Source: Chthonomonadaceae bacterium (GTDB lineage: Bacteria > Armatimonadota > Fimbriimonadia > Fimbriimonadales > Fimbriimonadaceae). Taken from it: a stretch of 64,000 nucleotides of DNA. The position numbers were made by a program, and so were the translations under genes. Positions 1 through 64,000 of this stretch are shown piece by piece. The stretch lies in contig CP054189.1 of assembly GCA_015709495.1 (NCBI GenBank), positions 1,550,001 through 1,614,000 on the forward strand, written 5' to 3'. A model generated the notes under the pieces. It was not told the origin of the DNA and did no database searches. It worked only from the letters and a program-made list of their open reading frames with translations. Every line of letters starts with the position of its first letter. Position 1 is the first letter of the stretch.

Positions 1-348
1 ATGGCTTGCCCCCGACTTCGGCGCTCGAGCAGTCCTCCCAATCGAAGGCTTGGGCGCCCTCAAGCTCGAAAGGACCTGCTACGTTACCTCCGAGGTCGAT
101 CCGCCAGAATCTGGGAGGGTCGCCGGAGTCATTGTGGACGTAGTAGCTCCCTTCTCGGAGGAGGCTGCGCGCAAGGCCCGAGCACTCGTCGACCTCCTTG
201 ACGGCGGTGAGCTTAACTGCCAAGGCCGGTTGTCCGAACGACCGCTGAGACTGAGAATCGGTGTCTCCGTGGGAGAACTCGGAGCACGCAGCGCCCAGCA
301 GCAGACTCAAAGCTGGGACGAGAAAGCCAATGGAGCGCATCAGGTTCA

Positions 349-349
<1 letters not shown>
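1..349 (-). CDS. Exported lipoprotein-like protein, N-terminal part only (beta-propeller candidate)
   Basis: The reading frame is open from an ATG at 349 to the left window edge, so only about 116 N-terminal residues are visible. It begins with a basic start, a hydrophobic core and LLLGAAC, an imperfect lipobox, suggesting export and possible lipid anchoring. It then shows ECSGLARS, YYVHNDSGDPPRFWRIDL and DWEDCSSAE. The set SGL / HNDSG / ID-x-G / WED is typical of uncharacterised secreted beta-propeller proteins. The ATG overlaps the stop of the OGG1-like gene by one base (TAATG), so the two are probably translationally coupled. No function beyond the fold guess can be given. Confidence 0.7.
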
Positions 350-3707
<3,358 letters not shown>

Positions 3708-3750
3708 TTCTGGAGCGCTCCGAGGCGACGGATGAGTTCTCTTCAAGGAC

Positions 3751-3900
3751 CTACCCTTTGCCGTTCCAGTAGCGGTTGACTTCGTCTTCCGTCGTTCCAG
3801 AGGCGCGAAGCTGGGAGACGTGGGGGAAGGACACGTGCCCATCGACCCACATCGCGGCCACCCGCTTCGGATCGAATTGTCCCCATAGCTGGCCCTGCGA
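3751..3900 (-). pseudogene. C-terminal fragment of DUF1559 prepilin (duplicated by the repeat)
   Basis: Encodes the last ~50 residues of the prepilin at 6003-6851 ([18 protein letters not shown] ... NRYWNGKG) with the same stop. Homology ends abruptly at 3900, where the PepSY-like gene's tail begins, so there is no start or pilin helix. It differs from the intact copy by one visible replacement (GQFDPKR here, GRFDPKR there). It is a by-product of the segmental duplication. Confidence 0.9.
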
Positions 3901-3905
3901 GCCGC

Positions 3906-4490
3906 TCAATCGCGCAGGGTGATGAGGGTCGGAAGGCCATCTTGCATGTCGCAGGAGATGGTGGCAATGACTTCGGAACCCACTTTGAACACAGCTCCGA
4001 AGTACCCTGCAGCGTTTTGTTCTTTGCTGTGGCCCTCCCCCGTAAATGTGAAGGAAGAGAGCGTGGCGTTCGCCGGTACGCCGAGCGTCCGAGCCAAGTT
4101 CAGCAAGTGCTGGCGCGCGTCGGCCTCTTTCGTGAAGCGCACCGCGCCCGTTCTTCCGCGACCCTTGAACTGGTCCTCGACCCGCTTGGAGTACTCGAAC
4201 AGAGTGACCTTTCCCGTTACTGAATTGACGTTGGCAGAGTACAGAGGTCCGGAAAGATGCCACTTGCGGCTGGCGGTTGTCTTCACGTTCTTGATGAGAT
4301 GGGCTCGAACAAGCTTGGCATCTTGTTGTGCAAAACCGAGTTGTCGTACGAACACTTCAAGCCTACGGACAGCCTCAACGTGATCGATGTCCCCTGGCTG
4401 TTTGGCAGTTTTGCCCGGGACAAGCACCTGCCCGGGCGCAAGTGCCGAAACCAAGAAGGCGGTTGTCAGTAGGAAACAACTTTTCATCAT
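3906..4490 (-). CDS. Secreted PepSY-like protein, partner of upstream peptidase candidate (cassette 1)
   Basis: A 194-residue exported protein with a clear signal peptide (MMKSCFLLTTAFLVSALAPGQ). It contains two helix-plus-sheet units: DIDHVEAVRRLEVFVRQLGF followed by WHLSGPLYSANVNSVTGKV, then TKEADARQHLLNLARTLGV followed by YFGAVFKVGSEVIATIS. The second strand set, W-x-(L/V)-SG ... (T)G-x-(V/I), resembles PepSY/FTP domains known from peptidase propeptides and inhibitors; that assignment is inference. The ATG overlaps the stop of the peptidase-like gene (ATGA) with GGAGG 5 nt upstream, so the two are co-translated. The same gene order recurs at 7809-10044. It lacks the C-terminal membrane anchor seen in the second copy. 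Confidence 0.75.
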   Translation of the reverse strand: MMKSCFLLTTAFLVSALAPGQVLVPGKTAKQPGDIDHVEAVRRLEVFVRQLGFAQQDAKLVRAHLIKNVKTTASRKWHLSGPLYSANVNSVTGKVTLFEYSKRVEDQFKGRGRTGAVRFTKEADARQHLLNLARTLGVPANATLSSFTFTGEGHSKEQNAAGYFGAVFKVGSEVIATISCDMQDGLPTLITLRD

Positions 4491-5725
4491 TCAAACCTCC
4501 ACCAAGTCGTTTGCGGAGACGGATAGGCAGAACCCGTGTAAACGCCAGACAGGCGCGTGTAGAAATCTCCCCAAACGTGCATTAAATCTACCGGGTTGGC
4601 TGGCTTATTTGAGCCATCGTAAGCTTCGTAAACTTCGAGTCGTGCTTCGTGGACCGTATATCCGTCGGCAAGAGTGCCCCAAAAGGCTTCATTGCAATCA
4701 GCGGTTTGGCCCGCCTGAAACGATATTGCATAACCCACTTCCGCCTGGTTCTCGGGAAACCAGAGATATCCGGTGTAGAAGTTGCCCCCTGGATAAAGCA
4801 ACGCCTCTGCGAAGGAATTGTCCGTCCCTGCGTCGCAGGCGTCCAAGAACGCGACGTTGATCGGAGGAAGCCCCGTACTGTTGAAGGGCGGAAGGCCCGT
4901 CCCGTTAGCTGCAATGCGCGTCGGCTTCAGGGTAAATCCGGTTTGTTGGTAGTTCAGCGGAACCGTGACGGCGAAAGCGTTCTCAGGAGAGATGGCAGGC
5001 GGATTGGGATACGAGAAGTGGTAGTCGTTCTTATCAGTCCAGAAGTGAGTCTGGCTGCCATGGGTATGGACGTAGAAAACGTTCACATCTGAAAGAGCTT
5101 GCAGAAGGTCGACCTTGTCCCAACCGAGCATCGTATTTCTGTGGTGATTGCGGTAATTGAGGTTTCCGTAGGGCGCGAAATAGTCTTCGGCGACTGGGAC
5201 GCCGAAGCACTCGTCGCCGCCTGTGGACCACTGCCCCGTGGCCTCTTTCCAGAAGAGAGGTTGACAGTCCAAATCGAAGCGTCCGAAAAGGGAGGCCTTG
5301 TTGTAAACGGGGATCGATATCGATTCCTGGTGAACCACGTTATCCGTGTCCGTGAGTTCGAAAGTCACTTCTACAACGTCGCCGTCGTCGAAGTGAGCAC
5401 TGTCGAACATAATGCGAATCTGCACCTCGTTCACGTAAAGGAACGGGTGCCAAGGCACTTCGTAATCCACAAGGGGTGGGCCTTCGCCGATCCAAAGGCG
5501 AACGTGCGTCAACCCGAGCGTTCCGTTCCAGACGCAACCATAAGCCCGGACTCGAGAGTTTGCCCCGCTAAAATAGTTTGGTGGGCTCGTGTCCTCAGGC
5601 AACCAGATGAGCGTTTCGCAGGGCGCCGGAGCGCCGAAATAACACATCAGAACGAACAGCCCTGAGCATCGGAGCAAGGGCGCCCAACGTGACGATTTGA
5701 GGTGCTTTCTTTGCCCTATCTGCAT
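4487..5725 (-). CDS. Secreted clan CD (caspase/legumain-like) cysteine peptidase candidate, cassette 1
   Basis: I take the ATG at 5725 because a signal peptide follows at once (basic SSRW, then APLLRCSGLFVLMCYFGAPAPC); the frame is open up to 5827. This gives 412 residues. The N-terminal half looks like a beta-sandwich (NYFSGANSRVRAY, IMFDSAHFDDGDVVEV). The second half has a hydrophobic strand ending in His-Gly (VFYVHTHGSQ, H222) and, 75 residues later, a strand ending in Ala-Cys (INVAFLDACDAGTDNSF, C297). Strand-HG then strand-AC is the hallmark of clan CD peptidases; the flanking (A/Y)L-(D/E)-(A/S)C-x-(A/S)G is close to legumain. The paralogue at 8893-10044 conserves both motifs. Family assignment is inference. 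Coupled to the PepSY-like gene. Confidence 0.72.
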   Translation of the reverse strand: MQIGQRKHLKSSRWAPLLRCSGLFVLMCYFGAPAPCETLIWLPEDTSPPNYFSGANSRVRAYGCVWNGTLGLTHVRLWIGEGPPLVDYEVPWHPFLYVNEVQIRIMFDSAHFDDGDVVEVTFELTDTDNVVHQESISIPVYNKASLFGRFDLDCQPLFWKEATGQWSTGGDECFGVPVAEDYFAPYGNLNYRNHHRNTMLGWDKVDLLQALSDVNVFYVHTHGSQTHFWTDKNDYHFSYPNPPAISPENAFAVTVPLNYQQTGFTLKPTRIAANGTGLPPFNSTGLPPINVAFLDACDAGTDNSFAEALLYPGGNFYTGYLWFPENQAEVGYAISFQAGQTADCNEAFWGTLADGYTVHEARLEVYEAYDGSNKPANPVDLMHVWGDFYTRLSGVYTGSAYPSPQTTWWRFE

Positions 5726-5844
5726 GTATCGCCCGAAATCAGTATACAACGACTTTCCTTTCCCCGCAAGAACCTGTTCGCTCTCAAGAAATGTCGGCTC
5801 AGTCCTCCTCGAAACGTACGAGTTCACAGGTCATTGGTTGCAAA

Positions 5845-5876
5845 GTCCCCGTGTGGACGAAACTCGCGTCGGGGAC
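5845..5876. other. Inverted repeat (hairpin) upstream of cassette 1
   Basis: GTCCCCG at 5845-5851 is complementary to CGGGGAC at 5870-5876, with an 18-nt loop. It lies between the peptidase-like gene and the right 258-bp repeat. No T-run follows on either strand, so a terminator role is doubtful. Confidence 0.4.
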
Positions 5877-5894
5877 GAGAATGTGACCTCGACC

Positions 5895-5959
5895 GCAAGT
5901 TCGGGATGCAGCCGCTCCTAGGCATGGCCATCCGCCGCCCCGAGGCGCTGCAAGACTGA
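5895..5959 (+). pseudogene. C-terminal fragment of GNAT acetyltransferase
   Basis: Identical to the last 65 bases of the acetyltransferase gene at 3643-3707 (KFGMQPLLGMAIRRPEALQD and stop). No start or acetyl-CoA loop precedes it; the sequence before 5895 is unrelated. Created by the 258-bp duplication. Confidence 0.92.
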
Positions 5960-6152
5960 TTCTGGAGCGCTCCGAGGCGACGGATGAGTTCTCTTCAGGG
6001 ACCTACCCTTTGCCGTTCCAGTAGCGGTTGACTTCGTCTTCCGTCGTTCCAGAGGCGCGAAGCTGGGAGACGTGGGGGAAGGACACGTGCCCGTCGACCC
6101 ACATCGCCGCCACTCGCTTCGGATCGAATCGTCCCCAAAGCTGGCCCTGCGA
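5895..6152. repeat. 258-bp direct repeat, right copy
   Basis: Second copy of 3643-3900, same orientation, about 97.7% identical by my count. Here the acetyltransferase end (5895-5959) is a headless fragment while the prepilin end belongs to an intact gene; in the left copy the situation is reversed. The ancestral order acetyltransferase -> <- prepilin can thus be reconstructed by deleting 3643-5894. Confidence 0.97.
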
Positions 6153-6851
6153 ACGGGCATCGGGAAAGGCCCCCGACCAACCGTTGTAAGGGGGCAGTCC
6201 CGGAGGCACAGGAACTGCGAACGGGGGCTGGATTCGCGAATACCCGACGGCGTTTCGCACGGTAACGGGAGGTCCGCCATAAGCGGGCGGAACCTGGAGG
6301 TCCTTCATCGTCGCCTCTGCGAACATGATCGTGTTTGCGACGTTATCCAAGGAAGTCGTCGAGATCCCCGAATACCAAGGGAATGGAGTTCCATACAGCG
6401 AACCAACGGTGACGGTATTGAGATACCTGAAGTTGAATCCGTAGCTCGGATTGGCGCCCACAAGGTAGTGATGGTAGCTGTTATTCGGGTCGAAACGCCC
6501 GCGGCATTGAGAATCACTTTGCACGGGGTCTTGCTCGATGTCTTGAGGACAAAGGAACATCTGCTCGTTCTTCGTGTAGGGAAGCAGAAGGATAGGGTAG
6601 TAATGGAACCCATACGAGGTCGGATACGAGTTGTCGCTCGGGTTGTAAGTGAAGAGCGGCATCGCCTTGTCGTCGTTGTCTCCCATATAAAGGAGCGACG
6701 CCACGGAGACTTGCCGCAGATTCGAGAACGTGACGGATTTCTTCGCTGCGATTTTCGCCTGAGCGAAGACGGGAAAGAGGATGGCTGCCAAGATCGCGAT
6801 GATCGCGATCACAACCAGCAATTCGATGAGGGTAAAGGCGCGACGTAGCAT
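6003..6851 (-). CDS. DUF1559-type prepilin / pseudopilin (H-x9-DG family)
   Basis: Type IV pilin-like protein of 282 residues, expected in the inner membrane until processed by a prepilin peptidase. The N-terminus [21 protein letters not shown] is a class III signal: cleavage after A5, then F+1 and E+5 ahead of a long hydrophobic helix. The C-terminus has the family's ...[13 protein letters not shown] signature. DUF1559 pilins are multiplied in Planctomycetes and Armatimonadota, where their targets are mostly unknown. No pilus-assembly genes lie nearby. Its last 150 coding bases lie inside the right 258-bp repeat. Confidence 0.92.
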
Positions 6852-6975
6852 GAAGCCATTGTTTCGCCCTTACCCCTTGACGCGCCGCCCCAAATGACGG
6901 AGACTTGATCGTCCTAACGAACGATCCGACAGTCCGTTATGTGGGTCAAGGAATCGTTATCCGGCGCAAATGACC
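6852..6975. other. Intergenic spacer with small hairpin
   Basis: Non-coding spacer between the prepilin and DUF1579 genes. GATCGT at 6907-6912 pairs with ACGATC at 6921-6926. Too short for a terminator call and without a T-run. No convincing promoter seen. Confidence 0.3.
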
Positions 6976-7479
6976 CTATACGCGCGTATAGGTCGCCTTC
7001 ATGAACTCCATCCACTCGCCGTTCTCCTGCTCGCCATACGAAGTGAGCGTGCGATGGTTATCGTCGACGATCTCGATGACGTCCTTATAGTTGGCCGTCT
7101 CGCCATCGACCATCATGTTCGGGCCGACGCATCGCAGCGTCATGACTCGCCCGTCGTCGCTGAGCTCGCCTTCGTACTTCCAGAGGTGCGACGAGACGTC
7201 GGCCATCCAGAACCCCCTGTAGCCTCGAAAAGTGACGTCGAAGCCTAGACCGGTCTTGTAGCTCATGGTGTCGCCGCCGGGCATGGTTCCCGATCCTTCC
7301 CCGTGAACCCACAGGGGGCCAAACTCGACGACCGATTCGGAGCCCGTCCCGGTGGCGGTGCTGCCGTCGGGCATCATCATGGTGCTTTCTACCTTCCAGT
7401 TGCCCACGAGCTTCTTTAGCCAGCCGTGCTCCGGCAGTGGCTGCGTCCCGCTGGGCATTTCTTGTGTGTCCGTGCTCAT
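6976..7479 (-). CDS. DUF1579 family protein
   Basis: A cytoplasmic 167-residue protein without signal peptide or membrane segment. The order HGWLKKLVGNWKVE, then FRGYRGFWMADVSSHLWKYEGELS, then MTLRCVGPNMMVDG and EWMEFMKATYTR matches DUF1579, a lipocalin-like beta-barrel family of unknown function. It is separated from the prepilin start by 124 bp and transcribed in the same direction. Its substrate, if any, cannot be inferred from the context. Confidence 0.85.
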   Translation of the reverse strand: MSTDTQEMPSGTQPLPEHGWLKKLVGNWKVESTMMMPDGSTATGTGSESVVEFGPLWVHGEGSGTMPGGDTMSYKTGLGFDVTFRGYRGFWMADVSSHLWKYEGELSDDGRVMTLRCVGPNMMVDGETANYKDVIEIVDDNHRTLTSYGEQENGEWMEFMKATYTRV

Positions 7480-7654
7480 GGGTCAATTATGACGCGGCAG
7501 TAAAGAATGATGCTGAGAGGGTGTCCGAGACCAAGCGGCATCGCCGGCAAGCGTTGCGCCTGCGTCCCGCAGGCATCCGGTAGTCCTGCTGTGTCGCGCC
7601 GACGCGGACTACGCTGAGAACAGCGTCTCACCATAGCCCCGCCGAGCCGTAAAC

Positions 7655-7790
7655 TGCCAGCTCACCAGCATCACCCAAGGCGGGAATACGGTGAAGAGCT
7701 TCACCAACGATGACGCCGGGCGAAGAACGAGCATGGACGTGGACGGGGTGGGAGTGACCACCTATGCCTACGACGACGCGGGACGGCTGT
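7655..7790 (+). pseudogene. Rhs (YD-repeat) remnant, left edge of the Rhs region
   Basis: Reads LTSITQGGNTVKSF, then DDAGRRTSMDVDGVGVTTYAYDDAGRL. From about 7709 to 7786 it is nearly identical at DNA level to 13182-13257 inside the full-length Rhs gene; its first part resembles the other remnant at 20296-20385 (KLTSITQNGG). It has no start or continuation and ends in unrelated sequence just before the PepSY-like gene's stop. Debris from a recombined or degraded Rhs gene. Confidence 0.85.
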
Positions 7791-7808
7791 GTTTGCGGCT
7801 CGACCCTT

Positions 7809-8882
7809 CTACCTGTGCGCATGGCGGAACGCCCGGATCGCCCCAGCAACAACCAGAAGGGCAGCCGCAGAACTTAGCACGACGGTCATTGGATTCCCGC
7901 GCGTGCCTTTCCCTGTCGCTGAGCCGGCGTTAGCTGCGCTCTCTTTATCTGAGGCAACACGCCCCGTGGGAGGCTGCGTGGTAGCCGCATTTGCTGCCGA
8001 GTCTGGCTCTTCGCCTCCTGTTGCGTTGGCATAGTGATTCAGGATTTCGCCGGTGTCGGAAGCTACAACAGCGTCTTCCATCAGCCCATGTATCCAGTAT
8101 CCCAGGGGCATCGTCTTGGACCGATACAGAGCCCTACCGCGCTCGGACAACGGCCCCCACTCAATCAGGCATTGGTAGGCCGGACCCAATACGGTCGGAG
8201 AAGGCCCCACGTCGATAACTTCTCTAGCTGCTTGCACCGCCTGTTCCGTCGTGATGTTCACCGTAGGCGGGGCATAGGTGTAACCGATGAAGCGTTGAAG
8301 CTCCACGATCTCACCTGTCAGAGAGTCCAGGCTGATAATCGCCCTGTTTCCTGCCTGCAGCGTCGAGTAGCCGTTGGGACGATCATCAAACTTAAGACAA
8401 ATGATGACCTTTCCTATATTTCCGTGGGCATCCGGTACGGGGATCGGGCGGTGGCCATAGGAAACGTCTGGACCGAAAGCCCAACCGATGGCCTCGAGCT
8501 TGCGCTTTGCCCTTGTGATCAAATCCGCCTCGTCCCTGTAGAAGGGAGGGCCGGATCTCGGCAAACGCAGCCCATCGGGTCCGTTCACTGCAGAATAGAG
8601 CTTCGAATTGGAGTAACTCCTAATGGCTCCCGTTTCTTCGTCGAGACTGACGATCCTGTCGCCGCCGCTCACACTCCACCGGGCGACCGTCAAGTCAAGA
8701 CGATGCCCGACAACGCGGCTAGCGCTCAATAGCGAAAGATCGCCGGGCGAGATTTCCGGTTCTACACGCTGAAGGAATGTCCGAGCGACTTGGAGGGCTG
8801 CGCTCTCGCTCGTAACCTGGCCATTGACCTCGGCGCCCCAGCAACTGACGATGATGAAACAAAGGAACCTGCATTTGCTCAT
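7809..8882 (-). CDS. Membrane-anchored PepSY-like protein, cassette 2
   Basis: 357 residues: signal peptide (CRFLCFIIVSCWGAEVNGQ), at least two PepSY-like units, and a C-terminal transmembrane helix. Unit 1 runs from TSESAALQVARTFLQ to RWSVSGGDRIVSLDEETGAI. Unit 2 runs from TTEQAVQAAREVI to GYWIHGLMEDAVVASDTGEI; a middle unit (VIICLKFDDR ... IISLDSLTGEIVEL) looks similar. The end is a low-complexity linker, then TVVLSSAAALLVVAGAIRAF and a basic tail, so the bulk would face outside the membrane. It starts 10 bp after the peptidase-like gene, as in cassette 1. PepSY domains often restrain or chaperone peptidases; that role here is inference. Confidence 0.75.
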   Translation of the reverse strand: MSKCRFLCFIIVSCWGAEVNGQVTSESAALQVARTFLQRVEPEISPGDLSLLSASRVVGHRLDLTVARWSVSGGDRIVSLDEETGAIRSYSNSKLYSAVNGPDGLRLPRSGPPFYRDEADLITRAKRKLEAIGWAFGPDVSYGHRPIPVPDAHGNIGKVIICLKFDDRPNGYSTLQAGNRAIISLDSLTGEIVELQRFIGYTYAPPTVNITTEQAVQAAREVIDVGPSPTVLGPAYQCLIEWGPLSERGRALYRSKTMPLGYWIHGLMEDAVVASDTGEILNHYANATGGEEPDSAANAATTQPPTGRVASDKESAANAGSATGKGTRGNPMTVVLSSAAALLVVAGAIRAFRHAHR

Positions 8883-8892
8883 GGTTGCCTCC

Positions 8893-10044
8893 TTAGCGCG
8901 GGTAGTAGGGTAGATACCAGCCTACAGGATCGCTATCGGTGGCGGTATATACGCTCTTGAAACGGGTGTTGTGGTCGCCGTACCGGGCAAGATCCTCATA
9001 ATCCATTTCGCGGGCAGGCGAGTCACAGCGATAGGGTGGGTCGTGATCTACTAGGTCCTTTCGCGCCTTGGTCACCACGTTCCCCGCAACCAACGAGGTG
9101 TACAGCGTTTGCGCCTTGGACTCATATTCGTTCAACCAGACAACGGTGTTGTAAGCTAAAACGCATTGATCCTCCAGCCAGAAACCGTATCCATTCATGT
9201 AGGGGTAGCAAAACCGGATGAAGTTGTTGGTTACTCCGGAGCGACAAGACTCGAGGTAAGCGAGATTGATGCCGGGCTGCTGCGTCGAGTTGAAGGGCGG
9301 AACGCCCGAACCGATCTGGGCAATGCGATCGTATTCGACGGAACCGAACACAGGTGTAGGATCGCCATAAGGGAGCACGCGGGTAGGGAGGCCGTCAATG
9401 ACCAAGCCAGCCTTAATAGAATTCGGAGTTCCGTGTCCATTATAGTAGATCGCGTTCGTGCTGGCCATGCCGGAGCAGAACGCGGCGGGAGACCAATCCC
9501 CAAACAAGGTTGGTCTCTCGTAGGTTGGCCCAATGGTATCGGAAGCAACCAGCGCAGGTTCTCCGAATATACCCGGATCGGGATGCTGGGCGAGCAGTAT
9601 GCGGTTCTTGACGATTACGTCATAATGGTCGGTCCACCATTGCCCGTCCGCATAGATTCGCATTTCCACCCTGACGATGTCTCCAGGAAAGTAATGCGTA
9701 GAGTCAAACATGCAGTAAAGGGATATCTCAGATAGATAAATCCACTTGGGCGGCTGTCCTGATATCGGAATCGTCTGGTCGATGACGATGGTCTCTTCGC
9801 TACCCTTGATAAGCACCAGTTGTGCCCGGGCGATGTGCAGTGTCGGATAGACGACATGGGCATAGAAAGAGGCTCGCGAGTTGGTCCCGCTGAAGTAGTA
9901 GGGGGCGGAAACGGTGTCCGGATGAGGAGTGAACTGAATCGACGCCTGCGCGAGTGCCGTTGCGGCCCACAACCCAACAACCGCACTCCGAGTGAAGAAT
10001 TCTCGGGCGACATTCCATGCGCCCGGCGCTGTTCCTACGCTCAT
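8893..10044 (-). CDS. Secreted clan CD (legumain/caspase-like) cysteine peptidase candidate, cassette 2
   Basis: The ATG at 10044 is preceded by GGGAGGAAAAG and followed by a signal peptide ending ATALAQA, giving 383 residues. It is a divergent paralogue of 4487-5725: shared YYFSGTNSRASFY, YCMFDSTHYFPGDIVRVEM and GVPPFNST blocks. The putative dyad is NAIYYNGHGTPN (H204) and INLAYLESCRSGVTNNF (C267), 63 residues apart. LAYLESCRSG closely resembles the catalytic strand of legumain-type C13 peptidases. The downstream PepSY-like gene begins 10 bp later. The family call is motif-based; whether it is active, and on what substrate, is unknown. Confidence 0.72.
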   Translation of the reverse strand: MSVGTAPGAWNVAREFFTRSAVVGLWAATALAQASIQFTPHPDTVSAPYYFSGTNSRASFYAHVVYPTLHIARAQLVLIKGSEETIVIDQTIPISGQPPKWIYLSEISLYCMFDSTHYFPGDIVRVEMRIYADGQWWTDHYDVIVKNRILLAQHPDPGIFGEPALVASDTIGPTYERPTLFGDWSPAAFCSGMASTNAIYYNGHGTPNSIKAGLVIDGLPTRVLPYGDPTPVFGSVEYDRIAQIGSGVPPFNSTQQPGINLAYLESCRSGVTNNFIRFCYPYMNGYGFWLEDQCVLAYNTVVWLNEYESKAQTLYTSLVAGNVVTKARKDLVDHDPPYRCDSPAREMDYEDLARYGDHNTRFKSVYTATDSDPVGWYLPYYPR

Positions 10045-10289
10045 GTACTTTTCCTCCCGCAGCACCCGTGTGGCAAGGCATGGAAAATCCAGAGGTGCCA
10101 CCGGAGGCGCTTGTGGACAGTATAAGACATAATTGGTGACGAGAGACTATCCATAACGGTATGGGATTCATTCCGGTCATAGGGAGACGGCCACTGAGCT
10201 CCATGGCAAGCTTCGCCAGCAGCCTCCTCTACGAAGGAAACCGTGAAAACGGAGGAGTTCGCCAATAGCCTCCTAGTGGCCTTGGTCTG
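10045..10289. other. Leader/spacer upstream of cassette 2
   Basis: No gene is visible. On the minus strand a TATACT hexamer (complement 10114-10119) sits about 70 bp upstream of the peptidase-like start and could be a -10 element, but no good -35 hexamer is placed 16-18 bp before it. Confidence 0.3.
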
Positions 10290-10430
10290 CCCCCCAAAAT
10301 TGAAGACGTCAAAAAAGTAGTTCTCTGGTTCAAACTGGAGGCAATCATGAAGAAATCGAAGTTCACCGAGGAGCAGATCGTGAGGATTCTGCAGGAGGCA
10401 GCATCGGGCCAGAAGACGCAGGCCTAACTC
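10290..10430 (+). pseudogene. IS3-family remnant: terminal repeat plus truncated orfA
   Basis: TGCCCCCCAAAATTGAAGACGTC is nearly the same as the orfA-side end of the intact IS3 element (complement 21607-21629). At 10347 an ATG opens KKSKFTEEQIVRILQEAASG, matching the intact orfA. An in-frame TAA replaces the CAA of the intact copy (GCC-TAA versus GCC-CAG context at about 10425) and homology then stops near GDHGAS-like sequence. A dead fragment of an earlier insertion on the left side of the Rhs gene. Confidence 0.85.
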
Positions 10431-10837
10431 TGTCGCGACCACGGAGCCAGCGGGCGGTGGCCGTCCGATGAGATAGCTCTATATCCCACGGGTGGCACCC
10501 GGATGGGGTCTACGGGAGCCCTGCCGGGGAGAGTGCCTGCCTCCTTCTGGTACTCCCTCCAGGGTGCTCGTGTTACCCTGCCCGCGAGCCGCGGGCGCTC
10601 CCAGAGCCGAGGGCAGCGGTCTGGAAGATCGCGACAGAGACATAGAAGGGCATCCATTCAGACCTGATCATGGGCTCAGATAGCCAGATCAGCGGTGAAG
10701 CAGATGCTCGGCGGGTGTCGCCGGGCGGCAAGGGCGATGCTGCAAAAGGCGACTTTCGACTTGTTCTCCGCGTGTTCGTGTAGGGCGCGAGGGGTGCTCC
10801 CGAAAAGGGCTCCAAAAAAGCACTCCCAACTTTGGTC
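10431..10837. other. Decayed intergenic sequence upstream of Rhs gene
   Basis: Roughly 400 bp in which I recognise no gene. Reading frames here on both strands show no plausible ribosome binding site or family motif and look like chance openings. Confidence 0.5.
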
Positions 10838-10866
10838 TTGACGTTTTGGAGAATGTGTTGTATAAG
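10838..10866 (+). promoter_or_regulatory. Sigma-70-type promoter of the Rhs gene
   Basis: TTGACG (10838-10843), a 17-nt spacer, then TATAAG (10861-10866): near-consensus hexamers at ideal spacing. Initiation would be expected about 7 nt after the -10, at or next to the Rhs ATG at 10874, implying a leaderless or nearly leaderless message. Confidence 0.75.
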
Positions 10867-10873
10867 TAAGGGC

Positions 10874-13800
10874 ATGTGGGGGCGTGCGCGGAAGGGGGTT
10901 TTCGGCAGGCTCGTCTCGATCACGCTCGTCTTCAGCCTTGCCTACAGTTCGGGTTCGGCGGGGATCAACGGCGCTCTGCTGGCTGCGGCGGACTTTGCCC
11001 AAAGGGCGCTGCAATCACGGGTGGGGCCTTTCACCGACCGGCCACTCCCCGCCTACCGGGGGGTCAATCCCAGCCGCGATCCGGCCACTCGCGGGGGGCT
11101 CTGGAACGCCCGCACCAAGGCCGCCGCCGCTCAAAGCCGCATGGCAAGGCTCCTGGCCTCCACCAGCGGCGCGCTTCCGCCTCCCACCCACACGCTCGCC
11201 TGCGAAGAGGCCCCCGGAGCGGGGCTGCCCTGGGAGGGACAGGTCAACTCCCCCGGCGGCCAGGTCAACAGCGGCAACGGCAACAAGCTCACCCGGGTTC
11301 CCCTGGTGTCCTGGGAGGATCGGGGCGGCATGGCCGTGGATTTCACGCTGTTTCACAACAGCCAGTCGGACTACAACGACGAACTTGGCCACGGCTGGAC
11401 CTGGACCTATGACATCTACATCTACGAGTCCATGGGCACCGCCATCGTTCACTGGGGCGACGGCACGGCGATCCCGTTTTCGCAGTCGATGGGTGGGGGA
11501 GGCGGAGAGGTTGGGGACCTCTCGAAGCTCTTTGCCTCGATCGCTTTCCCTTCGACCGCTTTCGACACCGACTACGACCCGCCCGCGGGCCTCTACGATA
11601 AGCTCGTCAAGCACACCGACGGCACCTGGACCCTGACCCAGAAGGACCAGACCGAGTACCGCTTCAACGACGATGGCTTCTGCCACGAGATCGAGGACCG
11701 AAGCGGCAACCAGATCACCCTCACGCTGAACCAGTACAACTACGTCACCGAGGTTACCGGCCCCAGCGGGCGCAGCCTCACGATCTCGCTCGACCAGAAC
11801 AACAACTTCACCTCCGTCGAGGACCCTTTGGGCAGGGTGTGGACCTTCGACCTCAACTCCCAGACGGATGAGCTCGACGCCGTGGAGTGGCCGGACCTCG
11901 ACCAGACGACCTATGCCGACGCGTTCGAATACGACGCCTCCCACCGGATCACCACCCACACCGACCGGCGGGGCAAGGAGTGGGACTACAGCTACAACTC
12001 CGACGGGAGCCTGGCAAGCGCCACCAACCCGCTCAGCCACACCACCGGCTATACCTACACCGCCAGCGCCACCACGATCACCCTGCCGGGCAGCCAGACG
12101 ATCGTTCACAACTACTCCTCGGGCAAGCTCGTCAGCATCACCGACCAGGCGTCCTTCAGCGAAAGCTACTCCTACAACGGCAGCAACCAGGTCACGGGCA
12201 AGACCGACCGCCGGGGCAAATCCTGGAGCTATACCTATGACTCCAGGGGCAACGTGCTGACGGTCACCAACCCGCTCTCCAAGACCTGGACCTTCACCTA
12301 CAGCTCAGAAAACGACCTTCTGAGCGCCGAGGACCCGCTGGAGAACCTCACCGCCTATGACTACGACGCCTACGGGAACCTGGAGACCGTCACGGACCCC
12401 TTGGAGCGCGTCGTCCAAACCAACACCTACGACTCGTACGGGCAGGTTCTGAGCACCACCAACGGCGAGGAAGAGACCACCACGCTGGGGTACGACACCA
12501 GCGGCAACCTCACAGACATCACCGACCCAGAGGACGGGCTGACCGAGATCGCCTACAACTCCCTGGGGTGGGTCACGAGCGTCACGGACCCGAACGGCAT
12601 CACCGAGTCGTTCGCCTACGACGAGTGGGGGCGGCTGTCGGTGATCACCCACGACGACGAGGAGGAGGTTCTTCGCTCCTACAACGAGGTGGGGAGGATC
12701 ACCAGCGTCACCAACGAGCGCGGCAAGGTCACCTCGTATGCCTACGACGACGCGGGCAGGCTCACCCAGGTCACGAACGCCGAGGAGGAGTCGGGGACCT
12801 ACGCCTACAACTCGAACGGGTGGCTCACCAGCGTCACCAACGGGCGCGGCAAGACCCGCAACTACGCCTACACCGCAAGGGGCGAGGTCTACACCCTCAC
12901 GCTGGCAGATAGCTCGGTCGAGACCTGGAGCTACAACGGCAACGGCCAGGTGTCGGCCTACACCAACCCCCTCTCGCAGACCGTCTCTTACGCCTACGAC
13001 GACGCGGGGCGGATGATTGGGGTGGACTATCCCACCGGAACCGACACGGCCTTCAGCTACGACTTCGCCGGGCGGCGCGCCCAGATGACCGACGCCACCG
13101 GCACGACGAACTGGACCTACGACGCCGCTTCGCAGCTCACGCTGCTGGAGACCCCCGAGGGCGAGATCGCCTACGCCTACGATGACGCCGGGCGCAGAAC
13201 GAGCATGGACGTGGACGGGGTGGGGGTGACCACCTATGCCTACGACGACGCGGGACGTCTACTGAGCCTGGAGAACCCGTTCGAAGAGGTCACGGCGTTT
13301 GCCTACGACGCCGGGGGGCGGGTCACCGAAAGGACGCTGGACAGCGGCATGTACGAGACGGTTTCGTACGACGTCCGCAGCCGCGTGACGCAGGTTCTTT
13401 TGAAGAACTCCTCGAACCAGACGGTCCGCACGCAGACCTGGACCTACGACCCCGCCTCAAACGTGCTGACCCACACCACGGGCGGGGTGCAGACCAGCTA
13501 CGGCTACGACGACATCGACCAACTCGTTTCGGAGTCCAGGAACGGGTATTCGGCTTCGTACACCTACGATGCCAACGGCAACCGCCTGACTCGGACGGTG
13601 AATTCCGTCACCGAGGACTACGTTTACGACGATGCGGACAAGCTGCTGGAGGTCAAGGTCGGGCAGCAGACGGTGAAGGAGTTCACCTACGACTCGGCGG
13701 GCAGAACCACCGCGGTGGAGACCTCGGCCGGGACGACCTCGCTGACCTACGATTATGAGTCGAGGGTGACGGGGATCACCTACCCCAACCAGTCGACCAA

Positions 13801-14740
13801 CTCGTTTTCCTACAATGGGCTGGATACCAGGGTGGGGCTGACCGACTCCGGCGGGTCGAAGACCTTCCTTCGCGATGGGGTGTCGGTGACCTCGCCGGTG
13901 CTCTCCGACGGCGCAGCCACCTACACGCCGGGGATCTCGGAGCGGCGCTCCTCTACGACGACCTTCTACCACGCCGGGATCAAGAACGGGGACTCGCAGT
14001 CCAACACCTCTGAAAGCGTCACCGCCAGCGTTCAATACGACGCGTTCGGCAACGTCACCTCGTCCTCAGGAGCCTGGTCCGGCCCCTTCGCCTACGGAGG
14101 ACCCTACGGCTACCAATCCGACCCCGACTCCGGCCTCAAGCTCCTGGGGCATCGGTATTACGACTCAAGCACAGGAAGGTTCCTGACCAGAGATCCCATC
14201 AAGGACGGGAGGAATTGGTATGGGTATTGTGACAGCAATCCAAGTGCATTCGCAGACGCGGACGGCGCTCAGAAGCTCGTAGTCGTCCAAAAGAAAGGTG
14301 GCTTTGGTATGGGGTCCCATGCGCTAATCGGCCTGGAGGACGCTCGGGGTTGGCGAGCCTACTATGGCTTCTTCCCGTCCGAGGAGTCCGCGTATGGGGG
14401 CGGTGGGAGCGGATCGTCCTCCTCTGGGGAACGCTCCGGGCCCGGATATGTCCGGCTTTTCGACGAGCCCGGATCCGGATCAACCCCTTCTGCCGAGATC
14501 AACCTCACGCAGGAACAGTACAAGGCGCTCAAGGTGCTCATTACTGCCGATGCTTATGCCTACAGCTCAGGTAACGGACGACATTACGACTTCGAGCACT
14601 ACAATTGTGCCACATGGATCGCGCATGTGTTGTACGACGTTTTCAACGGGAAGACGGTGAATTTTGTTCCCAATCCAAACCGCAGTAAAATGTATACACC
14701 TAAGGAAATGAGAGAGCTTCTTGACGCTTGGCTGGACTAA
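10874..14740 (+). CDS. Exported Rhs/YD-repeat polymorphic toxin with Cys-His C-terminal tip
   Basis: 1,288 residues. The ATG at 10874 gives a signal peptide (RKGVFGRLVSITLVFSLAYSSGSAG); the frame extends a little upstream through the promoter and is not used. About 25 YD repeats (YxYDxxGR-type) fill residues ~200-1040 and should form the Rhs shell. The conserved core (YDAFGNV, then SGLKLLGHRYYD near 1085 and FLTRDP) ends at ~1130, where the variable tip begins. The tip has H1149 (GSHALIGLED) and C1245 (HYNCATWIAHVLY), an order seen in permuted papain/NlpC-type domains; its activity is not proven. DNA composition changes at the tip boundary. A candidate immunity gene follows 15 bp later. Confidence 0.92.
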   Translation: MWGRARKGVFGRLVSITLVFSLAYSSGSAGINGALLAAADFAQRALQSRVGPFTDRPLPAYRGVNPSRDPATRGGLWNARTKAAAAQSRMARLLASTSGALPPPTHTLACEEAPGAGLPWEGQVNSPGGQVNSGNGNKLTRVPLVSWEDRGGMAVDFTLFHNSQSDYNDELGHGWTWTYDIYIYESMGTAIVHWGDGTAIPFSQSMGGGGGEVGDLSKLFASIAFPSTAFDTDYDPPAGLYDKLVKHTDGTWTLTQKDQTEYRFNDDGFCHEIEDRSGNQITLTLNQYNYVTEVTGPSGRSLTISLDQNNNFTSVEDPLGRVWTFDLNSQTDELDAVEWPDLDQTTYADAFEYDASHRITTHTDRRGKEWDYSYNSDGSLASATNPLSHTTGYTYTASATTITLPGSQTIVHNYSSGKLVSITDQASFSESYSYNGSNQVTGKTDRRGKSWSYTYDSRGNVLTVTNPLSKTWTFTYSSENDLLSAEDPLENLTAYDYDAYGNLETVTDPLERVVQTNTYDSYGQVLSTTNGEEETTTLGYDTSGNLTDITDPEDGLTEIAYNSLGWVTSVTDPNGITESFAYDEWGRLSVITHDDEEEVLRSYNEVGRITSVTNERGKVTSYAYDDAGRLTQVTNAEEESGTYAYNSNGWLTSVTNGRGKTRNYAYTARGEVYTLTLADSSVETWSYNGNGQVSAYTNPLSQTVSYAYDDAGRMIGVDYPTGTDTAFSYDFAGRRAQMTDATGTTNWTYDAASQLTLLETPEGEIAYAYDDAGRRTSMDVDGVGVTTYAYDDAGRLLSLENPFEEVTAFAYDAGGRVTERTLDSGMYETVSYDVRSRVTQVLLKNSSNQTVRTQTWTYDPASNVLTHTTGGVQTSYGYDDIDQLVSESRNGYSASYTYDANGNRLTRTVNSVTEDYVYDDADKLLEVKVGQQTVKEFTYDSAGRTTAVETSAGTTSLTYDYESRVTGITYPNQSTNSFSYNGLDTRVGLTDSGGSKTFLRDGVSVTSPVLSDGAATYTPGISERRSSTTTFYHAGIKNGDSQSNTSESVTASVQYDAFGNVTSSSGAWSGPFAYGGPYGYQSDPDSGLKLLGHRYYDSSTGRFLTRDPIKDGRNWYGYCDSNPSAFADADGAQKLVVVQKKGGFGMGSHALIGLEDARGWRAYYGFFPSEESAYGGGGSGSSSSGERSGPGYVRLFDEPGSGSTPSAEINLTQEQYKALKVLITADAYAYSSGNGRHYDFEHYNCATWIAHVLYDVFNGKTVNFVPNPNRSKMYTPKEMRELLDAWLD

Positions 14741-14755
14741 CATCACAGGTAAATT

Positions 14756-15544
14756 GTGGAAATGATCAATTCTCAGCTAGGTCAGGTGATTCGCTATGCC
14801 GTCGCCGTAGCGCTTGGCGCACTGCTTGTTGTCGCAGTGCAGAGGACTGCTATGTACGTTGCGGTCCGGACTGCAGCCCCACCTACGAGAGATGAGGCTG
14901 CTGACGACTTGCTTCGACGTGCGACAAAAGAACAGGACATCAGCAGGAAAGGCTTAGCGCTAGCTGCCTTGAACTCGACGCACGGTTTCACAAGATTCGC
15001 CGCTTGGGAGTATTGCAGGGCGCTCGTTGTTGTCGAAGCGATTCCGGTGGCCCAGCGCATAGTGCTAAGTGAGACCAATTCGGATATAGTATCCGACGCA
15101 GTCACCTTTCTTGGCCAAATGCGCGACGATGAACTGGCTGATATCTATCTTCGCGATTCAGATCGCATTTCGGAGACCAGAAGGGCCCAAGTCGCTGAGA
15201 TTCTTGGAGGAGTGGTGTCGGATCTGTCGGAGCGTGCGCTGCATAAGCTATCAGGAGAGCCCTCTGTTTCGGTTAGGGAACAGGCTAATCTATCTCTGTG
15301 GAAGATTGCTCGGCATCGGTTTAACGTGGATATGTATTTTACGTTTCGTGAACGAACGCCAGTTTCTCGCTTGAATGCAGTAATAATGGGATTAACTGCC
15401 ATAGGCGATGAACGTTGCAGGACGGAGCTTCGGAGGCTGACGCTGCACGAATTGCAGGACATTCGAGCGTTGGCAGATCATGGACTGAAGTTGATTGCGA
15501 GGCGAGACCCGACGGGTGTGCTGCACCCGAGCGATCGGGAGTAA
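14756..15544 (+). CDS. HEAT-repeat-like membrane protein, candidate immunity protein to the Rhs tip
   Basis: 262 residues starting at GTG 14756 (AGGT five bases before); ATG 14762 is an alternative. One N-terminal transmembrane helix (YAVAVALGALLVVAVQ) is followed by repeated short helices with a HEAT-like pattern (LLRRATKEQ, DAVTFLGQMRDDELADIYL, VSVREQANLSLWKIARH, ALADHGLKLIARRD). No family is recognised with certainty. Its position directly behind the Rhs tip, in the same direction and with the same lower-GC character, is the normal place for an immunity gene; that role is inferred from context alone. Confidence 0.7.
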   Translation: MEMINSQLGQVIRYAVAVALGALLVVAVQRTAMYVAVRTAAPPTRDEAADDLLRRATKEQDISRKGLALAALNSTHGFTRFAAWEYCRALVVVEAIPVAQRIVLSETNSDIVSDAVTFLGQMRDDELADIYLRDSDRISETRRAQVAEILGGVVSDLSERALHKLSGEPSVSVREQANLSLWKIARHRFNVDMYFTFRERTPVSRLNAVIMGLTAIGDERCRTELRRLTLHELQDIRALADHGLKLIARRDPTGVLHPSDRE

Positions 15545-15802
15545 CCTTAATGGGACCGTCGAATAAGCGCCTTACGGTGGCGGCCATGCTATGGGATAGG
15601 CCTACTGACTGGTCCCCCAAAAACTGACCAACCTCGAGTTTGACCCTTTCCGTCTTCAACCTAGGAGTTTGCTGAAGAACTTGTTTTTCCCTCTTCGGAT
15701 CGGGGTCGTGGGGAGATTGGAGGGTCGGTTTGGCAGATCCCGGACGAGTTTCGGGTTGGAATGCGGGTGTTTTGCGGCCCGTTTTGCGGACCGCGAGGGT
15801 TA
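15545..15802. other. Junction region with possible transposase remnant
   Basis: Begins with a stretch containing TGGTCCCCCAAAAACTGACCA (15611-15631), which looks like an IS end. On the minus strand a short frame about 15722-15653 reads ... [15 protein letters not shown] followed by a stop, reminiscent of a transposase C-terminus, but too short to assign. Nothing else is supported up to the IS256 terminal repeat. Confidence 0.3.
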
Positions 15803-17097
15803 GTGTCCCAGCTCGTGGTGTAGAAAGAGGCGCCATTCCGTCCGGTTGCTTTGTGAGAAGTCAACGGAGGACGAGAATGGCAAACAATAGCATAGCGCTC
15901 TTGGAGGGCGCGGAAGTTAGGGACATGCTTCGAGAGTTGGTCAAAGACGCACTTTCGGAGCTGATGGAACTCGAGGTGGAGGCTCAAAGGGAGGCTTCAG
16001 ACCGGAAGACCTGGAGAAACGGGTACCGCGACCGCAGTTGGAAGACGCGCGTGGGAGACGTAGAACTCCGGATTCCCAAGCTCCGCACGGGCAGCTACTT
16101 CCCGAGCTTTCTTGAGCCTCGCCGGGGCGTGGAGAAGGCTCTCGTGAGCGTAATTCAGGAAGCGTACCTGCAAGGGGTTTCCACCCGGGCGGTGGACGAT
16201 CTGGTGCAGGCTCTGGGAGGCTCCGGGATCTCCAAGAGCGAGGTCTCTCGCCTTTGCCTGGAGGTCGAGGGGCGGGTTCGGGAGTTCCTGGAGCGTCCGC
16301 TCGAGGGGAGCTTCCCTTACCTCTGGCTGGACGCTACCTACGTGAAGGTTCGCGACGGCTCTCGGATCGTGTCGAAGGCGGCGGTGGTGGCGATCGGACT
16401 GAACGAAGAGGGGCGCCGCGAGGTTTTGGGGATGCGCGTCGGGCACGCCGAGACGGAGGAGTTCTGGACGGAGTTCCTGCGCTCGGTCCTCGACCGGGGC
16501 CTTCGGGGGACGAGGCTGGTGGTCTCAGACTCCCACTCGGGGCTCAAGAAAGCGATCGAGCGCTGCATGGGCTGCCAGTGGCAGCGCTGCCGGGTGCACT
16601 TCATGCGCAATGTGCTGGCGCGGGTTCCCAAAGGGCGCAAGGAGATGGTGGCCTGCCTGATCCGCACGGCTCTGGCTCAGGCCGATATAGAGACCACCAA
16701 GGCCAAGTGGCTGGAGGTCGCCGCGCATCTGGAGGAGACCTTTCCGGAGGCGGTTCGGCTCATGCGGGAGGCGATGGAGGACGTGCTGGCGCACCGGGCG
16801 CATCCGCCGGGTTTGTGGCCGCAACTGGCCTCGACCAACGGGCTGGAGCGGCTCAACCGGGAGGTGAAGCGCCGCGCGGACGTGGTGCAGATATTCCCGA
16901 ACGAATCCGGGGTGGTGCGGCTGGTGGGAGCGATCCTCATGGAGCAGCACGACGAATGGCAAGTCTCCCGGCGGCAGGCTCCCAAGGAGAGCCTCGGGCT
17001 GCCGAGCACGAAAAACGACGCGCTGCTCGCAAGAGCAAGCGGATGGTGATATCATGGAACAGGCGGATGGCGCCCTCTACACCACGTCCTGGGACAC
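15803..17097 (+). mobile_element. IS256-family insertion sequence
   Basis: Imperfect terminal inverted repeats: GTGTCCCAGCTCGTGGTGTA at 15803-15822, and its counterpart GTGTCCCAGGACGTGGTGTA on the complement of 17097-17078; similarity continues inward through GGCGCCAT. One transposase gene fills the element (about 1.3 kb). No matching 8-9 bp target duplication is visible (left flank GAGGGTTA, right flank GACCCAGG), so one flank has probably been rearranged. The sequence just right of the element is in frame with the GIY-YIG tip. Confidence 0.85.
15877..17049 (+). CDS. IS256-family (mutator type) transposase
   Basis: 390 residues from ATG 15877, with GGAGG 6 nt upstream; the longer open frame to 15730 crosses the terminal repeat and is not used. 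Mutator-type DDE residues are visible: D in [13 protein letters not shown] in [10 protein letters not shown], and E in [15 protein letters not shown]. The zinc-like C/H stretch [11 protein letters not shown], normal for the family, is also present. Length and motifs look intact, so the element may be functional. It lies between the first immunity candidate and the displaced GIY-YIG tip of the Rhs array. Confidence 0.95.
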
Positions 17098-17187
17098 GAC
17101 CCAGGGAAGCGTCTCACCAGGCTCGGTCTCCATAAAGGCGGAAAGGAGATCGGTGAGGAGGCAGGTGAGCGCGCTGGGCGGGCGGGC

Positions 17188-17436
17188 GTGTATCATCTGA
17201 TCGACTCAGAAGGTGTCGTCAGATATGTGGGTAGTACGAATGATTTCGTACGGAGAAAACGGGACCATAAGAAGCTTAGAAACAAGTTGGGCCTTCACTT
17301 CGAGCCCATTTACTCGAGCGATGATGCGTTCGAGCGCGTGTTTCGCGAGCAGGAGTACATAGACATGTTCGGAGGAATCACTGGAGGCCAGTTGTTCAAC
17401 AAGCGAAACGCCCTGAAGTGGCGACAGCTACGATAG
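17188..17436 (+). CDS. GIY-YIG nuclease domain, displaced Rhs-type toxin tip
   Basis: 82 residues from GTG 17188. VYHLIDSEGVVRYVGSTNDFVRRKRDH is split here as VYHLIDSEG, then VVRYVGSTNDF, then the conserved R and H; a downstream Glu lies in FREQEYIDMF. These match the GIY-YIG endonuclease fold. The frame is open leftward to the IS256 end (GKRLTRLGLHKGGKEIGEEAG precedes it), so the GTG is only a possible start and the gene is probably the amputated end of a larger toxin. It overlaps the Imm26-like gene by 19 bp. GIY-YIG domains are known tips of polymorphic toxins. Confidence 0.75.
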   Translation: MYHLIDSEGVVRYVGSTNDFVRRKRDHKKLRNKLGLHFEPIYSSDDAFERVFREQEYIDMFGGITGGQLFNKRNALKWRQLR

Positions 17437-18374
17437 CCAAGACCAAGAACTCTGCGGCTACAAAAGCGATGAGTATGCAACGAGCAAAGAAAGGCTCAAT
17501 TTGGTCGATCCCCCTGTCCAACGACACGTACGCTCTTGGGCATTTCGTCTTGACTGCAAAGAGACGACACATTGGTCTCTTGCGAGTGCTTCCAGAAAGA
17601 CTGCTTGCCTTGCCTACCATGGAACATTACTGTAGCATGAAGGACAGGGACGTTGAACGCGTGTTTCTGTTTCGCGTTGATTGCGATGGAATGGAAGACA
17701 GAGGTTGGACGCTAGTTGGAATTGACATGCAATTTGAAGACTCCAAGTGGCTTGAGATCAAGGTTGTTGGTGGGCGAACGGGTGGAGTATATCAGCTTGA
17801 TTCGAAGTCTCTGGAATGTCGCTGGATTCGAATGGCACGTTGGGGAGAAACGGGCCTGACCGATGGCTTTTCCTCAATAGGTTACGTACAAGGATGGGTC
17901 GATCGGAACATCGATCTAAAAAGGAACAACCTCGTCACCTTCCCGGAACTGGACCAGTTTGGCAACCTTCCCCTTGCTGCTGAATCAGTCGAGCAAAAGG
18001 CGGCCTTCCAGGAGAGGTTCCAAGCATGGAAAGGAGAATTCATCAAGACAAGGCTGGGAAAGGCAATGCTTCGTGCAGAGGAAGTCGGCGCTAAGGAATT
18101 TGCGGATGCCGACGATTGGACTCATGCAGTCAGAGTGCATTTGCCGATGGCCAGTCCCGCAGAGTTACAGCAGTGTCAAGATATTGAAGCAAAGCTGCTT
18201 GATTTGTGCCTTAATCGTGGCAATGCTGAAGTAGACGGTCACTCGATCGGCAATGGTGAGTATGTGATTTACATCTACTGTCGTGACGGTAAGAGTGTCG
18301 CGAGTGCTGTGCGCGCACTCTTGCGTACAACACTTCCCAATGTGACCGTGTCGGTTAACTGGGCTGAACTATGA
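17418..18374 (+). CDS. Imm26-like immunity protein candidate for the GIY-YIG tip
   Basis: 318 residues if GTG 17418 is used (overlapping the toxin-tip stop); ATG 17469 and 17475 are alternatives. The N-terminal block KKGSIWSIPLSNDTYALGHFV resembles Immunity protein 26, a family paired with several polymorphic toxins. The second half (GEYVIYIYCRDGKSVASAVRAL) is a separate alpha/beta region I do not recognise. No signal peptide, as expected for a cytoplasmic immunity protein. Composition is more AT-rich than the Rhs core, suggesting transfer along with its tip. Its stop overlaps the next start (ATGA). Confidence 0.65.
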   Translation: MATATIAKTKNSAATKAMSMQRAKKGSIWSIPLSNDTYALGHFVLTAKRRHIGLLRVLPERLLALPTMEHYCSMKDRDVERVFLFRVDCDGMEDRGWTLVGIDMQFEDSKWLEIKVVGGRTGGVYQLDSKSLECRWIRMARWGETGLTDGFSSIGYVQGWVDRNIDLKRNNLVTFPELDQFGNLPLAAESVEQKAAFQERFQAWKGEFIKTRLGKAMLRAEEVGAKEFADADDWTHAVRVHLPMASPAELQQCQDIEAKLLDLCLNRGNAEVDGHSIGNGEYVIYIYCRDGKSVASAVRALLRTTLPNVTVSVNWAEL

Positions 18375-19207
18375 AACTTGATAGGCTAAGGATCCAAATG
18401 TCGGGGTGCCTGTCAATACGAGGCGCAGGTACGCTCAATGGGGTGAGTGGGTTGACCACTTTCTACCACGGCGAGATCAAGAACGGGGACTCTCAGACCT
18501 CGACCGGCCAATCCGTCACAGGCTCAATCCAGCACGACGCCTTCGGCAACGTGACCTCGTCTTCGGGAACCTGGTCCGGCCCCTTCGCCTACGGCGGCCC
18601 CTACGGCTACCAATCCGACTCCGACTCCGGTCTCAAGCTCCTGGGGCATAGGTATTACGATCCCTCTACGGGGAGGTTCCTGACTAGGGATCCGGTGAAA
18701 GATGGGAGGAATTGGTACTCGTACTGCGGCGCTAGCCCCCTAACCCGGTCCGACCCATCCGGCACTATTAGCTGGAGAAAACTCCGAATCCTGCTTGCAA
18801 AACTATTGGATGATCTCGATAATCCGACTAAGGACTCCCTTCCCCACTTCAGGGACCCTGATTCTCTGAAAGAACCATATGCCATTTCCGCACCCGCTGC
18901 GAAGCCACCTTCGACCGACCCCAACACAGTTATAGAGCTTCCTGATGGCAGGCAGATCTCAATCGATCCGGACAAGCCTGGTGGCAGAGGCGGCTCAGGC
19001 GGGGCCTTCACAAACCTCGGTGCGTTGTTGTTGATTCCAGAACTCGTAGAGATTCTCGATCCAACACCGGTTAGTACAATTCGTGACATTGCGCATTGGG
19101 TAGGAGACCAGATTACTCCGTACGTTGAGGAAGCCAACAGGGGCAACTGGAGGTATGGTGGAACGAGCATCAACGACATCTATCGTGAGTTTGAGAACCC
19201 TGATTAG
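18371..19207 (+). CDS. Orphan Rhs core fragment with a different C-terminal tip
   Basis: 278 residues. Residues ~29-118 repeat the last part of the full-length Rhs core (TTFYHGEIKNGDSQ, DAFGNVTSSSG, SGLKLLGHRYYDPSTGRFLTRDP). The match at DNA level runs about 18456-18728 against 13960-14232, clearly homologous but with many substitutions. After the core the sequence switches to an unrelated ~150-residue tip (ISWRKLRILLAKLLDDLDN ... IYREFENPD) whose activity I do not recognise. No signal peptide or YD-repeat shell, so it is probably silent as a toxin unless recombined onto the full-length gene. The ATG overlaps the preceding stop. Confidence 0.8.
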   Translation: MKLDRLRIQMSGCLSIRGAGTLNGVSGLTTFYHGEIKNGDSQTSTGQSVTGSIQHDAFGNVTSSSGTWSGPFAYGGPYGYQSDSDSGLKLLGHRYYDPSTGRFLTRDPVKDGRNWYSYCGASPLTRSDPSGTISWRKLRILLAKLLDDLDNPTKDSLPHFRDPDSLKEPYAISAPAAKPPSTDPNTVIELPDGRQISIDPDKPGGRGGSGGAFTNLGALLLIPELVEILDPTPVSTIRDIAHWVGDQITPYVEEANRGNWRYGGTSINDIYREFENPD

Positions 19208-19239
19208 CCGTTAGGTGCAGCGGTAGGCGATACCGATAC

Positions 19240-20232
19240 ATGAAAGACCTGTATCACTTATTCCAATCCGAAGGTCCACAGGCGGTGCTGATACGCTTTC
19301 GCTCTAAGCCCACCGAACTGCTTGATGACGACCAATTGTCGGTGGTAACCAATGCGATCCGAATAGTCGAGGGGCCTCAAGCTAGCCTTGACTTCGCAAG
19401 GCACTTATTCGATGACGCTCCCTCTGAGGGGCGCGCCTTGGCCCTTGCATGGTCCCAGCTATCTGCCCGAGATTGGAGCGGCGCAATGGCAACAATAGAG
19501 AATGTACGTGAACCTATTCGGAATTGGGATTATGCGTGTATGATTCGATCCATTGCGTTAGCTTGCTTAGGGCTCTGTCAAGATGCTCACAGTATTGTGG
19601 CCGAATTCCCGGTTACGCGTCGATCGACGGATATAGAATTCGCAAGAATTGCTGTAGATCAGGCATGCAACGAAAGGAAGACAGTCCAAGAATTGCTAAC
19701 TCGATACGATCTAACGAGCGAGGATTACGCCTTCCGTAAGGTATTCGTTGAGCAAGCGTTAGCAGAACCGGACATGGAGTCACTCAGGCAACTATTAAAG
19801 TTTCCACCCGTGCCCGATTGTCCCATAGACTTAGTGGCGCGATTGGTTCTTGCTCGGTCGGATGCCGACTGGCACAGATACCGAGAGTTGAAGCTCCGTG
19901 CTCAAGATATGCGCCACCTGGTGTTTGACATTTACGCAACTTCCTGGCTTGGCTACTGCCTAGAAGTCGATGGCGAGTTGGTTGATGCCCAAAGACTGTA
20001 TGTCTATGCGAAGAAATGGTACGCGCAATATGGTCCCACCAAGGGGCTGGCTGGCACGATTGCACTTCTTTCGAGAATCGCATGGAGGAGGAGGGAGTTC
20101 CGCGAGGCACTACAGCTTGCCAATGAATCCCTTGGGTTGGATCCTGAGAACAGCGTTGCAAGACGAGTTCGGTTTCGATCGTATATAGGTACGTGGCAGA
20201 TCGGGAAAGCGCTGGCGTCGTTGGGCCGATGA
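19240..20232 (+). CDS. TPR-like protein, candidate immunity for the orphan tip
   Basis: A 330-residue, all-helical cytoplasmic protein, 32 bp downstream of the orphan tip in the same direction. Helix pairs in the second half (VDGELVDAQRLYVYAKKWYAQ, AIALL-type SRIAWRRREFREALQLANESLGLDPEN) fit tetratricopeptide repeats. It is lower in GC than the surrounding core genes. Position suggests it protects against the orphan tip, but no immunity family is recognised and the claim is from context only. Confidence 0.65.
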   Translation: MKDLYHLFQSEGPQAVLIRFRSKPTELLDDDQLSVVTNAIRIVEGPQASLDFARHLFDDAPSEGRALALAWSQLSARDWSGAMATIENVREPIRNWDYACMIRSIALACLGLCQDAHSIVAEFPVTRRSTDIEFARIAVDQACNERKTVQELLTRYDLTSEDYAFRKVFVEQALAEPDMESLRQLLKFPPVPDCPIDLVARLVLARSDADWHRYRELKLRAQDMRHLVFDIYATSWLGYCLEVDGELVDAQRLYVYAKKWYAQYGPTKGLAGTIALLSRIAWRRREFREALQLANESLGLDPENSVARRVRFRSYIGTWQIGKALASLGR

Positions 20233-20295
20233 GCGGGCCATTACCTCTGGGGATTGGCTGTCTGGCACTTAGGAGATCGCTCCTAAGCAGAGCGT

Positions 20296-20400
20296 TTCAG
20301 ATCCGGAGACGCTGAACGGGACGACGCAGAGCTACGTGGTGGACGATGCCGATAAGCTCACCAGCATCACGCAGAACGGCGGGTGGCCATCCCATGAGTT
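20296..20400 (+). pseudogene. Rhs remnant, right edge of the Rhs region
   Basis: Reads ETLNGTTQSYVVDDADKLTSITQNGG in one frame, a YD-repeat piece similar to EDYVYDDADKLLEV in the full-length Rhs protein. It has no start and is cut by the IS3 element at about 20404. It marks the right limit of recognisable Rhs sequence. Confidence 0.8.
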
Positions 20401-20432
20401 GGGTCTGGCCAGCCCCCATTGTTGAAGACATC

Positions 20433-21263
20433 TTAAGAGTAGACCTCCGCTGATGATATCCCAGCAGGGTTGGGGGGCAGGCAGGGCGTAGCCCGACTGA
20501 ACTCCAGACTCTGCGCGGCCACCGCCGGGGGGCGATAGCCAAGCGACGAATGCGGCCGAACCTCGTTGTAGTAGCGACGGTAGATCGCCGTCTTCATCTG
20601 AGCGTCGGCCAGATTGACAAAGACCTCGACGTCGAGGTGATCCCGGCGCAGGGTCGAGTGGAACGACTCCACGAACCCGTTCTGCCAGGGTTTGCCCGGA
20701 TCGATGAAGCGGCTGTTCGAACCGGATTCAGAGAGAAACACCGCGAGCAGCCGGGCAACGAACTCGCCGCCGTTATCGCTCCGAACGAACCGGGGAGCCC
20801 CGCGATCGGCAAAGAGCGGAGCCAATACGTCGCGCACCTTGCGAGCATTGATCCGCGTCGCCACCTCCAGAGCCAGGCACTCCCGAGTGAACTCATCCTC
20901 CACCGAAAGCACCTTGAGCTTCGTTCCGCTCAGGCAGGAATCATGGATAAAGTCCACCGTCCACACGTGGTTGGGATGCTCCGCCGACAGGGGAACCGGG
21001 TTCCCGGTCCGCTTCTTGCGATATCGCGTCTTGCGGCCGAGCCGCTCCTGTTTCCAGATTCGATGCACCCGCTTGAGGTTCAAGGGAGCGAACTCCTCCT
21101 TCACCAGGGCTTGCGCCATCCGGTAGCCCATGTTGGGCCGCCAGACCCTCCTGAGTGCTTCCCTGAGCGCAGCGTCCCGGTCCGGCCCTGGCTCCTCATA
21201 AACAGCGCGAGTCGAGATCCCGGTCATCCAGCAAGCCCTGCGGACCGTCATGTTCCGCTCCAT
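20433..21263 (-). CDS. IS3-family transposase OrfB
   Basis: 276 residues, integrase core. The DDE triad is present: WTVDFIHD, VRSDNGGEF, and NGFVESFHSTLR with the catalytic Glu. An HTH_21-like N-terminus (RRACWMTGISTRAVY) precedes it, and the end has the typical YYNEVRPHSSLGYRPP. Its ATG overlaps the orfA stop (TGATG), so OrfB may be made by reinitiation or as an OrfAB frameshift product, as is usual in this family. No disabling changes seen. Confidence 0.95.
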   Translation of the reverse strand: MERNMTVRRACWMTGISTRAVYEEPGPDRDAALREALRRVWRPNMGYRMAQALVKEEFAPLNLKRVHRIWKQERLGRKTRYRKKRTGNPVPLSAEHPNHVWTVDFIHDSCLSGTKLKVLSVEDEFTRECLALEVATRINARKVRDVLAPLFADRGAPRFVRSDNGGEFVARLLAVFLSESGSNSRFIDPGKPWQNGFVESFHSTLRRDHLDVEVFVNLADAQMKTAIYRRYYNEVRPHSSLGYRPPAVAAQSLEFSRATPCLPPNPAGISSAEVYS

Positions 21264-21568
21264 CAGGAATCGCGCCCCCGCGACGGGTTCGGGAGCGCGA
21301 GTCCGTTTTTTCGGAACAGCGCCCGTACCGCGTCGATCTCAAGGTCTCTTTCGGCAAGAAGACGCTTGAGCTGAGCGTTCTCCCGCTCGAGCTCGCGCAG
21401 ATGCCGCACATCGTCGGTCTGCATCCCCGCATACTTGCGCTTCCACACGTAGAACGTGTTGGCGCTGACTCCGTGGTCGCGGCAAAGCTGGGCCTGCGTC
21501 TTCTGGCCCGATGCTGCCTCCTGCAGAATCCTCACGATCTGCTCCTCGCTGAACTTCGATCTCTTCAT
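21263..21568 (-). CDS. IS3-family transposase OrfA
   Basis: 101 residues: a helix-turn-helix of the HTH_Tnp_1 type (FSEEQIVRILQEAASGQKTQAQ then LCRDHGVSANTFYVWKRKY) and a leucine-zipper-like coiled coil (LRELERENAQLKRLLAERDLEI) for multimerisation. Binds the element's ends. Lies in the leading position of the IS3 operon, immediately overlapping orfB. Confidence 0.95.
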   Translation of the reverse strand: MKRSKFSEEQIVRILQEAASGQKTQAQLCRDHGVSANTFYVWKRKYAGMQTDDVRHLRELERENAQLKRLLAERDLEIDAVRALFRKNGLALPNPSRGRDS

Positions 21569-21630
21569 GATTGCCTCCAGTTTGAACCAGAGGACTACTT
21601 TTCCGACGTCTTCAATTCTGGGGGGCAGAC

Positions 21631-21665
21631 CCGGCTCACTCCCGCAAGCTTCAAGAGCCGGGTTT
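21631..21665. other. Perfect 9-bp inverted repeat beside the IS3 end
   Basis: ACCCGGCTC (21631-21639) and GAGCCGGGT (21657-21665) are exact complements separated by 17 nt. It begins within a base or two of the IS3 terminus. The remainder of 21666-21829 is non-coding and I recognise nothing in it. Confidence 0.5.
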
Positions 21666-21829
21666 CAGACACAATGCAGGAGGCGGAAAAGCTAAAACTC
21701 TGACCTGGTCGAAAAATGGGGACCAGGCACCAGGCTGGCGCGCCGACGGCGCTCGCTGCTCGTCGTTGAATGGCTCGATGGGCCTGCCCTTGCGTATTGC
21801 AGGCTCACGAGCCATAATCTAACCTGTTT

Positions 21830-21904
21830 GCCGACGTAGCTCAGTGGTAGAGCAGCGGTTTCGTAAACCGCAGGTCGTCGGTTCGAATCCGACCGTCGGC
21901 TCCA
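21830..21904 (+). tRNA. tRNA-Thr (anticodon CGT)
   Basis: A complete cloverleaf can be drawn. Acceptor stem GCCGACG/CGTCGGC; D-arm GCTCAGTGGTAGAGC; anticodon arm GCGGT-TTCGTAA-ACCGC with CGT at the anticodon; T-arm GTCGG-TTCGAAT-CCGAC. An encoded CCA follows the discriminator T. It reads Thr ACG codons. It separates the accessory stretch from the sulfatase-gyrA core region. Confidence 0.97.
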
Positions 21905-21926
21905 CTGGTTCGAACCCACTCCGCCC

Positions 21927-23429
21927 TTACTCGATCCCCAGGCCCTTCGCGGCCCGGGCCACCGCTTCGATGATCTCAGGGTCTTCGCGCAGTCTCCTTT
22001 GTTCCGCGATGAGCTTGCGCACCAGCTCAGAGCGAACCTGAGAGGCCCTCGGCTCCGCCCATAGGTTCTTCTGCTCGAGCGGGTCGGACAATACGTCGAA
22101 GAGTTCCCATTCGCCGAGGTCGTAGTAGTAGATCAACTTATGGCGTTCGGTCGCGATCGCCACGTACCGGGGCGCCTTGTGGTCAGGATCGTCGTTCTCG
22201 TAGAAGTGCCCATAGACGGCGTTCTGGATTGGCGAGCGGTCGTTCCCCAACAGGAACCGAGCGAACGAACGGCCATGGAGATCAGCGGGAACGGGCAGGC
22301 GCGCGAGTTCGAGAAAGGTGGGCGCCAGGTCGACGTTCGAGGTGAGGATGTCTGCCGTGCGGGCGCGTCGGCCAAGCGACTCGGGCATTCGGACGATGAG
22401 CGGAGTTCCCGCAGAAGGCTCGTAGAACCACCTCTTGTCGTACCACGCGTTCTCGCCGAGAAAGAAACCCTGGTCCGAACTGTAGACCACGAGGGTGTTT
22501 TTCGAGAGCCCTGAGCGGTCGAGATGGTCTAGGACGCGGCGGACGCTTTCATCGACCGATGCCACGCACCGCAGGTAGTTTTGCAGGTAGCGCTGGAAGT
22601 TCACGCCGAGGAGATCGTTGGAGGAGGCGAGTCGGCGCTTGTACTCCTCAGACTGTGGAATCATGAACGACCGCCATCGTTCGGCCGCTGCGCCTTCGAT
22701 TCGAGGAGGCACGAAGTCGATGAGTAGATCGACGTCGGTTCTCATGTGCTGGTCGATCCGCATTCGAACGTTCTTCGCGGCAGATACCAGGCCGTCGTAC
22801 TCGGTGCGGAGCGTCGGAGGTTCGGGGAAGTCCCACCTCCTGAAGTTCGGCAGTTGCCGGAAATCCGGCACCCAATTGCGATGGGGGGCCTTGTGGCCGA
22901 TCATCAGAAAGAACGGCTTGTCATGAGCTCCGTTCAACCACTTGAGGGCCTTGTCGGTGACCAAGTCCGTTACGTAGCCTTCTTCTCTGTGGCGGCCTTT
23001 CGGGGTCAGGAAGTCCGGGTTGTGGTAGAGGCCCTGGCCGGGCAATACCTCCCAGTGATCGAATCCCGTGGGGTCGGAGACGAGGTGCCACTTACCGATG
23101 GCCGCGGTCTCATAGCCGCCTTGCTGCAGGAGCTTCGGAAAGGTCTGTTGCGTCCCGTCGAAGGTGGAGACGTTGTCTTTGTGCCCATTCGCATGGCTGT
23201 GCTTGCCGGTAAGGAGCGAGGCTCGGCTTGGCGCGCAAATGGGGTTGGCCGTGTAGTGCCTATCGAAACGGAACCCCTCGCTGGCCAATCGGTCGATCCC
23301 CGGCGTATCAATGATCCGCGATCCATAGGCCGAGATCGCTTGCCGGGCATGATCGTCCGAAAGGATCAGAATGATGTTCGGACGTTCTACGACGGGCGCG
23401 ATGGCCGCCGCCGCCAACAACCAGAGCAT
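21927..23429 (-). CDS. Exported sulfatase (type I, formylglycine-dependent)
   Basis: 500 residues with a signal-like start (MLWLLAAAAIAPVV). The alkaline-phosphatase-superfamily metal site begins PNIILILSDDH (D25, D26), and the formylglycine motif is NPICAPSRASLLTGK with C65 as the residue to be oxidised (C-x-P-S-R). Further family blocks: AIGKWHL, GHKAPH, VVYSSDQGFFLGE, KRWFYEPS and TPLIVRMP. Probably hydrolyses sulfate esters on polysaccharides outside the cytoplasm; the substrate cannot be named. No sulfatase-maturing enzyme lies in this window. Follows mobA by 9 bp. Confidence 0.93.
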   Translation of the reverse strand: MLWLLAAAAIAPVVERPNIILILSDDHARQAISAYGSRIIDTPGIDRLASEGFRFDRHYTANPICAPSRASLLTGKHSHANGHKDNVSTFDGTQQTFPKLLQQGGYETAAIGKWHLVSDPTGFDHWEVLPGQGLYHNPDFLTPKGRHREEGYVTDLVTDKALKWLNGAHDKPFFLMIGHKAPHRNWVPDFRQLPNFRRWDFPEPPTLRTEYDGLVSAAKNVRMRIDQHMRTDVDLLIDFVPPRIEGAAAERWRSFMIPQSEEYKRRLASSNDLLGVNFQRYLQNYLRCVASVDESVRRVLDHLDRSGLSKNTLVVYSSDQGFFLGENAWYDKRWFYEPSAGTPLIVRMPESLGRRARTADILTSNVDLAPTFLELARLPVPADLHGRSFARFLLGNDRSPIQNAVYGHFYENDDPDHKAPRYVAIATERHKLIYYYDLGEWELFDVLSDPLEQKNLWAEPRASQVRSELVRKLIAEQRRLREDPEIIEAVARAAKGLGIE

Positions 23430-23438
23430 GGCGCAACG

Positions 23439-24020
23439 TTACCCCAAGTCTTGCGTGGCGTCGGCCTTCTCAAGAAGCGCGCGTAGCTGTTCCGGCGTGT
23501 TCGCGCCTCGCGCCCAGTCCGGATCGATTCCGAGTTCTCGTAGCCGCGCCTCGTCGATCCATCGAGCCTTCAGCAGACCCAACCACTCCTCCATTCGCTG
23601 GAGCCCAGGGTTCGCACGAAGGACTTCGAAGCATGTTGATCGGTAAGCGGAGCAGAGGTACTGGGGCCGGCCGCCGATCACGGGAACGGCAGCGTCAGCT
23701 TCGAGCAGCGATTGGGAGAGCGCCTCGGCCACCGAACTCTGGAAGAGGGGGATATCGCACGAGACGACGAATACGATCTTGCCCTCGGGCGCGAACTCCC
23801 GTAAGGCCGCGAGCGGCCCTTGGTGCTGCTCGGCGTCGGCCTGGAACGGGAGCCCTTCGAGCGGCTGATTGCCCAGGACGAGGACGGGCCAATCCGCTAC
23901 GGCCAATTCTCGAGCGATGCGAAGTCCCATCGGCACTCCGCGCACTTCGATGTTTGCCTTATCGGCGGCCATGCGGCGACTTGCGCCCCCGGTGAGAACG
24001 ACGGCTTGACGTTCGTTCAA
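23439..24020 (-). CDS. mobA: Molybdenum cofactor guanylyltransferase
   Basis: Transfers GMP from GTP to molybdopterin to form the MGD cofactor. 193 residues with the nucleotidyltransferase signature LTGGASRRMAADKA near the N-terminus (GTP-binding GG-x-S-x-R-M-x-x-DK), then FVVSCDIPLF, the metal-binding DxP motif. Slightly shorter than E. coli MobA but in the family range. Lies between gyrA and the sulfatase on the same strand with no other molybdopterin genes nearby, so it may be functioning alone here. Confidence 0.9.
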   Translation of the reverse strand: MNERQAVVLTGGASRRMAADKANIEVRGVPMGLRIARELAVADWPVLVLGNQPLEGLPFQADAEQHQGPLAALREFAPEGKIVFVVSCDIPLFQSSVAEALSQSLLEADAAVPVIGGRPQYLCSAYRSTCFEVLRANPGLQRMEEWLGLLKARWIDEARLRELGIDPDWARGANTPEQLRALLEKADATQDLG

Positions 24021-24068
24021 TGCCGGCCTTCCCCCAGGCGCTTTCGGACGTGACTGTTGAAGTTGTTT

Positions 24069-26561
24069 CTACTCCTCGAGTTCTTCAGAACCCTCGTCGG
24101 CCCCTTCAGGTTCCTCGATGTCGTCGAACTCCCCTTCGTCTGCCGACCGGATGAGCCGAGCGATCGACCTTACGGAGTCGCCTTGTGCGAGGTTGATCAG
24201 CTTGACCCCCTGGGCGACGCGGCCCACGAGCCGGATGTCCTTCACCGGAGTTCGGATCGCCTTGCCCTGCGTGGTCATAATCAGCAGCCGGTCGTCGGGC
24301 GCGACCACCTCGGCGCTAACGATCTCGCCCGTCTTGCTGGTCACGTTCATCGTAAGGATGCCGGAGCCGCCCCGACCCTGGACTCTATATTCGGACAGCG
24401 CTGTGCGCTTGCCGTAGCCGTTCTCGCCGACGACTAGGAGGGTGTTGTCGTCCGAGATGATGTCGGCGGAGACGATGTAGTCTTTGGGCTTGAGCCGCAT
24501 GGCGCGAACTCCTCCGGCCGCCCGTGATCGGCTGGTGATGCCCTTTTCGCTGAAGCGGATGGATTGGCCTCGACGGGTCACGATGATCACGTCGTCGTCT
24601 CCACGTGAGCGGAGCACCCAACAGAGATCGTCGCCTTCTTCGATGTCAAAGGCGATCAGACCGTTCGATCGGATGTTGGCGAACTTCGAGATCGCGGTCC
24701 TCTTTACCTCGCCTTGCCTCGTGATCATGATGAGGAACCCGGGGTCTTTAAGGTTCTTGATGCTGATCGTCGCCGTGACGCGCTCGTCGCTTTCGATGGC
24801 CACGTAGTTGATCACGGGCATGCCCTTTGCGTACCGCCCGGTCTCGGGGATTTCGAACGCGCGGAGCTTGTACACCCGGCCGCGATCTGTGAAGAAGAGG
24901 ATGTAGTGGTGCGTGTTCACCTGGAAGAGGTGGGCGGGCTCGTCGTCCGTCTTGTGGACGTTGCTGACGCCCTTGCCGCCCCTCTTTTGAACTCGATAGG
25001 CGTCCTTGCTCACGCGCTTGATGTACCCGTCGCGCGAGATCGAGATGATCGCGTCTTCTTCGGGCACGAGGTCTTCGTCGCTAAAATCTCGGGCCTCGCG
25101 GGCGACGATCTTGGTTCGCCTTTCATCGCCGAACTTGTCCCGAAGCGCCACGATCTCGTCCTTCATGACCTTCGTCAGCCGGATCGGGTCGCTCAGGATG
25201 TCCATGAGGTCGTGTACGCGCAGGAGCGCAGCCTTATAGTCCTCTTCGAGCTTGGTCTGTTCCAGCTTGGTGAGTCGCCTGAGGGCCATGTTGAGGATCG
25301 CGTTGGCTTGGAATGGGCTCAGTTCGAATTGCCGGACCATCGCCGCGCGGGCCTTCGCCGGGTCATCCGAGTTTCGGATCAGCGCGATGATCTCGTCGAG
25401 GAACCTGCGGGCGATCTGGAACCCTTCGTTGAGGTGGACCTCTTCGAGAGCGCGGTACAGCTCATACCGTGTCCGGCGCTCGATGACTTCGCGGCGGTGA
25501 TCGATGTATTCGTCGAGCAAAACGAGCAGCGGAGAAACTCGCGGGGCCCCGTCGACCAGGGAGAGCATGATGGCTCCGAAAGTGGTCCGGAGTTGGGAGT
25601 GCTTGAGAAGGAAGTTGAGCGCCTTATTGGGGTTGATGTCCCTGCGGAGTTCGATCTCCATCCTCATTCCGCGCTTGTCGGAGTAGTCCTGGACGCTTAG
25701 GATGCCGTCGAACTTCTTGTCCTTCACGAGCTGGCCGATCGTACGCTTGAGGTTCTCCTTGTTGACCTGGTACGGGATCTCGGTGACGATGATCTTGGAC
25801 TTGCCCATTTCCGAGGGCTCGATCATCGTCTTCGCTTGCATGATGATGGAGCCTCGGCCCGTCTCGTAGGCGCTTCGGATGCCGCTGGCGCCCATGATGA
25901 TCCCGTAGGTCGGGAAGTCAGGGCCGGGCATCACCTCCATGACGTCGTCCAGGGTGCAATCTGGGCTGTCGATCCGCATCAGAATCGCGTTGCAGACTTC
26001 GGTCAGGTTGTGCGGGGGCATATTTGTCGCCATGCCGACGGCGATTCCCGACACGCCATTGCAGAGCAGATTCGGAAACTTCGCGGGCAAGACGGTGGGC
26101 TCGTTCAGGGTCTGGAGGTAGTTGGGGATCCAATCGACGGTTTCTCGGTCGAGGTCCTCGAGCATCTCCATCGCAATGGCGGTAAGGCGGCATTCCGTAT
26201 ATCGCTTTGCGGCGGGCGGGTCGCCGTCGACGTTGCCAAAGTTGCCTTGGCCGTCGATGAGCGGATACCTCATATTGAAGGGCTGCGCCATCCTGACGAG
26301 CGTCGGGTAGATGATGTCGTCGCCGTGCGGGTGATAGTTTCCCGAGGTGTCGCCCGTGACCTTGGCGCTCTTGGTGTAGGCGTTGTCCGGCGTGAGATTG
26401 AGCTCGCGCATCGTATAGAGCACTCGCCGTTGCACCGGCTTCAGGCCGTCCCTCACGTCGGGGAGCGCCCGAGCGATGATGACGGACATCGCGTAGTTCA
26501 CATACGAACGGCCAAGCTCTTCTTGAACGTCGATGACTTCGATCGGGGTGGGTTCTTCCAA
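24069..26561 (-). CDS. gyrA: DNA gyrase subunit A
   Basis: Supercoiling type II topoisomerase subunit with 830 residues. Visible: the N-terminal breakage-reunion domain (EELGRSYVNYAMSVIIARALP), catalytic tyrosine Y121 in AKRYTECRLT, coiled-coil tower, and a six-bladed C-terminal beta-pinwheel with GyrA-box-like VQKRGGKGVS, favouring GyrA over ParC. The acidic C-terminal tail is typical. The quinolone-pocket segment reads YHPHGDDIIYPTLVRMAQ: the position of E. coli Ser83 is Asp82 here and that of Asp87 is Pro86. gyrB is not in the window. Confidence 0.96.
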   Translation of the reverse strand: MEEPTPIEVIDVQEELGRSYVNYAMSVIIARALPDVRDGLKPVQRRVLYTMRELNLTPDNAYTKSAKVTGDTSGNYHPHGDDIIYPTLVRMAQPFNMRYPLIDGQGNFGNVDGDPPAAKRYTECRLTAIAMEMLEDLDRETVDWIPNYLQTLNEPTVLPAKFPNLLCNGVSGIAVGMATNMPPHNLTEVCNAILMRIDSPDCTLDDVMEVMPGPDFPTYGIIMGASGIRSAYETGRGSIIMQAKTMIEPSEMGKSKIIVTEIPYQVNKENLKRTIGQLVKDKKFDGILSVQDYSDKRGMRMEIELRRDINPNKALNFLLKHSQLRTTFGAIMLSLVDGAPRVSPLLVLLDEYIDHRREVIERRTRYELYRALEEVHLNEGFQIARRFLDEIIALIRNSDDPAKARAAMVRQFELSPFQANAILNMALRRLTKLEQTKLEEDYKAALLRVHDLMDILSDPIRLTKVMKDEIVALRDKFGDERRTKIVAREARDFSDEDLVPEEDAIISISRDGYIKRVSKDAYRVQKRGGKGVSNVHKTDDEPAHLFQVNTHHYILFFTDRGRVYKLRAFEIPETGRYAKGMPVINYVAIESDERVTATISIKNLKDPGFLIMITRQGEVKRTAISKFANIRSNGLIAFDIEEGDDLCWVLRSRGDDDVIIVTRRGQSIRFSEKGITSRSRAAGGVRAMRLKPKDYIVSADIISDDNTLLVVGENGYGKRTALSEYRVQGRGGSGILTMNVTSKTGEIVSAEVVAPDDRLLIMTTQGKAIRTPVKDIRLVGRVAQGVKLINLAQGDSVRSIARLIRSADEGEFDDIEEPEGADEGSEELEE

Positions 26562-26692
26562 GGGCTTTCTCTTCGGACGCCGAGGCGATGCGACGCACTG
26601 GGCGGAGGGTCAGGAACGAAGGGAATTGTACCTGAAACGCCGCCCTTATTGAGTCTGTGAAAGCCTCGACGGGCGAAGAGGTCGGCGCGCGG
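26562..26692 (-). promoter_or_regulatory. Spacer with possible gyrA promoter
   Basis: On the minus strand a TACAAT hexamer (complement of 26625-26630) lies 64 bp before the gyrA start and is a plausible -10; no good -35 match is placed at standard spacing. I see no clear terminator for the upstream oxidoreductase operon. Confidence 0.35.
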
Positions 26693-27748
26693 CTATCGAA
26701 ACCGCTCTTGCAGCCGGGCTAGCTCCTCGCTTCCTGGGCAGAGGTCGCTGTAGGGCACGCTTATGAGCGGCTCGGGGACTGCCCCCAGTTGCTCCATCAT
26801 GTCGCGAGATTCGGTCGAGAGATACAGCATCCCTGTGACCAGTTCCCCTGCCCGTTGCTTCGAACGCACGTAATTGTAGGCCCGGTCGCGGTCGGAGGGG
26901 TCGTAATCTTCGGCCACCTTGTGGAGCCTGACCGTGCTTCCATCGTGCATCGTCACTCGGTTCTCGGAGCCCGGCTCATAATCCGCGGTGATCTCTTCTT
27001 TGGGAAGGATCAGGTCCGCATGGACGACCTCGACGGCGTGCTCGCGGGTGTAAGCATAGCTCTTCGTCGAACCAACGTGGTCGTTGAAGGTCACGCAGGG
27101 CGAAACCACATCGACGAAGGCAAAGCCCTGGTGGAGGAGGCCGGCTTTCAGAATGGGAACGAGCTGGTCCTTGTCGCCGGAGAAGCTCCTGGCGACGAAA
27201 GTCGCGCCCAAGCTGAGGGCCAGCAACACGCCGTCGATGGCCTCCATCGTATTCGGTGTGCCTTGCTTGTTGGTTGAGCCGGGGTCGGCTGAGGCGGAGA
27301 ACTGGCCCTTGGTGAGTCCGTAGACCCCGTTGTTCTCCACGATATAGAGGGCGTTGATGTTCCTTCGGATCGCGTGGCAAAGCTGCCCAAGGCCGATCGA
27401 GAGCGAGTCCCCGTCGCCGGAGACCCCGATCAGCTTCAGTTCCCGATTGGCCGCCGAGACCCCGGTCGCGACCGCAGGCATACGACCGTGGACGCCGTTA
27501 AACCCATGCGCTTGTTTGAGGAAGTAAGCCGGAGTCTTGGACGAGCATCCGATCCCTGAAAGCTTGGCCACTTTGTGGGGCTCGATTTCGAGTTCCCAAA
27601 ACGCCTGGATGATCGCTGCCGTGATGGAGTCGTGTCCACAACCCGCGCAAAGCGTCGAGAACGCGCCTTCGTAATCGCGGCGCGTCAAGCCCACGGAATT
27701 GGCCCGGAGGGCCGGCGTGCGGACTTGGGGTTTAGGGATGTAGCTCAT
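26693..27748 (-). CDS. 2-oxoacid:ferredoxin oxidoreductase, beta (TPP) subunit
   Basis: 351 residues from ATG 27748, which overlaps the alpha-subunit stop (ATGA); a longer frame to 27790 lies inside the alpha gene. It binds thiamine diphosphate: CAGCGHDSI, then SGIGCSSK and the GDGD ... ENNGVYGLTKGQ motif. Cysteines in CAGCG and GIGCSS match the KorB-type [4Fe-4S] ligands. With the alpha-gamma subunit it decarboxylates a 2-oxoacid (2-oxoglutarate or pyruvate) and reduces ferredoxin. Substrate cannot be fixed by motif alone; KorB-like features make 2-oxoglutarate the better guess. Confidence 0.92.
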   Translation of the reverse strand: MSYIPKPQVRTPALRANSVGLTRRDYEGAFSTLCAGCGHDSITAAIIQAFWELEIEPHKVAKLSGIGCSSKTPAYFLKQAHGFNGVHGRMPAVATGVSAANRELKLIGVSGDGDSLSIGLGQLCHAIRRNINALYIVENNGVYGLTKGQFSASADPGSTNKQGTPNTMEAIDGVLLALSLGATFVARSFSGDKDQLVPILKAGLLHQGFAFVDVVSPCVTFNDHVGSTKSYAYTREHAVEVVHADLILPKEEITADYEPGSENRVTMHDGSTVRLHKVAEDYDPSDRDRAYNYVRSKQRAGELVTGMLYLSTESRDMMEQLGAVPEPLISVPYSDLCPGSEELARLQERFR

Positions 27749-29541
27749 GCCGGTACCCCCGAAAAGGCCTGAACGCCTTCGACGACGCACTCCGCGCAGA
27801 GCGGCATCCCGGCATAGTACAGGACCGAACGCAGCCGGTCCGCCGGAACTTCAGTCTCGATCATGAGCAGCCGCCTGAGTTGCCCGTCGCGATTCTGTTC
27901 CACGATGTAATTCACCTCGTGAGCTAGGAGGAACTCCTTGACCTCAGGACCGAACGGAAAGCCACGGATTCTCATGTAGTCCGTTTCGTCCCCGCGCTCT
28001 CTCATGAGGTCCGCGGCCTCCGAGCAAGCCGCGTGGCCGCTTCCGAGCGTTACAAGGCCCGTTCGGGCGCCGCTTCCTTGGATGAGCGCTTCAGGAACGG
28101 CCTTCGAGGCCGTCTCGAACTTGCGCGTGATCCGGTCCATGACCTCGCGGTATTCGTCGGAGTCCTCCGTATAGAACCCGAATCGGTTGTGGCCCGAGCC
28201 GCGGGTGAAGTAGGAGCCTTTGGGATGGACGCCAGGAAGGGTCCGGTAGGGCACTCCGTCTTCGTCGATATCCATGTAGCGATAGAAACGCTCGATCCGC
28301 TCCAACTCCTCGGCCGAGAGCACTTTGCCCCGATTGGGCCGGTAGTTGTCGTCCCATTGTAGCTTGGGCGTCATCCAGTCGTTCATCCCAATGTCGAGGT
28401 CGGAGAGGACGATAACGGGTGTTTGAAACTGTTCGGCGAGATCGAACGCTTTCACGGCCATATCGAACGCCTCCTTGGGGTCTGCTGGGTAGAGGCAGAT
28501 GTGCTTGGTGTCGCCGTGAGAGGCGTAAGCACAGGTCAGGAGGTCGGCCTGTTGCGTGCGGGTGGGCATTCCTGTCGAGGGTCCCGTTCGCTGCACGTCG
28601 AAGAGTACTGCCGGGATTTCCGCGTAATAGGCGAGCCCCAGAAACTCATTCATGAGTGAAACGCCTGGACCTGAGGTCGAAGTGAACGCCCGCGCCCCCG
28701 CCCAGGAAGCGCCGATAACCATGCCGATTGCGGAGAGTTCGTCTTCCGCTTGGACGATCGCAAACCGGTTCTTGCCTGATTTCGGGTTCTTCCGATATCG
28801 CTGGCAAAACGCCGAAAAAGCCTCCATGAGCGAAGTCGCAGGAGTGATCGGATACCACGCCCCGACGGTGGCCCCCGCGTAGAGACACCCCAGGGCGGCG
28901 GACGTGTTGCCGTCAATCAAAATGTGCTCCCGCGTGGAGTCCATCTTCGTGAGGCGGATCGGCAAGGGGCACTCGAAGTGTTTCTTCGTGTAGGAGTAGC
29001 CGAGTTCGATCGCCTTTTGGTTCGACTTGAGGAGAGCCGGTTTCTTTTTGAACTTCTCCGCCGTGAGCGCCGCGAGGGTGTCCTTGTCGATATCGAGCAG
29101 CGCGCCAACGGCCCCGACGTACGCGATGTTTTTCATCAGAATCCGCTCGCGTACCCCTTCGAAGTTCGAATTGCAGAGTCTGGCGAAAGGGACTCCGATG
29201 AAGTGAAGATCGTCGCGTTCGAGCTTCTTATCGAGCGGCCTCGATGAGTCGTAAAGGACCCAGCCGCCGCTCTTCATACCGGCGATGTCCTGGGCCATCG
29301 TGGCGGCGTTGAGTGCGGCGAGCAAATCGAAGTCCTTCGGACGGGCCGTGTAGCCTTTGTTGCTGACTCGAATCTCGTACCAAGTGGGCAACCCTTGAAT
29401 GTTCGAAGGGAACAGGTTCTTTCCGCTGACAGGGATGCCCATGCGGAAGATCGCCTGCATCAAGAGGTTGTTGGCGCTCGCTGAACCCGTTCCGTTGGCT
29501 GTGGCGATGCGCAGGGCAAAGTCGTTGACAGGGTCGTTCAT
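27745..29541 (-). CDS. 2-oxoacid:ferredoxin oxidoreductase, fused gamma-alpha subunit
   Basis: 598 residues from ATG 29541; start overlaps the flavoprotein stop (ATGA). Residues 1-190 are the gamma domain (ANNLLMQAIFRMGIPVSGKN, then YEIRVSNKGYTARP). Residues ~205 onward are the alpha pyrimidine-binding domain (INGN-like LIDGNTSAALGCLYAG, WYPITPATSLMEAF, AEDELSAIGMVIGASWAGARAFTSTSGPG), ending with a transketolase-C-like domain. The order gamma-alpha with a separate beta is the KorA form. Functions as a complex with 26693-27748. Confidence 0.93.
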   Translation of the reverse strand: MNDPVNDFALRIATANGTGSASANNLLMQAIFRMGIPVSGKNLFPSNIQGLPTWYEIRVSNKGYTARPKDFDLLAALNAATMAQDIAGMKSGGWVLYDSSRPLDKKLERDDLHFIGVPFARLCNSNFEGVRERILMKNIAYVGAVGALLDIDKDTLAALTAEKFKKKPALLKSNQKAIELGYSYTKKHFECPLPIRLTKMDSTREHILIDGNTSAALGCLYAGATVGAWYPITPATSLMEAFSAFCQRYRKNPKSGKNRFAIVQAEDELSAIGMVIGASWAGARAFTSTSGPGVSLMNEFLGLAYYAEIPAVLFDVQRTGPSTGMPTRTQQADLLTCAYASHGDTKHICLYPADPKEAFDMAVKAFDLAEQFQTPVIVLSDLDIGMNDWMTPKLQWDDNYRPNRGKVLSAEELERIERFYRYMDIDEDGVPYRTLPGVHPKGSYFTRGSGHNRFGFYTEDSDEYREVMDRITRKFETASKAVPEALIQGSGARTGLVTLGSGHAACSEAADLMRERGDETDYMRIRGFPFGPEVKEFLLAHEVNYIVEQNRDGQLRRLLMIETEVPADRLRSVLYYAGMPLCAECVVEGVQAFSGVPA

Positions 29542-31352
29542 GGCGTGGCTGTCGCCTCGATCATCTTTATTGTCGGCTTCATGGCTGGCCTTCCAGCGTA
29601 GGGAAGCTTCAAGACAAATCGCTTCATGTCCCATGCGGCGGTGGGGCACCGTTCGGCACAGAGCCCGCAGTGCAAGCACAGGTTTTCGTCCTTGATCATC
29701 AACCGGCCCGTCTGTTTGAGAGGGCCTGAGGCGAACAGCGGCTGACTTGGTTCGATCCGAGGGGCGGTGAGGTCGGCCAGGACTTCAGATTCCTCGCCCG
29801 CGCGCGTGATCGTAAGGCAGTCGGTCGGACAGACGTCGATGCAGGCGTCGCACTCAATGCAAAGAGGGTCGGTGAAGTGCGTTTGAACGTCGCAGTTGAG
29901 GCACCGTTCGACCTCGGCCAGGGTCTGTGCTTCGGTGAAGCCTTCTTCCACCTCGATCTTCATCGCCGAGAACCTGAGTCCCATCTCGACGTGCCGCATC
30001 TTTTGCCTCGCTGCGGGATCGTAGTTGTTGCTGTAGGACCACTCGTGCAAGCCCATTTTGGTGCTCGTCAAGGTTTGTCCCGAAGCTGGCCGCTCGTCGA
30101 CTGGGAGCCCTTCGCAGAATTGGTGGATCGAGATTGCCGCCTGGTGTCCGTGTTCGACCGCCCAGATGATGTTTTGGGGGCCCCAAGCCGCATCGCCGCC
30201 GAAGAAAACGCCTTCGCGAGTAGACATGAACGTCTTGCGGTCGACGACCGGCATATCCCATTGCCCAAACTCGAGGCCGACGTCCCGCTCGATCCACGGA
30301 AACGCGTTCTCCTGGCCGATCGCAAGGATCACGGTGTCGCAAGGGACGATTTGCCGGCCCTCCAACTCCTGGACGAGTTTGCCGTCGATCTCCTGCGAGT
30401 GGTACTTCTCAAACTCCATCCCGACGAGCTTGCCGTTCTCGACGAGGAACTGAACCGGCGACAGGCTTTCGAGGATTTCGACCTGTTCTTCCTCGGCGTC
30501 CTCCAACTCCCAGGGTGACGCCTTGAAGTACTTGCGGGTCTTCCGGGCGATGACCTTGACTTCCTTCGCCTCCAGACGCTTGGCCGACCGGCAGCAGTCC
30601 ATCGCTGTGTTGCCTACGCCGATGACGAGCACCCGGTCGCCGACGGATTCGATATGTCCGAAGTGAATCGAGGCCAACCACTCGATCCCGATGAAGACCT
30701 GGTCGGAGTCGAACCGTCCGGGGAGGTCCAGTTCTTTGCCCTTCGGCGCGCCGCTTCCCACAAACACCGCGTCGAACTCCTTGGAATCGAGAAGAGCCTT
30801 GAGGCTCGTGATCGGGGTGTTGTAGCGGATATCGACGCCCATGTCGAGGATGTATCCGGTTTCTTCGTCGAGAACCTCGGCGGGCAGTCGAAAGGCGGGG
30901 ATGTTGATTCTCATGAGCCCGCCCGCGCTGGGACCGGCCTCAAAAACGATGCACTCATAACCCAGCGGCATGAGGTCGTTGGCGACGGTCAGGGAAGCCG
31001 GTCCCGCGCCGATCAGGGCGATCCGCTTCCCGTTCTTCTTTTTGGGGACCTTCGGAAGCCTCGGGCGGATGTTGCTTTTGTGGTCCGCTGCCACGCGTTT
31101 CAGCCGGCAAATGGCGACCGGCTTGCCGTCGATGCGAGTCCTTCGACAGGCAGGCTCACAGGGTCGGTCGCAAGTCCTACCCAAGATTCCGGGAAAGACG
31201 TTCGACTCCCTGTTAACCATGTAGGCGTCGTCGAACCTTCCTTGAGCGATAAGTCGAATGTACTCAGGGACATTAGTATGGGCCGGGCAAGCCCACTGGC
31301 AATCGACGACCCGATGGTAATAACTAGGGTCGTCAACGTCCGTGCGTTGCAT
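29538..31352 (-). CDS. GltD-like FAD/NAD(P) oxidoreductase fused to ferredoxin domain
   Basis: 604 residues. Layout: an N-terminal GltD-type Fe-S region (CQWACPAHTNVPEY, CDRPCEPACRR), an FAD-binding Rossmann motif (IALIGAGPASLTVA), an NAD(P) motif (RVLVIGVGNTAMDC), a final FAD block (GVFFGGDAAWGP), and two C-terminal [4Fe-4S] motifs (CIECDACIDVCP and CLHCGLCAERCP). It leads the operon and is coupled to the alpha-gamma and beta subunits by ATGA overlaps. It likely passes electrons between NAD(P)H and the oxidoreductase or its ferredoxin. Direction of flow is not decidable from sequence. Confidence 0.92.
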   Translation of the reverse strand: MQRTDVDDPSYYHRVVDCQWACPAHTNVPEYIRLIAQGRFDDAYMVNRESNVFPGILGRTCDRPCEPACRRTRIDGKPVAICRLKRVAADHKSNIRPRLPKVPKKKNGKRIALIGAGPASLTVANDLMPLGYECIVFEAGPSAGGLMRINIPAFRLPAEVLDEETGYILDMGVDIRYNTPITSLKALLDSKEFDAVFVGSGAPKGKELDLPGRFDSDQVFIGIEWLASIHFGHIESVGDRVLVIGVGNTAMDCCRSAKRLEAKEVKVIARKTRKYFKASPWELEDAEEEQVEILESLSPVQFLVENGKLVGMEFEKYHSQEIDGKLVQELEGRQIVPCDTVILAIGQENAFPWIERDVGLEFGQWDMPVVDRKTFMSTREGVFFGGDAAWGPQNIIWAVEHGHQAAISIHQFCEGLPVDERPASGQTLTSTKMGLHEWSYSNNYDPAARQKMRHVEMGLRFSAMKIEVEEGFTEAQTLAEVERCLNCDVQTHFTDPLCIECDACIDVCPTDCLTITRAGEESEVLADLTAPRIEPSQPLFASGPLKQTGRLMIKDENLCLHCGLCAERCPTAAWDMKRFVLKLPYAGRPAMKPTIKMIEATATP

Positions 31353-31527
31353 ATAGGAGAATTATGGCTGAATCCAGCCAGAAATCCGCACCCGATTTCC
31401 GGGATTCGCCCGCGAACTCGATACTCTACGTAATTTCCTACTTTGGAGCAGGCTCCGGCCCACATCGGCACGGGTGGCGCGCGAGATCTCACAGGAGATC
31501 GGAATCGTAGCCGCGAACTCACAACCG
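31353..31527. other. Divergent intergenic region
   Basis: Separates the oxidoreductase operon from the class V aminotransferase-like gene. AGGAG at 31491-31495 could serve a GTG start at 31504 or upstream readings, but no clear promoter hexamer pair stands out. Confidence 0.3.
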
Positions 31528-32805
31528 ATGATCACACGAAGAGAATTGCTCGCGGGGGTTGCGGGACTCGCGGCCCTTCGCAACGACGCGCTCGATGCGC
31601 TAGATCGCTGGATCGGCAACGAGCGTTTGGGGAGCGGGGCGCAGGCAGCCGCAGACGAGGGGTTCTGGGCTCAGATTCAGCAAGCGTTCACGCTCGACCG
31701 CACGATGATCAACCTGAACAACGGCGGCGTCTGCCCCTCCCCTCGGGTGGTACAGGACGCGCTCAGGCGATATCTCGAGTACTCGAACCAGGCGCCCAGC
31801 TACTACATGTGGAGGCACTTGGAGACCGAGGTGGAGTCCGTCAGGAGGCGGCTGGCCGAGGCGTTTGGCTGCGGGGCGGAGGAGATCGCCATCACGCGCA
31901 ACGCAAGCGAGGCCCTGGAGAACTGCCTGTTCGGCTTCGACCTCCAACGAGGGGACGAGGTTTTGACGACGACGCTCGATTACCCAAGAATGATCACCAC
32001 GATCCGCCAGCGCGAGCGGCGCGAGGGCATTCGGATGGTCCAGGTCAAAGTCCCGCCGGTCGTCGATTCGATGGAGGAGATCGTTCGCCGCATCGAAGAA
32101 GGGATTACGCCGCGAACCAAGCTCATCCTCTTCTGCCACGTTGTCTTCCTCAACGGCCAGATATTCCCTGCTCAGGCCATTTGCGCCTTGGGCGAGCGTC
32201 GGGGCATTCCCGTGGTCGTCGATGGAGCGCACGCCTTCGCGCATTTGCCCTTCAAGCAGTCCGACCTTGGGTGCGAGTTCTATGGAACCTCGCTTCACAA
32301 GTGGCTGACCGCGCCCATTGGGACGGGTTTTCTTTACGTCCGCAAGCGAAGCATCGGAAAGGTGTGGCCCTTGATGGCCGCCACCGCCGAGCAGAACGAG
32401 GACATTCGGAAGTTCGAGGAGATCGGCACCCACCCCGCCGCAAACCACAACGCCATTGCCGAAGCCATTACCTTCTACGAAATGATCGGCCCCGAGCGAA
32501 AGGCCGCGAGGCTGCGGTACCTGAGGTCGCTTTGGGTCGATCGTCTGCGGGACGTTGGCAACGTGACGTTCCACACGAACCTCGACCCCGCTCACTCTTG
32601 CGGTCTCACGACCGTCGAAATCGTCGGAACCGAGCCCGCCAAGCTCGCCGGTTGGCTGTGGGACCGCCACCGCATCTTCGTGACCTCGATTGGGCACGAC
32701 GACTTTCAGGGGATTCGCGTGACCCCCAACGTCTATACGACCGTCGAGGAGATGCGGAGGTTTGGCGACGCCATGCTGACGGCCGCGAGGTCCGGGATCG
32801 AGTGA
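31528..32805 (+). CDS. Tat-exported class V aminotransferase-fold (isopenicillin N epimerase-like) enzyme
   Basis: PLP-dependent enzyme. ATG 31528 puts ITRRELLAGVAGLAAL, a twin-arginine-like signal, at the N-terminus (425 residues); the open frame begins at 31474, so the start is not certain. Class V fold motifs: INLNNGGVCPSP, ITRNASEALENCLFG, then VVVDGAHAFAHLP and the PLP-lysine in YGTSLHKWLTAP. These are shared with CefD/NifS-type desulfurases and epimerases. No cysteine-desulfurase active-site loop is apparent. An extracytoplasmic PLP enzyme is unusual but typical of this IPNE-like subgroup. Followed by coaD after 13 bp. Confidence 0.85.
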   Translation: MITRRELLAGVAGLAALRNDALDALDRWIGNERLGSGAQAAADEGFWAQIQQAFTLDRTMINLNNGGVCPSPRVVQDALRRYLEYSNQAPSYYMWRHLETEVESVRRRLAEAFGCGAEEIAITRNASEALENCLFGFDLQRGDEVLTTTLDYPRMITTIRQRERREGIRMVQVKVPPVVDSMEEIVRRIEEGITPRTKLILFCHVVFLNGQIFPAQAICALGERRGIPVVVDGAHAFAHLPFKQSDLGCEFYGTSLHKWLTAPIGTGFLYVRKRSIGKVWPLMAATAEQNEDIRKFEEIGTHPAANHNAIAEAITFYEMIGPERKAARLRYLRSLWVDRLRDVGNVTFHTNLDPAHSCGLTTVEIVGTEPAKLAGWLWDRHRIFVTSIGHDDFQGIRVTPNVYTTVEEMRRFGDAMLTAARSGIE

Positions 32806-32818
32806 CCTGGGAGCGTGT

Positions 32819-33319
32819 ATGATCGGGTCTATGGTTCGCCGCGCCGTGTACCCCGGATCGTTCGATCCACCCACTCTTGGGCACCTCGACATCATGGAGC
32901 GAGCTTCGAGGCTGTTCGACGAGGTGATCGTGTCGGTGGGCGTGAACTTGGCCAAGACTCCTCTGCTGACCGCCGAGCAGCGACTCGAATGTTTGGGGGA
33001 GATCGCAAAGCCCCTCTCCAACGTGAGGATCGCCCGATTCGAAGGGCTGCTCGTCGAGCACGCCCGGTCGCTGGGGGCATATGCGGTTGTCAGGGGATTG
33101 CGGGCGACTTCCGACTTCGAGTACGAATTTCAGATGGCGATGGTGAATCGCCGCCTGGCGCCGGACGTCGAGACGGTGTTCTTTATGACCAAGTGGGAAC
33201 ACAGCTACCTGAGCAGCAGCATGGTGCGTGAGGTGGCCCTCTTGGGGGGCGACTATTCCGAGATGGTTCCGGGGCCGGTCGGGCAGGTGCTAGCGCGGGC
33301 GATCTCGAATCGAACCTAG
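32819..33319 (+). CDS. coaD: Phosphopantetheine adenylyltransferase
   Basis: Penultimate step of coenzyme A synthesis: ATP plus 4'-phosphopantetheine to dephospho-CoA. 166 residues. The nucleotidyltransferase motif is AVYPGSFDPPTLGHLDI (T-x-G-H), followed by VVRGLRATSDFEYEFQMA and the C-terminal YLSSSMVREVALLGG. ATG 32819 has GGGAG 5 nt upstream; ATG 32831 would remove four residues. Followed by a coiled-coil protein gene. Confidence 0.97.
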   Translation: MIGSMVRRAVYPGSFDPPTLGHLDIMERASRLFDEVIVSVGVNLAKTPLLTAEQRLECLGEIAKPLSNVRIARFEGLLVEHARSLGAYAVVRGLRATSDFEYEFQMAMVNRRLAPDVETVFFMTKWEHSYLSSSMVREVALLGGDYSEMVPGPVGQVLARAISNRT

Positions 33320-33393
33320 GTATTTCTCCGAGTGTGAAAAAATCGGGGCGCAACCTGGGGCCGGAACGGTCACAATAGTTGGGGACTTGCGCC

Positions 33394-33975
33394 ATGGAGC
33401 TAGGGATGACGACGGTAGATATCCTCCGAATGCTAGACGAGTTGCACGCGTTGGTCGTCGAGCGGCCCACGACTTTGGTGGGGAAGCTGACTTGGGGACT
33501 CAACGCCGACGAAGCCTCGATGCAGATCCACAAGATTCGCGCCTCGCTCCCCAACGAGCTCAAGCAGGCCTCGGCGCGGGTCAGGGAATCGGAGAAGATC
33601 GCGGTATCGGCGAAGGAAGACGCTCATCAAGTCCTCGAATCCGCGCGAAAGGACGCCGAGAGGATCATCCTCGACGGACGCAAGGAAGCTGAGAAGATCA
33701 TCGAACAGGCGAAGCTCCAGCAAGAGCGCATGGTTAGCGACCACGAAATCCTCAAGATTGCCAAAGCTCAGGCGGAAGAGCTTCGTAAGGCGGGCGAGCG
33801 TGAAGCGACTCAGATTCGCCGGGGGGCGGACTCGTATGCCCTCGATGTGCTGGATCAGCTTGAAACGATCACTGGCAAACTCGTCGCCGCTATTGACAAA
33901 GGCAAGCAGGAGATTTCCCGCACAAGCGAAGCTTCCGGAACGGCTCTTCCGCGCGAGAAGGCGACCCTGAAGTAA
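33394..33975 (+). CDS. Coiled-coil protein (ATPase subunit b / DivIVA-like helix)
   Basis: About 193 residues from ATG 33394 (a TTG at 33379 and an ATG at 33406 are alternatives). The N-terminus TTVDILRMLDELHALVVERP is followed by a long charged helix, LKQASARVRESEKIAVSAKEDA to AQAEELRKAGEREATQIRR, with strong heptad character. This resembles the F0F1 subunit-b-like or DivIVA-like proteins found next to coaD in other lineages; no membrane segment is seen, so it is not subunit b itself. Ends with a low-complexity Ser/Thr tail. Role unknown. Confidence 0.75.
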   Translation: MELGMTTVDILRMLDELHALVVERPTTLVGKLTWGLNADEASMQIHKIRASLPNELKQASARVRESEKIAVSAKEDAHQVLESARKDAERIILDGRKEAEKIIEQAKLQQERMVSDHEILKIAKAQAEELRKAGEREATQIRRGADSYALDVLDQLETITGKLVAAIDKGKQEISRTSEASGTALPREKATLK

Positions 33976-34545
33976 TCAGGGAGCGTCGGTAGCTGGGCCA
34001 GCGGGGGTTGGCCGAAACAGCCGCAGAGTTTGTTCGAACGCCTCGTCGGTCGCCAGCGCGTGCTCATAGATCAGGTCGAGAGTTCGAAACACGTCCAAGA
34101 GGTCGTTGAGCCGTTCTTTGAGGATTTGCGCGCCTTCGGACTGCGCGTGGGCCGGGAGTTTTCCCAAGCATTCGCGGATGGCCTCGGCCGTGGGGTCGAG
34201 TTCTCGTCGTTTCTTGGCGCGAGCCACTCGGAGGAACATCCTCCAGGCGTCACTGTCGCTGACATAGGTGTCTTTGCGGTCGCCCGGCTTACGAAACCTC
34301 CGAACGATCCCCCAATCCATGAGTTCGCGCAGGTTCATCGAGGCGTTTCCGCGACTGATTTGGAGCGCGGACATGATTTCGTCGACGCCCAACGCGCGCC
34401 CGGTCACAAAGAGCAGAGCGTGAATCTGCGCCATCGTACGATTGATGCCCCAACTCGAACTCATCCTCCCCCACTCGAGGATGAAGAGGCTCTGCGCGGC
34501 GCCTATGCTCTCGGTTTCATTCGAGTTTTCAAAATTCTTGGACAT
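33976..34545 (-). CDS. GbsR/MarR-type transcriptional regulator
   Basis: 189 residues from ATG 34545; the frame is open further to 34644. A winged helix-turn-helix is visible (GVDEIMSALQISRGNASMNLRELMDWGIVRRF), with the GbsR-type start AQSLFILEWGRMSSSWGINRTMAQIHALLF and a long helical C-terminal region for dimerisation. In GbsR the family represses osmolyte genes; here no such target is adjacent. Convergent to the coiled-coil gene and divergent from the PilZ-like gene, so it may control the latter. Confidence 0.87.
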   Translation of the reverse strand: MSKNFENSNETESIGAAQSLFILEWGRMSSSWGINRTMAQIHALLFVTGRALGVDEIMSALQISRGNASMNLRELMDWGIVRRFRKPGDRKDTYVSDSDAWRMFLRVARAKKRRELDPTAEAIRECLGKLPAHAQSEGAQILKERLNDLLDVFRTLDLIYEHALATDEAFEQTLRLFRPTPAGPATDAP

Positions 34546-34699
34546 CTGACCAGTTCGAAGGTACCCGAAGCCGTGTTCCGAAATCGGTCCTGGAACCGGC
34601 CGAGAATCGCGCAAGAATACGGGTCGCCAGGAGGTGAGTCGCAAGGACGAAGCGCCCGATACTTCTCAAGGGGAAACTGTTCCTCGGTTGAGGGCAGGG

Positions 34700-35323
34700 A
34701 TGGCCATGGTGGGTCAAACACAAGCGGCGAAATCGAAGGAAGACTTGGCGATGCAGCGATTTGTTCGAATGCGGGCGCGGATGCAGCGGCTCTCAGATTC
34801 GAAGTTCTTTGCCGGCTGGGTGTGCGAGATGTCGCACCAACGGGCGGTGATCGACTGTACCGATGAGTCGCCTTGCGTATCGTCCGACGACCTTTTCGTC
34901 ACGGTTATGGGGCCTCAGCAGGGCCTGGCGTTTCGAGGACGGGTCGCGCTGGTCCACAACTCGCGCATCTACATCGATCTCCACGGACCATTGCGCACGG
35001 TCCCAGGCACGGAGGAGTCGCGGATCCGAGTCACCGACCTCAACGCTCTCGTCCTTGTGGGAGACACCGAGATCGAAGCCACTGCGATGGACGTCTCGCC
35101 GAAGGGCATAGGGCTGCGCTCTCCGATTTCGGTCGAGAACGGCGCCAGCGTGCGCGTCTCCATTTTGAGCCCCGGCCATACGATCCAAGCGACCGGCGAA
35201 GTGCGGTACTGCAAGCCCGACGCCGAGGCGCCTGGGAGCTTCCGGTTGGGCGTTCAGCTCAACGACATGGATCGGGTGAGCCGGGCGCGTTGGACTCAGA
35301 TGCTGAGTCTTCAAGCCGCCTGA
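34700..35323 (+). CDS. PilZ-domain protein
   Basis: 207 residues from ATG 34700, with AGGGCAGGG-like purine sequence just before; GTG 34634 and other ATGs are possible. The C-terminal half has the PilZ hallmark: TEIEATAMDVSPKGIGLRSP ((D/N)xSxxG), then GEVRYCKPD and FRLGVQLNDMD. The arginine motif expected upstream may be RIRVTDL. Probably binds cyclic di-GMP. The N-terminal 90 residues form a second beta-rich region without a recognised family. Confidence 0.75.
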   Translation: MAMVGQTQAAKSKEDLAMQRFVRMRARMQRLSDSKFFAGWVCEMSHQRAVIDCTDESPCVSSDDLFVTVMGPQQGLAFRGRVALVHNSRIYIDLHGPLRTVPGTEESRIRVTDLNALVLVGDTEIEATAMDVSPKGIGLRSPISVENGASVRVSILSPGHTIQATGEVRYCKPDAEAPGSFRLGVQLNDMDRVSRARWTQMLSLQAA

Positions 35324-35332
35324 CGCGAGCGC

Positions 35333-35587
35333 CTACTTTCCAGCTTGCGAGAGCCTTGTGCCTTCCTTGCGGTTCAATTCGATGTACTCGACCCAGTTGG
35401 AGGGCACGTCGGTATCCACGAAGATCGCCGTCACGGGGCACTCCGGCTCGCAGAGCCCACAATCGATGCACTCATCGGGGTGGATGTACACCATGTCGTC
35501 TCCCTCGTAGATGCAATCGACGGGGCAAACTTCCATGCAAGACTTGTCTTTGACACCAATGCAAGGTTCGGTAATTACGTAGGGCAA
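35333..35587 (-). CDS. fdxA: 7Fe/8Fe ferredoxin, FdxA type
   Basis: Electron carrier of 84 residues. Cluster motifs are [18 protein letters not shown] for the first centre, with the spacing typical of the [3Fe-4S] site in FdxA, and [12 protein letters not shown] for a [4Fe-4S] centre. MPYVITEPC is the normal FdxA start. May serve the 2-oxoacid:ferredoxin oxidoreductase encoded at 26.7-31.4 kb; that link is inference. Ends 10 bp from the end of the convergent PilZ gene. Confidence 0.95.
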
Positions 35588-35643
35588 GGCGGTCTCCTGA
35601 ACACTCGGAGTTTACTCCGGCAAGGTTCGAGTTCGCGGGGGGG

Positions 35644-36207
35644 TCACCTCGCTGCAAACGCGCGAACGAAAGTCTCAGCCCACCAATCGGAGGGCGCTCT
35701 GCCCGCCAGGTCCGACCTACCCGAGCAGAGTTGAAGCGCGCCGGACTGAAACAGAACTACCAAGCGGCCTGCTGGCTCCCTCTTCATCTCGCCCCGGTCC
35801 ATCGCGCTTTGCAGGAGCGAGGCGATCGGTTCGAAGACATTGCGAACATAAGACTCCTGGATCCTCTCTTGATGGGAAGGTTTGCGCATCTTCCGGCCCG
35901 ATTCGAGAGCGCCCTCGAGGTCGACCGCGGTGAACTCGGCCAGAGCCGAAGCGAGGTCGGCGAGGGCGGCTTGAAGGGAGTTATGGGTTTGAGCGAGCAG
36001 CCGCAAATGGGCTCCGAGACTGCCGAGTTCTTGCTCGACGTGCGCCACGAAGAGACCTTCCTTATCGCCAAAGTGATAGTAGAGGGTCGGCGCCTTCACT
36101 CCCGCCTCTTCGAGGAGTTGGGCGACGCCCACCTCGGCGTAGCTCGACCGCGGGAACAGGTTCCTCGCCGCAGCGAGCAGCTTTTCACGGCCGCCGGCGT
36201 CGCTCAA
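35644..36207 (-). CDS. TetR-family transcriptional regulator
   Basis: 187 residues. The N-terminal helix-turn-helix is complete: REKLLAAARNLFPRSSYAEVGVAQLLEEAGVKAPTLYYHFGDKEGLF. The C-terminal ligand/dimerisation domain is helical and unclassifiable (LAEFTAVDLEGALESGRKM). It lies divergent from the IscA-type gene across 142 bp and may regulate itself or its neighbours. Inducer unknown. Confidence 0.92.
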   Translation of the reverse strand: MSDAGGREKLLAAARNLFPRSSYAEVGVAQLLEEAGVKAPTLYYHFGDKEGLFVAHVEQELGSLGAHLRLLAQTHNSLQAALADLASALAEFTAVDLEGALESGRKMRKPSHQERIQESYVRNVFEPIASLLQSAMDRGEMKREPAGRLVVLFQSGALQLCSGRSDLAGRAPSDWWAETFVRAFAAR

Positions 36208-36349
36208 GGCAACCGTCTCCGTTGCGGCGGCTCAATTCTGGGGCGAAGGTCCATCGACTCGTAAGTTTAGCGGAACGCGGGTGACGCAATTCAGGATCGA
36301 GCCGCCGTACGTCATAATAAGAAGTAGATATTCTGGAGGCATATCAAGA

Positions 36350-36724
36350 TTGGCCATCACTCTGACTGAACGCGCTATTACCGAACTGAAGGACCTCATG
36401 GCGTCCCAAGACAAATCGACCGCTGCCCTTCGCGTATGGGTGGCTGGAGGCGGATGCTCCGGGTTCCAATACGGAATGGCCCTCGACGACGGCGAGCCAG
36501 AGGACGGCGATCAGACGTTTGTTCAGGACGGAATCAACATCCGGATCGACGACATGAGCCTCAACTACATGGACGGTAGCTCGGTGGATTATGTGGATGA
36601 CCCTATGGGGGGCGGCTTCAAGATCGACAATCCGATGGCGGTCCGAAGTTGTGGCTGCGGCAACTCGTTCCAGACGGAAGGCTCCGAGGCGCCGAGCGGC
36701 TGCGGCGGTTGCGGCGGCGGGTAG
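36350..36724 (+). CDS. IscA/ErpA-type iron-sulfur cluster carrier
   Basis: Assembles or transfers Fe-S clusters. The natural N-terminus LAITLTERAITELKDLM begins at a TTG (36350) with GGAGG about 10 nt before, which I prefer to the ATG-like open frame from 36281. 124 residues. Conserved cysteines are in GGGCSGFQYGMALDD and SCGCGNSF (C-x-C). It has an extra cysteine/glycine tail (SGCGGCGGG) beyond the usual end. Client proteins nearby include the FdxA-like ferredoxin. Confidence 0.93.
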   Translation: MAITLTERAITELKDLMASQDKSTAALRVWVAGGGCSGFQYGMALDDGEPEDGDQTFVQDGINIRIDDMSLNYMDGSSVDYVDDPMGGGFKIDNPMAVRSCGCGNSFQTEGSEAPSGCGGCGGG

Positions 36725-36766
36725 TTCGGTAGCGTCTCCAATCTCGGATTTGAGGATTCCTCAACC

Positions 36767-36817
36767 ATTCGTCCCGGCTTCCTCAGAGAGTGAGGAAGCC
36801 GGGACGAATCGTTTTTT
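36767..36817. terminator. Strong rho-independent terminator (bidirectional)
   Basis: A perfect 19-bp stem: ATTCGTCCCGGCTTCCTCA (36767-36785) with its exact complement at 36791-36809, loop GAGAG, then a six-T run at 36812-36817. It lies between the convergent IscA-type and superoxide dismutase genes and would stop plus-strand transcription; the stem alone is symmetrical for the other strand. Confidence 0.93.
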
Positions 36818-36832
36818 GCGCTTCTCGCGGGC

Positions 36833-37624
36833 TTACCGGCTGAGCGCACGGGCCAAGCGAGCGTTGACCGCATCCCAGTCGATGACCTGCAAGTAGGCGT
36901 CGATGTACTTTGCGCGCGCGGTCTGAAAGTCCAGATAGTACGCGTGCTCATACACGTCCATGGCGAGAAGCAACGAGTTGTTCCACGTGGGGAAGGTGTC
37001 CTGCGCGTCGCCGATGTAGTTGTGAACGCGTCCCTCCATATGATCGTAGGCGAGGAAGGCCCATCCGCGCCCCGCGATTCCGGTCGCTTTCCAATCCGCC
37101 ACCCACCTTTCGAAGCTTCCGTAGGCCTCGTCGATGAGCGACGCCACGTTGCCGGCCGCGGGTCCGCCCGAACCCCCCAGCGTGTCGAAGTACACGGCGT
37201 GGTTGATGTATCCGCCATAGGCGAAGGCGTAATTCGCCTTGAGCGCGCGCATCTGGCTGTAGACCTGATTGGCCTTCGCGGGGTCGATCTCCATCTCAGC
37301 CAAGGCTTTCCGGATTTCGTTGGTCTTGTTGGCGTAACCCTGCCAGAGCTTGAGATGCTCGTCGTGCGTAGCGCGAGAGATGCCGACGCGCGAGGTCGAA
37401 AACACCTTCTCGGGCAGAGCTTGGGGAACTTCGACGAGCTTGGGTGCGATTGCAGTACTTTCCATATTCGCTTCCTCCATTGGAGACGTGGGTCCTGGGT
37501 CCTGTTTGTCCGCTCGGGCTGATGTCCCTGCGGTCAGAACTGCGCCGACGACGAGCTTGAGGGCGCCCCGCCGGCTGAGCAAGACATTTGTCGGCCCGGC
37601 GTCCTCCTGTTGGGTTGAGTCCAT
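36833..37624 (-). CDS. Tat-exported Fe/Mn superoxide dismutase-family protein
   Basis: 263 residues. LLSRRGALKLVVGAVLTAGTSARA is a twin-arginine signal, so the enzyme would be exported folded with its metal. Mature part: GISRATHDEHLKLWQGYANKTN (first metal-His region), YGGYINHAVYF (second His), WAFLAYDHMEGR, and LAMDVYEHAYYLDF with the Asp and last His. Around the first ligand, spacing to the Tyr/Gly-Tyr differs by one residue from E. coli SodA, so the exact ligand is uncertain. Presumably protects the periplasm from superoxide. Confidence 0.9.
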   Translation of the reverse strand: MDSTQQEDAGPTNVLLSRRGALKLVVGAVLTAGTSARADKQDPGPTSPMEEANMESTAIAPKLVEVPQALPEKVFSTSRVGISRATHDEHLKLWQGYANKTNEIRKALAEMEIDPAKANQVYSQMRALKANYAFAYGGYINHAVYFDTLGGSGGPAAGNVASLIDEAYGSFERWVADWKATGIAGRGWAFLAYDHMEGRVHNYIGDAQDTFPTWNNSLLLAMDVYEHAYYLDFQTARAKYIDAYLQVIDWDAVNARLARALSR

Positions 37625-37735
37625 AGTCTAAACCTACGCAGCGTTCTACGCGGCCCGCGGAGGATCGTCCGCAGCCGATGGGAAAGGCCGCAGTTAGGAC
37701 GCAGAACGCTCCCAAGGTATCGTAGAAGAAAGCCA

Positions 37736-38209
37736 ATGAACCCTTACTTGATCACCGCGCTTCCCGTGGGGCCCGGCGTTTTGGCAAAACTGATTCGGAT
37801 GATCCCGATCCAATCCCTCGATCGACCCACGCATCCGGGGCGGTTCAGCCCCCGCGAGGTTCTCGCGCACCTTTCCGACTGGGAGCCGATTCTCCTCGAG
37901 CGCATGAAGCGAACGGTGGCCGATCCCGGTTGCTTGATTCTCGGGGTCGACGAAGAGGAGCGGGCCCGGGAGCAAAGGTACGAGGAGAAAGACCCTCTTT
38001 TCGAGGCCGATCGCTTTGCGGCGTTGCGTTTCGAGACGATGGAGTGGCTCAGCGAGCTGAGCGACGACGACTGGCAAAAGTCGTCGGTTCACAGCGAGCG
38101 CGGCGAGATGTCGGTTTCCGACCAGGCGAACCTACTTCTCGGACACGACTTGTATCACATTCAGCAACTTTGCGACGCGCTCACGCCCTCTTCCGTGGGC
38201 ACCTGGTAG
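37736..38209 (+). CDS. DinB-family protein
   Basis: 157 residues in the four-helix DinB/YfiT fold. Metal-binding histidine pattern visible at VLAHLSDWEPILLERM and GHDLYHIQQLCDALT (H-x3-H). DinB-like proteins are often bacillithiol/mycothiol-dependent or uncharacterised metal hydrolases; here the role is unknown. Start ATG 37736; 152 bp separate it from the next gene on the same strand. Confidence 0.85.
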   Translation: MNPYLITALPVGPGVLAKLIRMIPIQSLDRPTHPGRFSPREVLAHLSDWEPILLERMKRTVADPGCLILGVDEEERAREQRYEEKDPLFEADRFAALRFETMEWLSELSDDDWQKSSVHSERGEMSVSDQANLLLGHDLYHIQQLCDALTPSSVGTW

Positions 38210-38360
38210 CGGCTTCTAAGGGTGGGGTCCGGGATTCTGGTGTTTCTTGGGATAGGTCGAGCGAACCCGCGAGCCGATAGAAACGTCAACCGTAAACCCC
38301 AACTGGATTCAGCCACCCGTGGGGTTCGGGCCGGAATCGTCCGAAGGAAGTCCAATCAGA

Positions 38361-39101
38361 ATGCCCCTTACCGCAGCCCTCGGAGCTCTGGCGATCAGTT
38401 CTACCGCAGCCAACGGCGCGTTGGGCTATGACGTGCTCAAAACGAACTCGGTGACGTACCACGTCGTGACCGCCGACCTGGCCAGCCGTAAGCTTTCGCC
38501 GCGTACGGTGGCTTCGGAACGCCTGACTTCCGTTTGGAACTTGATCTCAAAGTCAGAGGCGTCTGCCGCAATCACCGGGACCTTCTTTGCCCCCAAGGCG
38601 CAGCGTCCGGTGGCCGACGTTCTCATCGACGGTTTGCTCGTGTCGAAGGGCTCGTTAGGCACGGCTGTCGGAGTGACTTGGAACGGCGACGTGGAGATTT
38701 TCGACCGCCCCACCGGGCAGCCCGTCGATTGGGGCAACTACCGCTATGGGTTGCGAGGGACGGTTCGTCTCATCCGAGGTGGCGTGGTGTGTCCGGACCC
38801 GAAATCGCAGAGCTTCAAGGACAGTCGCCTCTGGAGTCGCGCGGCGAGAACGGGGCTAGGTGTGACGAGTCGCGGCAAGCTGGTGATGATCGCCACGAAG
38901 TCCAACGTGACGCTCAGTGAGATGGGCGCGGCGATGCTGCAACGCGGAGTTCGTGAAGCAGTAAGCCTCGACGGGGGGAGTTCGACTTGCCTCTACTTCA
39001 ACGGCTCGCTGGTGGTCGCGCCCGGCCGCCAACTCTGCAACCTGTTCGTCGTAGCTCTGGGCAACCCGTTAGAATGGAACGGGCCCGGAAACCGACTCTG
39101 A
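38361..39101 (+). CDS. Phosphodiester glycosidase (NAGPA/DUF2233) family protein, exported
   Basis: 246 residues with a signal peptide (MPLTAALGALAISSTAANGALG). ATG 38361 has GAAGGAAG about 10 nt upstream. NAGPA-type motifs: SAAITGTFFAP near residue 75, RTGLGVTSRGKLVMI, and VSLDGGSSTCLYFNG at the C-terminus (D-GG-S). The family includes human uncovering enzyme, which removes GlcNAc from phosphodiesters; bacterial members act on cell-surface or exopolysaccharide linkages. Substrate not known. Confidence 0.87.
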   Translation: MPLTAALGALAISSTAANGALGYDVLKTNSVTYHVVTADLASRKLSPRTVASERLTSVWNLISKSEASAAITGTFFAPKAQRPVADVLIDGLLVSKGSLGTAVGVTWNGDVEIFDRPTGQPVDWGNYRYGLRGTVRLIRGGVVCPDPKSQSFKDSRLWSRAARTGLGVTSRGKLVMIATKSNVTLSEMGAAMLQRGVREAVSLDGGSSTCLYFNGSLVVAPGRQLCNLFVVALGNPLEWNGPGNRL

Positions 39102-39130
39102 CCTCGGAGCGGCGGTAGAATCTGCGAAGT

Positions 39131-39871
39131 TTGGATTCGCCCTACCTTGCCGTTATCATCCCCGCATTCAATGAAGAGGGTCGGATCGTGCCCACCCTCG
39201 AACGGCTCCGCGAGTACTTCACGGCGACGACTCACACATGGTCGGTCACCGTCGTCAGCGATGGGAGCACCGACCAAACGGTGCCGAAGGCTACTGACTT
39301 TGCCGCTCAGGACGCTCGATTCAAGCTGATTTCTTACCCCCAAAACCGGGGCAAGGGCTGCGCGGTTCGAACGGGGATGCTGCACGTCGAGGGTCAACTC
39401 TTGCTCCTTTGCGACGCGGACTTAGCCGCTCCCATTGAAGAGGTCGAAAAGCTGTTCCCTCCTATCGAGTCCGGCGCGGACATCGCGATCGGGAGCCGCC
39501 CGTTGAAAGAGAGCCGCTTGGAGATTCGGCAGCCGTGGTATCGGGAGATGCTGGGGCGGGCGTTCAATATGGCGGTGCAGCTTCTGGCCATCCGAGGCAT
39601 CAAGGATACGCAATGCGGATTCAAGCTTTTTCGCCGCGAGGTCGCGAGGGACGTGTTTTCGCGTTGCAAGCTCGACGGTTTTGGATACGACTTCGAGGCG
39701 CTGATGATCGCGCGGGACCTCGGGTACCGGATCGACGAAATTCCGATCCGGTGGTCGCACCAAGAGGGCTCGAAGGTCGTTTTGATGCGGGATGGACCGC
39801 GGATGATTCGCGACCTCGTGAAGTTGAGGCTCATGGGGAAGTCTGCGAGGCTGAAGCCGCGTGAACCCTAG
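39131..39871 (+). CDS. Glycosyltransferase family 2 (dolichyl-phosphate-glucosyltransferase-like)
   Basis: 246 residues, TTG start at 39131; no in-frame ATG precedes the conserved N-terminus. GT2/GT-A motifs: AVIIPAFNEEGRI, VVSDGSTDQTV, then LLLCDADLAAP (the D-x-D-like sugar-nucleotide motif) and IKDTQCGFKLFRREVA. This end is characteristic of DPG-synthase-like enzymes that charge a polyprenyl phosphate with a sugar. No transmembrane segment. The stop overlaps the next gene by 11 bp, so the transferase and methyltransferase form one unit. Confidence 0.9.
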   Translation: MDSPYLAVIIPAFNEEGRIVPTLERLREYFTATTHTWSVTVVSDGSTDQTVPKATDFAAQDARFKLISYPQNRGKGCAVRTGMLHVEGQLLLLCDADLAAPIEEVEKLFPPIESGADIAIGSRPLKESRLEIRQPWYREMLGRAFNMAVQLLAIRGIKDTQCGFKLFRREVARDVFSRCKLDGFGYDFEALMIARDLGYRIDEIPIRWSHQEGSKVVLMRDGPRMIRDLVKLRLMGKSARLKPREP

Positions 39872-40592
39872 CGAGTACTCCCGCATGCGATCGCTCGAAG
39901 ACCACTACTGGTGGTTCGTGGGTCGTCGCCAGCTTGCGATGAGGCTCTTAAGGGCGACCGTTCCAGAGGGCCGCGGCGCGAGGGTACTGGACCTTGGGTG
40001 CGGCACGGGCGCGGTGTTGGAGGAGGTGTCCGCGGAGTATTGGGGCGCGGGCGTGGACCTCAGTCCTTTGGCGCTGCAGTTCTGCTCGCAGCGGGGCTGC
40101 CGCCGGCTGGCGCGAGCGTCAGGGGTGAACTTACCTGTTCGCACAGGATCGCTCGACTCGATTCTGGCCCTCGACGTGTTCGAGCACATCGAACTCCATA
40201 GGGAAGCGATGCGGGAGGCATGGCGCGCGCTCAAACCGGGAGGGGCATTGATCTTGAGCGTTCCGGCATTTCGGAGCCTCTGGGGTCCCCACGACGTTGC
40301 TCTGATGCACTTCCGCAGATACCGACGCAGAGAACTCGAAAGCCTCCTTCGAGAAGCTGGATTTCGGCAGGTTCGAGTGAGCTACTCCGTGTTCTTTCTC
40401 TTCCCTCTGGTTTGGGCGATCCGGCAGGTCGAGCGCGCGCGCCCCGGGCCGGCGAAAGCGTCGCTCCCCGGCGTTCCGGGATGGATGAATTCGCTTCTCA
40501 TTCGGCTCCAGGCGATCGAAGGCGCGGTGCTCCAGCGACTCAGATTGCCTTGGGGATCGAGCCTGGTGGCGATTGCTCTCAAGGACGAGTAG
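39861..40592 (+). CDS. Class I SAM-dependent methyltransferase
   Basis: 243 residues, GTG start at 39861. Motif I is ARVLDLGCGTGAVLEE; the acidic motif II is GAGVDLSPLALQF; LDSILALDVFEHIE and ALKPGGALILSVP are motifs IV/V. The start EYSRMRSLEDHYWWFVGRR is typical of methyltransferases near polyprenyl-glycosyltransferases. A C-terminal hydrophobic helix (VFFLFPLVWAIRQV) may attach it to the membrane. Substrate probably a lipid or glycan from the adjacent GT2. Confidence 0.88.
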   Translation: MNPSEYSRMRSLEDHYWWFVGRRQLAMRLLRATVPEGRGARVLDLGCGTGAVLEEVSAEYWGAGVDLSPLALQFCSQRGCRRLARASGVNLPVRTGSLDSILALDVFEHIELHREAMREAWRALKPGGALILSVPAFRSLWGPHDVALMHFRRYRRRELESLLREAGFRQVRVSYSVFFLFPLVWAIRQVERARPGPAKASLPGVPGWMNSLLIRLQAIEGAVLQRLRLPWGSSLVAIALKDE

Positions 40593-40602
40593 CCAACAAA
40601 TA

Positions 40603-40630
40603 GGGCCTCTCCGAAGAGCCGGAGAGACCC
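40603..40630. terminator. Hairpin between convergent genes, probable terminator
   Basis: CTCTCCG (40607-40613) pairs with CGGAGAG (40620-40626), and GGG/CCC pairs outside after one mismatch. No strong T-run. Placed between the convergent methyltransferase and barrel-protein genes. Confidence 0.6.
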
Positions 40631-40652
40631 GAATGCCGTTTCGGACCCGCCG

Positions 40653-41186
40653 TTAGAAGCGGTATCCGAGATAGAACCCTGCCGAGGTCGCCCTCACTCC
40701 GCCTGGGACTACGTCGCTGTAGAAGAAGTTGCCCTCGACGAAGATGTGCTCGCCCAACTCGCGGCCGACGCCGATTCGTCCTCCGAACACCGTTTCGGTG
40801 CCGGTAATGTCGAACACAAAGGCTCCCAAACCGAGCGTGAAGTAGGTTCGGTCCATGCCGTCAATCCCTCCCTCGTTGGTGAAGAACCTCTGGTTGATCA
40901 TCACGGGCCAGAACGAACCCTTCTTGGTGCTGGCATTGGACGCGTTGTAATCGACGGAAAAGAACGTCTCCGAGTTCTTGAGGAACTGGGTCTTGAACGT
41001 GTAGTCCGCTCCGACGGCCCACCAGACCTTCTCGACATCCCTCAAACCATCGTTCGCCGCAAACAACCCGCCCAGCTTGAAGCTGAAGCTGTAGGGCGTC
41101 ACATCGACGCCGGAAGTTTGGGCGATCGCGGCCCCGCTGGAGACCAGCAGCGCGCCTGCGGACAACAGAACATTCAATCGCTTCAT
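40653..41186 (-). CDS. Outer-membrane beta-barrel-like protein
   Basis: 177 residues from ATG 41186 (AGGTG a few bases upstream; GTG 41198 is an alternative). Signal peptide MKRLNVLLSAGALLVSSGAAIAQ. The remainder is a series of amphipathic strands (SFSFKLGGLFA, VWWAVGADYTF, TFFSVDYNAS, TYFTLGLGAFVFDIT, GGRIGVGRELG) ending in a C-terminal aromatic residue (GFYLGYRF), typical of BamA-folded barrels. About eight strands, OmpW/OmpA-like size. Supports a diderm envelope. Function unknown. Confidence 0.8.
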   Translation of the reverse strand: MKRLNVLLSAGALLVSSGAAIAQTSGVDVTPYSFSFKLGGLFAANDGLRDVEKVWWAVGADYTFKTQFLKNSETFFSVDYNASNASTKKGSFWPVMINQRFFTNEGGIDGMDRTYFTLGLGAFVFDITGTETVFGGRIGVGRELGEHIFVEGNFFYSDVVPGGVRATSAGFYLGYRF

Positions 41187-41326
41187 TAGTGATGACACCT
41201 CCCTATTCGGAACCGAACTCGATTCGCTCGAATCCCTTGAGCGAGTCCATTTTACTGATTCGGCGTCCTTTCGTCAATTGGACGCTTGAAGAGGGCGGAA
41301 ATGTGCGAACGATCATAATGCTTGTC

Positions 41327-41884
41327 ATGAACGCATCGGTCTTGGACCTCAACAAGAGCGTCGTGCTCGCCGTCGATCTCCAGCCGAGGTTTCTATCTGC
41401 GATTCATCAGGCCGAGCGGGTGGTCCGCCGAAGCGGCGCGCTGCTGGGCATCGCCCGGATTCTGGGGGCGCCCGTGATCGCCACGGTTCAATACTCCGAG
41501 AAGATGGGCGGATTTGCGCCCGAACTCGCCGATCTGCTCGAAACGGAGCCCATCGACAAGCTCCGATTCTCGTGTTCGGGGTGCGCGCAAGTGGATGCGG
41601 GCCTCGCCCATATCGGTCGCCGGCAGGTAGTTCTGGTCGGCATCGAGACGCACATTTGCGTGACTCAAACTGCCCTCGATCTTCTGGGGAAGGGATTTGA
41701 GGTGTTCGTGTGCGCTGATGCAGTTGGGGCAAGAACCGAAGACAGACACCAAATCGGCCTCGGCCGCTTGAGGGATGCCGGAGTTGCGATCCTTCATAGC
41801 GAATCAGCGGCCTACGAATGGATGCGATCGGCCGATCATCCAGAGTTTCGAAATGTGCTGCCGCTCATCAAGAGCAGTGCGTAG
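41327..41884 (+). CDS. Isochorismatase-family cysteine hydrolase
   Basis: 185 residues from ATG 41327 (longer frame to 41189 lacks family similarity). Catalytic triad candidates: D in VLAVDLQPRF, K in PIDKLRFSC, C in LVGIETHICVTQTALDL (cis-peptide-like I-E-T-H-I-C-V). The family covers nicotinamidases, ureidoacrylate hydrolases and isochorismatases. No zinc-binding histidine set typical of nicotinamidase is evident, so the substrate stays open. Divergent from the barrel-protein gene. Confidence 0.88.
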   Translation: MNASVLDLNKSVVLAVDLQPRFLSAIHQAERVVRRSGALLGIARILGAPVIATVQYSEKMGGFAPELADLLETEPIDKLRFSCSGCAQVDAGLAHIGRRQVVLVGIETHICVTQTALDLLGKGFEVFVCADAVGARTEDRHQIGLGRLRDAGVAILHSESAAYEWMRSADHPEFRNVLPLIKSSA

Positions 41885-41895
41885 AAACTATAACT

Positions 41896-42324
41896 ATGTC
41901 TCTCAAACAGATAGTTTTCGGGTCTTCGTGTGAGGCTTCGAAGGCATCGAGCGCGGCCTCATTGGTCCTCCGATTGGGGTTTGGGCTTGCCATGGCCTTC
42001 GCTCACGGAATGGGGAAGCTGCCCCCTCCGGATGGGTTCGTAGGAGGCGTACGCGGTATGGGATTCCCGCTGCCGGAGTTCTTCGCTTGGCTCGTCGCCG
42101 TTTTGGAGACGGGCGGAGGAATCTTGGTCGCGGTTGGGCTGTTCGCCCGCCCCCTTGCGTTCTTCCTGTTCATCCACATGTCGATCGCGTTCTTCCTCGC
42201 CCACTCCGGCCAAGCGTTCGCCCAGCGAGAACTCGCCTTCCTGTTTGGCGCGGCGATGCTGGCAATCGCTTGGATGGGCACAGGCAAGTACGGGCTCGAC
42301 GCCTTCTTCGCCAAGAAGGACTAA
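41896..42324 (+). CDS. DoxX-family integral membrane protein
   Basis: 142 residues with four predicted transmembrane helices (SLVLRLGFGLAMAFAHGMGKL, FFAWLVAVLETGGGILVAVGL, PLAFFLFIHMSIAFFLAH, LAFLFGAAMLAIAWMG). The E in VAVLETGGG matches the conserved DoxX acidic position. Members include thiosulfate:quinone oxidoreductase subunits and oxidative-stress membrane proteins; neither role can be deduced here. Start ATG 41896, 11 bp behind the hydrolase. Confidence 0.88.
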   Translation: MSLKQIVFGSSCEASKASSAASLVLRLGFGLAMAFAHGMGKLPPPDGFVGGVRGMGFPLPEFFAWLVAVLETGGGILVAVGLFARPLAFFLFIHMSIAFFLAHSGQAFAQRELAFLFGAAMLAIAWMGTGKYGLDAFFAKKD

Positions 42325-42394
42325 GGCGGTTCTGGTTGCGGGGCGCGCGGCCGCCCCGCACGGCTCCTTTCGTTCCGTTCGGCAAAATGGGGCC

Positions 42395-42682
42395 ATGCTC
42401 ATTGGCGCATTAACCGTGTCGTATCGCCTCGAAGGGGTCGAGACTCTGAAGGCGAAGCGGCAGGTCGTCCGCGGGTTGCTCGATTCAGCGCGCAATAAAT
42501 TCCGAATCGCCGCCGCTGAGGTCGAAGACTTGAACCTCATCGGCAATGCGACGCTCGGATTTGCAGCCGTTTCCAACGACCGCCGGCACCTTGCCAGCCT
42601 GCTCCAACATCTCAAGGAGCACCTCGACTCGCGGATGTCGTATCGAATCACGGATTTGCGCGAAGAAGTGTTCGAGGTTTGA
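42395..42682 (+). CDS. DUF503 (YlxP-like) protein
   Basis: 95 residues from ATG 42395. MLIGALTVSYRLEGVETLKAKRQVV and RLxxHL-type EHLDSRMSYRITDLREEVF are the YlxP/DUF503 pattern. In many bacteria the gene sits in the nusA-infB-rbfA cluster and is linked to ribosome-associated functions; here it precedes riboflavin synthase instead. Biochemical role not established. Confidence 0.88.
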   Translation: MLIGALTVSYRLEGVETLKAKRQVVRGLLDSARNKFRIAAAEVEDLNLIGNATLGFAAVSNDRRHLASLLQHLKEHLDSRMSYRITDLREEVFEV

Positions 42683-42700
42683 GCCAGAATCGGAAGGCCG

Positions 42701-43285
42701 ATGTTTACCGGGATCGTTCAGGCAATAGGTGCCGTCGAAAGGGCCGAAGTTCAGAAGCTCTGGCTTCGGGTGGATCCCAGGTCATGGCCCGATCCGATCC
42801 AACTCGGCGAGAGCATAGCGGTGCAGGGGTGCTGCCTGACGGTGACGGGGCTCGGCGAGGCGCTTTCTTTCGATTTGAGCGAAGAGACGTTGCATCGAAC
42901 GACGCTCGGCGTATTGAGCAAGGATATGCTTGTTAACTTGGAGCGATCGATTCGAGCGCAGGACCGACTCGGAGGTCACTTCGTGTTGGGGCACGTCGAC
43001 GGGGTGGGGCGATTGCTGGCCCGCCAGAGTCGAAACGAAGGCGAGGTGTTTCGTTTCCGTGGGCCGATCGAAGGCGCGAAGTACCTTGTTTCTAAGGGCT
43101 GTGTCGCGATCGACGGCGTATCGCTGACCGTCGTCGAACCTGACGGACCCGATTTCGACGTGTGGCTCGTGCCGCATACCCTCGCTCATACGACCCTTGG
43201 CGGCCTCCGCGTGGGCGACCGCGTCAACGTCGAGTTCGACGTGTTGGCCAAATACGTCGAGAACCTGGGGAAGGGCCGATTTTGA
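42701..43285 (+). CDS. ribE: Riboflavin synthase, alpha subunit
   Basis: Dismutates two 6,7-dimethyl-8-ribityllumazine molecules into riboflavin. 194 residues with two lumazine-binding repeats. Repeat 1 starts MFTGIVQAIGAVE and contains SIAVQGCCLTVT; repeat 2 starts GGHFVLGHVDGVG and contains GCVAIDGVSLTVVE. The PHTLAHTTLG sequence closes the pattern. Family length is about 200, so the gene is complete. Other rib genes are not in the window. ATG 42701 is 18 bp after the DUF503 gene. Confidence 0.95.
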   Translation: MFTGIVQAIGAVERAEVQKLWLRVDPRSWPDPIQLGESIAVQGCCLTVTGLGEALSFDLSEETLHRTTLGVLSKDMLVNLERSIRAQDRLGGHFVLGHVDGVGRLLARQSRNEGEVFRFRGPIEGAKYLVSKGCVAIDGVSLTVVEPDGPDFDVWLVPHTLAHTTLGGLRVGDRVNVEFDVLAKYVENLGKGRF

Positions 43286-43304
43286 ATGGGCCCGTCCCCA
43301 GCGA

Positions 43305-45311
43305 CTACTTCTTTAAGAGTAAGTAATCCAGCCCAAACATGTATCGAGCCACTGCGCTCGCGTGTTTTCCCTCCACCTCAATCGTGAGCCGGGCTGTGCC
43401 CTTCTTGAGCTTGAATCGCCCCAGCGAGCGCACCTGCCAACTTAGGCCTGAAGAGTAGAACTCCATTGGCTGCGCGATCCTCTGGCCTTCGATCGTGATC
43501 CAAAGCCGGCCATAGTCGGAGGCGATGCAGAAGTTGCCTACAACCTCGTATTCACCGTCCTCGGCTACCGGGAATTCGAGGACGAGCTTGTCCCCGACCT
43601 TGCCGTCCCGCCACCAGAGCTGCTTGCCGTTCGAAAGATCGCCGAAGTCTTGCGTCTCTGTGACTCCGCCCGTGCGCTCGATGACCTTCATGGATTCGCC
43701 CTCCAACGCGCCCTTGACAGGCTCCGGCTTGGCGATGTGAACGAGCGAAAGCTGCTTGGGGTCAGTCGGTCGGGCCTGGTTTCCTCCTGGGCGAGCATAC
43801 CAATAAGCCATGCGATCGTACTCGACCTCGACCTCGGCCCAATGCCAGAGTTCTATATCAAATTGGATCGATTTCTTGTAGGGAATGTCGTCGAACACGT
43901 GAAAACGCATCACCGTCGAGTGGCCTTGCGTGCCGGGTCCATCGCAACGAGGTTGGGCGTGAAAAGCCTCCTGGAACAACTGCGGGCTGCCCCACGCGTA
44001 ACCGAAGTAGTCTTCGGTGCCGGTTCCAAACGTGCTTGGGAACGCCTCGCCATCCACAAAGACCTTCTCGTCTCCCTCACCCCACCAAGTCGGCACCGGA
44101 TTTGCAATATGTAGGCTCGCGCCCACAAACCTGCCTTCTCCTTGAACTTTCAGGAACTCCATATCACGCATCGGCCTGGTGAAAGTGGTATCCGAGGTCC
44201 ATTGCGCGCGGAAGTGCATCGACTCCGAGCCCCAGCGATAGTGGGCGACCTTGTAATCAAACTCCGCGGCCACGATCGCCGTACCGAGGTTTTCCAGCCG
44301 AATCGAGGCCGACTTGCCCCAAGGCATCATGAACCTGCAAACCATCCAACCGTCTGCGGTCGTTTCCAAGGGGAGGGTCGCGAACGGCGCTAACCCTGCG
44401 ACCTGGCCGAAGAAGTCCGCGACCGGCGCGTCGATGCAGCGTTCCCCATCGAATTCGGCAACAATTCGAACGTGGCGAGTCACTTGCTGGAGCGCTCGCG
44501 GGTCGTCCCAAGCGACATCTTCGGGGGCGGGTTGCGACGACTTCAACCGGATTCTCAATTCAGCGACGGCGGCGTTGCCCGAGCCTCGCAGGATTTCGAC
44601 CGGCTGCTTGGGCAATAGCGTGGTGCGGCCCGCTTGTTCGCGCGCGATCATGGCCGGGGGCTCTGGGTCCCGAAGTCGCTTCGCGGTCTGCTGGATCAAG
44701 GCCATGAGGTCGCCGAGTTGCTCGCGTGAAAAGGTCTTGACTTGAGTGCCGCCCGGGTAGGTCCGGTAGTTCACATGGTAGTAGAGCCTCTTGACATTCT
44801 CGCCCGCGGAGTCGTCCACGGTGATCTTGAGGCTCTTTGCATAAGGGAACGGAAAATATAGGTTTGTGCCGCGAGCTGCCATATAAGAATAAGGAGAGCC
44901 GTACGGGGCCACCTTGCCATTGAGCAGGTCGCTGAGGTTGGCGACGAAGGCCGGCGCAGACTGCCCATCGAAGTAAAACCGCACAACCCCCACAGGGTTA
45001 GCCGACCAAATCCGAACGACCGCGCCCGGGCCCTTCAGATCGGCCATCACATACTCCTTCCGACCCCCGACCTCTTCGACCCGCAAGAACTGGCCCCAGT
45101 CGTTGTTGGCGAACCACTCCGTTTGAGGGTTCTTACTCGCGCGGTCGTAGCTGCTCGCTTGGCTCGTCGTGTAGCTCGGGCTCGCTCTTCGCGTCAAGCG
45201 AAACAGGTCGGGCATTTCTTGGAGAAGGCTGCGAACGTCGACGGGGAAGGCTTGCGCGGCGGCCAAGAGCCCCATGACGATCCCCAACGTTTTTATTTGC
45301 GTCGATTTCAT
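43305..45311 (-). CDS. GH172 (DUF2961) glycoside hydrolase, exported
   Basis: 668 residues from ATG 45311, preceded by GAGGTGG; signal peptide MKSTQIKTLGIVMGLLAAAQAFP. The DUF2961 core spans about residues 60-420, with NDWGQFLR, MPWGKSASIRLEN, then FPSTFGTGTEDYFGYAW (conserved Glu region) and GHSTVMRFHVFDDIPYKKS. DUF2961 founded GH172, which includes alpha-D-fructofuranosidase/difructose-dianhydride enzymes. The C-terminal ~130 residues are a separate beta-sandwich, likely carbohydrate-binding. Divergent from a ribose-type transporter; a shared role in sugar use is plausible. Confidence 0.9.
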   Translation of the reverse strand: MKSTQIKTLGIVMGLLAAAQAFPVDVRSLLQEMPDLFRLTRRASPSYTTSQASSYDRASKNPQTEWFANNDWGQFLRVEEVGGRKEYVMADLKGPGAVVRIWSANPVGVVRFYFDGQSAPAFVANLSDLLNGKVAPYGSPYSYMAARGTNLYFPFPYAKSLKITVDDSAGENVKRLYYHVNYRTYPGGTQVKTFSREQLGDLMALIQQTAKRLRDPEPPAMIAREQAGRTTLLPKQPVEILRGSGNAAVAELRIRLKSSQPAPEDVAWDDPRALQQVTRHVRIVAEFDGERCIDAPVADFFGQVAGLAPFATLPLETTADGWMVCRFMMPWGKSASIRLENLGTAIVAAEFDYKVAHYRWGSESMHFRAQWTSDTTFTRPMRDMEFLKVQGEGRFVGASLHIANPVPTWWGEGDEKVFVDGEAFPSTFGTGTEDYFGYAWGSPQLFQEAFHAQPRCDGPGTQGHSTVMRFHVFDDIPYKKSIQFDIELWHWAEVEVEYDRMAYWYARPGGNQARPTDPKQLSLVHIAKPEPVKGALEGESMKVIERTGGVTETQDFGDLSNGKQLWWRDGKVGDKLVLEFPVAEDGEYEVVGNFCIASDYGRLWITIEGQRIAQPMEFYSSGLSWQVRSLGRFKLKKGTARLTIEVEGKHASAVARYMFGLDYLLLKK

Positions 45312-45369
45312 CGAATCCACCTCGGTTTCAGCAGGAACCAGCCGGCCGCTTGCGAACCCTTGGGGACGG

Positions 45370-46317
45370 ATGTCCGATCTCCGCCGTATTCGCTCCGCGT
45401 GGCTGCCCTTTCTCCAAAAGTACCAGGGACTAGCCGGGTTGTTCCTGCTTGTCATTGTTGCCGCATTTGTAGAGCCTCGTTTCTTGACCGGCCCCAACCT
45501 CGCCAACGTGATGAATCAACTGGCGATTCCGGGGACGTTGGCCTTGGGAATGACGTTCGTGATTTTGACCGGGGGCATCGATCTCAGCGTGGGATCCCTG
45601 TTCGCGCTCCTGAACTGCGTGACGGCAAGCTGGCTTCGCGACGGGACGGCGCTTCATTGGACCGTGCTCTACGTGCTGTTCTTGGGAACGGCGATCGGCG
45701 CGCTCCTGGGGGCGACGGTGACGTACACGCGGATGCAGGCGTTCGTCGTGACGCTCGGCGCGATGGTCTCGCTTCGGGGGATCGCGTACGTTTACAACGA
45801 CGGCAGCTTCATTTCAGGGCTGGGCCAGTCGATGGCGCCGCTGCAGGCGAAGTGGGGCGAGGTTCCCCTTTCGGCGGTCGTCATCGTGGCGGCGACCCTC
45901 CTGGCGGCGTTGCTGCTCGCCAAGACGAGGTTCGGGAGGGAGGTTTACGCGATTGGAGGCAACGAGGAGGCCGCGCGCCTTTCGGGGATCGGGGTCGCCA
46001 AGACAAGAATCGCCGCCTATGCGATCAACGGACTTTGTGTGGCGTTGGCGGCTCTGATGTTTACGGCGAAGACGAACAACGGCCAGCACAGCGCGGGTAT
46101 CGGCTATGAACTCGACGCGATCGCGGGCGCGGTGGTCGGGGGCACCTCGCTGCTCGGAGGCTACGGACAGGCGACGGGCACGTTCGTGGGGTCTCTTTTC
46201 ATAGTTTCCATCGGCGTATTGATGCAACTCAAGGGGATCAACACGCAAGTTGGCATGGGTTTCAAGGGAATAATCATTCTCATAGCGGTCTATTTGCAGA
46301 ATCTTGGTAGGAGGTAG
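45370..46317 (+). CDS. Sugar ABC transporter permease, ribose (RbsC) type
   Basis: 315 residues, about nine transmembrane helices. ATG 45370 is preferred (GGGGAC upstream); the frame opens at 45274. RbsC landmarks: PNLANVMNQLAIPGTLALGMTFVILTGGIDLSVG split over two helices, and YAIGGNEEAARLSGIGV (EAA-type loop contacting the ATPase), then GTSLLGGYG. The substrate-binding protein starts directly after its stop. No RbsA-like ATPase is in the cluster. Confidence 0.93.
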   Translation: MSDLRRIRSAWLPFLQKYQGLAGLFLLVIVAAFVEPRFLTGPNLANVMNQLAIPGTLALGMTFVILTGGIDLSVGSLFALLNCVTASWLRDGTALHWTVLYVLFLGTAIGALLGATVTYTRMQAFVVTLGAMVSLRGIAYVYNDGSFISGLGQSMAPLQAKWGEVPLSAVVIVAATLLAALLLAKTRFGREVYAIGGNEEAARLSGIGVAKTRIAAYAINGLCVALAALMFTAKTNNGQHSAGIGYELDAIAGAVVGGTSLLGGYGQATGTFVGSLFIVSIGVLMQLKGINTQVGMGFKGIIILIAVYLQNLGRR

Positions 46318-47301
46318 ATGATGAAGATTCGATGGATGGGATGGGTTCTCGTTGCCGGTGCGGCGCTCGCGGGATGTTCGGGCGGGCAGTCTGAGGTTTC
46401 GGGAGACGGCGGTTCTGCGGCAGGATCGGGCGCCGAGCTTCCGCTGGTCGCCTTTGCGCAGGCCAACAGTCAGGACCCCTGGCGGCAGGTCTTTGACGCT
46501 GAAATGAAGGCGACGGCTGCGACTCACGACAAAGAGTTTCGCTTTGAATTGCAGGACGCCCAGGACGACGCCAATAAGCAGATCGGCTTGATCGAAACGT
46601 ACCTGGTGAAATCGCCTAAGGTGCTTCTGGTGAGCCCCTGCGAGGTCGCAGTGACGATGGCGGTGGAGACCGCCTATGACCGAGGGATTCCGGTGATCCT
46701 GCTCGACCGGGCGATCGAGAGCGAGAAGTACACGTGCTGGATCGGGGGCGACAACGAGCAGATCGGGCGCGCGGCAGGCAAGTTCATGGGCGAAAAGCTC
46801 GGAGGCAAGGGGACCGTCCTGATGGTTCAAGGGCTTGCGGGGGCGACTCCCACCGAACAGCGCCGCAACGGCTTCTTGGAGGCGATCAAGGAGTTTCCGG
46901 GCGTCACCGTAATCGAAGGCGACTTTTGCGACTATCAGCGGCAGAAGGCGCGAAGTTACATGGAGACGTTCTTGCAGTCGGGTAAGGCGTTTGACGCGGT
47001 TTATGCCCACAACGACGAGATGGCGATCGGCGCTTACCTTGCGCTGGAGGCTTCTGGAGTCAAGGGAAAGGCGATCGTCGGCATTGACGCCTGCCAACAG
47101 GAGATCGTCGATTACATCAAGGCCGGCAAGGTAACTGCGACCTTGAAGTACCCGACGCCCGGAGCGAAGGGGATCGAGGTTGCGGCCGCCCTCTTGAAAG
47201 GCGAAACGCCCAAAGAAAAGAAGATCGTTCTCGAAACGGAGATCGTGACAGCTGAGAACGCGGACGAGTTCTTGGCGAAGAACACGAACCTGGCCAAGTA
47301 G
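46318..47301 (+). CDS. Sugar ABC transporter substrate-binding lipoprotein, RbsB type
   Basis: 327 residues. Type II lipoprotein signal WMGWVLVAGAALAGC with lipid-anchored Cys. The periplasmic-binding-protein type 1 fold shows LVAFAQANSQDPWRQ, VILLDRAIESEKYTCWIGGDN, then GLAGATPTEQRRNGFLEAI and AVYAHNDEMAIGAYLAL, the RbsB signature blocks. Its ATG abuts the permease stop. Likely binds a pentose or hexose; which one is not predictable. Confidence 0.93.
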   Translation: MMKIRWMGWVLVAGAALAGCSGGQSEVSGDGGSAAGSGAELPLVAFAQANSQDPWRQVFDAEMKATAATHDKEFRFELQDAQDDANKQIGLIETYLVKSPKVLLVSPCEVAVTMAVETAYDRGIPVILLDRAIESEKYTCWIGGDNEQIGRAAGKFMGEKLGGKGTVLMVQGLAGATPTEQRRNGFLEAIKEFPGVTVIEGDFCDYQRQKARSYMETFLQSGKAFDAVYAHNDEMAIGAYLALEASGVKGKAIVGIDACQQEIVDYIKAGKVTATLKYPTPGAKGIEVAAALLKGETPKEKKIVLETEIVTAENADEFLAKNTNLAK

Positions 47302-47304
47302 CTT

Positions 47305-48069
47305 CTACGATTCCGACCCGCGGATTCGGGCGAACCTGTAATGCTCATCGGGCCAGGTCGCGATCGCGTCGACCTCCGACTCGGTGAGCCAGCGCACGGG
47401 CTCGCCGGTTTGGAGCGCGCCCAAACGGACTCGGGCCGCTTTTTCCGACATCAAGGTTGCCGCTAGGGCTTCTTTGGCTGTGGCTCCGAGCGTAATCAGC
47501 CCGTGATTCTGAAGCCAGATCGTTTTCGGAGCAGCCCCGCGCGCATTGCGGTATTCCTCCACGCGCGGCCTGATCTCCCGCGCGAGCGCGATCCCGGGGT
47601 CGGCGTAGGGGACGAAAACGGATTCCCGCCCGCAAAAGACGATCTCGTCAGGATACAGCCTGCGCTTGGCGAACTCCTCGGCGCTGGGCAGGCACGCCAA
47701 GCTCAAGAGGCTCTCAGGGTGCGTGTGAGCCACAAACCTCACTCCTGGGAGTTGCAGGAGGTAGGCATGCATGAACGATTCGGTCGATGGACGCTCCCTC
47801 GCGCGCGGATTCGCACGGCAGTTGTCGAGCATGCGTCGCACTTCGGCTGGCGATTCGGGGCCGCCTTCGAGCAGCGAAAGGACACCCGCTAGGTTCAGCG
47901 CGACGAACCCAGATGCGCCGATCTCCGCCATCTCGTGGCCGCTCGCCTTGACCCACAGGGTGGCTTCCTCGATCCGCGCCGACACGTTGCCTTCGGCGAG
48001 AACGCAGCAACCCAGATTCGGGTCGCCCAGAGTCCGCGCCAGTCGGATGAGATCGACCGGGGGCTGCAT
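47305..48069 (-). CDS. Class II aldolase/adducin-family protein
   Basis: 254 residues from ATG 48069. The zinc site of L-fuculose/L-ribulose-phosphate aldolases is visible: VRFVAHTHPESLLSL (HxH) and TIWLQNHGLITLGATAKEAL. LGCCVLAEGNVSARIEEATLWVKASG is the N-terminal phosphate-binding region. The class includes aldolases, epimerases and dehydratases, so the exact substrate is open. It faces the binding-protein gene and may act on the sugar taken up by that system. Confidence 0.88.
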   Translation of the reverse strand: MQPPVDLIRLARTLGDPNLGCCVLAEGNVSARIEEATLWVKASGHEMAEIGASGFVALNLAGVLSLLEGGPESPAEVRRMLDNCRANPRARERPSTESFMHAYLLQLPGVRFVAHTHPESLLSLACLPSAEEFAKRRLYPDEIVFCGRESVFVPYADPGIALAREIRPRVEEYRNARGAAPKTIWLQNHGLITLGATAKEALAATLMSEKAARVRLGALQTGEPVRWLTESEVDAIATWPDEHYRFARIRGSES

Positions 48070-48170
48070 GACGAGAGTATACGCTGGGCCGCGCGCAACG
48101 GCGGTTCTGAGCGGTTTTCGAGGCTCATATGGGCCGCTGGCACTCAAATTGCTGCACAATACGCTGCAAG

Positions 48171-48410
48171 ATGGATACTCTGCGAGATGCCTTGGCTGTT
48201 GCGGTCCCGCTGTTCGCCGGTTTTTTCGGGGGGCAGTTTGCGCGTCAAATCAAGACGAAGGGCGCAATGGCTATCGGAATGGTTGTGGTCACGCTGATCC
48301 TCGGATTCGTGCCCCCTTGGTTTATCGACCCCTCGATCGGCACCAGCGAATACGTTTTCTGGCCGGTGGCCTACCTCGTGGGCTTCATCGTAGAGTTCCG
48401 GCGGAAGTGA
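48171..48410 (+). CDS. Small membrane protein of unknown function
   Basis: 79 residues from ATG 48171, with three hydrophobic stretches (ALAVAVPLFAGFFGG, MAIGMVVVTLILGFVPPW, YVFWPVAYLVGFIV) and a basic tail. No recognised family. Sits in a gap between convergent aldolase and transaldolase genes; a short plausible gene but without other support. Confidence 0.55.
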   Translation: MDTLRDALAVAVPLFAGFFGGQFARQIKTKGAMAIGMVVVTLILGFVPPWFIDPSIGTSEYVFWPVAYLVGFIVEFRRK

Positions 48411-48413
48411 CCT

Positions 48414-49088
48414 TTACCTCGATGGAGTGGGCTGAAAGATCGAGAGTCCCGCTTTGTTCCAGTCGTCGAGAAACCTTTTGAGGCCCGAGTCGGTGAGCGG
48501 GTGCCGGAAGAGTTGCTCCAGGACTTTGAACGGGCACGTGCTGATGTGCGCGCCCACACGGAGCGCCTGAACGACATGCTGAGGGTGTCGTACGGAGGCC
48601 ACAAGCACTTCGCTCGCAAACCCATAGGTTCGGACCATCTCAACCGTCTCGGCGACCGCATCCATCCCTTCGCCGCTGATATCGTCGACCCGGCCCACGA
48701 AGTTGGAGATGAACGTCGCCCCGGCCTTAGCCGCGAGGAGGGCTTGGGTCACGGTAAACACCAGCGTGACGTTGGTTCGGACTCCCCTTTCGCTGAGGGT
48801 CGAAACCAGTCGCACTCCGTCTTCGATCAAAGGGACCTTGACGACGATTTGGGGATGCCAACTCGCGATCTCCAGGGCTTCTTTGAGCATCGTGTCGTAG
48901 TCGGTCGCGACCACTTCCGCGCTGATCGCGCCTCCCGGCAGAAGCCCGCAGATTTCAAGGACGGTTTCGCGGAATCCTCTGCCCGACTTGGCGATCAGGG
49001 TCGGGTTCGTGGTGACGCCGTCCAGGACTCCCCATTCGGCCGCCTTACGGACCTCGTCGGTGTCGCCGGTGTCGACAAACAGCTTCAT
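48414..49088 (-). CDS. Transaldolase, Fsa/TalC type
   Basis: 224 residues. The short transaldolase fold with MKLFVDTGDTDEVRKA, VTTNPTLIAKSGR, then QIVVKVPL carrying the Schiff-base lysine and ATFISNFVGRVDD. TalC/Fsa enzymes transfer dihydroxyacetone units (sedoheptulose-7-phosphate pathway) or act as fructose-6-phosphate aldolases; which is not clear. Next to the class II aldolase and sugar transporter genes. Confidence 0.95.
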   Translation of the reverse strand: MKLFVDTGDTDEVRKAAEWGVLDGVTTNPTLIAKSGRGFRETVLEICGLLPGGAISAEVVATDYDTMLKEALEIASWHPQIVVKVPLIEDGVRLVSTLSERGVRTNVTLVFTVTQALLAAKAGATFISNFVGRVDDISGEGMDAVAETVEMVRTYGFASEVLVASVRHPQHVVQALRVGAHISTCPFKVLEQLFRHPLTDSGLKRFLDDWNKAGLSIFQPTPSR

Positions 49089-49143
49089 GCCGGGAGTCTA
49101 CTCCACCTACTCGGGCCATCGGAACGCTGAGAATCGCGAACGT

Positions 49144-49160
49144 CCCGATTTCTCAATCGG
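49144..49160. terminator. Short hairpin upstream of secE
   Basis: CCCGATT and AATCGGG form a 7-bp stem at about 49144-49161 with a 4-nt loop. No T-run; either a weak terminator or leader structure of the secE transcript. The -10-like TAATAT at 49185-49190 lies just beyond. Confidence 0.35.
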
Positions 49161-49231
49161 GCGTTGAGTCCGCGAAAGAAGTGGTAATATGGCCGCATCC
49201 CCCACTTTGTTGCGGGGCCCCAATACGCATC

Positions 49232-49471
49232 ATGTCAAAGCCTGGATCGACAAGCGGACCTCAAGTGCCCCTTCCCCGGAGTCGGCGCGGGTTTCGCTCC
49301 TATTGGACCGAGCTTGGAAGAGAGCTCAAGAAAGTGACGTGGCCTCCCCACAAAGAGACCACGCGGCTGACCGGCGTCGTCATCGCCATCTCGGGCCTGA
49401 TGGTTCTGATGTTGACCGTGTTTGCCCTCGTCAGCGCCGAGGTCATCCGAGTGATCACGAGGGGATTTTAG
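49232..49471 (+). CDS. secE: Preprotein translocase subunit SecE
   Basis: 79 residues with one transmembrane helix (TGVVIAISGLMVLMLTVFALVSAEVI) behind the conserved amphipathic segment SYWTELGRELKKVTWPPHKET. It stabilises SecY in the Sec translocon. Start ATG 49232; the open frame begins earlier at 49181. Linked in one unit with nusG (gap 1 bp). Confidence 0.95.
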   Translation: MSKPGSTSGPQVPLPRSRRGFRSYWTELGRELKKVTWPPHKETTRLTGVVIAISGLMVLMLTVFALVSAEVIRVITRGF

Positions 49472-49472
49472 G

Positions 49473-50000
49473 ATGCCCAAGACTTGGTACGCCGTCCATA
49501 CGATCGCGGGGCATGAAAACCGGGTGCGAGACGTCTTGACCCGTCGCGCCCAGGTTGAAGGGCTCTGGGGTTACGACATTTTTCAGATTCTGATTCCTAC
49601 CGAACGCGAGTTCACGACTCGGGCAGGCAAAAGGGTCGAAGTCGATCGGAAGGTGTTTCCTGGATACATTCTGATCGAGATGAACATGACCGACGACGCT
49701 TACAAGCTGGTGAAGTCGACAAGTGGGGTGACGGGATTCGTGCAGAGCGGCAACAAGCCGGTTCCCCTTGAGGACTATGAAGTCACGAGGATCATGAAGA
49801 ACCTCGAAAAGAGCAAGGAAGCGCCGAAGATCGCCTGGCAGAAGGGGGACGCGATTCGAGTGGTCGACGGACCGTTCGCCGACTTCTCGGGCAGGATCGA
49901 AGAAGTCAACTCCGACCGCGAACGGCTCAAGGTACTGATCAACATCTTTGGGCGCGACACTCCGGTCGAATTGGAATTTACGCAAGTCGAGAAACTGTAA
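49473..50000 (+). CDS. nusG: Transcription termination/antitermination protein NusG
   Basis: 175 residues. NGN domain: TWYAVHTIAGHENRVRDVL and VFPGYILIEMNMTDDAYKLV; KOW domain: GDAIRVVDGPFADFSGRIEEV. It couples RNA polymerase to the ribosome or Rho. In most bacteria nusG is followed by rplK; here the next gene is recJ, 25 bp downstream, and no ribosomal protein genes follow. Confidence 0.97.
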   Translation: MPKTWYAVHTIAGHENRVRDVLTRRAQVEGLWGYDIFQILIPTEREFTTRAGKRVEVDRKVFPGYILIEMNMTDDAYKLVKSTSGVTGFVQSGNKPVPLEDYEVTRIMKNLEKSKEAPKIAWQKGDAIRVVDGPFADFSGRIEEVNSDRERLKVLINIFGRDTPVELEFTQVEKL

Positions 50001-50025
50001 GCACGGCAGACTCCGGAACGCGACG

Positions 50026-51759
50026 ATGAACCGAACCGTCGACCCCATCTGGAGCGTTCAAGAACGGGACACCGCCGCTGAGCAAGCGCTTGCTTCCGAG
50101 TTGGGCGCGCCCATGCTCCTTGCGATGGCGCTGGTTCAAAGGAGCATCACCGACGCCGAGTCTGCGGATCACTTCCTCAATCCGAAGATCGACGACTTCC
50201 ATGACCCCGCTTTGCTGCCCGATTACGAGTTGGCCGCCAAGGAGATTCTGGGGGCCCGGGAGCGCGGCGAGCGGATCTTCGTCCATGGCGATTACGACGT
50301 GGACGGCGTCACGGCCGCGGCGCTCTTGGGGCGGTTTCTCGAAAAGATCGGATGCAGAGTGGACGTCCACGTACCCCACCGGATGAAGGAGGGATATGGG
50401 ATTCATCATCGCGCCATCGACGACGCCAAGCAACGAGGGGCAAAGCTGTTTCTAACCTGCGACTGCGGCATTTCGGCGTTCGACCAAATTGACGCCGCGC
50501 GCGAGGCCGGGATGAGGGTCGTCGTGACCGACCACCACGCGGTGGGCCCCAAACTCCCTCAGGCTCACGCCGTCGTCAACCCTCATCGATCGGACTCGAA
50601 GTATCCGTTTCCTGCGCTCAGCGGGGCGGGCGTCGTTCTCAAGCTCTGCGCTGGCCTAGCCCGAGATGTGGGGCTGAACCTCGACTCGTTCTACGGCGCG
50701 TTTCTCGACCTCGCGGTGTTGGGAACGGTCGCCGACGTGATGCCACTTGTCGGGGAAAACCGGGTGATCGCTTCGTTGGGGCTGAAGCGGCTCGCAGACT
50801 CCAAGAAGCCCGGCATTCGCGCGCTCTTGCGACAGTCGGGAATCCAAGAGAAGGCCGCCACGGGGTTCAAGGCGCATCACATCTCCTTTGGGCTCGGCCC
50901 TCGGCTGAACGCCGCCGGAAGGCTCGACGACGCTGCCCTATCGCTCGACCTGTTGCTCGAACGCGACGAAACGAAAGCCGCCACTCTCGCCGGCCAAATC
51001 GAAAGCCTCAATTCGCAGCGGAGGTCCGAGCAAGACCAGATTGCGGAAGAGGCCGTCACCCTCATCGAGAACGAGGAGCTCTATCGGAATCCGGCCATCG
51101 TCGTCGCCCGCGAGGGCTGGCACCACGGCCTCATCGGGATCGTCGCCAGCAGAATCGTCGATCAGTACCACCGCCCGGCGTTCGTGATCACCTTGGATCG
51201 CGAGTCGAACGAGGCTCGGGGATCCGCGAGGTCGATCCCAGGGTTCCACATCGCCGACGCTCTGCGGGAGCTGTCGGACTTGGCGAGCGGCGGAGGTCAC
51301 GAGATGGCTGGGGGTTTTTCGCTCGAAGCTAAGAGCGTCGAGGCCTTCGCGGAGTCGTTGGTCGAGTTGGCTCGCCGACGAATTCCTGCCGAGGCATTTG
51401 CCAAGAGAATCCCCGTGGATGCGGAGGTTGCGCCTTCAGAGGCCGGGTTCGAGGCGGCCCTACAGCTCAGGCGATTGGAGCCCTTTGGAGAAGGCAACCC
51501 TGAGCCGCTCCTGCTCGTGCGCAACGTCGAGTTCACTCAGATTGTCCCGACTCGAAATCCGGACCATCCGCAAGTCATGCTCCGCGCGGAAGGGGTCGCG
51601 CCGTTGCGGTGCCCCGCGTTCTCCCTGGGAGCCCGGCTGAGCCAGGAGAGCTCGGGCATGCGCGCTGATGTGCTGGTGAGGGTCGTCGTCGACGAATGGC
51701 GGGGCACGACCCAGCACAAGTGGCACATCCGGGACTACCGCCCGGCTGAGACCCCGTAA
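50026..51759 (+). CDS. recJ: Single-stranded-DNA-specific exonuclease RecJ
   Basis: 577 residues. DHH-phosphoesterase motifs: RIFVHGDYDVDGVTAAALL (motif I), LTCDCGIS, VVTDHHAVG (DHH), then GTVADVMPLVGENR. The DHHA1 end has LASGGGHEMAGGFSL. Degrades 5' ends in recombination and mismatch/base-excision repair with manganese or magnesium ions. ATG 50026; the open frame begins inside nusG at 49948, but only the later start gives the natural N-terminus. Confidence 0.96.
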   Translation: MNRTVDPIWSVQERDTAAEQALASELGAPMLLAMALVQRSITDAESADHFLNPKIDDFHDPALLPDYELAAKEILGARERGERIFVHGDYDVDGVTAAALLGRFLEKIGCRVDVHVPHRMKEGYGIHHRAIDDAKQRGAKLFLTCDCGISAFDQIDAAREAGMRVVVTDHHAVGPKLPQAHAVVNPHRSDSKYPFPALSGAGVVLKLCAGLARDVGLNLDSFYGAFLDLAVLGTVADVMPLVGENRVIASLGLKRLADSKKPGIRALLRQSGIQEKAATGFKAHHISFGLGPRLNAAGRLDDAALSLDLLLERDETKAATLAGQIESLNSQRRSEQDQIAEEAVTLIENEELYRNPAIVVAREGWHHGLIGIVASRIVDQYHRPAFVITLDRESNEARGSARSIPGFHIADALRELSDLASGGGHEMAGGFSLEAKSVEAFAESLVELARRRIPAEAFAKRIPVDAEVAPSEAGFEAALQLRRLEPFGEGNPEPLLLVRNVEFTQIVPTRNPDHPQVMLRAEGVAPLRCPAFSLGARLSQESSGMRADVLVRVVVDEWRGTTQHKWHIRDYRPAETP

Positions 51760-51762
51760 GGC

Positions 51763-52764
51763 TCAGTCGGTGAGTTCGCCGATCGTGAGGGATAGGATCA
51801 CGGGCTGCTCCTCCCGCTTGACGGTAAGGCGAACCGTCTCCCCAACCTTTCTCTCTGAAAGCGCCTTGAAGAACTCGATCTGATTGAGGATGGGTTTTCC
51901 GGCGAATTCGACGATCAGGTCGTTGGCTTGAAGCCCAGCCTTTTCGGCGGGTGAGCCCTTGACCACCGATTGCACTAGGGCTCCGGGTTCCTCTGCGTCG
52001 CGGCAGAACACTCCAATTCCGGGGTGTCGGACAATGTGGTCGGGGGAGAGAAAGCCCTCGATGACTCGTGCCAGCGTCCGGCTTGAAACGGAGTAGCCGA
52101 CTGCCAACGCCGAAGGGCCGTACTGGGAGATCACTGTGGGTGGCGAACTCGACCCCCGAAAGGCGCCCGTCGCGCCGAGCGACTTGGCGGCGTCCTGGAC
52201 CTGAGCCTGAAGCGTCGCGCCTATGATCCCAGCAAGTTGACCTTGGAGCGTAAACACCAAGCCGCCCCCGACCGCCTGTTGCGGGAGTTCGAATCGGAGT
52301 TCGGTGAGCGTCACGACCCGCCTCTGCCGCGAGAGAATGCCGGTCTTGTTGTCGCTCGAGACTTCGGCGCGGCCCGGACCGCCTGCAAAGATGGCGAGCA
52401 GCTTGGTCCCTTCGTCCGGCGTATCGCCAAGGACGGGAACGGCCCTAGCGATCCTGCCGATGGGCAGGGTCGCGGTGAGGAGGACGAGCTCGGTCAATTC
52501 GTCGCTCGCCTGAATTCGGATCGGAACGATTGCGCCGTCGAACGTGCGGGCGGTCGGCATCAGCCCTTCGAGCGCGGAGCGGTGGGTTACGAAGTACCCT
52601 CGCGGGTCGATGCAAGCGGCGGTCCCGGTTACCTTTACGCCGGACGAAAGGAGGATAACGGAGGGCCGCAATTGGTCAAACAGCGACTGCTCGCGTTCGG
52701 TGACGCCCTGACCCGACACAAGGACCGCGGCCGCGATCCCCCAGTTAACCGCCAACGACCACAT
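51763..52764 (-). CDS. HtrA/DegP-like protein with PDZ domain and degenerate protease site
   Basis: 333 residues with a signal peptide (MWSLAVNWGIAAAVLVSGQG), a trypsin-like region and a C-terminal PDZ domain (ALVQSVVKGSPAEKAGLQANDLIVEF). In HtrA enzymes one expects N-H-V, D-x-A and G-N-S-G-G; here they read THRSALEG, ELTELVLLTA and VGGGLVFT. The Ser is gone and the Asp is not at its place, so it is probably a pseudo-protease. The operon is sigma - anti-sigma - this gene, with a 20-bp overlap with the anti-sigma gene; a sensor or scaffold role is inferred. Confidence 0.8.
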   Translation of the reverse strand: MWSLAVNWGIAAAVLVSGQGVTEREQSLFDQLRPSVILLSSGVKVTGTAACIDPRGYFVTHRSALEGLMPTARTFDGAIVPIRIQASDELTELVLLTATLPIGRIARAVPVLGDTPDEGTKLLAIFAGGPGRAEVSSDNKTGILSRQRRVVTLTELRFELPQQAVGGGLVFTLQGQLAGIIGATLQAQVQDAAKSLGATGAFRGSSSPPTVISQYGPSALAVGYSVSSRTLARVIEGFLSPDHIVRHPGIGVFCRDAEEPGALVQSVVKGSPAEKAGLQANDLIVEFAGKPILNQIEFFKALSERKVGETVRLTVKREEQPVILSLTIGELTD

Positions 52765-53512
52765 TGCTTACGGAAGTTACCTCTTTGGCTCGGCTCGCGC
52801 CGGTGGTTTCGTCGCGCGCTTCGTCGATGATGACGAGCGGTTCAGAGTCGTCCGGGCTTGCGGCGAAGGCAGCCGAGGAGACGATTGCGTTCTCGATGAC
52901 GTCGATCGAAAGCTGATCCGCGGCGTATACGAGGTCGGCGGGCGCCGAGGGCTCGCGCTTAGTGACCCGGACGCTCTTTTCGGTCGAGATAGGGGGCGGA
53001 GGAGCGGCTTTGGCCACTTTCATAGGCTCGACGTGAGCCGATTCGATCGCACCTTGGGCGGGCGCGGACAACTCGGCCTGCGCCAACGCGCTCCCGAGGT
53101 TTGAATTCATGCCGGAACTACCCGATGGGTCTTTGGATAGGTTCGTGCGAGCCGCCAAGGGCTTCGCGGTCAGGCCGGACTCGACAGGGCCTGCAGAATA
53201 GACCGACCACGACCCCCAGATCGCAAGGACTGCCGCGGCAGCCCAGGTTGGGGCCGAGAGCCAGCGCCATAGGGAAGGCTCCGCAGGACTTCGAAGTCCT
53301 TGCCGCAGGATCGCTTCGTTGAGTCGCTCGGTCGAGAGTTGGTGCGGCGTCACCGGAAGCTGCTTGAGCCCGTGACGGATCGACTGGAATTGCTCCAGCG
53401 TTTTGCCTGCCTCTGGATCGCTCTCGCACAGCCGACGCAACTCCGCCTCTTCGCTTGTGCTGAGTTCGCCGAAGGCGAGTTTCGCTAACTGGTCTTCGAT
53501 TCGCTTGTTCAT
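52745..53512 (-). CDS. Transmembrane anti-sigma factor
   Basis: 255 residues. The N-terminal cytoplasmic part has the anti-sigma helical pattern (EDQLAKLAFGELSTSEEAELRRLCESDPEAG). One transmembrane helix at ~87-105 (TWAAAAVLAIWGSWSVYS) is followed by a long periplasmic Ala/Pro/Ser-rich stretch. No zinc-binding HxxxCxxC. It lies 1 bp after the sigma gene, as expected of its inhibitor. Proteolytic release is likely but the responsible proteases are not in this window. Confidence 0.82.
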   Translation of the reverse strand: MNKRIEDQLAKLAFGELSTSEEAELRRLCESDPEAGKTLEQFQSIRHGLKQLPVTPHQLSTERLNEAILRQGLRSPAEPSLWRWLSAPTWAAAAVLAIWGSWSVYSAGPVESGLTAKPLAARTNLSKDPSGSSGMNSNLGSALAQAELSAPAQGAIESAHVEPMKVAKAAPPPPISTEKSVRVTKREPSAPADLVYAADQLSIDVIENAIVSSAAFAASPDDSEPLVIIDEARDETTGASRAKEVTSVSNVVVGG

Positions 53513-53513
53513 T

Positions 53514-54203
53514 TCAACTCTCTTCGATCAGGGGCGCAACCCTTTCACGGAGCGCTCGCCTTGCTCGGAGCACCCTAAGCTTTGCGCCGCCTACGGTGCA
53601 GCCCAGAATCTGGGCGATGTCGGTGTATTCTCTCTCTTCCAAATCTCGCAAAATGATCACGGTCCTGTGATGGGCCGGGAGCGCGTTGAGCGCCTTCCGA
53701 AGCGCCTCCACGCGGAAGTCCTGCTCTAAGTTCCTTATCGGGTCTTCTTGGTCGCCCACTGTCATCCAATCGAGCGCGCCGTCGGCCTCTTGCTGTTCGA
53801 GGGCGAGTCTCCGCGAACTCATCCGGGCCTGGTCGGTGCATAGGTTGGTGACGATCCTGAGGAGCCAAGTCGTGAATTTCGCTTCGTCACGATAGCGCGC
53901 GAGGTTGCGGTAAGCGCGTACGAAAGCCTCTTGAACGATGTCCTCCGCGTCGTCCCTCCGGGGAACCATCTGAAAAGCGAAGCGGTAGGCCATGGCCCTG
54001 TGGCGTTCATAAAGCAGTTCAAACGCTCGAAAGTCGCCTTCTCTCGCTCGGCGAACGAGTACGGCGTCGTTGTCAAGGTCGACGCTCCCGAGGAGTCGAC
54101 CCGGAATGAGTTCGGCTGTCTGAACTGCTTGCACCTTTTTCTCCAGGCTTTCGCCTTCCGCATTGTCAGACGCCACTATCGAACTCCTGTTTCGTTCGTT
54201 CAA
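53514..54203 (-). CDS. ECF RNA polymerase sigma factor
   Basis: 229 residues. Region 2: FELLYERHRAMAYRFAFQMV, then DAEDIVQEAFVRAYRNLARY and FTTWLLRIVTNLCTDQARM. Region 4: LPAHHRTVIILRDLEEREYTDIAQILGCTVGGAKLRVLRARRAL, with its helix-turn-helix. The first ~45 residues are extra, and a start further in is possible. Controlled by the adjacent anti-sigma factor; probably responds to envelope stress, as inferred from the HtrA-like third gene. Confidence 0.93.
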   Translation of the reverse strand: MNERNRSSIVASDNAEGESLEKKVQAVQTAELIPGRLLGSVDLDNDAVLVRRAREGDFRAFELLYERHRAMAYRFAFQMVPRRDDAEDIVQEAFVRAYRNLARYRDEAKFTTWLLRIVTNLCTDQARMSSRRLALEQQEADGALDWMTVGDQEDPIRNLEQDFRVEALRKALNALPAHHRTVIILRDLEEREYTDIAQILGCTVGGAKLRVLRARRALRERVAPLIEES

Positions 54204-54273
54204 CGAATCCCAGCATCGCCTGAGCCATCCTACCTATTGCCGGGGCGCAGAAACTCAAGCGCATTCGCCTCAC

Positions 54274-54729
54274 TTACTCTACGCTCGGAGGCACGTCGAG
54301 GATTACCGTCACCGGCCCATCGTTGACGGCGCAGACCTCCATTTGGGCTCCGAAGACGCCGGTCTCGACCCTGGTGCCGAGGTCCCTCAGCGTTTCGACG
54401 AAGCGATCGAAGAGCACCTTTCCTGCCTCGAAAGGCGCGGCCTCGATGAAGCTTGGGCGGCGGTTCTTCGCCGTTTCTCCGTAGACGGTGAAGTTGGAGA
54501 TCGCCAGAACGGAAGAACCCGGGACCTCGGCGAGCGACAGGTTCATCTTGCCTTGCTCGTCGTTGAAGATGCGAAGCCCGGCGATTCGCTGGGCCAGCTT
54601 CTCGGCTTGGGCGGGCGTGTCGCTCCGATGCGCGGCGACCCACACGACGAACCCGGCGCCGCACTTTCCGACCTCTAGCCCCTCGACCGAGACGGAAGCC
54701 TTCGAGACCCTTTGGACCACTGCTCTCAC
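54274..54729 (-). CDS. dtd: D-aminoacyl-tRNA deacylase
   Basis: Removes D-amino acids from mischarged tRNA. 151 residues from GTG 54729, giving MRAVVQRVSKASVSVEG, the universal Dtd start; the longer open frame would run through relA/spoT. The family motifs SNFTVYGE and KNRRPSF are close to the usual SQFTLYG; the Gly-cisPro loop NDGPVTVIL is present. Its GTG overlaps the relA/spoT stop (GTGA), so it is co-translated. Confidence 0.95.
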   Translation of the reverse strand: MRAVVQRVSKASVSVEGLEVGKCGAGFVVWVAAHRSDTPAQAEKLAQRIAGLRIFNDEQGKMNLSLAEVPGSSVLAISNFTVYGETAKNRRPSFIEAAPFEAGKVLFDRFVETLRDLGTRVETGVFGAQMEVCAVNDGPVTVILDVPPSVE

Positions 54730-56945
54730 CGCTTGGCCGGCCTCCCAAACATCCGCAGAATGCTGATCACGTCGCTGTAGTTGCTGATTCGGTTCATCAC
54801 AAGCGACAGGTGGCCGGTATCCGAAACTTCGATGGAGACGTCGATCTCGGCGGTGTTGTTGGGCAAGGTGCGGATGCGGGCCCAAGTCACGTTGGCCTTC
54901 GCCTCGCCGAACACCGTGCTGATGTCCATGAGGAGGCCTTGGCGGTTGACGGTGGTGATCTTGAGCATGATCGAGTGAAACTTGCCGTCGGGAGGCCAAT
55001 CCAAATCGACCAGCCGCTCAGGTTCGCTGGCGGAGAGAGCTTGGGCGTTGGGACAGATTCGTCTGTGGATGATCATGCCCCGACCCCGAGTCGTATATCC
55101 CACCACATCGTCTCCGGGAACAGGGTCGCAGCACCGCGCCCGCCGCACCAAGATGTTGTCCACTCCGTCGTGGGTGACGGTGAGCCGACCTTCCTTGGCC
55201 TCCGAGGGGTGAACGCGCTCTTTCTCGGGGCGAGGCTGCCCGCCTCGAAGCCTGTTGAGGACGTTTTGGGCGCTCACCAGCCCCGAACCGACCTTCGCGT
55301 AAAGGTCTTCGGGGATTTCACAGGAATCGAAGTGGGGAAGAACCGATTTGATCTTCTCGTCGGTGATCCATTGCTTGGCTTCGAGTCCCAAAGACTTCGC
55401 CTCGCGTTCGAGGGCGTCCTTGCCCCTTGAGGCGTCCTGAAACCGGCTTTGCTTTCGAAAGTGGCTGCGGAGTTTGCTTCGCGCGTGCGCCGAACGAACG
55501 AACTCCAACCAGTCCATGCTGGGTTGCGCGTTCGAGCGAGTGATCAGTTCGACCACGTCGCCGTTCTGCAATTGGCGGTTGAGGGGAACCATCGTGCCGT
55601 TGACCTTCGCTCCAACGACCGTCAGGCCCAGTTGGGTGTGGACTCGGAACGCGAAGTCCACAGGGGTCGAGCCCGCGGGAAGATCGATTACGTCGCCTCG
55701 CGGGGTGAACACGAACACCTGTTCGCTGAAGAGGTCCGTCGAGATCGACCGCAAGAAGTCGCTACTGAGCTTCGCGTCGCTCGACCAGTCGAAGAGTTGC
55801 TCGCGGAGCCGGGCAAGCTGCTTGACCTCGGCGTCTTTGGTCGAACCTTCCTTGTATCCCCAATGAGCCGCGACGCCGTACTCGGCGACTTCGTGCATTT
55901 CCCGCGTTCGAATCTGCACTTCGAGCGGTTCCCCGTGCGGCCCCATCACCTTGGTGTGGAGCGATTGATACCCGTTGCTCTTCGGCTTGGCGATGTAGTC
56001 ATAAAAGAGCCCTGCAATGGGCAAGAACGACTCGTGGACGATTCCGAGCGCCAAATAGCAGTCGCTCACCTTCTCGACGATGACGCGCAGGGCGAGGAGG
56101 TCGTGGATTTCCTCGAAGCTTCGACCCTGCTTGACCATTTTTTGAAAGATGCTGTAGAGATGCTTGGGCCGGCCCTTGATTTCCGCGCCGGCGATTCCCT
56201 TCTCGGCGAGTTTTCGTTGGAGCGTCTCGATGGCCAGTTCGAGTTCCGACTCACGCTCCCCACGGGACTTGGCCACGAGGTCCGCCACTCGCCGGTATTC
56301 GTTGGGGTGGAGGTTCTGAAACGCGAGGTCTTCGAGTTGCCACTTCAACTCCCAAATGCCGAGCCGAGCTGCCAAAGGGGCGAACACATCGAGCGTCTCA
56401 TTGGCGATGCGGGTGCGCTTTTCCGGTTCAAGGCCCTGGAGCGTTCGCATGTTGTGGAGTCGGTCGGCGAGCTTGATGATGACGACTCGAACGTCCGACG
56501 CCATCGCCAGCAGCATTTTGCGGAGGTTTTCGGCTGCGCGAACCGACTCTGCCCTGGCGCGCATCGTCGCGGTTTCGCCCTTCGGCTGGAATCGAAGCTT
56601 AGTGACTCCCTCGACCATGGCGAGCACTTCGGTCCCAAACCACGCTTCGATCTCGGTGGCGGAGACGGGGGTGTCTTCGAGAGTGTCGTGGAGCAGGGCG
56701 GCGACCAGGGTGTCGTCGTCCATGTTGATCTGCTCGACGATTTTGGCGACGGCGAGCGGGTGGGTGATGTACGGCTCCCCCGATTGGCGAGTTTGCCCCT
56801 TGTGGGCTCGGTCGGCGACGAAGTAGGCTTTGCGGATTCGTTCGAGGCTCGCTTCTTCTCGACGCGGCCCTAGGTGTTCGAGGAACTCCTCGAGTTCTGG
56901 TGGTTCCGTCCACTCGGGGTGGATAGGGTCGGCTGGAAGGGCCAT
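54726..56945 (-). CDS. relA/spoT: Bifunctional (p)ppGpp synthetase/hydrolase
   Basis: Controls the stringent-response alarmone. 739 residues from ATG 56945 (open frame to 57029). Domains in order: HD hydrolase (PYITHPLAVAKIV, LLHDTLEDTP), synthetase (DLLALRVIVEKVSDCYLALG, YIAKPKSNGYQSLHT), TGS (VFVFTPRGDVIDLPAGSTPVDFAF), and a C-terminal ACT domain (HSIMLKITTVNRQGLLMDIS). Both HD and synthetase motifs look intact, so it is probably bifunctional. Confidence 0.96.
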   Translation of the reverse strand: MALPADPIHPEWTEPPELEEFLEHLGPRREEASLERIRKAYFVADRAHKGQTRQSGEPYITHPLAVAKIVEQINMDDDTLVAALLHDTLEDTPVSATEIEAWFGTEVLAMVEGVTKLRFQPKGETATMRARAESVRAAENLRKMLLAMASDVRVVIIKLADRLHNMRTLQGLEPEKRTRIANETLDVFAPLAARLGIWELKWQLEDLAFQNLHPNEYRRVADLVAKSRGERESELELAIETLQRKLAEKGIAGAEIKGRPKHLYSIFQKMVKQGRSFEEIHDLLALRVIVEKVSDCYLALGIVHESFLPIAGLFYDYIAKPKSNGYQSLHTKVMGPHGEPLEVQIRTREMHEVAEYGVAAHWGYKEGSTKDAEVKQLARLREQLFDWSSDAKLSSDFLRSISTDLFSEQVFVFTPRGDVIDLPAGSTPVDFAFRVHTQLGLTVVGAKVNGTMVPLNRQLQNGDVVELITRSNAQPSMDWLEFVRSAHARSKLRSHFRKQSRFQDASRGKDALEREAKSLGLEAKQWITDEKIKSVLPHFDSCEIPEDLYAKVGSGLVSAQNVLNRLRGGQPRPEKERVHPSEAKEGRLTVTHDGVDNILVRRARCCDPVPGDDVVGYTTRGRGMIIHRRICPNAQALSASEPERLVDLDWPPDGKFHSIMLKITTVNRQGLLMDISTVFGEAKANVTWARIRTLPNNTAEIDVSIEVSDTGHLSLVMNRISNYSDVISILRMFGRPAKR

Positions 56946-57025
56946 GTGCTGATCCGCAAGGGGTTCCCTCGGCGTTGAAGTGCCCGCAACGGTTCTATTG
57001 TACTTGGCCCCAGCGAGTTCACAAC

Positions 57026-57763
57026 TCAAACCCTCGAACTCGAACGAAGTTCAAGGATTCGGCGAACCTGTTCCGCTTGCTCAGGGGTATCGACGGCCAG
57101 TTCGGTGCCTTGAGCCGGGCTCATCTGGATCCCGATCCCGTTTTCGAGGAAGCGGAGCTGTTCGAGGGACTCGGCGATCTCGAGTGGGGAAGGGGGCAGG
57201 GATGCGAACTCAAGCAGGGCCTGCCGTCGGAAGGCATAAAGCCCGACGTGCTTCTTGACCGGGATCGTCCTGGGGTTGCGGGGGTAGGGAATGGCATGGC
57301 GGCTGAAGTAAAGCGCCCGGCCCGAGTTGTCCGTGACGACTTTCACCACCATCGGGTTGTCGATCTCGGCGGGTTCACAGTCGCAGTGCACGCTTGCCAT
57401 TTGGGCGTCCGCGCGTTCGAGCAGGGGAGCGACGCAGGCATCGATCGAGGCCGTGGGGATGAGCGGCTCGTCGCCCTGCACGTTGACGTAAACCTCGCTT
57501 TCCACTTGGCTTGCGACCTCGGCAATGCGATCGGTTCCGGTTAGGTGGTCGCTGCGGGTCAGAAGGGCCTTGCAGCCGAACTCCTGGCAGCGGTCGACGA
57601 TCACAGGATCGGGCGTGGCGACCACGACCTCTTCGGCGTATGCCGACTTTCGGGCCGCCTCGAAGACCCACTGCACCATTGGCTTGCCCATCAGATCGAC
57701 CAGGGGCTTGCCGGGAAATCTCGTACTGTCCATCCTCGCCGGGATCACGATCATCACGCGCAT
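57026..57763 (-). CDS. kdsB: 3-deoxy-manno-octulosonate cytidylyltransferase (CMP-Kdo synthetase)
   Basis: Activates Kdo for the lipid A core, so the organism should carry lipopolysaccharide. 245 residues. Nucleotide-binding MIVIPARMDSTRFPGKPLV, then VNVQGDEPLIPTASIDA (the metal-binding DEP) and RHAIPYPR. The stop overlaps the relA/spoT open frame but not its chosen start. Close neighbour of the RNase P RNA gene. Confidence 0.95.
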   Translation of the reverse strand: MRVMIVIPARMDSTRFPGKPLVDLMGKPMVQWVFEAARKSAYAEEVVVATPDPVIVDRCQEFGCKALLTRSDHLTGTDRIAEVASQVESEVYVNVQGDEPLIPTASIDACVAPLLERADAQMASVHCDCEPAEIDNPMVVKVVTDNSGRALYFSRHAIPYPRNPRTIPVKKHVGLYAFRRQALLEFASLPPSPLEIAESLEQLRFLENGIGIQMSPAQGTELAVDTPEQAEQVRRILELRSSSRV

Positions 57764-57806
57764 GAGACGATGTTATCTCGCCGGAGGGCCGTAAGGACAG
57801 GAGAGT

Positions 57807-58135
57807 GGGGAAACGACCTATAAGCCGGATTCTGTTTTTGTGCGGCGATCTGTCTATGCGGCCTACCCGGACGGTCAGCGGGCCGCTTCGTCCCGTCCCT
57901 ATTTGGCCTTGCTTCCGGCGGGGTTTGCCCCCTTGAACGGTTGCCCGCCCAAGGCGTGAGCTCTTACCTCGCGATTTCACCCTTATCCCGACAAGTCGAG
58001 ACGGTTTGTTTCTGTTGCACTTTCCGTCCCCGGTTCTTAGGCCGAGTCCCTCGGTTTCCCGAGGCGCCGTGCCCTATGAAGTCCGGACTTTCCTCTCCCC
58101 ATCGCTGAGGAGCCGCCACCCGGTCGCTTCCACCA
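57807..58135 (-). ncRNA. rnpB: RNase P RNA (bacterial type A)
   Basis: The catalytic RNA of tRNA 5' maturation. On the minus strand the hallmark segments are GAGGAAAGTCCGG (complement about 58081-58095), GGGTGAAA near 57980, and ACAGAATCCGGCTTATAGG at the 3' end. The P1 stem pairs GGAAGCGACC (58131-58122) with GGTCGTTTCC (57818-57809). Ends are approximate (a few bases). About 329 nt. TATAGT on the minus strand near 58149-58154 may be its -10. Confidence 0.95.
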
Positions 58136-58276
58136 CTCCTAATAAGTCTACTATATGGGACAATGGTTCCCGAATCAGGACCTTGGGAAACCTGGGCCTT
58201 GGGGAGTGCGTACAATCGAAGCGGCCAATCGGCATTACCGTGGCGGTGCGGCCGTACGTAGAAGAGGGCAGGTCCA

Positions 58277-60061
58277 TTGCACACGGAATCCGGTACTCAG
58301 GCGCGGGAAACGGGCGAATCCGCTCAGGCGCTTGTGCGCTATCTGAGGGAGCATCCGGAAGCGGTTCGAGTCCCGGCCAAGGAGCTCGCCGAGCAGTTCG
58401 GCCTTTCTGTAGAGTTCGTCGAACGATTCATCGCGGGATTGGTTCAGCGCAAGGGAGCAGCGATCGACGCTCGCCCGGTGATTTCGCCGGTCCGACGGTT
58501 TCTGGGTCGAACCAGGCGGCTTGTGTTTCGGCTGATGGACCACCCGGTGCCGTTTATCAGCGTGACGGCCGCCGCGGCGATCTCGCTGTTCCTGTACTTT
58601 CACTTTCTCAACCACCCGCTTTCGCAAGTCCGGCCTGGCGATCCCGTGATCGACCTGCGAGCCGATCCGGTGCTGTTCTTCGGCATCACCCTCGCCACGC
58701 TCTTGCTCCATTGGACTTGTTACTATCGCCTAGGACGGGTTCGGTATGCGCTTCTGGGCGCGGTCGCTTGTTGGGTGCTGTCGGCGACGGCGCTTATGGT
58801 GGTCGCCTGGCTTAGGATGCAAGACCAGAACGTGTCGAACATGCCGGTCCAGTTGCTGCTCCTGGCCTTTGGAATGCTCGCGCTCAACGTCGCTTATGCG
58901 GGCGCGGGCGCTTTCGCGGCGGTGCTTGGCGGGTTCGCTCAGCTCAAGAGGTCCGACCGGGAACTCGAACAGATGACTCGGCAGCAGCTCTTGGGGCGGC
59001 TGTTTGAACTTCAGGAGCTTCTCGAAAAGCCGCACGAAACCCTGACTTCGATTGAAGAGCGCCCCTGGTATCGGGCGCTGGAGACCGTTCGGGCCCAGCC
59101 TCTTCATTACGCCATCGGTTTGGGAGCGGGCGCCGCAGCAGTTTACATGCTCCTTCGGGGGGTTGTTTTCGGCCACCTCGACGACGCAAGCCTCAGCCGA
59201 ATGCCGCTGCTCGTTCTGGTCACCCTCGCCTTTCAGGTTTCGGACATCGCATTGATGGCGATCGTCTCGTTCGTTCATCGCAACGTTGGCGGGGCGATTC
59301 TAAGCGCGGTCGTCTACCAACTCTCGGGACTCTTGATGTATTTGCTTCCGATTCCGCACTTCGGACCCGAGTTCTTTCGAAGGCCAGCGATGCCTTTCAT
59401 TCTCGCAATCGGGTTTATTCTGGCCGTGACGGTGGGAATCGTGGCCCATGTTGGTTCGTTGGTCGAAGAGCGCGCCCTTCGAGAACGTCGCCGCCTGGTC
59501 AACGATCCCGCGATCTTGCTGGCCGAACTGGTCCGGATTCAATGGATGCTCTCCGTGAAGCCGCTCGACGTGTGCGTGATGGTCGTCGATGTAGTAAAGA
59601 GTTCGCTGATGAAGGCCGGATCGGACCCGTTAAAGGCCGAGTTCAGCTTCCGCGACTATCAAGAGATGGTCGCTGGGATCGCCCAGAAACACGGGGGCCG
59701 GGTGCATTCGACGGCAGGCGATGGCGTCGTGGTTGCGTTCGACGACTGCAGGGCTGCCTTGGATGCGGCCAAGAGCGTTCAGTCCGAGATGCCCTTGTTC
59801 AATCAGTCGCGGAACCGGCTCTCGATGCCATTCCGACTTCGGATCGGCATTCATTCGGGCCTAGTAACGGGGGACATCGACAAAGTCGTGTTTACTGAGG
59901 TGATCGATATCGCGGCTCATTCGGAAAAGCGCGCGCCCGTCGGCGGGATCGTCGTCACGGAGAAGGCTTTGGAGCGGCTCACCGGCGAGCCGATGGCGCC
60001 CTTGAACGAAGAGATCGGGGGCAACCGCCTCTTCCTGGTGCTGAGCTCGGGGTCTTCATGA
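58277..60061 (+). CDS. Membrane protein with class III nucleotide cyclase-like domain
   Basis: 594 residues from TTG 58277 (a later GTG is possible). Order: an N-terminal winged-helix-like stretch (REHPEAVRVPAKELAEQFGLS), six or more transmembrane helices (80-400), then a class III cyclase domain. The first metal Asp is in VMVVDVVKSS and the second in TAGDGVVVAF; G-IHSG-VTGD is also there. The adenine-specific Asn-Arg motif is not kept: expected VN-x-A-AR is IDIAAHSEK here, so activity is uncertain. The stop overlaps lipB (ATGA). Confidence 0.82.
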   Translation: MHTESGTQARETGESAQALVRYLREHPEAVRVPAKELAEQFGLSVEFVERFIAGLVQRKGAAIDARPVISPVRRFLGRTRRLVFRLMDHPVPFISVTAAAAISLFLYFHFLNHPLSQVRPGDPVIDLRADPVLFFGITLATLLLHWTCYYRLGRVRYALLGAVACWVLSATALMVVAWLRMQDQNVSNMPVQLLLLAFGMLALNVAYAGAGAFAAVLGGFAQLKRSDRELEQMTRQQLLGRLFELQELLEKPHETLTSIEERPWYRALETVRAQPLHYAIGLGAGAAAVYMLLRGVVFGHLDDASLSRMPLLVLVTLAFQVSDIALMAIVSFVHRNVGGAILSAVVYQLSGLLMYLLPIPHFGPEFFRRPAMPFILAIGFILAVTVGIVAHVGSLVEERALRERRRLVNDPAILLAELVRIQWMLSVKPLDVCVMVVDVVKSSLMKAGSDPLKAEFSFRDYQEMVAGIAQKHGGRVHSTAGDGVVVAFDDCRAALDAAKSVQSEMPLFNQSRNRLSMPFRLRIGIHSGLVTGDIDKVVFTEVIDIAAHSEKRAPVGGIVVTEKALERLTGEPMAPLNEEIGGNRLFLVLSSGSS

Positions 60062-60795
60062 GAGAAGGTCGCTGGGTCGATCTGGGGCGCATGCGATATG
60101 CGCCTTGCTTTGAATTGCAGCGAAAACTGCTCGAAGGGGTCGTCGGAGGTTCGGAAGCCCCTACGCTGCTCTTCGTCGAGCATGAGCCCGTGCTGAGCCT
60201 CGGCGCGGGGTTCCATGAAGAGAACCTGCTTTTGAGCCGTGAAGAGTATGCGAGGCGCGGGATCGAAGTACTCCCCACCGACCGAGGTGGCGACGTAACG
60301 TTCCACGGGCCGAACCAACTGGTCGCCTATCCCATTTTTCCACTTGCGTGGGTCGATCAGGACCTCCACCGCTGGATGCGAACTCTCGAAGAGTCCGTGA
60401 TCGTGGCGCTGCGCGATTTCGGGTTGAAAGGCGAGCGGTTCCCTCCGCTGACGGGCGTCTGGGTGGGGGGACGAAAGGTCTGCGCGATCGGCATCAAGGT
60501 TCGGAGGTGGGTGTCGATGCACGGCCTGGCCCTCAACTGCAACAACGACCTCTCGCCCTTCGATCTGATCGTGCCGTGTGGGATCCAAGGCTACTCAGTC
60601 ACGAGTGTGAGCCGCGAATCGGGCCGTGAGCTCACGACGCAGCAGGCGAGGGAGAGTCTCTTGCTGGCCTTCGAAGGATTGCTGAATGTTTCGCTCGAAG
60701 AGGAGGGACGTGAGGCGCTCTTGATCCGTCTGTTGGGTGAGACGCAGGCCTCTGAGACCCTCCATGAACCTCCTCGACTTCAACACCTCCCCTGA
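60058..60795 (+). CDS. lipB: Octanoyltransferase LipB
   Basis: Transfers octanoyl from acyl carrier protein to lipoyl domains. 245 residues. Motifs: TDRGGDVTFHGPNQLVAYP, the K in GGRKVCAIGIKVRRW-, HGLALNCNND, and the acyl-accepting Cys in IVPCGIQGYSVTS. Starts inside the cyclase stop and overlaps the next gene by 32 bp, in a run lipB-rnhB-yraN. lipA is not in the window. Confidence 0.95.
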   Translation: MREGRWVDLGRMRYAPCFELQRKLLEGVVGGSEAPTLLFVEHEPVLSLGAGFHEENLLLSREEYARRGIEVLPTDRGGDVTFHGPNQLVAYPIFPLAWVDQDLHRWMRTLEESVIVALRDFGLKGERFPPLTGVWVGGRKVCAIGIKVRRWVSMHGLALNCNNDLSPFDLIVPCGIQGYSVTSVSRESGRELTTQQARESLLLAFEGLLNVSLEEEGREALLIRLLGETQASETLHEPPRLQHLP

Positions 60796-61405
60796 GTCGC
60801 CCGAGGCGGGCTTGTTGTTTGAAGAGGGTGTTGCGGGGATCGATGAAGCTGGCAGGGGCCCCCTTGCGGGTCCCGTCGTCGCTGCGGCGGTGATCCTCCC
60901 GAGCGGATTCGACACCCTTGGCCTCGACGACTCCAAGAAGCTCACTTCCCAGCAGCGGGAGGAGTGGGCCGAGAAGATTCGCTTCAAGGCGCATTGGGGA
61001 CTCGCGATCGTCGGACCCAGTCAAATCGACCGTACGAACATCCTCCAAGCGACGTTTCAAGCGATGCTCGACGCCTATTTGTCGCTCCCCATGCGCCCCA
61101 CCGCGGTTCGAGTCGATGGGAATCAGGTCCCTCCGGGGATCGACGTGCCGTGCAGCGCATGGGTCAAGGGCGACTCAAGGCATACGGCCATCGCCGCGGC
61201 TTCGATCCTCGCCAAGACCGAGCGCGACTCGCTGATGCGGGGGTTTGCCACTTTGTACCCAGGCTACGGGTTCGAGAGGCACTTCGGATATGCGTCCCCC
61301 GAGCATCTCGAAGCGATCGCAAGACTTGGGCCGTGTCCCCTTCACCGGATGTCGTTTCGACCCTTGCGGAAGGATGAGCAGGCGTGCCTAATCTTCGACG
61401 CGTAG
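60764..61405 (+). CDS. rnhB: Ribonuclease HII
   Basis: Removes ribonucleotides and RNA primers from DNA. 213 residues from ATG 60764. Carboxylate ligands: GIDEAGRGPLAGPVVAAAV (D, E), LDDSKKLTSQQREE, and VDGNQ plus AAASILAKTERD. The start overlaps the lipB end by 32 bp, and the stop overlaps yraN by 22 bp. Confidence 0.95.
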   Translation: MNLLDFNTSPESPEAGLLFEEGVAGIDEAGRGPLAGPVVAAAVILPSGFDTLGLDDSKKLTSQQREEWAEKIRFKAHWGLAIVGPSQIDRTNILQATFQAMLDAYLSLPMRPTAVRVDGNQVPPGIDVPCSAWVKGDSRHTAIAAASILAKTERDSLMRGFATLYPGYGFERHFGYASPEHLEAIARLGPCPLHRMSFRPLRKDEQACLIFDA

Positions 61406-61734
61406 GCCGCGAGGCCGAAGATCGGGCCGCCGCCTACCTCGAATCCCTCGGGTACACCGTAATCGCGCGGAGGTTCCAAGCCAGGCACGGGGAGATCGAC
61501 CTCGTCGCCTTGGACGGAGCGACGATGGTGTTTGTCGAAGTGAAGATGCGGCGGAGCGCCGAGTCCCATCCCGAAGATGCGGTTGATCGGACGAAGAAAA
61601 AGCGAATCGTGGAGTCCGCGCGGGAATTCCTCGAAGCCTACGATGGGCCGGACGTCGAGGTGCGATTCGACGTTGTGACTGTGGCGTCGGGGCGGCTGAC
61701 CCACCTTCCCGACGCCTTCTGGCCGGAGGACTGA
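61384..61734 (+). CDS. yraN: YraN/UPF0102-family endonuclease-like protein
   Basis: 116 residues from GTG 61384. VGREAEDRAAAYLESLGYTVIARRFQ is the family N-terminus; the restriction-endonuclease-like site is GEIDLVALDG and FVEVKMRR (E/D...E-x-K). Commonly next to rnhB, as here. Precise role unknown; probably DNA repair or recombination. Confidence 0.93.
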   Translation: MPNLRRVGREAEDRAAAYLESLGYTVIARRFQARHGEIDLVALDGATMVFVEVKMRRSAESHPEDAVDRTKKKRIVESAREFLEAYDGPDVEVRFDVVTVASGRLTHLPDAFWPED

Positions 61735-61757
61735 TCGGGCTGGGCCCATAATGGGCT

Positions 61758-62147
61758 ATGTCGGGTTGGGAAAGAGCCCTCTATGTCGGCCTCGGCGGAA
61801 TGTTCGGCGCGCTGGCCAGGTATTGGGTCGGCGGCTGGGTCCAGAGCCGCGCAGGCGCGGTGTTTCCTTGGGGGACGCTCTGCGTCAACCTGCTGGGCTC
61901 TTTTCTGTTGGGGCTCTTGATGGGAGTTGCGCTGAGGGAGAACGTCCCACTCGGCGCCCGGCTCTTTCTCGGAGTGGGGGTGCTTGGAGGCTTCACCACG
62001 TTCTCCACGCTGTCTTACGAGACGCTTCAGTTGATTACCGGCCGAAGCTGGGGGCTTGCGCTTTTGAACGCAGGGGGTAGCGTCGTCGCGGGCCTGATTT
62101 CCGCTGGACTCGGCATTGTCGTCGCGAGGGCGATAGGAGGCGCATGA
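61758..62147 (+). CDS. crcB: Fluoride channel CrcB/FluC
   Basis: 129 residues, four transmembrane helices. Family blocks: GGMFGALARYWVGGWV, FPWGTLCVNLLGSFLLGL (N-x-x-G-S), and GVLGGFTTFSTLSYET (TTFST). Exports fluoride. Followed after one base by the DUF190 gene, a known partner. There is no room for a fluoride riboswitch in the 23 bp before its start, so regulation must be from further upstream or absent. Confidence 0.95.
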   Translation: MSGWERALYVGLGGMFGALARYWVGGWVQSRAGAVFPWGTLCVNLLGSFLLGLLMGVALRENVPLGARLFLGVGVLGGFTTFSTLSYETLQLITGRSWGLALLNAGGSVVAGLISAGLGIVVARAIGGA

Positions 62148-62148
62148 G

Positions 62149-62490
62149 ATGATTATCGAAGGACCCGGAAAGGCGGTGCGGGTGTTTGTGGGCGAGGCCG
62201 ACCACCATCACGGGGAGCCGCTCTATGCCGCCATTGTCAAGCGCGCCCGTGAGGCTGGGCTCGCGGGAGCGACGGTTGTTCGAGGATCGATGGGTTTCGG
62301 GGCGAACAGCCGGATTCATACGGCGAGCATCCTTCGACTCTCTGAAGACCTCCCGGTCATCATCGAGATCGTCGACGTCCCGGAGCGCATCGAGGAGTTC
62401 CTGCCTGTCCTTCACGAGATGGTCGATGAGGGGCTCGTGATGACGTGGGACGTTCAGATCGAACGGTATGTGCATTCGAATCAGGAGTAG
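62149..62490 (+). CDS. DUF190 family protein
   Basis: 113 residues; the GlnB-like ferredoxin fold family. KAVRVFVGEADHHHGEPLYAAIVKRARE and GATVVRGSMGFG are typical. Genes of this family commonly accompany crcB and are thought to be involved in fluoride handling, though not proven. Translationally near-coupled to crcB. Confidence 0.9.
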   Translation: MIIEGPGKAVRVFVGEADHHHGEPLYAAIVKRAREAGLAGATVVRGSMGFGANSRIHTASILRLSEDLPVIIEIVDVPERIEEFLPVLHEMVDEGLVMTWDVQIERYVHSNQE

Positions 62491-62508
62491 GCCCGAAAGG
62501 CTTGGGGA

Positions 62509-63495
62509 TCAACCGCGACCGGATTGATCGGGGATCGAAGGCATATCCGAGAAGTCGTCGAGCGCCCGCCCGGCGGAGTAGTTCCCCATGAGTCCCATCA
62601 GCGCCTGGATTCTTCTTTCGACGGGAGGGTGGGTGCTGAACAGGCTATTGAGGCTCTCGCTGAACTTATGGAGCGGGTTGACGATATAGAGATGCTCGGT
62701 CGCGGCGTTGGCGTTCTCGAGCGGCGTGGGGTCGCTGGCAATCTTCTTGAGCGCCCGCGCAAGTCCTTCGGGGTAGCGGGTGAGTTGAGCGGCGGTCGCA
62801 TCGGCCAAGTATTCGCGCTGGCGGCTGACGGCCATGTGGAGCAGCATCGAAAACAGCGGCGCGAGGATGGAAAGGAGGATCGCGAGGACGAGGAAAATCG
62901 CCGATCCTGAGTCGTTGTCGCGGCTCCTCCGCCCTCCTCCGTGCCAGAGGATCCTCCGGAGCGAATACGCGAGCAGCGGGATCAGCCCTGCCACCATCGC
63001 GATTGTGGTCATGAATCGAATGTCGTAATTGCGGACATGGGCGATCTCGTGGGCCATCACCCCCTGCAGTTCGTCTCGATCGAGGCGGGAAAGGATCCCG
63101 GACGTGAACACGACGACCGCATTCTTTGGGTCGGGGCCGGTCGCAAACGCGTTCGGTGAAGGCGAGTCGATCACCATGACCTTGGGCTTGGGGATTCCGG
63201 CGGCGATCGCCATTTCTTCAGCGACGTTATCGAGTACGCGGAACTCATCGCGCGTTGCCTCCCTCGCGCCCGACAGCGCCAAAATCACCTTGCTACCCGC
63301 ATACCGCGCAAACAAAGCTACGGCCACGCCCAAGGCAGCCGCGAGCGCGGCCCCCAGGGGCCATGCGTTCGGATCGAGCACCGCTCCCGTGACCGCTCCC
63401 AACGCAGCCAGAAGCAGTACCATCAAGAAGGAGTAGAACCAACTCGCCCGGACGTTTGCCGCGATCTGCTCGTGGAGGGTTCGTTTTGCTGCCAT
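62509..63495 (-). CDS. htpX: M48-family zinc metalloprotease HtpX
   Basis: 328 residues; inner-membrane quality-control protease. The zinc motif is VMAHEIAHVRNYD (HExxH) with the third ligand in SRQREYLADATAAQL. Two N-terminal transmembrane helices (FYSFLMVLLLAALGAVTGAV, PLGAALAAALGVAVALF) and two internal ones. End with STHPPVERRIQAL. Start ATG 63495; transcribed convergently with crcB-DUF190. Confidence 0.95.
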   Translation of the reverse strand: MAAKRTLHEQIAANVRASWFYSFLMVLLLAALGAVTGAVLDPNAWPLGAALAAALGVAVALFARYAGSKVILALSGAREATRDEFRVLDNVAEEMAIAAGIPKPKVMVIDSPSPNAFATGPDPKNAVVVFTSGILSRLDRDELQGVMAHEIAHVRNYDIRFMTTIAMVAGLIPLLAYSLRRILWHGGGRRSRDNDSGSAIFLVLAILLSILAPLFSMLLHMAVSRQREYLADATAAQLTRYPEGLARALKKIASDPTPLENANAATEHLYIVNPLHKFSESLNSLFSTHPPVERRIQALMGLMGNYSAGRALDDFSDMPSIPDQSGRG

Positions 63496-63639
63496 GTTCG
63501 ACCTTCAAAGTCTACGTTGTTTCGCGCCGCTTCGATGCGCCATTTGACCCGATCGAGTCGGAGATTCGTAAGCTAGGGGTTCGATCCTCTCGAACAGCGA
63601 TCATGCGGGATCGGTTATTCTGAGTGCAGGAACCTCTCG
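63496..63639. other. Divergent intergenic region between htpX and fucosidase
   Basis: 144 bp with a TTCGATCCTCTCGAA-like inverted repeat (63578-63593) and no convincing promoter pair. Contains the ribosome binding region of the fucosidase gene (GCAGGA shortly before 63640). Confidence 0.3.
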
Positions 63640-64000
63640 ATGAAGTACCTTGCGATCGTTGCCGCAGCCCTCACCATGAGCTCTCCTGGCCTTCAGCAAA
63701 CCGAGCCCGAACCGCTCGAACCGACGCCTTCGCCCCGCCAACTAGCTTGGCAGAGACTCGAATACTACGCGTTCGTTCATTTCGGGCCCAATACCTTCAC
63801 CGACAGGGAATGGGGGGAGGGCACCGAAAGTCCGGAGACGTTCCTGCCGACCGCCCTCGATTGCCAGCAATGGGCAAGGGTCGCCAAGGAAGCGGGGATG
63901 AAGGGCATCATCCTCACAGCGAAGCACCATGACGGCTTCTGCCTGTGGCCTTCGAAGCAGAGCCGGCATACGGTCGCTCAAAGCCGTTGGAAACAGGGCA
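63640..64000 (+). CDS. Alpha-L-fucosidase (GH29), N-terminal part, cut by window edge
   Basis: Open from ATG 63640 to the right edge (~120 residues visible). Signal peptide MKYLAIVAAALTMSSPG. GH29 N-terminal blocks: QRLEYYAFVHFGPNTFTDREWG, then WARVAKEAGMKGIILTAKHHDGFCLWPS (the family HHDGF motif). The catalytic nucleophile lies beyond the window. Exported; would release L-fucose from glycans. May share a role with the sulfatase and GH172 genes in this window, but that is inference. Confidence 0.92.
   Translation, partial: MKYLAIVAAALTMSSPGLQQTEPEPLEPTPSPRQLAWQRLEYYAFVHFGPNTFTDREWGEGTESPETFLPTALDCQQWARVAKEAGMKGIILTAKHHDGFCLWPSKQSRHTVAQSRWKQG

Follow-up and report, generated by a model that had tools for sequence, protein, structure and literature searches.

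A tight minus-strand operon in the window, by which we mean the whole 64,000-nucleotide stretch analysed here (positions 1,550,001 to 1,614,000 of contig CP054189.1 of a Chthonomonadaceae bacterium), encodes an ECF sigma factor, a putative single-pass anti-sigma factor and an HtrA-like protein whose catalytic triad is missing. Comparison across the lineage supports the view that this third protein is an old pseudoprotease with a retained PDZ domain. Our preferred reading of the operon as a whole, to which we give close to an even chance of being right, is that of an autoregulated sigma/anti-sigma module whose HtrA pseudoprotease holds the C-terminal tail of the anti-sigma factor and releases it on stress, leaving the cutting to other proteases. 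Gene order, autoregulation and HtrA pseudoproteases are each known separately, and their combination is new; searches of the open-licence literature found no paper on this system. If the reading is correct, a classic proteolytic envelope-stress sensor would have been rebuilt as a pure binding sensor, offering a concrete way into the envelope-stress response of a little-studied phylum; it would also be an example, spanning a whole lineage, of HtrA pseudoproteases whose signalling context is fixed. The features on which the argument draws are collected in Table 1.

Table 1. Features of the sigma/anti-sigma/HtrA-like operon, in coordinates of the window.
Feature	Position	Strand	Remark
ECF-type operon promoter GAAAC-N16-CGTC	54169..54193	-	motif conserved in homologous upstream regions
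ECF sigma factor, proposed GTG start 54134, GGAG 6 nt upstream	53514..54134	-	ORF list gives TTG 54203
Anti-sigma factor, 255 aa: N-terminal domain of helices, then a single membrane helix, an extended disordered linker and a conserved end	52745..53512	-	
Membrane helix predicted for anti-sigma residues 87-104	53201..53254	-	
Conserved C-terminal tail (anti-sigma residues 226-255), a predicted beta-hairpin followed by SNVVVGG-COOH	52748..52837	-	
Overlap of HtrA-like start and anti-sigma end, 20 nt	52745..52764	-	identical offset in 58/79 homologous loci
HtrA-like pseudoprotease, 333 aa: N-terminal hydrophobic stretch, trypsin-like domain lacking its catalytic residues, single PDZ	51763..52764	-	
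Codon at the catalytic His column, residue 63 = Ser	52576..52578	-	His in 0/105 operon-linked rows, 9/9 active controls
Codon at the catalytic Asp column, residue 92 = Glu	52489..52491	-	alignment with active HtrAs
Former GNSGG active-site loop, residues 164-168 = AVGGG	52261..52275	-	alignment with active HtrAs
PDZ domain of the HtrA-like protein (about residues 246-330)	51775..52029	-	PDZ_2 54.2 bits, residues 248-325

The three ORFs are co-directional, and the stop codon of the sigma gene lies 1 nt before the start of the anti-sigma gene. An earlier note, made from the letters of the sequence, had already taken sigma, anti-sigma and HtrA-like gene for one tight unit, and both the ORF spacing (the 1-nt gap and the 20-nt overlap) and the Pfam matches of the sigma factor agree with it. 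Those matches are Sigma70_r2 (70.3 bits) and Sigma70_r4_2 (48.5 bits), to which TIGR02937 adds 102.6 bits against a cut-off of 42.9; with regions 2 and 4 only and its own AAC...CGTC-type promoter, the protein belongs to the ECF sigma factors. The operon is flanked by spoT and dtd on one side and by convergent recJ and nusG on the other (names read from the ORFs, without a family search). In the window's own family (f1) and its nearest sister (f5), the sigma gene is found upstream in 80 of 84 loci, the remaining four of which run into contig edges, and the same order of sigma, anti-sigma and HtrA-like gene recurs in another family of the order (f2) as well as in families f3, f13 and f19. The overlap between the second and third genes forces the start of the HtrA-like signal sequence into frame-shifted codons of the anti-sigma tail, and the N-terminus of the window's HtrA-like protein has no basic residue ahead of its hydrophobic stretch.

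Upstream of the sigma gene, AAC-N16-CGTC is present in 68 of 75 homologous regions, as compared to a mean of 1.85 and a maximum of 5 in shuffled sequence; the other spacers from 13 to 20 occur in 0 to 5 of the 75 regions, at or near background (the set comprises loci with an anchor and enough upstream DNA). Given this conserved promoter, the operon is probably autoregulated by its own sigma factor. The same element bears on where the sigma gene begins, because TTG 54203 lies upstream of it and the start codon after that overlaps with it, so that GTG 54134 is the most likely start. A genome-wide scan with the promoter motif rose barely above background (52 sites versus 44 in the reversed control), which does not support a wider regulon, and autoregulation is the only regulatory target that the motif data support. 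One further GAAAC-N16-CGTC site in the window's genome (G000:C1:1311379-1311403, locus L002) lies 192 nt upstream of the active two-PDZ HtrA gene, inside the end of the preceding ORF. This gene was considered as a regulon member and rejected: the motif is found upstream of it in 3 of 30 relatives, a count equal to the shuffled maximum of 3, and is not conserved.

Although the sequence of the HtrA-like protein matches DegS and mycobacterial HtrA weakly, mainly via the PDZ domain, and its Trypsin_2 match remains below threshold (16.8 bits versus a cut-off of 27.6), its fold as modelled is that of an HtrA. The AlphaFold model, built with 79 relatives as input, has a mean pLDDT of 89 and a pTM of 0.85; its best structural match is Rv0983 (Z 26.8, 273 residues aligned, rmsd 3.5), DegS follows with a Z of 24.4, and among the 50 PDB matches listed all are of the HtrA/Deg type. 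The trypsin-like domain followed by PDZ places the protein in the HtrA fold family (peptidase S1C), and since this fold spans residues 22-333, the third gene product is not a member of the RseB/MucB family. The PDZ domain, which the earlier note had described as kept, is matched above the cut-off of its profile. One scan of a named species collection for a close relative returned just a distant match in Solimonas over residues 208-330.

What the protein lacks is the catalytic machinery. At the His, Asp and Ser columns of the alignment with active HtrAs, it has Ser, Glu and Gly, respectively, and VGGGLVFT occupies residues 165-172, a stretch that reads GNSGGPL in the genome's own active HtrAs. 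The absence of the catalytic Ser motif and of the Asp had been noticed before; the loss of the His had not been mentioned. With the His-Asp-Ser triad missing, the protein falls outside the active proteases, and the residues with which a DegS-type site-1 protease would cut the anti-sigma factor are, as judged from the alignment, not there. A survey of 106 operon-linked rows from six families of the phylum (72 f1, 7 f5, 17 f2, 1 f3, 6 f19 and 3 f13) was set against nine active controls, namely the two intact HtrAs of the window's genome and seven from related genomes. Every control has the catalytic His; apart from one row with a gap there, the column can be read in 105 rows, and none of them has it. 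The other two residues have been lost less uniformly: the Asp is kept in 2/72 f1 and 6/7 f5 rows and in none of f2, f3, f19 and f13, and the Ser in 3/72 f1, 0/7 f5, 3/17 f2, 6/6 f19 and 3/3 f13 rows. Among the rows that can be scored at the His column, none has the whole triad, and the survey of homologues that had been proposed as a check on the loss accordingly turned up no intact triad in this operon position. A recent mutation or an assembly error can be rejected on the same grounds, since all operon-linked homologues that can be read at the column lack the His, and the loss is lineage-wide. In a tree of 61 rows, the nine active proteins all lie to the same side of a supported branch (100/99); a single loss of the His would therefore be sufficient to account for the tree, though it is not proven, the active set being small.

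The second protein is a probable membrane anti-sigma factor, judged by the position of its gene beside that of the sigma factor and by its predicted helices. Family profiles for anti-sigma factors score below their cut-offs (NCBIfam antisigma 22.9 bits against 100), and there is no Pfam match. The zinc anti-sigma (ZAS) subgroup is defined by the motif HxxxCxxC; with one Cys in 255 residues, the protein lies outside it. In the AlphaFold model (whole-model pTM 0.32), helices within residues 1-50 are predicted at a mean pLDDT of 90-98, the linker falls to about 50, and the hairpin of the tail (residues 226-233 and 240-245) rises again to 74-87. Across homologues, the linker measures 90-177 residues and is rich in Ala, Pro and Ser. 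The long frame of locus L130 was considered as a natural fusion of anti-sigma factor and HtrA-like protein and discarded, as the additional N-terminal stretch seems to be an extension read out of frame.

The tail is conserved well beyond the sequence that precedes it. Mean pairwise ungapped identity over the last 31 residues is 0.31, or 0.25 without the gene overlap; the 31 residues ahead of these reach 0.10 and shuffled tails 0.08 (500 pairs drawn at random from 76 sequences, leaving out L089, L049, L051 and L124). One residue alone, A242, is invariant throughout the 76 aligned anti-sigma factors; it and E244, conserved in at least 90%, both lie outside the overlap. In 79 sequences (leaving out L089, which is the window's species, L130, L075, L117 and L132), the protein ends in GG 66 times, in GS five times, in SG three times, and each of five further pairs is seen once. 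The HtrA-like frame, in which it is the wobble position of an Ala or Val codon, leaves the first base of the final codon free to vary, yet this base is G in 70 of the 79; the terminal Gly is thus held in the anti-sigma frame. Two loci of one f1 genus, g11, have anti-sigma factors with aromatic ends instead of GG (AGF in L103, GGY in L056), recalling the -SF of f2 described below. A C-terminal Gly-Gly is not the usual ligand of a PDZ domain, and the f1 tail may therefore bind elsewhere than in the PDZ groove, or not at all.

Other families have ends of their own. In f2, the anti-sigma factor ends in -SF at all 16 loci with a readable end, which span six genera (a seventeenth, L150, is cut off); among close relatives in f19 it ends in Glu in 6/6, and among close relatives in f13 in DSAY in 2/3, the third not having been found. 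The ligands of DegS/AlgW-type PDZ domains are free C-termini such as YQF or WVF, as described for solved structures (PMC8545111), and the f2 end resembles known DegS ligands because the solved DegS-peptide complexes show a C-terminal Phe. Covariation between tail and HtrA-like protein over 76 pairs is weak and confounded by kinship, with no enrichment in the PDZ domain; its top signals fall both in the former active-site region (R157, Q163, V165, G166 and L169) and in the PDZ.

How such a module would work was anticipated in part by the earlier note, according to which the PDZ protein senses ligands and signals without cleavage of its own, perhaps by blocking or recruiting another protease. 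Sensing without cleavage is favoured, since the catalytic loss is ancient and fixed while the PDZ remains intact; the note had missed the likely object of the PDZ or dead cleft, which the sequence comparison suggests is the conserved C-terminal tail of the anti-sigma factor. In the preferred reading, the dead HtrA would bind this tail via the PDZ groove and/or a remodelled dead cleft, and binding would shield or position the anti-sigma factor. In f1 and f5, E155, E159 and G216-P217 are conserved in the dead cleft and differ from active HtrAs. Envelope-stress ligands, e.g. the C-termini of misfolded outer-membrane proteins, would then compete for the site and free the tail, after which a separate protease could cut the anti-sigma factor, be it one of the two active HtrAs or an S41 tail protease, followed by an RseP-like M50 enzyme. 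The genome encodes candidates for each of these roles: an RseP-like M50 (171 bits), five S41 matches and the two intact HtrAs. Finally, the freed sigma factor would re-induce its own operon. A more specific version, which we put forward tentatively and consider somewhat doubtful, is a tethered-ligand switch: the anti-sigma factor would carry at its C-terminus its own PDZ or cleft ligand, which diverges together with the pseudoprotease, as GG in one family and in another as an SF that mimics the C-termini of outer-membrane proteins; stress would be read by competition rather than by activation of a protease, and catalysis would have disappeared in a single event close to the lineage's base, binding being by itself the signal.

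Three other explanations compete with a binding guard. The dead HtrA could be an activator rather than a guard, assembling with or allosterically activating an active HtrA and handing over the anti-sigma factor, as for MamO and MamE. The HtrA fold is kept, the genome holds two intact HtrAs, MamO offers a precedent (PMC4794232), and three f2 loci have a live HtrA operon immediately after the dead one; yet neither active HtrA locus of the window's genome showed a sigma or anti-sigma gene, the two-PDZ HtrA gene lacks a conserved promoter motif upstream, and direct binding explains the conserved anti-sigma end equally well, so that we regard an activator as unlikely. We find it rather improbable, too, that the tail marks the anti-sigma factor for degradation or cleavage by an unrelated tail-specific (S41) or HtrA protease, the dead HtrA being a periplasmic PDZ chaperone in its own right whose only link to the stress operon is shared regulation. 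A free conserved C-terminus behind a disordered linker would indeed suit a tail protease, for which the five S41 matches are candidates, but the fixed gene order, together with an overlap of constant offset in most loci, points to a pair, as does the way in which the anti-sigma ends vary by family as the HtrA-like protein diverges.

That the HtrA-like protein is still a protease, through residues hidden by the alignment, is highly improbable. The Ser persists in all f19 and f13 rows and in a few of f2, the Asp in most of f5, and many f1 and f5 rows (46/79) have a His two positions ahead of the catalytic column. Against this, the catalytic His itself is missing from every row that could be scored, and the search for an alternative conserved triad in f1 and f5 was likewise negative: no column of Ser, Thr, Cys, His or Lys exceeds 64/79, and the best Ser column (271) falls within the PDZ domain and is common to active HtrAs.

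Among known systems, RpoE-RseA-RseB/DegS of E. coli and AlgU-MucA-MucB/AlgW of Pseudomonas likewise combine an ECF sigma factor and a periplasmic PDZ HtrA of the DegS fold with a single-pass anti-sigma factor, the kind of protein predicted here. They differ from the present case in that the HtrA here has no triad and is encoded within the sigma operon, and in that the anti-sigma factor here itself ends in a conserved tail (-SF in f2). MucB and RseB guard their anti-sigma factors and AlgW is activated by peptides (PMC8545111); the former two, however, are not HtrAs. The logic proposed here is closer to that of RseB, a binding guard, than to that of DegS, a cutter, though it is built from an HtrA. 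The order of sigma, anti-sigma and htrA is also common to the window and Mycobacterium, with sigE and rseA-htrA-tatB (PMC10027907). In that genus, HtrA is described as an essential serine protease, and sigE does not share a transcript with rseA; the excerpt of that source used here makes no mention of a PDZ-binding tail in RseA (PMC10027907). The closest likeness to the dead HtrA itself is MamO, a trypsin-like HtrA relative that acts without catalysis: it promotes the proteolysis carried out by its partner, activating MamE without using its own triad, and it is a magnetosome gene product that binds metal and has a TauE-like transporter domain (PMC4794232). The present protein differs from MamO in its sigma/anti-sigma context and its PDZ, and its 333 residues leave no room for a transporter domain.

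A profile search of 113 genomes of the order gave a match to the HtrA-like protein below 1e-25 in 101, distributed as 76/85 in f1, 8/8 in f5, 16/18 in f2, 1/1 in f3 and 0/1 in f4. The nine misses in f1 comprise two reduced 1.5-Mb genomes, six that are less than 90% complete and one that is 91% complete in about 300 contigs. Extending the search to 291 genomes of the phylum added the operon-linked cases in f19 and f13. In the two reduced genomes (G029 and G093, 97% complete), no match to the HtrA-like profile falls below 1e-15, and the module has seemingly been lost. At three f2 loci (L141, L145 and L150), a second sigma/anti-sigma/HtrA set lies directly downstream of the first. The anti-sigma factors of triad-intact, live operons in the three f2 loci looked at have no conserved end of the -SF type. 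The HtrA of the second set at L141, L145 and L150 keeps TNDHVV, SADIAV and GNSGG, placing dead and live versions of the module side by side.
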